Source of the DNA: Marine group II euryarchaeote REDSEA-S42_B7
Lineage (GTDB): Archaea; Thermoplasmatota; Poseidoniia; Poseidoniales; Thalassarchaeaceae
Direction: 5' to 3'
Assembly: GCA_001629255.1 (NCBI GenBank)
Contig: LURZ01000036.1
Coordinates: forward strand, 1 to 38,356
DNA length: 38,356 nt
Shown here: positions 1-38,356 of the stretch, piece by piece
Layout: each line of letters starts with the position of its first letter
Numbering within the stretch: the stretch's first letter is position 1
Program-made: the position numbers and the translations under genes
The notes under the pieces: model-generated
The model's input: the letters and a program-made list of their open reading frames with translations, nothing else
Told to the model about the DNA's origin: nothing
Database searches by the model: none

Positions 1-3000
1 CTGCCAACATTTTCCAAGGTTTGGAGGAACTCGGGAATAGGCACTCCCAGGACTCGTTTCAGATCTCTGTGGCCAGCAACTAAGGCTCGCCCAGGCATAC
101 CCGCCATGATTATTGTGATCCTTCTTATCTCTTCACAACATGCTACCTACGGCATTGACTCCGGTATACCGGGAAATGACAGGTCCGCAAATGAGGTCGA
201 TCAGAGCATCTACGACTTGGCACCAGATATTCTGAGGCAGGATCTTCTAGGCTTGTTCTCAGTTATGAACAGCGAACAGTACGATCCCAGCGAATCAGGG
301 CTTTGGTATCTAGGGACCTTCGGACCGAGCTTCGGAGGACAAGGATGGAATGACGCATATCAGTGGCTTTCTGAGCAAGACAGCGACGTTCCATTCAGCG
401 AAAGACCGGCCTTCGTATCTTGGTGGGATTACGGTTTCCAGGCCCTTGCTTCCGGAGATCACCCCACCGTGGCAGACAACTTCCAGTCAGGAATCCCGAA
501 TAGCGGTGCAATGCTCCTATCTTCAGGACAAGAGGACACTCTATCTTTGTTCATCTCAACACTTGCCTTCGGTGACAGGAAGCTGAATGATATGGTTCTT
601 GGAGAAGACTTCCTGGCTGCATTGGAACCAGAACTGTCCGGAGAACAAATCCAGGAGTTCCAAGATATACTATCGAATGAGGACCTCGAGTTCCTGAAAA
701 CGCGATCAATGGCAGTAGTTGCAGAATACGGCGAGGTACAGATGCTAAAGGGCAATCCGTTGGACGATTACGGGATTCCCTTATCCGATGCAGGTCACAT
801 GTTCTTAATCATAAAGGAAGGCGAACAGTTCGAAGAACCCACGACTAATGAATCAGAGGCTAAGACCCTTTTCAACAACGCACGTGGGTCAGGATTGAAT
901 TCAGAGTACGAAATTCTCGATTTTGAAGACGCGAAACATTACAGCATCGGCGGCTACCTTTACACCCGAGACATAATTGACGACTACTACGACGTATCTA
1001 CTGCAATTCACCGCACTAACGCGAAGTTCGGCATGGCTAGGGCCTTCCTGACAGCGGCATTGGACCTAGAACAACTCGTAAGCGTCTATCACAAGATTTC
1101 CTCAATCGACAACTATGAGGTGTCCGACTTCGAGAAATCCCATGGAAGCACAACAACAAGGAATCATGAAATCAGATACTTTGCCGTAGACAATCGCCTC
1201 TATCCACTGGGCGGAAGGGCATATCAGGATTTCCAGTCTTACCACAGAGGGGCATATTCAGGGATCTTCCATGCACCTACGGGCCTCTCCGGCCTAGATA
1301 TGGATACGTACATCACAACTACCTATGAGACCAATCAGGGGCCTAAGAACCTCCAGGAATTCTTGGACCAGCAGATGTCGGACCTCAGGGCACAGGCATC
1401 AGGTGCGTCCACTGGGGAGGATATGATCCAATTAACCGATAGGAGCTACCAGCATCAAGCCGGATTCTTTGACACAATGATTGCTAGGACCTACGTCGGA
1501 TACGGGACGTCTACCCTTGGATTGCCATCGATCAGCGGACAGGTAGGAGATGCTGATACCCCATCGACTTGGATTCTCCCAAACTCACTCACAGGGACTC
1601 CCGGGAGTTACTTACAGGGCTCTATGGCCCTCCCAGGAGCGATGATGAATCACTTCGTTCTATCCAATTGGTATGACCCGACTAATGGTTCACATTGCCA
1701 GGAAATCCAGATTTTCGGAACAGCTTCCACGGTAGCAGGCTCGACCAAGCTGACCGACGTCATGCTGTCAACAGACGCTACACTCTCAACCGGTTGGTCC
1801 GCTGTTCAGTCAGGCGGTCCTTGGGAAGTATCACCGATTGAAGATGGAGTTATTCCCACTGGATCCTCGATTCCCACCTACAGCAGCGCAATCTCATTCG
1901 AGGCCAAGACCTTGGACATCAGCAATGGCGCTACAAGCACAAGCAATGCAACAGATTTCGTTCTAACCGGGAAGGTAGACAAGTACTGCGGCTCAATCTA
2001 CGACTCCAACAGGAATGTGAAGATTCTGAAGTACTACAGCGGAGCCACTCTGGAGGGGACTGTGTCTCTAGACGGGATCGGTCCAGTCCCAAATGCCAGG
2101 ATACTGATTGAGAGAGACGCATTCAGTGGGGAGGAGGTAGAAGTCGACGGTCAGGTCGTTGACAGAGATTCCAGAACATACTGGATCCCCATCGGTAGCA
2201 CTCAGGCGAATGAAGATGGACTCTTCTCCTTCAAGGTACCAGCAGGAAAGATCCGGGTATCCGCCTTCTCGGGAGAACCAGATTTAGAATCAGCCAGAAC
2301 ATCAATTATATCGGGATCAGGCTCCTCCATGCAAGAACTATTCGTAGAGACCTCCCAGAATAGGAATGTGAATGCGATAACGGGAATCCTTGGGAACGTA
2401 TACGGCTCCACATGGCTATCCGAAACAATCGTCAATGTATCCGGAACAGATGGACACAGCAATGGCCGAGAAATAATTCAGGCTCCTATCTCGGTGGCCC
2501 CATCATCCGCTGCAGGAATCCTGGAATGGTCCGGCGAACTTGACTTCGACGGAGAACCTGTACTTTCAGCTCAAGTTATCCTCACACCATCCTCAGAAGA
2601 GGTTTCCATTCAACCCTATGTTGCCATGACCTCCAATGGAACCATGGAGGGCGAAGACCTGGAGTTCACTGGAACCGGAGAAGCGACATTCATGGGCGAA
2701 GGATCTGTAGAGAGCATGGGTTCAGTTTCCGTTCGGGAATTCACCGGTTCTCACACCCAGACCATCTACGACAACCACAGCATCACAGGACAGGGGCAGT
2801 TCTCCGGTACGGGCACCTTCGATGGCTCAATCACAGGCGACTTCCCCGGTTGTTCAGGAGACTCCGTCCCGGATGGCTCGGATGCATGCTTAGTTAGTGA
2901 GGACAACTACATACTGAACGGAACAATAAACGGCTCTGGAAAGTTCACTTCATTCGGGATTAGCGAATTCACAAGAAATCTATTCCAGGCCACATTCATA

Positions 3001-6000
3001 GGATCCGGCATATTCACCACAGACTCAAACCAGAATCTTTCGTCATACGGCACAATAAATGGTACGGGCACCTTCTCTGGACACGCTCTGTTCAGCGGGC
3101 CCATGGTCAGTCCTGGTTCGTTCCACGTTGTAGACGCTCTACCTGGAGAATATCTGTTATCCGTAGACTTCGGGGACGGAGACGCTGTGGAGTTAACGGC
3201 ACCATTCAGAATCCCACTATCGTCAACAGATATCCAAACCCCAGTTACGATTTACGGAGGCGCAATAAAGGGCCAAGTATCCCTTTTCTCCGGTAAACCA
3301 GTTTCCGAGGAAAGAGTATCCATATTCTCAATTAACGGGTCGAGCGAAGACTCTGTACTTGAGTGCCAAGGAGTAATTACCCATCCATGCTACGTATCTA
3401 CAGATGAAACCGGCTCTTTTGCAGTCGGCCCAATTGTGCCAGGAACCTACATCGCCGAAATAGATTCAGACGAGGACGGATTCCCAGAATTGTCACAGAT
3501 TTTCACCTTTGAATCAGATCAAGCTACGTTGGTCACATTCCCATCCGAGATACCTAAAACTTCTGATATCACATTCACCCTTTCGGACGAAGGAACGAGC
3601 GTAGACGACCTAGAGTTGCAGTTCTTGCCCGAGGATCAGAATAGAGCACCAGTATCCGTGATTTTTGACAACGAATCAAAAACCTACCACGCAGAATTAC
3701 TCCATGGTGATTGGGTTCTGAACTACACTCTGGGTGACAATAAGCAACTATGGCAAAGGGTGAAGGTAGCCGAATCAGACATATCTGATTCGTTCCAATT
3801 CCTGGTTAGTCAATCCGTTAATGGAATAGTTTTGAACAAACCAAACAAGGACGGATCGGCCCCGCAGATTGAGTCAAGAGTGATTAATCAACAGGTCGTA
3901 TTCCAGTGGGAAGGATTCGCCATAACCGCGACCACTGACTCATTCGGGGAGTTCAGTGCCCTTCTACCACGTGGAGCATTTGTACAGGCGACTGTTGAGA
4001 GGATGATTGGTGCTGGTGGCTTCTATTCTAACGGTACCAGCTTCGAGGTAGAAGAAGGGATGGAAAACGTCACTATAGAACTAACAGATTCCATGATGGT
4101 GCTTGGCGAAGTAAGCCTGAACCGAGAAGGTAATACGTACAACCAAGGATTCTCAGGTTGGTATCCAGTCCATGCCCTAGCGAACAACCTCGATGGTGAA
4201 ACAACTGCTGTATGGAGGGAGGAAGTTGATGACTTGGGGCGCTTCGATATGCTCCTACCAGTAGGAAACTGGTCATTCACACTCGACGCAGGGGGGATGT
4301 CCTCTAATTCCGTGACAAAGGAAGTCAACATCTCCATGGAAGGAGTTGTAGAATTGTTGGCTTTACCACTGGAGAACAGTACCGTCCGCATCGATTTCTT
4401 CATCGACCACGAGGGAGACAACAATGCATCAAATGGCACTCCTGTCAACTATCCCTTCGAAATAAATGCTGAAGTAATGCTGGAACCGGGAAGATACCGA
4501 ATCGTGGTCGAGAGGGCTAACTCTTCTGCCGACGAGCCGTTCGATACGCTCTATGACACGAACGAAATATTCGATGTGGAAATAGACGCCTCAACGATTG
4601 AGCGTTCGGTTGGTTTCGAACCAAGATGGCTGACTAACATCACTTTTAGAAACGAGAGCGGGGAAGTAATGCCCAATCACGAAATAAAACTTCAATCAGT
4701 GGACACTGGATGGACTCAGACATACTTCACTGATTTAGAGGGAATGCTTGTAGAGTACCTCGAAGAAGGGGACTGGATCGTGATCGTTGAAGATTTCGAG
4801 ACCAACTCGGATGTCTTCGAGGGTCTCAGAATGGACATTACTGTGAACCAGGATTCAGCGGGAACCAGCTACGACTTCTACACCCAGGAGCTAGCGCAAG
4901 TCACCTTGACTCTGCAGTCATCCTCAGAAGTGGCCAATGCTGAGGAAATAGAAATCACGGTCACGTCACAAGAAGGGCTAGGCTCCTTCCAAACTTCGGT
5001 TGACGGCCTTGAACAGGCTCTGGAAATCAGACTCGTCCCAGGGCTGTGGAACGTAGAGGTAAATCAAACCAGTCAGGATGGAGTCAGAATTCTCTTGGCC
5101 AACTCCACTCTGATCGAGTCAGGAGTCAACGTGGGTCCCGATCACCAGATCTACATGACGGTGCAAAAGCTAGTTAGGGTCAGCGGCAAAGTATTTTGGG
5201 ATCTCGATGCTGATGGTACTCCTGGTTTCTCTGAGGGCCTGGCAAATGCAACCATTAACCTTGTTGGAAACGACGACAGTCAACAAATCACCACTAGCGA
5301 TAGCGGAGAATGGTCCACTTACCTGCCCTCATTGAGCACGTGGAACCTCACAGTCGAGAAGACAGGATTCGACACCCAGAACGCAACCATAGAACTCGGA
5401 GAAACATCGCTCATCGAGGATATCGAGATTTCTGCAGGAGAGGTAGAGGTCTCAGGGACAATCTCCTATTTGGATCAAGCTTGTGTTTCCGGTGGTGACT
5501 GGTCTGTTTCCATAATTCCATTTCACGGAATTGCCAGAGATCGCGTACTAGTCTCAGGAAACAGTGAAGGAGAGTGGACAACGCTTCTACGACCGGGAAG
5601 CTGGGTCGTTTACTCCACAACATCTGACGTAACACCAGGGTGTCAGGGACTAGTGTCAATCGACCCCCTGGTTGTCGGAGTTGAAGGGGGTACAGTTGAC
5701 TCTGAACTCACGATAGGGGGAACCCTGAACCTAGATACAAGTTGGCTTGATTTCGAGGGAGGGGAGCACGAACTAATTGAGATTGAAGACTACGACCTAG
5801 TGATCGATTTCAACTCAATGTCCTGGAACGAGGAGCTTGACGAGGACGGCACTCTATCGCTACTGCTTCTCCCTGGAACTATTCAGACATCCAGCGACTT
5901 CGAATTAAATGAAGAGGGCAGGAACGTTTCCTATTCTGGAGGAAAGGGAGTTACAATCAGGGCTGGTCAGGAAAGCCCGCTAACCACTCTCAGCATAGAG

Positions 6001-7419
6001 AGGGTTTCCAAACAAGATGTGACCCTCTCCGTTCAGGGCCCGGATACTATCCAGGTCCAGGTGTTGGATCAGACTTGCACAAACGACGACGATGCAGACG
6101 GTGTAATCAACGGTGAGGACGCATTCCCACAGGATTCCAGCGAGTGGAGCGATAACGACGGTGACGGTATAGGCGATAATGAAGACCCAGACGATGATGA
6201 AGATGGGACTATCGACATCGACGATGATTTCCCACTAGGGCAGGGGCTCTTCGAGAATCAAGACCTTGGTTGCAAGTACAATGATGCGTACTTCAATGTC
6301 ACAGTGGATTACCAAGGTCACAACTCATTCGATGAATACACAGTAGTAGGTACGGTCCCTGGAGCCGATGGTGCGCAGTGGAGTGTGGAGTTCCAGAACT
6401 CTACAGGTTTTTGGTCGAACACCCACTCTTTCGACTTGGGCCTAGGAAACTCAGACTTATCGGATCAAATCAAACTTAGAGTAGTTCCCGCCTTTGTGGG
6501 CTCTGCACACCACTTCCCCTCGGGGCACATGGTCCTGGTCAAACTCTCAACAAACCAAGGATACTCCTCTCAAATCGAACTTACAGTGGAAGTGCCTCCG
6601 GCTAGAGGATTAGAGATATATGAGCCAGACAACGTGTACTTTGATGTGGAAGAAAGAGCTGTGACTATGGAGATACCGTTCAAGAACACCGGTAACTCGG
6701 ACGAACTATTCTTCTTCGAATTCGAACAGAGCGATTGGTGGGAGGTTGCCGGACCCAGTACACAACCAGCATCACCGTTCTCGGATGGTACTGCAACCTT
6801 CACTTTCGTTAGATCTAGCGAAGTAGAACTCCCAAGTCAGTACACTGAAGAAATAACATTCACGGTCACTGATCAGAATAACAACTCATACCCGGGAGAA
6901 ACCATACTTGTAATGGACGCCCCATCTTTGTCCATAGACGGGAGCACAGTCGACCTCCTTGGAAGCGACTTCGCGACATTCGGGGAAATTGAGACCTATT
7001 CTTTGAATATCACCAATTCAGGTAATGTAGACGCAGACAGCGTTACTCTGGCTGCAGCGCTATGCTCGGATATAAGATGTGAAAATTTCGTTGGAGTCAA
7101 CGCAACATCTAGCGGTTCAGTTCCAGCAGCTGGCGAGTCCACATTCTTGATTAATATGGATTTCACTCAGTTTGACGAGTCAAAGAAGTACTTCATCAAA
7201 TTCTACCTCGAGGGAGAACTTACTGATGAGATATCTGAACCATGTAATGATATCCTACCTGAAGGCGAGACATCTTGTGTATTCGAAGCGCAACTCTGGA
7301 CTAGCTCCGAGGAAAACGACGGTCTCCAGTACCTATCCTATGTTTTCCTGGTCATGCTAATAGCTGCACTCCTGTACTTCACTAGGAGGCCAACCAGACG
7401 AGTTAGCGCCCCGTTCTAA
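1..7419 (+). CDS. aglB: AglB/STT3-like oligosaccharyltransferase, C-terminal part (5' end outside window), with a giant C-terminal multi-domain extension and a terminal TM helix
   Basis: Frame 1 is stop-free from base 1 (LPTFSKVWRNSGIGTPRTRFRSLWPATKARPGIPA-MIIVILL...), so the ATG at 106 is probably internal. A TM segment (MIIVILLISSQ) is followed by FVSWWDYGFQALASGDHPTVADN at ~412-480, which contains the STT3 catalytic WWDYG motif. Later come GFFDTMIARTYVGYG and VKILKYYSGATLEGTV, typical of AglB C-terminal domains. After ~2040 there are many carboxypeptidase-regulatory/Ig-like modules, TSP3-like DxDxDG repeats (~6082-6240), and a C-terminal TM with a basic tail (YVFLVMLIAALLYFTRRPTRR). Confidence 0.85.
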   Translation: MPTFSKVWRNSGIGTPRTRFRSLWPATKARPGIPAMIIVILLISSQHATYGIDSGIPGNDRSANEVDQSIYDLAPDILRQDLLGLFSVMNSEQYDPSESGLWYLGTFGPSFGGQGWNDAYQWLSEQDSDVPFSERPAFVSWWDYGFQALASGDHPTVADNFQSGIPNSGAMLLSSGQEDTLSLFISTLAFGDRKLNDMVLGEDFLAALEPELSGEQIQEFQDILSNEDLEFLKTRSMAVVAEYGEVQMLKGNPLDDYGIPLSDAGHMFLIIKEGEQFEEPTTNESEAKTLFNNARGSGLNSEYEILDFEDAKHYSIGGYLYTRDIIDDYYDVSTAIHRTNAKFGMARAFLTAALDLEQLVSVYHKISSIDNYEVSDFEKSHGSTTTRNHEIRYFAVDNRLYPLGGRAYQDFQSYHRGAYSGIFHAPTGLSGLDMDTYITTTYETNQGPKNLQEFLDQQMSDLRAQASGASTGEDMIQLTDRSYQHQAGFFDTMIARTYVGYGTSTLGLPSISGQVGDADTPSTWILPNSLTGTPGSYLQGSMALPGAMMNHFVLSNWYDPTNGSHCQEIQIFGTASTVAGSTKLTDVMLSTDATLSTGWSAVQSGGPWEVSPIEDGVIPTGSSIPTYSSAISFEAKTLDISNGATSTSNATDFVLTGKVDKYCGSIYDSNRNVKILKYYSGATLEGTVSLDGIGPVPNARILIERDAFSGEEVEVDGQVVDRDSRTYWIPIGSTQANEDGLFSFKVPAGKIRVSAFSGEPDLESARTSIISGSGSSMQELFVETSQNRNVNAITGILGNVYGSTWLSETIVNVSGTDGHSNGREIIQAPISVAPSSAAGILEWSGELDFDGEPVLSAQVILTPSSEEVSIQPYVAMTSNGTMEGEDLEFTGTGEATFMGEGSVESMGSVSVREFTGSHTQTIYDNHSITGQGQFSGTGTFDGSITGDFPGCSGDSVPDGSDACLVSEDNYILNGTINGSGKFTSFGISEFTRNLFQATFIGSGIFTTDSNQNLSSYGTINGTGTFSGHALFSGPMVSPGSFHVVDALPGEYLLSVDFGDGDAVELTAPFRIPLSSTDIQTPVTIYGGAIKGQVSLFSGKPVSEERVSIFSINGSSEDSVLECQGVITHPCYVSTDETGSFAVGPIVPGTYIAEIDSDEDGFPELSQIFTFESDQATLVTFPSEIPKTSDITFTLSDEGTSVDDLELQFLPEDQNRAPVSVIFDNESKTYHAELLHGDWVLNYTLGDNKQLWQRVKVAESDISDSFQFLVSQSVNGIVLNKPNKDGSAPQIESRVINQQVVFQWEGFAITATTDSFGEFSALLPRGAFVQATVERMIGAGGFYSNGTSFEVEEGMENVTIELTDSMMVLGEVSLNREGNTYNQGFSGWYPVHALANNLDGETTAVWREEVDDLGRFDMLLPVGNWSFTLDAGGMSSNSVTKEVNISMEGVVELLALPLENSTVRIDFFIDHEGDNNASNGTPVNYPFEINAEVMLEPGRYRIVVERANSSADEPFDTLYDTNEIFDVEIDASTIERSVGFEPRWLTNITFRNESGEVMPNHEIKLQSVDTGWTQTYFTDLEGMLVEYLEEGDWIVIVEDFETNSDVFEGLRMDITVNQDSAGTSYDFYTQELAQVTLTLQSSSEVANAEEIEITVTSQEGLGSFQTSVDGLEQALEIRLVPGLWNVEVNQTSQDGVRILLANSTLIESGVNVGPDHQIYMTVQKLVRVSGKVFWDLDADGTPGFSEGLANATINLVGNDDSQQITTSDSGEWSTYLPSLSTWNLTVEKTGFDTQNATIELGETSLIEDIEISAGEVEVSGTISYLDQACVSGGDWSVSIIPFHGIARDRVLVSGNSEGEWTTLLRPGSWVVYSTTSDVTPGCQGLVSIDPLVVGVEGGTVDSELTIGGTLNLDTSWLDFEGGEHELIEIEDYDLVIDFNSMSWNEELDEDGTLSLLLLPGTIQTSSDFELNEEGRNVSYSGGKGVTIRAGQESPLTTLSIERVSKQDVTLSVQGPDTIQVQVLDQTCTNDDDADGVINGEDAFPQDSSEWSDNDGDGIGDNEDPDDDEDGTIDIDDDFPLGQGLFENQDLGCKYNDAYFNVTVDYQGHNSFDEYTVVGTVPGADGAQWSVEFQNSTGFWSNTHSFDLGLGNSDLSDQIKLRVVPAFVGSAHHFPSGHMVLVKLSTNQGYSSQIELTVEVPPARGLEIYEPDNVYFDVEERAVTMEIPFKNTGNSDELFFFEFEQSDWWEVAGPSTQPASPFSDGTATFTFVRSSEVELPSQYTEEITFTVTDQNNNSYPGETILVMDAPSLSIDGSTVDLLGSDFATFGEIETYSLNITNSGNVDADSVTLAAALCSDIRCENFVGVNATSSGSVPAAGESTFLINMDFTQFDESKKYFIKFYLEGELTDEISEPCNDILPEGETSCVFEAQLWTSSEENDGLQYLSYVFLVMLIAALLYFTRRPTRRVSAPF
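2640..3120 (+). repeat. Gly-rich G-x-G-x-F beta-solenoid-like repeat block within the AglB extension
   Basis: Recurring FTGTGEATFMGEGSV / ITGQGQFSGTGTFDGSITG / LNGTINGSGKFTSFG / TFIGSGIFTT / YGTINGTGTFSGHALFSG. Confidence 0.6.
6082..6240 (+). repeat. TSP3-like acidic Ca-binding repeats within the AglB extension
   Basis: NDDDADGVINGEDAFPQDSSEWSDNDGDGIGDNEDPDDDEDGTIDIDDDFP. Confidence 0.8.
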
Positions 7420-7451
7420 TACTACCACCTCGGAGATAGGGTTGGACAAAC

Positions 7452-8687
7452 ATGCGTGGAATCTCGCATCTCGAACTCATGCCAGAACCCGAGGACCCAA
7501 GCCTACTTACCGCAGTAGACACAGATGCACCGGGTTATCCTGGAAAGGCATATGGCCTCACTGATGAGGAAGCAAGGAAGCTAAGATGGCCAATGGGTCC
7601 AATTATCAACTTCCTTTGGCCATGGGGTGCAGTAGGATTCTCAGCCATAGTAGTCTCAGTTATGCTTGTGTACCCTTCAATATATTCTGTACTTGGTAAC
7701 GTCCTGGATTCAGAATGGGCTTTCGAGGACTCCGGCATTAGAGCACTCCAGAGTTCTGGAACAATGGGGGAAGGCGTCAATGTCTGCATCGTAGACACGG
7801 GAATTGACATCAACCATCCCGACTTCTATGACCTGTCTTTGGAAGGCTTCCGAGACTTCTATACTGAGGTCAATGAACCGGTTCGAGACATCGGACAAGC
7901 TAGTCATGGAACCCTGATGGCAGGGCTATTAGTCGCAAACGGATCATTTGTCGGTGCAGCACCAGAAGTCTCCCTATCCGTGGCTATAGCGCTTGGACCC
8001 GATGGCAAGTCTGCAAATGAGAGAATGGTCTCTCAAGCGATAAGATGGTGTAGAATTTCACAGGATGCAGATATCATATCGCTCAGCCTAGGCTCTGAGC
8101 CAGGTTCTATTTTCGCTTCTTCATCAGATACCACCGTAGCAGTAAAAGAGGCTCTTACAGAGGGTATTTTCATAGTCGCAGCGGCAGGAAATATTGATTC
8201 AGAGCAGAACTCCTCGGACGTTTCGTCCCCTGCAAGTCTCCCAGGAGTTATTGCTGTAGGGGCGCACGGAAAATCAGGAGATCCATGGAAGGATAGCGCC
8301 AGGGGGTCATTGGTCGACCCAGAAACAGGTGAAAATAGGACCTTCCCGGACCAAAAACCTGAGATTGTAGCCCCAGGAGTTGATCTTTGGTCCTGTATAG
8401 ATAGCGAAAGAGACCCTCCATACGCCTTCTCAACAGGAACAAGTGACTCCACCGTGATGGTTACGGGTGCACTGGCCCTAATTATTGCAATTCACGGAGA
8501 ACAAATTGCAGGTGATGACGGGGAAATCGACGAGCAAGAGATGCGACTGGTCAAGGTTGCACTGGCTAACTCTGCCAAGAAAACAGCAGGTCAGGTTCAG
8601 ATACATGACCAGAAAAGCGGATACGGTCTACTAGATGCAATTGAGTGGTCTGAACAGGTCCAGAAGGAGTTCGGATTAGGAACTTAG
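7452..8687 (+). CDS. Membrane-anchored subtilisin-like (S8) serine protease
   Basis: N-terminal TM (WPWGAVGFSAIVVSVMLVYP). Catalytic blocks: VCIVDTGIDINHPDF (Asp), SHGTLMAGLLV (His), VAAAGN (oxyanion Asn), FSTGTSDSTVMVTGALAL (Ser). Confidence 0.92.
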   Translation: MRGISHLELMPEPEDPSLLTAVDTDAPGYPGKAYGLTDEEARKLRWPMGPIINFLWPWGAVGFSAIVVSVMLVYPSIYSVLGNVLDSEWAFEDSGIRALQSSGTMGEGVNVCIVDTGIDINHPDFYDLSLEGFRDFYTEVNEPVRDIGQASHGTLMAGLLVANGSFVGAAPEVSLSVAIALGPDGKSANERMVSQAIRWCRISQDADIISLSLGSEPGSIFASSSDTTVAVKEALTEGIFIVAAAGNIDSEQNSSDVSSPASLPGVIAVGAHGKSGDPWKDSARGSLVDPETGENRTFPDQKPEIVAPGVDLWSCIDSERDPPYAFSTGTSDSTVMVTGALALIIAIHGEQIAGDDGEIDEQEMRLVKVALANSAKKTAGQVQIHDQKSGYGLLDAIEWSEQVQKEFGLGT

Positions 8688-8762
8688 ACTACCGATTCAC
8701 CTGATGCAAAGTGACGCCGGCGTAACGTATGGTTATATTGGCAAGTTGTCGTCCGAAGACCA

Positions 8763-11700
8763 ATGGGTCGGGACAAAAAGATGCGGTCTTTCTCCCTTAC
8801 AGGATTGTTCCTGTTCAGCATTCTGCTTTCTCTGGCTTTGCCGGCTGGCACAGTTTCAGCCTCCAACGAGACTACTTCGGGGACGATTACCGGGACCGAG
8901 ACCTGGGCAGGAGTGCACACTCTCACTGGTGATGTGACGATAGCTCCCGGTGCCAAACTCATCATCAATCCAGGAGCCACGATCGAGTTTCCAAACGGAA
9001 CTCATCTTGATGTCAGAGGTAGCCTATGCGCTGGAGTGGCTTCATGCGGTGCATCGTCCAATGCAGGTCCCGCTATGCGAATCAACCTAAGGTGGAGTGA
9101 ACCGGTAAACGCGAGCGCAACCGGAGAGTGCTACGGGATGAGCTACGGAAACCAAGAGATTTGGATAGACGATCCTTCTTGCAGTGAAGGCGTTCTGATG
9201 AGGAGTTCTATAGATCTGGCTGAGACTGGCCTGAGATACGTCACTTTCGATAGTGCATGGGGCATTCCACAATACATCTCGGCAGTAGGCGAGTTTCGGT
9301 ATGGGGCCCTAGTCCTTGATGGTGCCAGCCCTACCCTCACTGAACTGTCTTTCAATCAAATCAACACATCCAGCGTGCTAACTACTAACCTGGCCCAACC
9401 GTCATTCAATGGGGGGGACTTTGCAGTTGGTATAGATGCAAATACCGGAATAGTCGGAGCTGCTCTCCAGATTTATTCCTCGGGCTCGTCTGTGAGTCCA
9501 TTCTCCTTGTCCGACATTTCATTGACTGGAACAAACAACGGTTGTGGTAACAGGGATAATGGCAGGCACACTATTTGGGCCGAGAATTCATTCATAGAAA
9601 TCGACAATGCTGAAATCCAATCTGGGGATTTCGGCATCGGACTATGGACTTCTGCCGGTAGTGTAACAAATTCCATCATCAATGTGAATTGCAATGGAAT
9701 TGACTTAAACGGAAAAAAGGCAGTCGGAGGGACATCATTCAACTTCGATATTTCGAACAATGAAATAACAACGGTTAACGGACCAGGGATTACTTCCGCC
9801 GCAGGCGCACTTGTGGATATCACGGACAATGATATCGGAGGCGCTGCTTCCGGATCAGGGGTGCTCGTTTACAATAGCGAGGCCCACATCCATCGGAACG
9901 AAATCGGACCAATAGGGGGATACTTTGGATTATGGCTGGGCGGTTCTTATGACGTGATCGCCGAGAACAATTCAATTTTCGAAACTTCTCTGACTCCAGT
10001 AGTAGCAGGAATGTACTCATATTCTATCCAGGCTGCATCAAGACTCTATCTGGCAAACAATTCGATTTCGTATGACGGAACCGGAACCTGTAGTAGTGAT
10101 ACTAATTGGGGGGGCCAGTTCTCCTGTCCAGTTTTACATGCATACTTGACGGGTGTGACAATGTATGACAACATAATCACTGCTAGCGGGACAGCCGATG
10201 GAATTAGGGCCGTGGGCTCACTCTTGGATATCCAGAGGAACTCCTTCGATGTCCAGAAGACCGGCGCAGTGATCAAGAACTACGACAGCGGGTATGCAGA
10301 CTCACAGCAATATGGATCCCTGGCCTACTTCTCGGAGAACGATTGGAACCAAGCCGAATCAGTATACAACGTAACTAAGAGCTCAGTAACTGCCCAGTCT
10401 GAGTATATTCCATCCCCACCCAGTGGGGAATATCCAGTCAAACTATCATGGCCAGATCAGGAGGCCTGGCCCGACAACCAATTCCAGGGCGCAATTATCC
10501 CAACTCCTGTCAAGGATTGCAATAATTGTCAGAATATGACTCCGAGGAACTTCCCATTAGGAGTGAGCATGGATAACAACTCCACGGTCTTCACTTTTGC
10601 AGACCTCACAAACTTAGACCTGTCAAAAGTGCAGATTGCAACGCAGCCAACACACTTCGCAGTCCAGGTAAGTAGGGCAGAGTTGGTCAGGTTCCAGACT
10701 CTTATTGGAGGGGAAAAGGTCAGTGATGCTCTAGTCATAGTAGAGGATGCAGTTGGCAACGATCTGTACAGAGTTAACTCTGGCGGTGATGGATTCACAC
10801 CTTGGATAGCACTTCCCTCTAACTTCCATCTAGACTTCAGAGGACTAGGTGGGGGGGACAACCCTGATGGCTTCGCTGATGACGAGTACGAGGACTCATG
10901 TTCCGATGGAATTGACAATGACGGTGACCTGATAATTGACACAGATGATCCCAGTTGCGACTATGATGCGGGAACAAGGGAACTATCTTTGTACAGATAT
11001 ACCGCCTATAGATTCGGATATGGATATTATTCAGGAGAATTCACACTTGAAGAGAACTCTCTGCAAGAGATAGCTCATCTAGAGAATCAGGCACCAACGG
11101 TAATTGTAACACAAGAAGAGGGGCACTCCTTCCGAAGAATAGTCAATATTACAGGCAGCGCACACGATGGGACCTTGGCCAACAGCTATCCCACAGATGA
11201 GAGGGCACAATGGGATCAAGGCGGATATGTTCACGAAGTTCAGGTCAGAAATCCATTTACAGGATCATGGGAGAGTGCAGAATATGCTATTGATACTAGC
11301 GGGGTTGACGAGGGCAAAGTAACCCGGTTCAACAGACCCTTCAGTTCATGGTACTACAGCATTGACATGACGGGTTTGGCAGGAGAGGGCGATTATACCT
11401 TCGAATTCCGAGCCTTCGATGGGATAGACTACAGCACGGTAGTATCTAGGACCGTCAAACTAAACACACAACCCCCCACTGTATTCGTCTCATCGCCTAG
11501 CTCATTTTCGTCACATGACGAAGGCTCAGTGGTTTTCGATGGATATGCCCAGGACCCATACGGGTGTCCAGATGCCTGTAACAGCGACATCGGTTTGGTA
11601 TACATGGACATATCTGGACCCAATTACCAGGTTACAAGCCCAGTCCAGACAAATGAAGACGGGACCTGGGATTGGGAATGGGACTTCAGCACTAGGCCTA

Positions 11701-13049
11701 GAGAACTAACAACCTACACATTCACAATTTGGGCATCTGACTCCGACTTCTGTATTGGTGAAGTTGACGAGTGCCAGCCCGTTACACTTACTCTAACAAT
11801 AGACAACAGAAACAGCCAGCCTACGATTAGCGTAAACCAACCCGTGTCAGGGACACGTGTTTCTTCTTCAGCGGACACCCTGCTTAGTGGAGTGGCTAGA
11901 GACTTCGATGGAGGGGTTACCAGAGTCAATCTGGAGGTAAAGGATGTTTCAAACGATTATGTCACCGTGCATGAGACAAGCACAGGGGAGTTTTCTGAAG
12001 AAGGCGAGTGGGAGATAAATTGGGATACTACCCAACTTAGACATGACGCAGAGTACCAATTGAGGTTCCGCTCATATGACGGCATAGACTACAGCAGTTG
12101 GGTAGATGTGATAATCACCGCCGATAACCCTCCCAACGTTGGCAATAATCAACCGGAGTTCGCCCAAGCCGATTGGCAGAGCGAGATTATCCTCTATTGC
12201 GATACTGAATCAATTTCGGTTGACAAGTGCACAACCGCAGAGATTGACTTGAAAGAATACTTCTCAGATATTGATAATGACATCCAGTTCATATCAGTTT
12301 ACAATGATCCATCCACTGACTCTGATGACATTTTCCCGCTCGTTGTGGGTGTAGGAACTGACGGGATAGCCCGGTATGATCCGGCCGATATGCTATTTTA
12401 TGAGGAAAATATGGATGCATGGACACTGAATGATGTTATTTTCATCGCTACAGATGCATGGGACTCAAAGGCAAACTCACTACCGGTCACATTCCGGGTC
12501 CTTCCTCTAGAATTTACTATTCAAGAACCTAACCAGACTTGGGTAGATTTGGACGGAATTGCGATTTATTCAGGAATCGGACTGCCAGGAAAGCAAGTCT
12601 CAGTATCAATAGGTGGGAACCCAGTAAACACCACGGTAGTTCAAGAAGATGGAACTTGGGAACTAGGAGTCCCAGCCTCAAGGATCAAGGGAGAATCCTC
12701 TATTCCCGAATTCTCATATGCTGGCCAGAATACTGAAGTGACCCCTATCTCCAAGGGTGAGCCTACCACTGACTCAACAAACATGGCGTTAATCTTAGGA
12801 ATGGCCGGATTGGTATTGGTAGCTCTGGTGGTGCTTGCATTCTTCAGCGGATTTATAGGCATAGAGATTGAAGAAGACGAGGAGCCAAATAAATCTGCTA
12901 AGATTCCAGAAGGTGAAGAATGGTGGTCAGGAGAATCGAATGAAAATTCCGATGAAGAAAGAGGACTAGAGAGGTATGACGACCATCCCGGGTGGCTGTG
13001 GGATGCCGATTCAGAGGAATGGGTCCCGGATCCAGATTTTCAGGAATAA
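8763..13049 (+). CDS. Large secreted/surface protein: signal peptide, parallel beta-helix (PbH1-like) region, Ig/cadherin-like domains, C-terminal TM and short cytoplasmic tail
   Basis: Signal MRSFSLTGLFLFSILLSLALPAGTVSA; repeated N-x-I/I-x-x-N strands (ISNNEITTVNGPGITSAAGALVDITDNDIGG); repeated FRAFDGIDYSTVVSRTVKLNTQPPTVFVSSP-type modules; TM LILGMAGLVLVALVVLAFFSGF; tail HPGWLWDADSEEWVPDPDF. Confidence 0.85.
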   Translation: MGRDKKMRSFSLTGLFLFSILLSLALPAGTVSASNETTSGTITGTETWAGVHTLTGDVTIAPGAKLIINPGATIEFPNGTHLDVRGSLCAGVASCGASSNAGPAMRINLRWSEPVNASATGECYGMSYGNQEIWIDDPSCSEGVLMRSSIDLAETGLRYVTFDSAWGIPQYISAVGEFRYGALVLDGASPTLTELSFNQINTSSVLTTNLAQPSFNGGDFAVGIDANTGIVGAALQIYSSGSSVSPFSLSDISLTGTNNGCGNRDNGRHTIWAENSFIEIDNAEIQSGDFGIGLWTSAGSVTNSIINVNCNGIDLNGKKAVGGTSFNFDISNNEITTVNGPGITSAAGALVDITDNDIGGAASGSGVLVYNSEAHIHRNEIGPIGGYFGLWLGGSYDVIAENNSIFETSLTPVVAGMYSYSIQAASRLYLANNSISYDGTGTCSSDTNWGGQFSCPVLHAYLTGVTMYDNIITASGTADGIRAVGSLLDIQRNSFDVQKTGAVIKNYDSGYADSQQYGSLAYFSENDWNQAESVYNVTKSSVTAQSEYIPSPPSGEYPVKLSWPDQEAWPDNQFQGAIIPTPVKDCNNCQNMTPRNFPLGVSMDNNSTVFTFADLTNLDLSKVQIATQPTHFAVQVSRAELVRFQTLIGGEKVSDALVIVEDAVGNDLYRVNSGGDGFTPWIALPSNFHLDFRGLGGGDNPDGFADDEYEDSCSDGIDNDGDLIIDTDDPSCDYDAGTRELSLYRYTAYRFGYGYYSGEFTLEENSLQEIAHLENQAPTVIVTQEEGHSFRRIVNITGSAHDGTLANSYPTDERAQWDQGGYVHEVQVRNPFTGSWESAEYAIDTSGVDEGKVTRFNRPFSSWYYSIDMTGLAGEGDYTFEFRAFDGIDYSTVVSRTVKLNTQPPTVFVSSPSSFSSHDEGSVVFDGYAQDPYGCPDACNSDIGLVYMDISGPNYQVTSPVQTNEDGTWDWEWDFSTRPRELTTYTFTIWASDSDFCIGEVDECQPVTLTLTIDNRNSQPTISVNQPVSGTRVSSSADTLLSGVARDFDGGVTRVNLEVKDVSNDYVTVHETSTGEFSEEGEWEINWDTTQLRHDAEYQLRFRSYDGIDYSSWVDVIITADNPPNVGNNQPEFAQADWQSEIILYCDTESISVDKCTTAEIDLKEYFSDIDNDIQFISVYNDPSTDSDDIFPLVVGVGTDGIARYDPADMLFYEENMDAWTLNDVIFIATDAWDSKANSLPVTFRVLPLEFTIQEPNQTWVDLDGIAIYSGIGLPGKQVSVSIGGNPVNTTVVQEDGTWELGVPASRIKGESSIPEFSYAGQNTEVTPISKGEPTTDSTNMALILGMAGLVLVALVVLAFFSGFIGIEIEEDEEPNKSAKIPEGEEWWSGESNENSDEERGLERYDDHPGWLWDADSEEWVPDPDFQE

Positions 13050-13102
13050 TCGGAGTAACAGGTTCTCCTAACATTATTGAGTGAGTCTAAGAGTTGGATA
13101 TC

Positions 13103-15631
13103 ATGACAGCGGGCACTTCTTCACGACCTGGGGTGCAGGAAAGGATATTCCTGCATCTAAGTGACTATGTAGATCATACCGATAAAGTCGAAGTCCCATT
13201 CGCACTGTCCCAGATGGGCATCGCAAATGCGGTATCCATTGCTAGATCTAATGTTCCCAGGGCAATATCTGGCATGAAAGAGGCCGGCCATCTTGTGGAA
13301 CGCCAGGCCCATGTCACCGGGGTTTCTAGGAAGAGGAAAGCCTACTTCCTTACCGACGAGGGTGCCAAGGTTGCAGACGAAATTTGGTCTAGGATATCTG
13401 AGAATAAGGTACGAGTTATTCATTCAGATGGCCGCTCCGAATCTTCAACTCTTGTTCAAGCAATCGAGTCATCCGAACTCCCACTTAGACATGTGGACAT
13501 GCTTCGATACATGGACGATTCAGGGACAATTGACCTGTCAGGACTTTCATCCGAATTGGTTGAGAGGGACCTATCCAAACACATCGAGAAACAGCTTGTT
13601 TCCTCCTTAAATGACCTTCCTAGAACTAGGAGATTCTATGGTAGGGAGAAAGAATTGGACGTAATGGCTAAACTGCTCGAAGCCAAATCCGCATCAATTC
13701 TGGTACCAGGGATTGCAGGAATTGGGAAGACCTCACTTTCTACAAAGATTCTCGACCGATTTACACACCGGAGAAACCTCCTTTACCATAGATGTCAGGA
13801 CTGGGAGGGATCTAGGGCCTTTCTTGAGGCATGCGCCGAGTGGCTATCAGCGGTTGGACATAACGACCTGTCTGATTATTTGGCTTCAACCCCAGTTCCT
13901 CAGACTAGTATGGCTGTGAACCTAATCTCTGCAGGTTTATCCGAATCTCCTTCATTGATTGTAATAGACGATCTGCACAAAGTTGGCGATGAGACGCTAT
14001 ACTCAATTTTGAGGGAATTAACCCTAAGAATTCCCTCCCTAAATGAAGTCGGACTTGTGATGTTCTCCAGATCATTCAGGATGGTAGTCCCTGAATCCGA
14101 CCAATCTGGTAATATCGTAACCTTGGTCATGCCTCTACAGGGACTAGATGAGGAATCCAGCAGGCAGATTCTCACGGCCATGCCAAAGATGGACTCTGAT
14201 CAATTCATGCACATTTACTCGTTGTCCAGAGGGCACCCATTAATTCTTGAACTAATCAATAGGGGTAATGTTGCTGAAACCTTCCACGCCACATTAGAGG
14301 CATTTGTGGAGAAGGAGATTTTCAGTAGGCTTTCAGGAACAGAGAAACGTCTATTAGGAGCCATTGCGGTTTTCAGAGAGCCAGTTCCTATCCAAGCAAT
14401 CCATCAAATCGAGGGTAGCGTAGATCTAATTGATGAATTGGTCGAAAAGGGACTAGCCAGACAGTCAGATGCAGAAAATTTCGATGTTCACGATCTAGTG
14501 AGAGAGTTCTTACTAAGATCCATGGAACACGAAATGAAAACAGATCTCCATGCTTCAGCAGTGAAATGGTATAGGGGGAAAATGGACGATGCAGCTGATC
14601 GGATAGAGTTCATTCACCACTTGAGCCAAACTGGAGATGAAGAGGGTCTAGCAGAGGTTTTGCTTACCGAAGGACACGGCCTAGTAAGTTCTGGACACAC
14701 AGAGCTTCTCTCAATCCTCAACTCTCTGGAAAGTAGTGATTTCGACACAAAGAGTCGTGGTCTAATCAGAGAACTAAAGGGAGATATACTGACCATTCAG
14801 GGAAGGTGGGACGAAGCTGAGGAGCAATACGACATTGCAACAAAGCACGTTGGCGCTAACATGCCAAGCTCCGAATTAGCACGTCTGTTATCAGCCAGAG
14901 CAGACATAGCCGTCAAGAGGGGTGCAATGGACGATGCTCTCGAGCTGCATAGGAACGCACTCAAGATTCAGATTGAGATTAGAGACGCAGTAGGTGCCGC
15001 TAGGACTTACAATAATATGGGTCATATTTTCCGACGAAGGAGGGATTCTCGTCGCGCTCTCGAGGTCTACGGGAATGTCGAGGATCTTCTGGAAAAAGAG
15101 AAAGATCCAGAACTAAATGAGGCTAGAATTAGATTAGCATCTGCATTTATTGAGATGGGCGAGCTAGATAGGGCAAGGGAACACGCTCTTTTTGCCTATG
15201 AGAATACCAAGGACTCCAATCAGGATTTCCTTCACGCTAGATCCAGAGCGGTTCTTGGCAGATACTATGCAAAAATTTCAGATAATGACCTAGCGCTTCT
15301 ACATTACTCCGGCGCACTCGACACCCTATCCGATCAGAATGATCCACAAAGTACAGTCGAAGTAGAGATGCTACTCGGACAGGTCTTGATAGATGCAGGT
15401 AGAAGGGAGGAAGCAGCCGAGCACTACCTAAACGGTCTAGCCATAGCCGAGTCAAATGACTTTAGAATGCTGCAGGGAGAGTTACTAGCGAGACTGGGAG
15501 AAGTCGAATCCGATCGATCTCAGAGGATGAACTATCTCCAGAGATCGCTCTCTCTATTCAGGGAGCTCGGAGCTGTTGGAAGGATGAAGGAAGTCCAGAA
15601 CTCAGTCCACAGGGCTGTAATGGGAAGATAG
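13103..15631 (+). CDS. Winged-HTH + STAND (NB-ARC/MalT-like) NTPase + TPR protein, probable signal-responsive regulator
   Basis: N-terminal MarR-like wHTH (NVPRAISGMKEAGHLVERQAHVTGVSRKRKAYFLTDEG); Walker A VPGIAGIGKTSLS (~13706-13740); Walker B LIVIDDLHKV; C-terminal TPR-like helices (ALELHRNALKIQIEIRDAVGAARTYNNMGHIFRRR). The ORF track starts at a TTG (13094); the ATG at 13103 is a more likely start. Confidence 0.88.
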   Translation: MTAGTSSRPGVQERIFLHLSDYVDHTDKVEVPFALSQMGIANAVSIARSNVPRAISGMKEAGHLVERQAHVTGVSRKRKAYFLTDEGAKVADEIWSRISENKVRVIHSDGRSESSTLVQAIESSELPLRHVDMLRYMDDSGTIDLSGLSSELVERDLSKHIEKQLVSSLNDLPRTRRFYGREKELDVMAKLLEAKSASILVPGIAGIGKTSLSTKILDRFTHRRNLLYHRCQDWEGSRAFLEACAEWLSAVGHNDLSDYLASTPVPQTSMAVNLISAGLSESPSLIVIDDLHKVGDETLYSILRELTLRIPSLNEVGLVMFSRSFRMVVPESDQSGNIVTLVMPLQGLDEESSRQILTAMPKMDSDQFMHIYSLSRGHPLILELINRGNVAETFHATLEAFVEKEIFSRLSGTEKRLLGAIAVFREPVPIQAIHQIEGSVDLIDELVEKGLARQSDAENFDVHDLVREFLLRSMEHEMKTDLHASAVKWYRGKMDDAADRIEFIHHLSQTGDEEGLAEVLLTEGHGLVSSGHTELLSILNSLESSDFDTKSRGLIRELKGDILTIQGRWDEAEEQYDIATKHVGANMPSSELARLLSARADIAVKRGAMDDALELHRNALKIQIEIRDAVGAARTYNNMGHIFRRRRDSRRALEVYGNVEDLLEKEKDPELNEARIRLASAFIEMGELDRAREHALFAYENTKDSNQDFLHARSRAVLGRYYAKISDNDLALLHYSGALDTLSDQNDPQSTVEVEMLLGQVLIDAGRREEAAEHYLNGLAIAESNDFRMLQGELLARLGEVESDRSQRMNYLQRSLSLFRELGAVGRMKEVQNSVHRAVMGR

Positions 15632-16435
15632 TCAAGAAGCCAGAATTTTGCTGGGCCCTGCCTTGCCAGTCCAGTAGCTGAACTCAGGGCCCAATTGTTT
15701 TGAGATCGAGATATTTCCTTCGAACTCGTCCCCTATCGCTAGAAGGACCTCACTCTCAGCAAGGTGGGGTGCGTTATTACTCTCCGAGAGGTGGCAAAGA
15801 ACGATGCTCCTCAGATCCTTATTCATTGAACGAAGTAGTACTTCTCCAGCTTGGCTATTGGAAAGGTGACCTCCTCTTCCTGAGATTCTCCTCTTTAGGG
15901 AATCAGGATAAGGGCCAGACATGAGTCTCCTATGATCGTAGTTAGCCTCTATAGAAATATGGTTACAACTTGAGAGATGCTTGACTAAGTCGTCTGGAGC
16001 CTCCCCTAAATCGGTTACAATCGCTGCTCTATCTCCGTTCCCATCGCTAGCAACCAATGCTACGTTATCTGCATCATCGTGGGGTACAGGTATGGCTAGC
16101 ATACTCAAATTAGGCGAAAAATGAATTCTTTCCAGACTTCCAAATTCTACGAACTCGCCTTCTACTAGCCCCATCCTTGAGGCGGTTCCCCCATTACAGT
16201 GCAGAACTGAAGACCATTTTTTCGATGCATTTAGTGCAGATCCTGAATGATCCTTGTGATGATGAGTTACGACAATAGAATCTATTGATTCCGGTTCAAA
16301 TCCTCCTATCCTGAGCCTTTTCTCTGTCTGTCTCAGGCTGAACCCACAATCAACCAGGACATTATACTCTCCAGAGGAAATCAAGGTAGCATTTCCACGA
16401 CTTCCTGAACCGAGATGAGTAATGCCGATCCCCAT
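15632..16435 (-). CDS. MBL-fold metallo-hydrolase (YycJ/WalJ-like)
   Basis: MGIGITHLGSGSRGNATLISSGEYNVLVDCGFS...VVTHHHKDHSGS (HxHxDH motif), VPHDDADNVALV, HLSESNNAPHLAE. Confidence 0.88.
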   Translation of the reverse strand: MGIGITHLGSGSRGNATLISSGEYNVLVDCGFSLRQTEKRLRIGGFEPESIDSIVVTHHHKDHSGSALNASKKWSSVLHCNGGTASRMGLVEGEFVEFGSLERIHFSPNLSMLAIPVPHDDADNVALVASDGNGDRAAIVTDLGEAPDDLVKHLSSCNHISIEANYDHRRLMSGPYPDSLKRRISGRGGHLSNSQAGEVLLRSMNKDLRSIVLCHLSESNNAPHLAESEVLLAIGDEFEGNISISKQLGPEFSYWTGKAGPSKILAS

Positions 16436-16604
16436 AATTGGCTGTCTGCCTCGAGGCGCTCTTTGAACAAATCCGTCCTCATCAGATGATAATCTCTATT
16501 TCCCCTAGGGCAATTTTCTACGCGCTTCCCATCGTGATATGTCCGAACGACGCTCCATCACCATGATAAATCTCTGAAGTTGGGAATTAGATAAGGGTGA
16601 GCTA

Positions 16605-19600
16605 ATGCGTAGGAAGCAGACTGCGTTGCTGGTTTCCCTGCTGATTTTTTCTAGCCTTGCTTTTGTTTCACAGACAAGGCCACAATCTCCGGTTTCATCC
16701 ACGGATCCCAATGAGGCCGAGGGTACAGAATCGCCCGTTACGGACCAGGACGGTGACCTAGTCCCCGATCTATACGAGGTTATCTTTGGTGAATCGCTCG
16801 AGATTGATTTGTCCGGAATGGAGATGGCCATTTCTGGTCTGAATCCCTCTGACTCTACAGACAACTCATCTGACCACGATAGAGACGGTTTGACTGCGTT
16901 ACAAGAATACTGCTGGCCTTACACATTGGATAACTGCTTCGAGGAGAGAAGCACGCTAACAGGAAAACCACCCGAAGAAACTGAATCCGGGCTAAGGGAA
17001 TACTTGGATCCAAGGGTGTCTGATACAGATGGTGATGGACTTCCTGATGGTTATGAAGTTCACATGTGTACATTAGGGGGGCTCTACAAAAAGGACCCAA
17101 ACGATCCACTAAATCCGAATAATTTCTGGGAATGTCGGTATTTCGATCCTCTAGACCCAAGTGACGTGAACATAGATTTCGATAGATGTGAGGCCGACTT
17201 CAGTTGGGGTTGTGGAGATGGATTCGACTTCAATAGTGACGGGGAAATAGATGTGGGAGAAATGTTCACCAACGCAGAGGAATATTTGTTTGGAACTCCT
17301 GATGACTGGGTTACTGAAAGAGACGGCTTGTGGTGCTGGGGTCAGATTGAGGGTCTTACCGAGGACTCTTGTCAGGACCAGTTTGAGAGGCCAACGGGCG
17401 AATCTGGTTGGATGGGGAGCGATCCGAGATTCTCAGACTCTGACTATTTCTTCTGGGATGAACTAGCTCCATCCCAATTGGAGATAATTGGAGACGGTAT
17501 TCCTGATGGCTGGGAGGCTCATTATGGGCTTGACCCATTGAATGCTAGTGATGCCACGATAGACTCGGATTTTGATGGATGGGATATTGATGGGGATGGG
17601 TTTGTTACACAGGATGTTACAACTGATACCTCTCAGTGGGGCGAAGCATTCAGTAACTACGAAGAGTATATGGTGGATTTTGATGATAGGTCGAGTGTAG
17701 TCCCAGGAGTAAGGGGCTTCGAGATGTTCGCTGACCATGGCAACACAATTAGTTTCGATCATTCTACCGCAATTAGACTCACTGACTCATCCGTTCACAG
17801 CATCATAGCCGACCAACCAAGAGAGAGGCTCGTAATTGGGAGCAAATATGGGATTACAGTTCTTGATCCATTTCGAGGGACCTCCTCCTCATTTGAAATG
17901 CCTTCGGGACTCGAGATCAATGTCATGGAGAGGAATTCAGCTGGAGGTCTAGATTTCCTATTACTAGGTTCAAACATCGGTTTTCACACGATTATTATGG
18001 AAAACGGAATACCGATAATGGAGTCAATGACTACTAACGAGATTGGTGAAATCTCAGTGATTTACCCGATAGAATCTGAGTCTATTGACTTGGGGGTCCT
18101 ACTAATTGGTAAAGAAGCATGGAAGGTTACGTTCTCCGCGGAACAGTCGACGCTTATTCAATCTGAGATTTCAGCAATAGAACCTCTCTTTTCGCTTCTT
18201 GAAGATGCAAAGGCAACGGTAAATTCAATCGCTCAGGCTAAGATTTTCGGTAGAACCCCGATTCTCCTGGTGGGGACCGACTTCGGATTAATTGCATGGA
18301 ACTCAACAGATGCCTCTGAGGATATCGGTAGCCCCTGGTGGGTGTTTACGTCCAACAATGCTGATGAATTCGTTAATCCTGATATACTCGATTCGAGAAA
18401 GACTGCAGTCGTCAACAGCATAGTCGTAGAAGAGTCAAACAGTGGCTCAGATGATGTTTGGCTGGGCATGGGGGGAGGACTTCATCAGATTACCATGGAC
18501 CTATTCATCTCTCAACCAAGAGAGTCCATCAGCAATGAAAGGATGCTCAATCTAGACGGTCTTCTTTCTGGATCAAACGACGTCAGAGCAATATTACCCA
18601 TAGAAGGGACGATAGTTCTTGGATCTACGGACGGAACTTGGTGCTTGGAGGGTGATTCGGACGGAATACTCGGAACTAGGCTAAATCAAACTGACATACC
18701 CGGACTTGTCACAACACTGACATCACTGGAGAGAGATGGGGAGACGTGGATTTTCGCTGGAATATCCCCGGGGAGATTCATGAATATCGCGCCAATGGAC
18801 CCACACTCCCATGACTCTGATCTAGATGGGATGCCCGATGGCTGGGAGTTTGCCTACGGGCTAGATCCTACAGACCCATTCGATGGCTCAAGGGATAATG
18901 ATGCAGATGGAGTATCCATTGGCGTCGGAATTGGATTTGGATTTGACAGATACTGGAGTAATTTGGAAGAATATCGCTTCACAGCTCCCTCCGAATACGG
19001 ACACAATGGCACAGATCCCAGAGTTTCAGACACTGATGGAGACGGTCTAACCGATGGCGAAGAATACTGGGGGTGGTTCCTAGAGCCCACTAATTTTGAG
19101 TGTCATTATCTCAATCAACAATATCTCTGCGATTCTACGCTGGGTCAATCTGCATCAGACGTCCACATGGGGGGTTGGACTGGGACCGGATCCAGTGGTG
19201 GGAGTGATTTGCCCACTGATCCAACCAATCCCGACTCGGATGGCGATGGAATGCCTGATGGATGGGAAATAAAGCATAGGAGATGGATAGGGGACGTATA
19301 TACCGGGGGAAACGACTGGACTTTGGACCCGAATAACCCAGATGATGCGAACGAAGACGCTGATGGGGACGGTCTGACAAATCTTTGCGAGTACGAATGG
19401 GAAAGGCTGCGGGAAAGATCGATACTTACCGGAATACAATCTCATGGGGAATCTCCCGATTCAGTATTAAATTGGACTCCTACTAACCCCAACCAAGTCG
19501 ACTCAGACGGAGACTCACTACCAGATGGTTGGGAGGCAAGATACTCCTGCAACTGGCCTTCATCCAGTTCAGGAATAAATCCAATGAATGGCTCAGACGC

Positions 19601-22310
19601 ACTAAAGAATCCAGATGGCGATGGTTTCGACATAAACAAAAACGGACTCATCGATCAAGAAGAGGCCTTTGTCAACTGGTTAGAATATCACATGAAATCA
19701 GAAATCCTTCTACAGGACTCAACTCACTCTGGAATGAAATATCCCGATAATTTCACCTCCAACTTGCCCCATCACTCATGGCAAGGCCTGGCAAATGAGG
19801 CATTCGGCGAAAGGACCGGTGAATACTACTTGTCACTGTGGGTTGGACTGCCCAATGACGATATCGGTTCAGCAGACCCTCTAAATTCAGACTCGGACAA
19901 TGATGGGATGCCCGATGGTTGGGAGATTTTCCATGCCAGGTGGAGTTTGTTTGATGATGACTGGACCCTAAATCCAGTTAACGGAGGTGACGGGCTAGGA
20001 GACCCAGACTTAGATGGAATGTCAAATTGGGAAGAGTATAATTCAATTGATAGCGAAATAAGTGAGACAGACTCCTCCATCTCATCTCCTCAGTTCTACC
20101 TGACCGACGCGGCTGGAGCCCTTGTCGAGACTCCTTGGATCGGTGCCGAATCGTCATTATCATTTGGGCACTTTCTGACAGCTGAACAGGCTGGCTTAAC
20201 AGGTACTTCATCGGACCCCAACAACCCCGATACTGACGGTGACGGGCTGTTAGATGGGATAGAAGTTATTTTCACCACCTGGAACTCTACTGACTCGGTG
20301 TGGACACTGAACCCCCTAGTTCCAAATCAGGGCGGGTATGACTCGGATGGAGATGGGATAGGGGACTTGGTGGAATTGAATCTAACATCAAACTTACCAA
20401 TTAATGGGGAAAACTACCCACTTGGCGTACCAAACTTTGGTGATGAGGCCCGGGAAATCGATAACATAGCCTTCGAAAATAGAGTTTTTAGGATTTTATT
20501 CAGTAAAGAGGGAAGGGCTGACCTAGGAATGGAACAGTACCTCGAATGGAAGTCGGGGATGCCAGCAAAGCCGATGTTACAAGCAATATTCGGAGTAACT
20601 GACCCAAAGGATCCAGATACCGACCGGGATGGAATGGTTGATGGGTATGAGTACTGGTTCTCTGAATGGGATCTTGAGGAGAACAAATGGACGATGAACC
20701 CTCTTACCGACACCGATGTAGATTTTGATTCCGATGAGGATTCTTTCGACTGCAACGGCGACGGAGAGATTTCTGACTCTGAGTCATTCGACAATCTAGC
20801 CGAGTTCGACTCTAGGTGGTATGGAAAGAGGCTAGAGGTCGGGAACGTTCCAAATGGAACTACTCCGGTATCATACGGAAGAGACACCGTTAATGCGCTT
20901 ATGGAGGAGGAGGGACTAACCAATTCAGCAGCATGGGATCGGCTTTACTCAATATTCTCTACAAAGAGCTTGAAATCTTCTGAGAAGATCGGACTGATTA
21001 ACCAGGAAGACCCCGATAATTTCAACAAATCTCTGATTGGAATCAGCGATCCCACAGACGATGATTCCGATGGAGATGGGATGCCAGATGGATGGGAATA
21101 CTGCTATTCAGTATATTCTGAGGTTCTACCTGTAAACTCACTACGTTGGTCGCTAAACCCATTGAATCCTCTAGATGTCGATTATGATCCAGATGCAGAC
21201 GGTTGGTTGGATAGGGATATTCTAGATACTCCAGCAATTCAAGGAGTCTGGGTGGACAGGTCCTTTTCTCCATTTTCAGCGGATCAGCAGTTTGGAAATT
21301 CGGCCAACTCCCTATATTTCACTAATATTATGGAATACAGAAATGGGACAGGGCCACTGAACCCGGATTCCGACTCAGACTCTGTGATGATGTCGCCCGT
21401 TATTGCCAACGGAGTAGTCATAGATTATCGCCAAGACATGAGCCTTTCAGATGGTAGAGAGATATTCAAGTATGGAACAAATCCATTGGATAACGACACA
21501 GATGGAGACATGATGCCTGATTTCTATGAGTTCCACAGGGGTTGGAACGAGACAAACGATAATTGGTCTTCTTACTTGAAAATTCAGGTCCAGTGGATAG
21601 AAGTGACGCCTCAGAATTGGAAACCCATCCAGTTCTCCGATGGACAGATTACCAGGCCTCAATTAGATTGGACATGGTTTACCCATGATGCTACAGACCC
21701 TAGCGATGCTACTCAGGATGCAGATAATGATGGAGAATGGGAATGTTCTGGGGGAGTCTGTGATTATGTCCCATACAACAACTTCCAGGAATACTACGCA
21801 GTTGTAAACGCTACCCTTTCCTCCCCTTCAATAGTTAGAGCATCAGCTCTCTTTGACTGCTCAGGTGGAGATGTCGAAGAGTGGTGGCAACTTCGTGAGA
21901 CTCTGCTTGGGTCCTGTTCAGGATCAAACGCAGTCTCAAACTATCTCAGGATAAACAGAATAAATGACGAAGATATGCTTTATGCATTAATTATCGATGA
22001 CAACGATGTTTCATACCAAGATGTGAATTCTAGTGATGATGTCACAATGGTTAACGGGGCATGGACTGACGATTTCAACAGGATTGCAGGGGATCGATTC
22101 CATCTTCCAAACACTGGCCTAGGTGAGTATGCCTATGGTTGGTGGATTCTGGATATTGACGGAGATTTGGTTGCAGATGGCACAGATCCTACGAATTGGG
22201 ATACAGATGGGGATTGGTTAAACGACTTCTTCGAGATAGATGATGACCTATTGGATGGGATAAGGGGGAATAGCGGATCGCCAATACGCTACGATGACAG
22301 AACTTCCTAA
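16605..22310 (+). CDS. Giant secreted TSP3/Ca-binding-repeat protein with an internal beta-propeller-like domain
   Basis: Signal-like N-terminus MRRKQTALLVSLLIFSSLAFVSQ; ~12 copies of D(T/S)DGDGxPDGWE with a downstream W-x-LNPLN-x-D module; propeller-like strands at ~17740-18780 (VIGSKYGITVLDPF, LLVGTDFGLIAWNSTD, VWLGMGGGLHQI, VLGSTDGTWCL). No obvious C-terminal TM. Confidence 0.9.
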   Translation: MRRKQTALLVSLLIFSSLAFVSQTRPQSPVSSTDPNEAEGTESPVTDQDGDLVPDLYEVIFGESLEIDLSGMEMAISGLNPSDSTDNSSDHDRDGLTALQEYCWPYTLDNCFEERSTLTGKPPEETESGLREYLDPRVSDTDGDGLPDGYEVHMCTLGGLYKKDPNDPLNPNNFWECRYFDPLDPSDVNIDFDRCEADFSWGCGDGFDFNSDGEIDVGEMFTNAEEYLFGTPDDWVTERDGLWCWGQIEGLTEDSCQDQFERPTGESGWMGSDPRFSDSDYFFWDELAPSQLEIIGDGIPDGWEAHYGLDPLNASDATIDSDFDGWDIDGDGFVTQDVTTDTSQWGEAFSNYEEYMVDFDDRSSVVPGVRGFEMFADHGNTISFDHSTAIRLTDSSVHSIIADQPRERLVIGSKYGITVLDPFRGTSSSFEMPSGLEINVMERNSAGGLDFLLLGSNIGFHTIIMENGIPIMESMTTNEIGEISVIYPIESESIDLGVLLIGKEAWKVTFSAEQSTLIQSEISAIEPLFSLLEDAKATVNSIAQAKIFGRTPILLVGTDFGLIAWNSTDASEDIGSPWWVFTSNNADEFVNPDILDSRKTAVVNSIVVEESNSGSDDVWLGMGGGLHQITMDLFISQPRESISNERMLNLDGLLSGSNDVRAILPIEGTIVLGSTDGTWCLEGDSDGILGTRLNQTDIPGLVTTLTSLERDGETWIFAGISPGRFMNIAPMDPHSHDSDLDGMPDGWEFAYGLDPTDPFDGSRDNDADGVSIGVGIGFGFDRYWSNLEEYRFTAPSEYGHNGTDPRVSDTDGDGLTDGEEYWGWFLEPTNFECHYLNQQYLCDSTLGQSASDVHMGGWTGTGSSGGSDLPTDPTNPDSDGDGMPDGWEIKHRRWIGDVYTGGNDWTLDPNNPDDANEDADGDGLTNLCEYEWERLRERSILTGIQSHGESPDSVLNWTPTNPNQVDSDGDSLPDGWEARYSCNWPSSSSGINPMNGSDALKNPDGDGFDINKNGLIDQEEAFVNWLEYHMKSEILLQDSTHSGMKYPDNFTSNLPHHSWQGLANEAFGERTGEYYLSLWVGLPNDDIGSADPLNSDSDNDGMPDGWEIFHARWSLFDDDWTLNPVNGGDGLGDPDLDGMSNWEEYNSIDSEISETDSSISSPQFYLTDAAGALVETPWIGAESSLSFGHFLTAEQAGLTGTSSDPNNPDTDGDGLLDGIEVIFTTWNSTDSVWTLNPLVPNQGGYDSDGDGIGDLVELNLTSNLPINGENYPLGVPNFGDEAREIDNIAFENRVFRILFSKEGRADLGMEQYLEWKSGMPAKPMLQAIFGVTDPKDPDTDRDGMVDGYEYWFSEWDLEENKWTMNPLTDTDVDFDSDEDSFDCNGDGEISDSESFDNLAEFDSRWYGKRLEVGNVPNGTTPVSYGRDTVNALMEEEGLTNSAAWDRLYSIFSTKSLKSSEKIGLINQEDPDNFNKSLIGISDPTDDDSDGDGMPDGWEYCYSVYSEVLPVNSLRWSLNPLNPLDVDYDPDADGWLDRDILDTPAIQGVWVDRSFSPFSADQQFGNSANSLYFTNIMEYRNGTGPLNPDSDSDSVMMSPVIANGVVIDYRQDMSLSDGREIFKYGTNPLDNDTDGDMMPDFYEFHRGWNETNDNWSSYLKIQVQWIEVTPQNWKPIQFSDGQITRPQLDWTWFTHDATDPSDATQDADNDGEWECSGGVCDYVPYNNFQEYYAVVNATLSSPSIVRASALFDCSGGDVEEWWQLRETLLGSCSGSNAVSNYLRINRINDEDMLYALIIDDNDVSYQDVNSSDDVTMVNGAWTDDFNRIAGDRFHLPNTGLGEYAYGWWILDIDGDLVADGTDPTNWDTDGDWLNDFFEIDDDLLDGIRGNSGSPIRYDDRTS
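17022..22260 (+). repeat. ~12 degenerate protein-level TSP3-like modules
   Basis: Motif starts near 17022, 17491, 18811, 19029, 19231, 19498, 19886, 20228, 20617, 21060, 21494 and 22200 (SDTDGDGLPDGYE, GDGIPDGWE, SDLDGMPDGWE, SDTDGDGLTDGEE, SDGDGMPDGWE, SDGDSLPDGWE, SDNDGMPDGWE, DTDGDGLLDGIE, DTDRDGMVDGYE, SDGDGMPDGWE, DTDGDMMPDFYE, DTDGDWLNDFFE). Confidence 0.85.
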
Positions 22311-22827
22311 CTCTACATTTCATTTGCTACCGCCTCTTCAGAATATCATGGACGAAGGGAGGGCCGTTCCTACTCCGAACTCTGAGGTGAACGAGAAGTT
22401 GCTTTTCCTCAGAGAAAATATGGTCCATCTGACAAATCAGCTAAGTATGCCGATAATCGAGGTCGCGCTGGTCGTCTCAAAATACATCAGAATTGTGCTA
22501 GAATCTCTCGAGAATGCCGCTGAAGCAGCCGGGGAGGAACTTCCAACCTCTATCCTGAATCCCTTACCATTCGATTCTGACAATGAAAACACCGAACTCC
22601 CTGGAATCGAGTCATTTCCCCTAGAGAAGCTAATTGACAGGGTAGATTACGATAGGATGGACATTCTGGATACGATGGTTAGGACAATTCTGAATGAGAG
22701 CCATATGGAATTTATTCCAGCCTTACAGGAGCTTAGAGACTGGGAATTAGAAATAAGGAAACAACTCTCCAGTGCATCCAGTCCAGGGGCCCTATTTAGT
22801 CCACTTTCTCTGAGAGATGATTTCTAG
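22294..22827 (+). CDS. Hypothetical helical protein; start overlaps the end of the TSP3 gene (or starts at ATG 22348)
   Basis: Open frame of 177 aa, same strand, overlapping 17 nt; no recognised motif. Confidence 0.65.
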   Translation: MTELPNSTFHLLPPLQNIMDEGRAVPTPNSEVNEKLLFLRENMVHLTNQLSMPIIEVALVVSKYIRIVLESLENAAEAAGEELPTSILNPLPFDSDNENTELPGIESFPLEKLIDRVDYDRMDILDTMVRTILNESHMEFIPALQELRDWELEIRKQLSSASSPGALFSPLSLRDDF

Positions 22828-23261
22828 TCAAGGCTATTCTGAGATTTAGCTACAATCCCACTAGAGATCCACCAAGCATCAGCAATGGACCATACGAATA
22901 AGAACGGCCAGAGAAAGGCCGGGATCAATGGAAACTGGATTAAGAACCATTCTCCAGCCTTTCTGTGCTGCCTGTTGAAATGCTGTCCAAGGAATAGGAA
23001 AGGAACTAGTGAAAGAGCTACCGCAAACAGGGGCCGTACTGCCCCCCATGGTCCGATTCCACCGCTGAGCTCACTCCAGATTGCAGATACGACCCCAAGA
23101 GGTCTGAAACCCCTTTTTTCAGAGGCCTCTATTTGGACCACGTACTCTTCCGCCACAATGCCTGCGAATATTAAGAGGGCATGAATTTGCCGACTATTCT
23201 TAACCCTATGATGAGAACTATGGACAACCGGTAAGAAGCCAGAATGGGACAATACTATCAA
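22824..23261 (-). CDS. Small hypothetical membrane protein
   Basis: Several hydrophobic segments (IHALLIFAGIVAEEYVV, PLFAVALSLVPFLFLG, FPLIPAFLWPFLFVWSIADAWWI); start uncertain. Confidence 0.6.
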   Translation of the reverse strand: MIVLSHSGFLPVVHSSHHRVKNSRQIHALLIFAGIVAEEYVVQIEASEKRGFRPLGVVSAIWSELSGGIGPWGAVRPLFAVALSLVPFLFLGQHFNRQHRKAGEWFLIQFPLIPAFLWPFLFVWSIADAWWISSGIVAKSQNSLD

Positions 23262-23288
23262 TGAGTTCGTACCTAGACTAGAAGAATC

Positions 23289-23777
23289 TCATGACGATTG
23301 GAACCATTCCGCAGCATCCCCATCGGAGTCCATAGCATACTCATCTCCTACTTCCCTAGGGACTCTTTCTCTTCCGGTGTGCCAAGTCTGTTGCTCCAGC
23401 CATATCTCTATGTCCTCCCCCTCCAATGTGACTTCAATCAATCCTCCAAGTGCGTATTCCTCCAGTACGAATGAAACCTTACCAATAGAGGCAGATTGTC
23501 TAGAGAGATAGAACACCGTCCCTCCCTTGTGGGCCTTCATTGCCATAGCATCCAACGCGGTGTCTAGGACTCTATTTTCCCTTAGGATCGATAGAAGACC
23601 ATCAATAGAGTGAATTTCTGCGGAAATGACCTCAGAACTTCTTGTCACGGGAAATGAGAATCTCTCTGGGTAATTACTAGGTTCCCAATCAGGAAAAATA
23701 GAATTGACAGAGTCTTTGACCTTATCTGGATCATCATGACTTCGGATTAATGTAGAAACTCGCACCTTGGGATCCAC
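23289..23777 (-). CDS. UPF0201 family protein (archaeal), with a C-terminal extension
   Basis: MDPKVRVSTLIRSHDDPDKVKDSVNSIFPDWE N-terminal signature and LLSILRENRVLDTALDAMAMKAHKGGTVFYLSRQSASIGKVSF. Confidence 0.8.
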   Translation of the reverse strand: MDPKVRVSTLIRSHDDPDKVKDSVNSIFPDWEPSNYPERFSFPVTRSSEVISAEIHSIDGLLSILRENRVLDTALDAMAMKAHKGGTVFYLSRQSASIGKVSFVLEEYALGGLIEVTLEGEDIEIWLEQQTWHTGRERVPREVGDEYAMDSDGDAAEWFQSS

Positions 23778-23866
23778 ACTCTTCCGAATTACTGGGCATT
23801 AATAGTGATAACCAGACTTGTCCATTTTTCACGAAAATTCAAACCATTTCCAACTCACGATTGTCC

Positions 23867-24625
23867 ATGGTCCAACGTTCTGGCTTAGTCTCATTTGCCC
23901 TAATTATGATTCCAAATATCATAGTAATTGCATTCAGGACCCTTTCTCCTGAGCTAGATGAAGCGCTTACAAATGACGATTTAGGTCAAGTCCTGACTCA
24001 TTTATTTGCTACGGCAATTGGGATAATTCTAGCCTTTAGGTACTCCCGAGTGCATGATCACGAATTCCGTCGCTCAAAGGCCATAGATGCCCTATCTAGA
24101 ACATACAAAATGGAAGATAAGGGACTCTGGGAAAAGGGGGAAGTTGCTATTCAGAGGCTAGAGGCCAGGGCGCATTCCGACTTCAAAGGGAGAAAAGCCT
24201 CACGCTCTAGGATGAGGATGCAAGGCAGTATAGGGCAGATAAATAGGGAGTTGGGAGAATTAGAACACAATGAAGATGACTCCGAATATTCTGTTTCTGT
24301 GGACGGAATTGAAATCATCAAAGAAACTAAGGAAGAACACAAATTGCCTGAGAAAAAAGCATCCCAGATAGTAGCAAATTTCTTTTCTTCTCTGGTCGAT
24401 AAATCAGCAAACAAGAGAGCGGAAAAGAATAAACAAGAAGTAAAGAAAAATCAATCCATTATGAAAGAGAGAATCGATGATTTTCAATCGGTTAGCGCTA
24501 CTAGAGGCTCTCAGTGGGTAATTCCAGATGGTACTCAAAAGAAAACAAGATTTTGTGAATCATGCTCTACATATAATTACGCAGTTTCGGATTATTGTAC
24601 AACCTGTGGTTCTTTCATGAATTGA
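23867..24625 (+). CDS. Two-TM membrane protein with a long charged region and a C-terminal zinc ribbon
   Basis: TM segments at the N-terminus; C-terminal CESCSTYNYAVSDYCTTCG. ORF-track start is TTG 23861; ATG 23867 more likely. Confidence 0.75.
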   Translation: MVQRSGLVSFALIMIPNIIVIAFRTLSPELDEALTNDDLGQVLTHLFATAIGIILAFRYSRVHDHEFRRSKAIDALSRTYKMEDKGLWEKGEVAIQRLEARAHSDFKGRKASRSRMRMQGSIGQINRELGELEHNEDDSEYSVSVDGIEIIKETKEEHKLPEKKASQIVANFFSSLVDKSANKRAEKNKQEVKKNQSIMKERIDDFQSVSATRGSQWVIPDGTQKKTRFCESCSTYNYAVSDYCTTCGSFMN

Positions 24626-24670
24626 TGGGGAACGGTTGATATGGCCCCTTTCGGGGCCCAAGTCGGGCCT

Positions 24671-25813
24671 ATGTCTGGTAAGCGAGATTATTACGATGTT
24701 CTTGGCATTTCCAGGGATGCTTCTGAGGGCCAAATAAAACAGTCATTTCGTTCATTAGCCAGAAAATACCACCCAGACAAGAACCCCGATAACCCTGAGG
24801 CAGAATCCATGTTCAAGGAGATCCAAGAGGCATATGCAATACTTTCCAATCCAGAAGAGAGGAGGAAGTATGATGTCTTTGGGCATGAAAGACCAGGAGG
24901 GTCCCCATTCGGATCTCGTGGCTTTCAGGGCGTAGATATCAACTTCGATGACCTATTCGGAGGAGGTTTTGAATCAATTTTCAGTCAATTCTTCGGTGGT
25001 CAGCAGCAAGACAAATCACATGGATCCGATCTCTTGGTCAGACACTCAGTGCCGTTTCAGGCTGCGATGGATGGTATGGATGATGATATAGAAATTGAAG
25101 TACTGAAGCATTGCTCTTCATGCAATGGCTCGGGATCTAATATCGAAGGCGGATCTAGGACTTGCCCATCTTGCGAGGGAAGAGGCAGGATAGATGAGAT
25201 TTCGATGATCGGTCCATTCAGACAACGAGTAAGGAAGGATTGCGCGCCGTGCAGGGGTTCAGGTAGGCTTGTCACTGACCCCTGCTCCGAATGTAATGGC
25301 GATGGTAGATTATTGCAGTCAATTCAGGTAAAATTCTCTGTAAGTCCGGGAATCACATCGGGCAATCGTCTTAGAATGCGCGGACAGGGCGAAGCTCCAA
25401 ACACTCTAAATGGATATCCAGGAGATCTATATATCGAGATAGATGTAGAAAAACACCAATGGTTCGAAAGAGACGGGGCGGATCTTCTAATGGCACTTCC
25501 GCTGAGTTTCGCTGACCTAACATTGGGCACTACAATAGAGATACCCCACATAGATTCTGAAAATCTGTCGATAAAAGTCCCCCCTAGCTCTAATCCAGGC
25601 GAAACAATCACAATTCCCGGAAGGGGCCTGCCCTTCAATGGAAACTCACCCAGAAGAGGTTCAGTTACTGTAGTTCTGAGACTTCAATCCCCAAAAAAGC
25701 CTACTCGTTCCCTCAAGAATAAGATCAAAGAAATCAGAGCTGAACTTGAAGAATCAATTCCTCCGATAGAAGAGAGAATTAGGGAGGAAGCCAACTCTAG
25801 AAGGAGTCGTTAG
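24671..25813 (+). CDS. dnaJ: Chaperone DnaJ (Hsp40, type I)
   Basis: J-domain RDYYDVLGISRDASEGQIKQSFRSLARKYHPDKNP; G/F region; four CxxCxGxG-like zinc motifs (CSSCNGSG, CPSCEGRG, CAPCRGSG, CSECNGDG). The ATG at 24671 (MSGKRDYYD) is preferred over 24641. Confidence 0.96.
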   Translation: MSGKRDYYDVLGISRDASEGQIKQSFRSLARKYHPDKNPDNPEAESMFKEIQEAYAILSNPEERRKYDVFGHERPGGSPFGSRGFQGVDINFDDLFGGGFESIFSQFFGGQQQDKSHGSDLLVRHSVPFQAAMDGMDDDIEIEVLKHCSSCNGSGSNIEGGSRTCPSCEGRGRIDEISMIGPFRQRVRKDCAPCRGSGRLVTDPCSECNGDGRLLQSIQVKFSVSPGITSGNRLRMRGQGEAPNTLNGYPGDLYIEIDVEKHQWFERDGADLLMALPLSFADLTLGTTIEIPHIDSENLSIKVPPSSNPGETITIPGRGLPFNGNSPRRGSVTVVLRLQSPKKPTRSLKNKIKEIRAELEESIPPIEERIREEANSRRSR

Positions 25814-25815
25814 AG

Positions 25816-26922
25816 TCATTCTTCCTCCATTGATATGGTCTTTGCTGGAATCGCTGCAATCGGGCTCCCATCAACTATTCCTGATACGTGTATTTCTGCC
25901 TCTGGAGCTTTACCAAAAACCTCTAACCGAACAAAGGTAATAGTTTTCTCTTCTAGGTTTCCAAGGTATATTTCATCATCCTGGAACATCATTTCAGGAA
26001 TGACGCTGTCAATTTTTATTGGCTCACCAAGCGGAGTGTTAATTCTAATCGCTGCCATTTCCCATTTCGACCGAGCGGTCTTAATCCCTATTAGGAATGA
26101 TCCAGAACCTCCATTCACTCGCCACAATGAAATATCTATATTTTCCGTGAAATGCCTTATTTCTGGTTTTCCGAACTCTTCGGAAATTGCATTCCAAGAA
26201 TCTCTACCTAGAGTTGTAAGTGCCTCATTTATTTCCTCAAAATCTACGTTTCTCCTATCGGCGGAGAATCTCTCCTTCAGCAAACTCAAAACCTGCATCT
26301 CACTCTCTTCCAATTCCCTGCTTCTAAATGTCGAAGTTAGGATATTACCCCTATTCCACCAAATAACTACCAGCATTGGAAGGATTAGAAATAAACCAGC
26401 GAATACATAGAAAGGAGCGAACATCCAAGCCAAATTCACAAACTCTCCCGAATCATCGAAGTTTCCCATGTTCCTAATGATAAATCGATAATCCACTTCC
26501 TCCTCATAACTTCCTAGCCTTTCCAGTCTTATCGCATGGAATCCTTGATTTAGTGAAATTTCACCAATGTCTTCATTGGCATACTCTTCTATTGACCAGG
26601 TACTTTGATTGAGTCTTTGTATGCTAATGCTCACCGAGTCGCTACCAGATACGGAGAATCTGATTGTTGTCCAGTTTGAAGATGAAATTTCAATAGCATA
26701 CAGGTCAACAGAATCATTCAATTCGAAGGTTCCTAGGACGGTAGAATTATTTTCTGGCAATACAATCCAATTGCTCCCTACTCCTTCTGAACCCCATATT
26801 GTTTCAGGCGAGTCTAGGTCCTCTTCAATTAGAAACTCCGAATCGGCAACAACACCCTTTGTCAATGAAATCATCGCTATTATTACTATAGAAATCGCGA
26901 GATGCCGGTCCTCCATAGTCAT
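25816..26922 (-). CDS. Hypothetical exported membrane protein with an internal TM and a cytoplasmic C-terminal domain
   Basis: N-terminal hydrophobic signal (LAISIVIIAMISLTKGVVA), central TM (APFYVFAGLFLILPMLVVIWW). Confidence 0.7.
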   Translation of the reverse strand: MTMEDRHLAISIVIIAMISLTKGVVADSEFLIEEDLDSPETIWGSEGVGSNWIVLPENNSTVLGTFELNDSVDLYAIEISSSNWTTIRFSVSGSDSVSISIQRLNQSTWSIEEYANEDIGEISLNQGFHAIRLERLGSYEEEVDYRFIIRNMGNFDDSGEFVNLAWMFAPFYVFAGLFLILPMLVVIWWNRGNILTSTFRSRELEESEMQVLSLLKERFSADRRNVDFEEINEALTTLGRDSWNAISEEFGKPEIRHFTENIDISLWRVNGGSGSFLIGIKTARSKWEMAAIRINTPLGEPIKIDSVIPEMMFQDDEIYLGNLEEKTITFVRLEVFGKAPEAEIHVSGIVDGSPIAAIPAKTISMEEE

Positions 26923-26978
26923 CGGGAGGACAACTAGGTCTTAGAATCCTTCAAGCGAAATGCTTCCATCGATGGCCG

Positions 26979-28757
26979 ATGGAAGAGCGGCCCCTGGCTA
27001 GAAGCACTATCTCTAGAGATAGGTTCTCCAGACTATTCTCTATTGGAGATAGGAATTCTCCCGAATCATATTCTCCATGTCTTATCATCGGTGAAAATGA
27101 CCCAGAATTACCAATTTCCATCGCTCCTTTGAATCTGAAATTAGATAACTCTGTAATTCCTTCTTCGATGGAAATATCTACACGTGCAAAATTATGCTAC
27201 CCATTTGATAGAAAAGACACATGGACAGCTTTTCAGGGCTTATCCCTTCCACCCAGCCTAATTGACTCAAACTCTGGCGAATTCCCTTCTGGAACTGAAT
27301 TTTTACCAATAACTTGGAGCTCGCTGCATCATGACTCATCCTTGCTAAAAACGAGCTTCAAACCTTCCATAATTGCATTAATGGATGCTCCCCAGCTTTC
27401 GAAAAATACTGGATTGATTGAAACCGCATTATTAACCATCAGAACCCACTTCCCATCTTCATTGATTTGGACCCCTGGAATATCAGGTCCTGACAATTGC
27501 GCACTACTTTCTTGGATGGGGGTAGACATTTTTGATTTGACTAGATCTAGACAAGCCTCATCACTCGGCGTATTACTGACTGAATCCGGACCAAGACTCC
27601 CCGAGCGTTCAACCAAGGAGGACTCCTCAATGATCTCCCAGTGCCAAATGTGGACCAATTCAATTTCATCTACTAGGTCTGCAATAAGGGCAGGTTCATT
27701 GAGGGAGCTAGCAGAACTTCAGAGTAGATCTAGTCCTAGGTCCGTGGAGCATCTTAGGCGGCATGATCAACTTACTCTAGAGAAGTCAGGAACAATAGGT
27801 ATGACACAAAGCTCTGTACAATTTGGAACACAATTAAGATGTCACTCATTCGAAAGTAGAAACGATGTAACAATCCGTCTTTGGAGGGAGGAGATTTCAG
27901 AGAAGTATGAGCCTTCAATGAGAACAAGAGACGTTTTGGTATTACTTCCTTGCTCTGCCAAAAAGCCCTACAGGTTGTCAAAAAGTCATTCTAGATTTAG
28001 GAAATCAATAGGCAATCGTAGAGTGCATGAGGTCATGATAACATCCCCTCTGGGATTAGTTCCAAGGGAATTGGAGGATATTTGGCCTGCTGCACACTAC
28101 GACATCCCTGTAACGGGAGATTGGGATGAAGATGAACTATCGATAATTAGACAGATGCTAAGTAGACTCGTTGAAAGGGTTGGCTATTCTTCTATTGTAA
28201 ATCACTCCGGAGTAGAAACTGGCTTAGTTGGAATAAATGAAATCGATACAAGGAAGGGAGAATCAGCGGGGTCAAAGGATTCCTTAGCTAGACTGAAGGA
28301 TGCCGTATCTTCCTCGTTCGAAAATGAGTCTGGAGAATTAGATTTCAGCCCTAGAGAGGAGAAGTTGAAATCTATATCTAGGTTCAAATTAGGCTCTGAT
28401 AAATGGCTTGATGGTTGCCAGATACGAGGGAGGCCGCCAATCTTCACCATCTCGAAAGACGGAGAACAGATGGCAAAATGGGACCCTCGAAGGGGAAGAT
28501 TCCTTTTCTCTAAGGCTAGCCTCAAGGATCTGTGGAGCCTTGGTATACTCAGGAAAGTAGAACTTATTCCTGGAATTGAATGGACAGGGGATATCTTCCC
28601 GAACATGATTAAGGATTATGATCCATCTATCCTTATGAGCGACGAATTGGCTGTAATTCAGGAAGGCGAACTCCTGGGCTCTGCTAGGGCAGTCGCACCA
28701 GGGTGGGAATGGCCATTTGGACCAGGAAAACTGGCAAAGTCGAGACATAGGTTTTGA
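26979..28757 (+). CDS. arcS: Archaeosine synthase ArcS (TgtA2-type), with C-terminal PUA domain
   Basis: ArcS signature VLLPCSAKKPYRLSKSHSRFRKSIG; upstream TGT-like region (WTPGISGPDNCALLSWMGVDIFDLTRSR, AIRAGSLRELAELQ...LRRHDQ); PUA-like end DELAVIQEGELLGSARAVAPGWEWPFGPGKLAKSRHRF. Confidence 0.88.
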   Translation: MEERPLARSTISRDRFSRLFSIGDRNSPESYSPCLIIGENDPELPISIAPLNLKLDNSVIPSSMEISTRAKLCYPFDRKDTWTAFQGLSLPPSLIDSNSGEFPSGTEFLPITWSSLHHDSSLLKTSFKPSIIALMDAPQLSKNTGLIETALLTIRTHFPSSLIWTPGISGPDNCALLSWMGVDIFDLTRSRQASSLGVLLTESGPRLPERSTKEDSSMISQCQMWTNSISSTRSAIRAGSLRELAELQSRSSPRSVEHLRRHDQLTLEKSGTIGMTQSSVQFGTQLRCHSFESRNDVTIRLWREEISEKYEPSMRTRDVLVLLPCSAKKPYRLSKSHSRFRKSIGNRRVHEVMITSPLGLVPRELEDIWPAAHYDIPVTGDWDEDELSIIRQMLSRLVERVGYSSIVNHSGVETGLVGINEIDTRKGESAGSKDSLARLKDAVSSSFENESGELDFSPREEKLKSISRFKLGSDKWLDGCQIRGRPPIFTISKDGEQMAKWDPRRGRFLFSKASLKDLWSLGILRKVELIPGIEWTGDIFPNMIKDYDPSILMSDELAVIQEGELLGSARAVAPGWEWPFGPGKLAKSRHRF

Positions 28758-28830
28758 TCCAATATCAATGGCATCCATGGCGTAGCGGTTAAAGAGGGAC
28801 AGCAGGTCGCCGGTCTCCTGAGGAATACAA

Positions 28831-29286
28831 TTGTCCAGAATGCACAGTAAGGGAAAAGGGGCCAGCGGTTCGAGCAAACCCCATTCTCAGACTCCTCCAG
28901 AGTGGTCAAATTATGACAAGAAGGAAGTCGAGGAACTAATTCTTCAACTCTCCGAAGAAGGAAACTCAAACGCATCGATTGGCACCATACTCAGGGATAA
29001 ACATGGAGTTCCTAACGTAAGATTGGTGACCGGGGAAAGAATTTCACAAACTCTTGAGAGACTGGGCAAGTCCGGAAAGCTCCCGGAAGATCTCATGAGT
29101 CTGATGAGGAGAGCCCTGAGATTGATTGACCATCTCTCTAAAAATTCCAAGGACATCCACAATAGAAGGCAGCTAGAACTGTGTGAATCCAAGATAAGAC
29201 GCCTCTCTAGATACTACAGAGAGAACAATCAGATTGACTCAAATTGGACCTACAAGAGGGACCAACTAAGGCTAATGGTCGAGTAA
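28831..29286 (+). CDS. rpsO: 30S ribosomal protein S15 (uS15), archaeal type, TTG start
   Basis: MSRMHSKGKGASGSSKP...PPEWSNYDKKEVEELILQLSEEGNSNASIGTILRDKHGVPNVRLVTGERISQTLE matches the archaeal S15 pattern. The TTG start gives MSRMH, equivalent to the conserved MARMH. Confidence 0.95.
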   Translation: MSRMHSKGKGASGSSKPHSQTPPEWSNYDKKEVEELILQLSEEGNSNASIGTILRDKHGVPNVRLVTGERISQTLERLGKSGKLPEDLMSLMRRALRLIDHLSKNSKDIHNRRQLELCESKIRRLSRYYRENNQIDSNWTYKRDQLRLMVE

Positions 29287-29323
29287 TCACTAGAGATTTG
29301 TACTCTCTCTCTTCCGAAGCATC

Positions 29324-30169
29324 GTGAGAGACATATCAGAGCTCGACGTTTTCTCTCCTATTCGGGAGCCGTTTCGTAACTTTGCTAGAGAAGTTTGTGA
29401 TAGAAAAAAGAAGATACTCCTAATTTCTCAACCAAATATCACAGGGGCATTAGCTATAGCTCCAATAGAGGCAGCACTTCTTGATTCGGGCCTTCCTTAT
29501 CGAAGGAGATTCACAAATCAAAGTCCAGATTCAGAGACATTTGTCCACGTCGCTGAAGACTCAGGTAAAGGAAGAACCTTGAATGATGGGATTGTAATCT
29601 CCGAGTTCGTCGTTGAAGGGCTTAGGGGTAGTTCCGGAGATTCCAGGAAGGGTCCACTATGCACTGTGGCACAAGCGCATTTTCTAGCAACTGAGATTAA
29701 TCCAAGCAGTCAAAGGCTCAGAAGGTTAAGGCCATGGATCCTGTCAGGAAATTGGGTTGGCGACTCACTTGATAGGGCATACGATCCAGTTTACTCCTTC
29801 CTCCGAGACTATCTTTCTGAACAAGGAGTAATCAGAGTAGTTCCTGTGACTGAGGTAGAATCTCCAGAATCTGGTAATTACCCGTGGATTGAAGATGCCG
29901 AATTATGGAGAATGACTGATATTTGGCAATCCTCCGATTCGGAGAAAAGAGAACGTATAATGGGAGAACTCGCTATGCCAATTTTCAACTCAAAGGTCCC
30001 ATCAACGACCAGAGTCGAGGAACTTCTCTGGCATTGCGTAATTGCTCCAAATTGGGAATCGGATCTATCTTCTCAGATTTTCAGGGCCAACTTATTCTGG
30101 GATACAAAACAACCTGTAGAAGCAGCCAACGAAATTGCAGATTTGCTTGTCTCAATTGGCCAGATATGA
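29324..30169 (+). CDS. Possible degenerate DHH/RecJ-Cdc45-like protein
   Basis: Follows rpsO, where archaeal RecJ/GAN/Cdc45-like genes are commonly found. N-terminal ILLISQPNITGALAIAPIEAALLDSGLPYRRRF resembles the fold of DHH motif I (ISHxDxDGxxSAAIxxxAL) without the catalytic Asp residues. GTG start. Confidence 0.45.
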   Translation: MRDISELDVFSPIREPFRNFAREVCDRKKKILLISQPNITGALAIAPIEAALLDSGLPYRRRFTNQSPDSETFVHVAEDSGKGRTLNDGIVISEFVVEGLRGSSGDSRKGPLCTVAQAHFLATEINPSSQRLRRLRPWILSGNWVGDSLDRAYDPVYSFLRDYLSEQGVIRVVPVTEVESPESGNYPWIEDAELWRMTDIWQSSDSEKRERIMGELAMPIFNSKVPSTTRVEELLWHCVIAPNWESDLSSQIFRANLFWDTKQPVEAANEIADLLVSIGQI

Positions 30170-32179
30170 TTATTCTATCCTTAGGGTGCTTCCACATGCA
30201 GAGCAATCAATCCTCAGTGGTCTAATATCTGACTCGACAGGAACCTTCTTTCCGCAAGAAGGGCATCTCACCATTCCGCCCTTATTCAAATTTCTATGGG
30301 CTCCCGCATCTTCAACGACCGGAGATATTACTGAAGCGGGGAAAACAAGGAGTATACTGGAACATACAACACCTAGAACTATTGGCATAGGTAATCCGAA
30401 CCAGTAAATGGATAACGATAGAACGCCCAAAACTCCAATCATAATCATACTTGGCGCTCTTGTCCTCCTCCTAGTTAGAGCCATACCAATCCCTAGAGCC
30501 AAGCAAAGAGCGAATACTGAAATCATTGCTGATATCAACGGACTGAAGAGAAGGGCGTTTTCGGCTCCAAACTCCATTCTGAAGTCTGTATCGGATTCGA
30601 TATCGGAACTCTCCATAGTGATTATTTCCATCAATATCCACCTCCTGTGGGTATAGTCTATCTGTTCATTGTCTAGGTATATCCCTCCGAAACCAGAAAG
30701 CATCCCTGTTCTTATCTCGAATGAGAGTCCCACCGTATCCCAGAAATCATAGCCCCCTGGTCTTACAAAATCCTCAATCAGTGCTTGTCTGGAACCACTA
30801 TCGGAGACGTAGTATGTCGACGAAACTCTTAGTGAAATAGAGTCCGAATTAAATGCCCTAGAAGCCCCCAAGTCAATGCTAATCTCCAAAGGGCCAAAGT
30901 TGACCGGATCCACACCAAAAACAGCCTCTGGATCAACCATTAAACCACTGGAAAGGAACGATTTAAGATCGGACTTCGACCCTCTTAGATGGGTTTCTAG
31001 GGCCGACAGCTCCGAGTTGTCCACTCTACCGTTCTGCTTCTCTGAAGAGCTAACCTGATCTGAAAATGTATTCAGATTCCTCCACCAACTGTTTGACCCC
31101 AGGCTCTTATTTCCAATATTGTCTAGCCCCCATCTCATCCATTGGGACATAGCACCGTCGAATGATATAGTCGTCTTCCTCTCGATAGAGTTACCGTCAT
31201 ATTTGCAGTTGATTTCGACATCAAGTCCCGAGCCTCCAGTACGGGGTGGCTCTTCCTCAGGATACCAACTATTGTCTCCTGTGTCTTGACCGAGAGTAAT
31301 ATCATGAATTTTGTTCGCTTCAATAACTAATGAGCCCTGAAGGGAAATGTGGAAATCCGTCCTAACCGAACCTCCGCTACTCTCACTAGGATCCCAAACA
31401 AATGTGACATCCACCCAGTCTTCATTGGAGTTAACAATCGGGCTTTCTGCGATTTCAACATTCTGAACCAATAGGCCTCCAGATGAAGAGGTCCATATCC
31501 TGTCCCCGAAGCCAGAACTAAGTCTAACTGGAAAGAAAACCAGACTTCCCTTGACGCTAGCATCACGAATTTCTACATTTACAAGCGGGAATGACATAGA
31601 CATCGCAGCCGCATACTCTTCAGAGCCCCAGTAGAAGTTTATTCCAGATTCACTACCCGGATTTGAAAAAATCATACTCCTAACTGAGAATGTGATTTCG
31701 ATCTTGTCATTTTTAGAGTATTGACCGTCTTGCACCTCTATTGGAATAGAAAGCTCACCCGATTCGCTGAGATAAACTGCCGGGAGCTGTCCTGAGCTTT
31801 CGTAGGTATTTCCACCGATCTTTATTACAACTGTTGCGTTAGCAGAAACCCCCGTAGAATCTTTCACCTCATATGGGATGGTGAAAGTCCACGTTCCCGA
31901 AGAATAACTCCCCGATTCTCCCCAAACAATCATCCAGGTACCGATTTCAACCTCTCCAAAAACCGATGAAGTCACTTCCATGGACTTCTCCTCCTCTAAT
32001 TCATTAGAGAATGGGGTCAGTTGCCCACTATCTGCGTCTCCTATCAAAAATAGATCGAACTCATCTGGAGATTCACAGCAGTCATTGTTCTCTTGAGCAT
32101 TAGCCATCATGGGGGAAAAAACTACCATTATCATCATCGAGGAAAAAATGATTGCAAATCTTGAACTGGCTCCTTCCAC
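30170..32179 (-). CDS. Exported/surface protein with C-terminal TM segments and a terminal zinc ribbon
   Basis: The track ORF runs to 32365 and overlaps gltX. The in-frame GTG at 32179 gives a signal-like N-terminus (VEGASSRFAIIFSSMMIMVVFSPMMANAQ). C-terminal TM helices are followed by VRCPSCGKKVPVESDIRPLRIDCSACGSTLRIE. Confidence 0.7.
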   Translation of the reverse strand: MEGASSRFAIIFSSMMIMVVFSPMMANAQENNDCCESPDEFDLFLIGDADSGQLTPFSNELEEEKSMEVTSSVFGEVEIGTWMIVWGESGSYSSGTWTFTIPYEVKDSTGVSANATVVIKIGGNTYESSGQLPAVYLSESGELSIPIEVQDGQYSKNDKIEITFSVRSMIFSNPGSESGINFYWGSEEYAAAMSMSFPLVNVEIRDASVKGSLVFFPVRLSSGFGDRIWTSSSGGLLVQNVEIAESPIVNSNEDWVDVTFVWDPSESSGGSVRTDFHISLQGSLVIEANKIHDITLGQDTGDNSWYPEEEPPRTGGSGLDVEINCKYDGNSIERKTTISFDGAMSQWMRWGLDNIGNKSLGSNSWWRNLNTFSDQVSSSEKQNGRVDNSELSALETHLRGSKSDLKSFLSSGLMVDPEAVFGVDPVNFGPLEISIDLGASRAFNSDSISLRVSSTYYVSDSGSRQALIEDFVRPGGYDFWDTVGLSFEIRTGMLSGFGGIYLDNEQIDYTHRRWILMEIITMESSDIESDTDFRMEFGAENALLFSPLISAMISVFALCLALGIGMALTRRRTRAPSMIMIGVLGVLSLSIYWFGLPMPIVLGVVCSSILLVFPASVISPVVEDAGAHRNLNKGGMVRCPSCGKKVPVESDIRPLRIDCSACGSTLRIE

Positions 32180-32261
32180 GTTACTCTGATTCGGACGGGC
32201 CCCTTCAATGCCACGCAAACTTTCCGTGAAAATATGCCAATTCAAAGGAAATTCAACTTCA

Positions 32262-33971
32262 CTAATTGTGTAGCCAAAGGAGCCTTGCAATCCCGTCTTG
32301 AATTCCTTCGAATCTAGCAAAACCCACTCGCTCAAGTTGGTAAACTTCTCCCTCTCCAAGTTCAAAGTCCTCTAGAACCCCGGTTACCTCAGAAATCTCC
32401 TCACCATAAGGTACTGACAATATTGCTTCTAAGGACAACTTCTCTGGAATCCAATGTACTATTTTCCTGTCATCGCTCTTATCAACCGACTCTATGGTTG
32501 CAGATGAACCTGAGATTATGATATCGGCGAAGTCTTTCAGCCTCAGTTTTCCTTCGACATAGTCACTATCTTGAATTGATACAGTCGTCCCGACTTCCCA
32601 CACTCTGAAACCATCTATTTCGCCATCTGGATGTCTAGGAATCATTACTCTTGAGGGGATATTTTCGGAACTAATATCCAGACTTTTAGGACTCGAGACG
32701 AAAGCCCTTCTTTCGCAATTACCGTCTATTATTCTAGAGTTAAATGACTCCAATGTCTTCAGTGATATTGAGATATCCTTCTGAGTAAGGCCAACTTCTT
32801 TCCAAAGCTCTGCTAGAGAGCGAGGATCAAATCCGCGACGACGCATCGCTCTAAGTGTAGGGAGCCTCGGATCGTCCCATCCCGAGAATTTCCCGGAATC
32901 AATGGATGAAGACATCCCAGAGGTAGAGAAACCTCCAAACTCATGAATCTTAACCCTGCCCCAATACAATGGCTCGGGATAATCCCAACCGAAGTGTTCG
33001 TAGAGAATTGTCTGCTTTCTTGTGCTGTCCATCAAATCCTTTCCTCTGATGATGTGGCTCACTCCTTGCAGATGATCTTCAATGGCGCTTTGGAAATCTA
33101 ACAGAGGCCAAACCTTGTACGTATCGCCGACTATAGGATGCGGGGAATGCTGAATCCTTAGTGCTGGCCAGTCTCTCAAAGCGGGATTCGGCAGATCCAT
33201 TCCGGTCTTTACCCTAACAACAGCACCTCCCTCATCAATCTCTCCAGAGTTCATTTTATTCCAATCGTCCATGTTCTGCTGGACCGACTTATCCCTACAT
33301 GGACATTTAGTCTTTGAAACTCTGAACGCACGAAAATCCTGAGCAGTACATTTGCAAACATAGCCAAAACCCCCAGCCAACATCTTCTCAGCGTGTTGGA
33401 GATATATTGGCATCCGTTCGCTAGCTCTAATCACCACGTCTGCAGCCTTTCCTGACATCCATTCGAACTCTTCTTCTATCCAAGCATAAGCATCAATCAT
33501 TGGAGGTTTTACCTTAGTATCGGTATCATCAAACCTGAGTACGACTTTCCCTTGGTATTTATCAGCGTATAGGGAATTGATGGCTACTCCTCTCGAATGT
33601 CCTATGGATAAAGGGCCATTGGGGTTAGGGGCGAATCTCAGGATAACTTCTGATGTATTGCCTGGAAGATCCCTCAAACCCTCATTTTTCTTGTGCCTCT
33701 CCCTATCTAGGGCTTCGGGAGCTAAGCTCTCCAACTCTTTACGAACTCCTTCAATTCCATCTTCACGAGCTATAAAATTAGCCCTTGTGACCTCTTCCTC
33801 TACTAACAATAGTAGGCTCTTTACACGGGTTCTGAGTTGTTCTCTCTCTGCAAGAACTCTACCTAATACGCTTCCAGACTGCCCTTTTCCGCCGTACTCT
33901 ATAGCGTTCTGTAATGCATACTTGCGAACCGCATCTCGATCCTCCAATGCGAAAACTTCCTTCTCAGTCAT
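32262..33971 (-). CDS. gltX: Glutamyl-tRNA synthetase, archaeal type
   Basis: VILRFAPNPNGPLSIGHSRGVAINSLYADKYQGKVVLRFDDTDTKVKPP (HIGH-region), FSTSGMSSSIDSGKFSGWDDPRLPTLRAMRRRGFDP. Confidence 0.95.
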   Translation of the reverse strand: MTEKEVFALEDRDAVRKYALQNAIEYGGKGQSGSVLGRVLAEREQLRTRVKSLLLLVEEEVTRANFIAREDGIEGVRKELESLAPEALDRERHKKNEGLRDLPGNTSEVILRFAPNPNGPLSIGHSRGVAINSLYADKYQGKVVLRFDDTDTKVKPPMIDAYAWIEEEFEWMSGKAADVVIRASERMPIYLQHAEKMLAGGFGYVCKCTAQDFRAFRVSKTKCPCRDKSVQQNMDDWNKMNSGEIDEGGAVVRVKTGMDLPNPALRDWPALRIQHSPHPIVGDTYKVWPLLDFQSAIEDHLQGVSHIIRGKDLMDSTRKQTILYEHFGWDYPEPLYWGRVKIHEFGGFSTSGMSSSIDSGKFSGWDDPRLPTLRAMRRRGFDPRSLAELWKEVGLTQKDISISLKTLESFNSRIIDGNCERRAFVSSPKSLDISSENIPSRVMIPRHPDGEIDGFRVWEVGTTVSIQDSDYVEGKLRLKDFADIIISGSSATIESVDKSDDRKIVHWIPEKLSLEAILSVPYGEEISEVTGVLEDFELGEGEVYQLERVGFARFEGIQDGIARLLWLHN

Positions 33972-34015
33972 ATTTTACATTTGAACCAGACATCGGTTAC
34001 ATTTCACCATTCTTA

Positions 34016-34753
34016 TTATTCCCATTCATCTAGAGCCGATTGAAACACTCCGTTTCGTTCATTCGCTCTTGTTTGAATGGGGCGATTGTGGCTCTTGCTC
34101 CAGATTCTCTTTACATTCGCCCACTTTCTCCTGATACAATCCGCGAGAACTTCTTCCTCACACAATATCTCTAGGGCTTCCCTGGTCTTTGGGTCCGAGG
34201 GATATCCAGAACCTAGATCAATATTCAATTCCTGTGACAGCTCTTCCATCACTGAGTCCCTAACTACTTTGGCAACAATGCTTGCCGCTGCTACGACTTC
34301 ATCTCTGGAATCCATCTTATGCCCTGAATAAATCTTGCATTCATGCCAACCATCTCCAAGAGTCTTGGACACCATCTTACCGAACCTCTCTTCATCAACG
34401 TCACATGCATCGAGGAAAATCTCTAGATTCCCCCCAGGTTCGGCGGCATCTCCGATTGCTTCGGAAAAGAGGAGCTCCTCTAACGAATTCAGATTCCCAT
34501 CATCCATCCACTCGTCTATCCTTCTTGCGTCACAAATTACCAAACCAATGGTCCAATCTAATGATTCAGTGTAGGATAAAATCTCCTTGTACAGGCGATC
34601 CCTTTTCCTTTTACTCAAATTCTTCGAATCATCGACTCCCAAGTCTCTAAGAATCGATCTGTCCGCCTCAGGGATATTAAGTGCTGAAACAACTAGTGGC
34701 CCGATGGCGGGACCCCTTCCGGCCTCATCCACCCCTATGTGCCGTGCAATCAT
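34016..34753 (-). CDS. rnhB: Ribonuclease HII
   Basis: HIGVDEAGRGPAIGPLVVSAL, DDSKNLSKRKRDRLY, DEVVAAASIVAKVVRD. The track ORF extends to 34828; the ATG at 34753 (MIARHIGVDEAGRG) is the likely start. Confidence 0.95.
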   Translation of the reverse strand: MIARHIGVDEAGRGPAIGPLVVSALNIPEADRSILRDLGVDDSKNLSKRKRDRLYKEILSYTESLDWTIGLVICDARRIDEWMDDGNLNSLEELLFSEAIGDAAEPGGNLEIFLDACDVDEERFGKMVSKTLGDGWHECKIYSGHKMDSRDEVVAAASIVAKVVRDSVMEELSQELNIDLGSGYPSDPKTREALEILCEEEVLADCIRRKWANVKRIWSKSHNRPIQTRANERNGVFQSALDEWE

Positions 34754-34844
34754 GCTTACTCCAAAAGAACCAATTCCATCAAAACTACTGCTTTCCGACT
34801 CAAAATAGAGAAAATATGATCTCATCACTCCCCATTATAGTAAC

Positions 34845-35097
34845 ATGGGACCCACATGGCCCTTCAAGAAGAAGAAACCATCGAAATCGAAAGTGTCTAG
34901 TGCGAATTACATGAGGAATGTGGTTGAGTATGAGAAAAAAACCGGAAAGAAACAAGAAAAAAGGTGACAAAGCCCATCTTAAGAACGAGGAGTTCTTGAA
35001 CGCCATTAAACTCCTTTCCAAGGATGAAGGTGAGAACTATGATATTGGATCAGGGATTATCCTGTATATTGCCTCTAAGTCAATCTCTCCGGCTTGA
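34845..35097 (+). other. Candidate small basic protein gene split across two frames (34845-34967 and 34930-35097)
   Basis: Frame A: MGPTWPFKKKKPSKSKVSSANYMRNVVEYEKKTGKKQEKR* (34845-34967). The +1 frame continues GDKAHLKNEEFLNAIKLLSKDEGENYDIGSGIILYIASKSISPA* (stop 35095-35097). The junction lies at A-rich tracts (GAGAAAAAAACC and CAAGAAAAAAGG). Confidence 0.4.
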
Positions 35098-36791
35098 ATT
35101 GGGGATTTAATTCCGAAAAAGCCGCTTACTTTCGGGTCAATCTCTCCGAACTCCCCAATCTTCTCTTCTTGAATAAAAACATGGCTCCCCCTTCCACTTA
35201 TCCAAGGTCCATCCTCAGCATCTGTCGGTCTGAATTCAACATCATCTTGAATCGCCCCCATGTCCCTAAGTAAGGCCTGTACAATTCCCTTTGAAGAAGT
35301 GAATCCACTGCCTACTTCTGCACATGCCCAAGCCGCTCGCAGGAAGTTCTTCGAATCTCGAATGACGTCTCCAAGTTCGTAAACCCTCTGTGGTAGCTCA
35401 TGGTGGCGATTTGCTGCAAGCAGGCTTAGTAGCGAGGGTAGGACATATTGTCTTAGCAGAGTGTGATCTGATGTTATTGGATTTGCAATCTCTGTAACGT
35501 ATCCTTCATTCGGCCATCTAACATTTTCGAACTGGTCTCTTTCGTTTGAAAGAGTCAGGCTCTGCACCTCTTGCAGACCGCACGCCCTCAAGCTTTCGCC
35601 AACTCTCCTCTTTAGATTAGAGCTCTTCAATGGCAGCGCATCAAGATGTGTCGTAGAAAGCTTCAGTGGAAGATTCTGGAAACCGAAACCTATTGCGATA
35701 TCTTCCACAATATCAACTGGGTGCATGATGTCGCTCCTCCATCGAGGCATTTTGATTAGATGCTCAACCTCTCCAACTACGCAGTCCGACCACCTCCCCC
35801 TCTGGTTTGGACCATCTGTAACAGTGCGACTTCCTTCTAATGTGCCGCCCATTTTTTTGATTGAGGATGACAATTCTTCTGAGGCCAATTTTATTCCTAG
35901 AATTTTCTCAATAAGACTGTCGGGAACTCGATGAGTTATGGCTTCTCCTTTTGGAGACAAATACTGCTCTCCATCTGTATCATTTAGTTGGATACTCTCA
36001 ATCTCTCCTCCTCTCTCAGACATAGATAGACAGACGAGAAGTAGAGATGCTTCACACGCTCTTCTGTCCCAACCCGTCACATCGATGAAAAAGTCAGTCG
36101 TCTCCTCGCTTACTGTAGTGTGACTACCATTGATTATTGGTGGGAATGATAGCACCTTATCGTCAGAGTCCAGAATTATCGGGAATTTGTTAAGATCCTG
36201 CACGAGATGGGCATATTCAATTCCCTTAGGATGGTGTGTAAGTATTTTCTCAATACTCATCTCCTCCATACTAGCGAGAGGAGTGAAGGAAAATCCTGAC
36301 GACACAGTTGTTACTCGAAATGGAGGTCTCAGCGTACTAAGATCATGGACTCCAATCGAAGCGAATCTTCTCTTTCTCCCAAGTGTCATATGCAACTTTT
36401 CTTGATGATCCATCAAACTCTGAATGAAATCTCCCTTTTCCTCAGAATTAGCACCAGTATTTACGGCTCTAACAACTGCACCAACTACAACAGGCCTCAC
36501 AGTCGCCAGTTCGGAATCAACTGTGAGAGAAATTTCGCCTGTTGTCACAGCCATGTCTGGTTCTTCCTCACTTAGACAAAGGAATGACCTGGATGCCCTA
36601 CTCATTGTCTCATGACTAAGTAGGTCTGGACGATCGGGAAAAACCTCCACTTCTACAGACTGTTCGTCATTTCTATCAACGGGGCAACCAATGTCGGGGA
36701 GCCAATCTGACCATTCTTCCCATCGGTGGTCAATTCCATTGATTTTCTGCACAAATTCGAGAATAGAGTGTTTGAAGTCCAAGGTAGGCAT
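35037..36791 (-). CDS. pheT: Phenylalanyl-tRNA synthetase beta subunit, archaeal type
   Basis: MPTLDFKHSILEFVQ...VEVEVFPDRPDLLSHETMSRA; B5-like MPRWRSDIMHPVDIVEDIAIGFGFQNL; GLQEVQSLTLSNERDQF; EIANPITSDHTLLRQYVLPSLLSLLAAN. Confidence 0.95.
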   Translation of the reverse strand: MPTLDFKHSILEFVQKINGIDHRWEEWSDWLPDIGCPVDRNDEQSVEVEVFPDRPDLLSHETMSRASRSFLCLSEEEPDMAVTTGEISLTVDSELATVRPVVVGAVVRAVNTGANSEEKGDFIQSLMDHQEKLHMTLGRKRRFASIGVHDLSTLRPPFRVTTVSSGFSFTPLASMEEMSIEKILTHHPKGIEYAHLVQDLNKFPIILDSDDKVLSFPPIINGSHTTVSEETTDFFIDVTGWDRRACEASLLLVCLSMSERGGEIESIQLNDTDGEQYLSPKGEAITHRVPDSLIEKILGIKLASEELSSSIKKMGGTLEGSRTVTDGPNQRGRWSDCVVGEVEHLIKMPRWRSDIMHPVDIVEDIAIGFGFQNLPLKLSTTHLDALPLKSSNLKRRVGESLRACGLQEVQSLTLSNERDQFENVRWPNEGYVTEIANPITSDHTLLRQYVLPSLLSLLAANRHHELPQRVYELGDVIRDSKNFLRAAWACAEVGSGFTSSKGIVQALLRDMGAIQDDVEFRPTDAEDGPWISGRGSHVFIQEEKIGEFGEIDPKVSGFFGIKSPIQAGEIDLEAIYRIIPDPIS

Positions 36792-36795
36792 TAAT

Positions 36796-37779
36796 TCACC
36801 CTAGTTCTAACCACATTTTCAGCGGACGTTCATACCCCACAAGCCTCAGTCCGGATATTGCAGCAGTATCATAGTCATTGGCTCTGAGATTCCTCCTTCC
36901 AATCCTATCTATTCGATCAACCCCTATATCTCTCATCCAACCCCGTATTTCCTTTCCTAGAACCTCAATCTTTGAATCCACGTTCCCACCCATGTAAGGA
37001 GAAACTATAGCAGTACAGCCAGATGCTACAGCGATTAGCATATCCTTGGCATCCGGTTCAAAGTCGATCTCCAACATCACGAACTTACCTGTCTCACTAA
37101 TTCCCATTGCCTTCGATGCAAGGCCAATCTTCGGTAGGGAAGACGCAAGTCTTGAACCACTGGGAGTTGAACAGATAACTACTGCACCGTCTAGTTCCAA
37201 GTCCATCACCAATCTGAACACTCTCTCAATTCTGTCAATCCTTCCCCTAAGCAGAATTATCGCGTTATTATCCATTCTACTCCTCATAGAAATCAGCATA
37301 GCCTCAATTTCTGAGTCATTAAGACCGGGGAAATCAGTAATATCCAAAATTATTCCTGAACAATTTCTAACGAAGTCTATTGACTCTGCGAACTCCTTCT
37401 TACCCACCAGAAGCAGGTCATTAGTCCTCGTTCTAGAGCGAACAATTGCTGGAGCTACAACCTCGTCCCATTCTTCCGAACCCAATGTAGTCTGGCAGCT
37501 AATTAGCCAGGGAATTTCAAGTAGCGTGCCTTCTGAATCAGAGTCACTTTGCACAAGAAGAGTATAGTGATCCAGTATTGCATTATCTGCAAGAGAGTCC
37601 TCATTAGGGTGCAAGGAAATCTTCTCAAATCCTTCTAAGATTGAGCACTCCAGGTGTCTATCTCCCTTGTGGATTATCTCTCCCGGTTCTAGAACCAAAG
37701 CATCATCATTTAGCTCAAGTCCCATAGGTTCTAGGATTTTTGAGAACTCTTTGATTTCTGATTTCTTTATCGATCTCAT
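36796..37779 (-). CDS. Glutamate-synthase FMN-barrel-like protein, possibly degenerate
   Basis: Adjacent to and overlapping a GXGXG-domain gene. The C-terminus (AVASGCTAIVSPYMGG...RDIGVDRIDRIGRRNLRANDYDTAAISGLRLVGYERPLKMW) resembles the C-terminal end of archaeal glutamate-synthase-related barrels. The GltS 3Fe-4S cysteine motif is not seen. ATG 37779 is a plausible start (track start 37863). Confidence 0.5.
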   Translation of the reverse strand: MRSIKKSEIKEFSKILEPMGLELNDDALVLEPGEIIHKGDRHLECSILEGFEKISLHPNEDSLADNAILDHYTLLVQSDSDSEGTLLEIPWLISCQTTLGSEEWDEVVAPAIVRSRTRTNDLLLVGKKEFAESIDFVRNCSGIILDITDFPGLNDSEIEAMLISMRSRMDNNAIILLRGRIDRIERVFRLVMDLELDGAVVICSTPSGSRLASSLPKIGLASKAMGISETGKFVMLEIDFEPDAKDMLIAVASGCTAIVSPYMGGNVDSKIEVLGKEIRGWMRDIGVDRIDRIGRRNLRANDYDTAAISGLRLVGYERPLKMWLELG

Positions 37780-38317
37780 TTCCAGACATTCTAGATCCAA
37801 GGTAATCTCCTGCATGTCCTCTGACCAACAAGATTCCTCCTTCCATGGCAGAACCCGTTTCACTACCAGAAGAGCCTTGGATGGTTATCTCCCCCCCTCG
37901 CATCCCAAATCCAGCTTTATTTCCTACATCCTTCTCAACCACGGTCTTTCCTTTGACATGGAATGCCGCTATCATCGATCCAGTACTTCCTCTAAGAGTT
38001 AGCGTCCCTCCTCTATTAGCGGCTCCTACAAATGGCCCTAGATTGCCCAGGCATAGTACCTTGGCCCCTTCCGGAAGGTGTGTTAGCACGCCAAACTCTC
38101 CATCCTTTGGCCTCTCGTCTCCGGCTCTTCCCCATCCAATTTTCACTGGCCTGTCTTGCTCGAGAGCCTGCTCAACGTATCTATCCAGATCTCTATTGAG
38201 TTTCATACTCTTGATTGCCAACTCTTTCACTTTGGTCCCCCCCCTTTGTAATACTCTGTAATCAGAAGGAGGCGACCCATTATTGACTCTTCCCGAATTC
38301 GCTATGTTCATAGGCAT
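37715..38317 (-). CDS. GXGXG-domain protein (glutamate synthase alpha C-terminal / GltB3-like)
   Basis: VGAANRGGTLTLRGSTGSMIAAFHVKGKTVVEKDVGNKAGFGMRGGEITIQGSSGSETGSAMEGGILLVRGHAGDYLGSRMSG: repeated GG-x-x-x-x-x-G-x-x-G turns. Confidence 0.8.
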   Translation of the reverse strand: MPMNIANSGRVNNGSPPSDYRVLQRGGTKVKELAIKSMKLNRDLDRYVEQALEQDRPVKIGWGRAGDERPKDGEFGVLTHLPEGAKVLCLGNLGPFVGAANRGGTLTLRGSTGSMIAAFHVKGKTVVEKDVGNKAGFGMRGGEITIQGSSGSETGSAMEGGILLVRGHAGDYLGSRMSGNEIDKEIRNQRVLKNPRTYGT

Positions 38318-38356
38318 CCTTCAGACTAGGAACTCCATAGGCAATAACATGGGGAA
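38280..38356 (-). CDS. C-terminal end of an upstream gene truncated by the window edge, overlapping the GXGXG gene
   Basis: Minus-strand frame reads ...PHVIAYGVPSLKDAYEHSEFGKSQ* (stop at 38280-38282). By context it could be the GATase component of a split glutamate synthase. Confidence 0.4.
   Translation of the reverse strand, partial: PHVIAYGVPSLKDAYEHSEFGKSQ

Follow-up and report, generated by a model that had tools for sequence, protein, structure and literature searches.

The window analysed here, the whole 38,356-nucleotide contig C30 of the Poseidoniales genome REDSEA-S42_B7, opens on a single plus-strand frame of 2,472 codons (positions 1-7419), which an ORF scan found to be free of internal stops, as the original prediction had stated. 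No stop or gene boundary lies in the frame near position ~2,050, so the proposed fusion of an AglB catalytic domain to a very long extension stands. The frame is truncated by the contig edge at the start of the window, and the source genome is fragmentary and incomplete (71%). The N-terminal half of the gene was found as a 789-amino-acid frame running off contig C4 of the same genome (G000:C4), the sole match to STT3 (PF02516; 50.4 bits, above the cut-off) in a profile search of the genome's contigs. The C4 half and the window map head to tail onto one intact gene, the 97%-identical orthologue (L063) from the single-cell genome AG-422-I18 (G005), on which C4 ends 53 bp short of the window start with the frame kept. 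We therefore put the full protein at ~789 + 18 + 2,472 codons, or ~3,280 aa; judged from its sequence, the window frame covers the last three quarters of an archaeal AglB made as one polypeptide. Contigs C30 and C4 are genome neighbours, and the ~53 missing bases fall inside aglB. The features of the locus are collected in Table 1.

Table 1. Features of the aglB locus (positions in the window; aa, codons of the window frame)
Feature	Position	Strand	Basis
End of STT3 membrane region; last hydrophobic segment aa ~33-44	1..147	+	Continuity with C4 half on L063
AglB catalytic globular domain, aa ~50-545	148..1635	+	Conserved block; homology to solved AglB
WWDYG catalytic/sequon-binding motif, residues 141-145	421..435	+	Sequence, invariant
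Giant ectodomain of ~1,900 aa with 33 sequons; beta-sandwich domains for the most part	1636..7323	+	AlphaFold, Pfam, sequon test, dN/dS
Variable insert at the junction of catalytic domain and ectodomain proper (aa ~551-650)	1651..1950	+	Alignment occupancy 0.34-0.40
Poseidoniales-specific, highly conserved ectodomain block and start of long-strand beta block	1951..2835	+	Conservation 0.56-0.75; long strands in model
Ectodomain part in common register with other Thermoplasmatota	2836..7248	+	hhalign
CarboxypepD_reg domain, aa 1745-1803; SdrD-like FWDLDADG motif just before	5233..5409	+	PF13620 E=4.2e-16
TSP3-like Asp-rich repeats, probably calcium-binding, variable, aa ~2029-2080	6085..6240	+	Sequence; occupancy 0.34-0.62; low pLDDT
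C-terminal transmembrane helix, aa ~2442-2460	7324..7380	+	Hydropathy of orthologue L063
Short basic tail RRPTRRVSAPF and stop	7381..7419	+	Sequence
Membrane-anchored S8 subtilase, 32 bp downstream of aglB	7452..8687	+	PF00082 E=2.4e-38; synteny
1,428-aa surface protein: beta-helix, Ig-like, C-terminal helix	8763..13049	+	Sequence, synteny

Both the WWDYG motif and the STT3/AglB homology claimed for the frame were confirmed. WWDYG and its flanks are invariant among 38 relatives, and the DxD-type motifs expected upstream are located on the C4 half, where GSDPWY, ADHD and TIGEAQ represent the first and second DxD and the TIxE motifs (their roles are described in PMC8342417). These three are invariant or nearly so among 20 relatives, none of which departs from the Asp-His-Asp, the TIxE glutamate or WWDYG. 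With a near-identical orthologue as query, the best solved relative was A. fulgidus AglB (5gmy, E=1.8e-9), the second aligned stretch covering the WWDYG region. The window sequence alone gave a weak AglB_core match (E=0.035), and TIGR04154 reached E=2.8e-49 for one relative, yet stayed under that model's 450-bit cut-off. From these motifs and matches we infer that the protein is an active oligosaccharyltransferase (OST). It is probably also the only OST in the cell: the source genome, G323 and G361 each hold one STT3 match, although with its own genome 71% complete this reading rests on the relatives.

Giant AglB shares with A. fulgidus AglB-L (5gmy) the STT3 membrane domain, the DxD, TIxE and WWDYG motifs, an outward catalytic domain and the character of a single-subunit enzyme. 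However, it is 2-4 times longer than the A. fulgidus protein (868 aa, of which 499 are transmembrane and 369 globular; PMC3703281), and has a ~1,900-residue beta ectodomain and a second membrane anchor. In Poseidoniales there is additionally an N-terminal multi-helix membrane domain of ~330 aa (L063:11196-12305 and L084:11647-12756, both minus strand). Because of this extra domain, the transmembrane region foreseen upstream is present but contains more than 13 hydrophobic segments, rather than the ~12-13 helices expected. No Pfam model matches the domain, and no homologue of it was found in families f11, f16 and f21 or in MGIII; it is absent from the other Thermoplasmatota sampled.

The extension does follow the catalytic domain as described, but at a length of ~1,900 aa rather than ~1,800. 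AlphaFold models made in two 1,200-residue pieces had mean pLDDT values of 77.7 and 83.0, and the second piece was almost wholly beta. By Pfam, CarboxypepD_reg occurs in the window protein and in 16 of 16 other Thermoplasmatota ectodomains, many of which also have SdrD_B, SpaA, NPCBM_assoc and CARDB domains. The modules listed earlier, namely the SdrD-like motif, CarboxypepD_reg, TSP3-like repeats and second membrane anchor, are all present (Pfam, sequence), although the Asp-rich TSP3-like stretch is modelled at low confidence and varies between relatives. The suggested beta-solenoid coincides with very long beta strands predicted at high confidence at aa ~881-1032, which may or may not form a solenoid. 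Foldseek returned strings of Ig-like domains (pilins, BaTIE, macroglobulins and integrins); the queries were flexible 1,200-residue chains and the TM-scores low, so these matches are informative on domain class only. Among them, bacterial Ig-string surface proteins (BaTIE, CNA-B pilins, SdrD) gave the best fold matches of the first model and have tandem beta-sandwich domains in common with giant AglB, but they are wall-anchored and carry no enzyme, and at such TM-scores the likeness is one of domain class alone. A 5,584-codon open frame with CarboxypepD_reg matches is present in another Thermoplasmatota genome (G305:C1:131513-140446).

Conservation of the extension was examined in 80 Poseidoniales loci from named records, 60 of which have both frame ends inside the contig. 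Nearly all of these complete frames are giant (57/60, at 3,124-3,335 aa), so the extension proved to be conserved across Poseidoniales AglB orthologues. The two families, MGIIa and MGIIb, can be aligned along their full length, and occupancy of the ectodomain is near-complete except at two variable inserts (aa ~551-650 and the TSP3-like region, ~2,010-2,100). In close pairs, dN/dS was 0.07-0.14 for the ectodomain versus 0.05-0.06 for the catalytic part. The frame is thus translated and constrained throughout, and the ectodomain is under strong purifying selection.

A wider survey took in Thermoplasmatota, the phylum to which the window belongs, plus a few controls. It indicated that the fusion is conserved beyond Poseidoniales, in much of the phylum, and so is older and wider than had been supposed. 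Frames in the sister group MGIII are 2,337-2,374 aa long, and STT3 frames of 2,079-2,744 aa occur in 22 genomes of 11 further families in the phylum sample; each of these frames for which the complete sequence was read closes with a single membrane helix, in most cases followed by a basic tail. The same layout is carried by the cultured T. acidophilum, for which there is a complete isolate genome (G361). G361 was recognised by its proteasome alpha subunit, which matches 1pma, the T. acidophilum proteasome, at every one of 233 residues. In profile-profile comparison (hhalign), the Poseidoniales ectodomain from aa ~946 onward falls into one register with the other families (E=2.7e-87; next-best register, E=5e-59), and in that best register the block at 1951..2835 is without counterpart. 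Moreover, 26 giant proteins cluster apart from the shorter AglBs sampled in a quick, unrooted tree (SH-aLRT 92). These comparisons are most simply read as a single ancient fusion to which Poseidoniales later added ~400 aa of ectodomain and the N-terminal multi-helix domain. Independent fusions in each family are disfavoured by the single register and by the grouping of giant forms, albeit in an unrooted tree. Short AglBs are found in Thermoplasmatota families f5, f13 and f19, and may represent either loss or the older state, according to where the tree is rooted.

The idea that the extension presents sequons of its own was borne out at the sequence level. In 63 ectodomains we counted 2,492 N-X-S/T sequons against 1,059 expected from composition, or 2.35 times expectation; the reversed motif came to 1.06 times expectation and N-P-S/T to half. 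The ectodomain in the window has 33 sequons where 18.2 were expected, a number reached in 0 of 2,000 shuffles, whereas its catalytic part has 1 against 3.3 expected and is not enriched. Several ectodomain sequons are kept in most relatives, and NGT at aa 1478 in all. This conservation may be partly structural, because NGT 1478 is part of an apparently calcium-binding loop. The enrichment supports a view of the ectodomain as glycosylated on the cell exterior; self-modification by the enzyme does not follow. Nor is the enrichment a unique mark of giant AglB, an idea we rejected: in about half of the genome, sampled by regions, a few other surface proteins equal or exceed it and others do not. 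A 767-codon frame on contig C28 (L246:1-2302, G000:C28), with 28 sequons where 8.8 were expected, is the most enriched in the sampled half and a candidate major glycoprotein. In contrast to the AglB ectodomain, a 2,210-codon frame on contig C24 with one predicted helix (L242:9957-16587, G000:C24) is strongly depleted in sequons, with 6 where 20.5 were expected.

The subtilase downstream has its Asp, His and Ser motifs all in place. A subtilase lies directly 3' of giant aglB in 42 of the 43 Poseidoniales loci with enough flank, and in nearly all Poseidoniales relatives it is followed by a long frame, usually a surface protein. This pairing suggests a common role of the two gene products in surface-protein maturation in Poseidoniales. 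Three MGIII loci were readable over 3-5 kb of flank and showed no subtilase there; in the other Thermoplasmatota families the flank at aglB, only ~0-2.5 kb, is too short for the neighbour to be judged. Beside the surface-protein genes, window positions 13094-15631 encode an AAA/STAND-like ATPase with TPR repeats.

When a profile of the Thermoplasmatota ectodomain was compared with solved structures, NOMO2 was by far the best match (PDB 9c7v, E=7.1e-35). However, a control profile, built from unrelated proteins of these genomes with CarboxypepD_reg domains, likewise placed NOMO2 first (E=2.7e-7), a single-sequence phmmer search found nothing, and generic Pfam models beat NOMO-specific ones, PF13620 outscoring NOMO_5th. 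NOMO models in Pfam had no match in the window protein. Two other sequon-rich surface proteins gave no NOMO match, by single-sequence search and hence as a weaker control. We therefore reject homology and regard the match as generic to the domain class, on the strength of the control profile, the phmmer result and the higher generic Pfam scores. The giant AglB ectodomain is nevertheless similar to NOMO in layout, a likeness from which we claim no kinship. NOMO, of the BOS complex of the eukaryotic multipass translocon, is a string of transthyretin-type domains with a C-terminal membrane helix (PMC8327139, PMC11186639), and in both, tandem transthyretin/CarboxypepD_reg-type domains lead to one membrane helix at the C-terminus, with a short cytosolic tail behind it. 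NOMO differs in being a separate protein with its own signal peptide and no catalytic domain. A functional analogy may also be drawn with the luminal subunits of eukaryotic and Asgard OST and TRAP (OST1/ribophorin I, TRAP alpha/beta), which are beta-rich. These have a position around STT3 and the translocon in common with the ectodomain, but are separate chains, and we found no sequence match between them and giant AglB. These luminal subunits and OST3/6 have been reported only from eukaryotes and from TACK and/or Asgard archaea (PMC11417166).

These observations lead us to a model, to which we give about even credence, in which giant AglB is a single-polypeptide OST with a built-in luminal accessory arm that docks nascent chains, stays in the glycoprotein coat and is itself N-glycosylated. 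The AglB catalytic core would lie outside the membrane, where the ectodomain starts, and the ectodomain would return to the membrane via its C-terminal helix, followed by an inside-positive tail. Being tethered at both ends, the chain would form an arch beside the active site. Such an arm would hold nascent extracytoplasmic chains close to the active site, retain the enzyme in the membrane-proximal glycoprotein coat and itself carry N-glycans; the ectodomain would thereby do in cis the work of the separate luminal beta-domain subunits of the eukaryotic OST and translocon. The gathering of nascent substrates, one of the roles first suggested for the extension, would fit this anatomy. The STT3 motifs, the lone STT3 match per genome, the constant length (57/60 frames), the single register and the grouping of giant forms, the dN/dS of 0.07-0.14, the 2.35-fold sequon excess, the all-beta models and the restricted occurrence reported for OST1 and OST3/6 all speak for the accessory arm. 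Against it, families f5, f13 and f19 manage with short AglBs, no OST subunit appeared among the top 50 Foldseek matches of the ectodomain models, and the conserved length would fit a structural role as well.

Such a structural role is the most serious competitor, possible though clearly less probable than the accessory arm: the ectodomain would be mainly a building block of the coat, and the whole a self-glycosylating coat protein carrying its own OST, contributing, for example, to the unordered ~20 nm protein layer on Thermoplasmatales. A sequon-rich string of beta domains anchored at both ends would suit this purpose. The possibility is worth considering because of that layer: Thermoplasmatales including T. 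acidophilum are reported to be without an S-layer, and two of them show the ~20 nm unordered outer protein layer (PMC12448462). However, a coat protein has to be made in many copies, as OSTs usually are not, and the genome encodes other large surface proteins. The same report bears on the proposal that the extension tethers the enzyme to an S-layer. The ectodomain is long enough to reach a surface layer and has domains of cell-surface type, but T. acidophilum has the same architecture and, as a member of the Thermoplasmatales, is reported without an S-layer (PMC12448462); as a general role this was not borne out, and we consider it very unlikely.

Cleavage offers a further explanation, one we regard as unlikely, though better placed than the S-layer tether. 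Here the adjoining subtilase or another protease would cut the ectodomain off, releasing an OST and a separate anchored glycoprotein from a polyprotein. It draws on the presence of the subtilase directly downstream in 42/43 Poseidoniales loci; yet none stands beside the gene in the three MGIII loci, and the gene pair may merely have a common role in surface-protein maturation. Finally, the gene is broken at a contig edge in the source genome with 53 bp missing, and an assembly chimera or frameshift joining two genes might be suspected. Such an artefact has a negligible chance of being the explanation and is ruled out by intact frames of like length in dozens of genomes, among them the single-cell genomes AG-422-I18 and AG-457-A01 and the complete isolate genome.

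A bolder version of the accessory arm is that the ectodomain is an ancestral covalent translocon arm, with OST catalysis and a NOMO-like luminal folding or assembly module combined in one Thermoplasmatota molecule. We think this doubtful, a little less so than cleavage. If true, giant AglB would unite in one chain what eukaryotes distribute among subunits of OST, TRAP and BOS, and would point directly to a place for NOMO-type proteins in the OST-translocon machinery.

The archaeal OST as described consists of a 13-helix membrane domain and a modest globular domain. The giant form, found across much of one phylum, abundant surface-ocean archaea and cultured thermoacidophiles among them, departs from this in being two to three times larger, sequon-rich and anchored twice. 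Such an enzyme might explain how an OST of one subunit copes without accessory ones, and it is a candidate for the protein layer seen on archaea that have no S-layer. AglB is a known enzyme; the giant, twice-anchored ectodomain layout predicted here appears to be new as far as the literature searched. We found no description of it there, subscription journals and protein databases being outside the scope of the search, and prior notice is possible. In one Poseidoniales paper an oligosaccharyltransferase figures solely among transcripts (PMC9723583), and AglB is named, without its size, in a paper on Cuniculiplasma (PMC5155288). Published STT3 phylogenies may have missed giant AglB through length filtering: a referee of one of them noted that the author had discarded sequences that were too long (PMC4973528).

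We also noted a pattern at the extreme C-terminus. Nearly all complete Poseidoniales giant AglBs end in Phe after basic residues (APF, RF, KF or MPF; window 7405-7416); in MGIII and several further families the last two residues are RR or KK.
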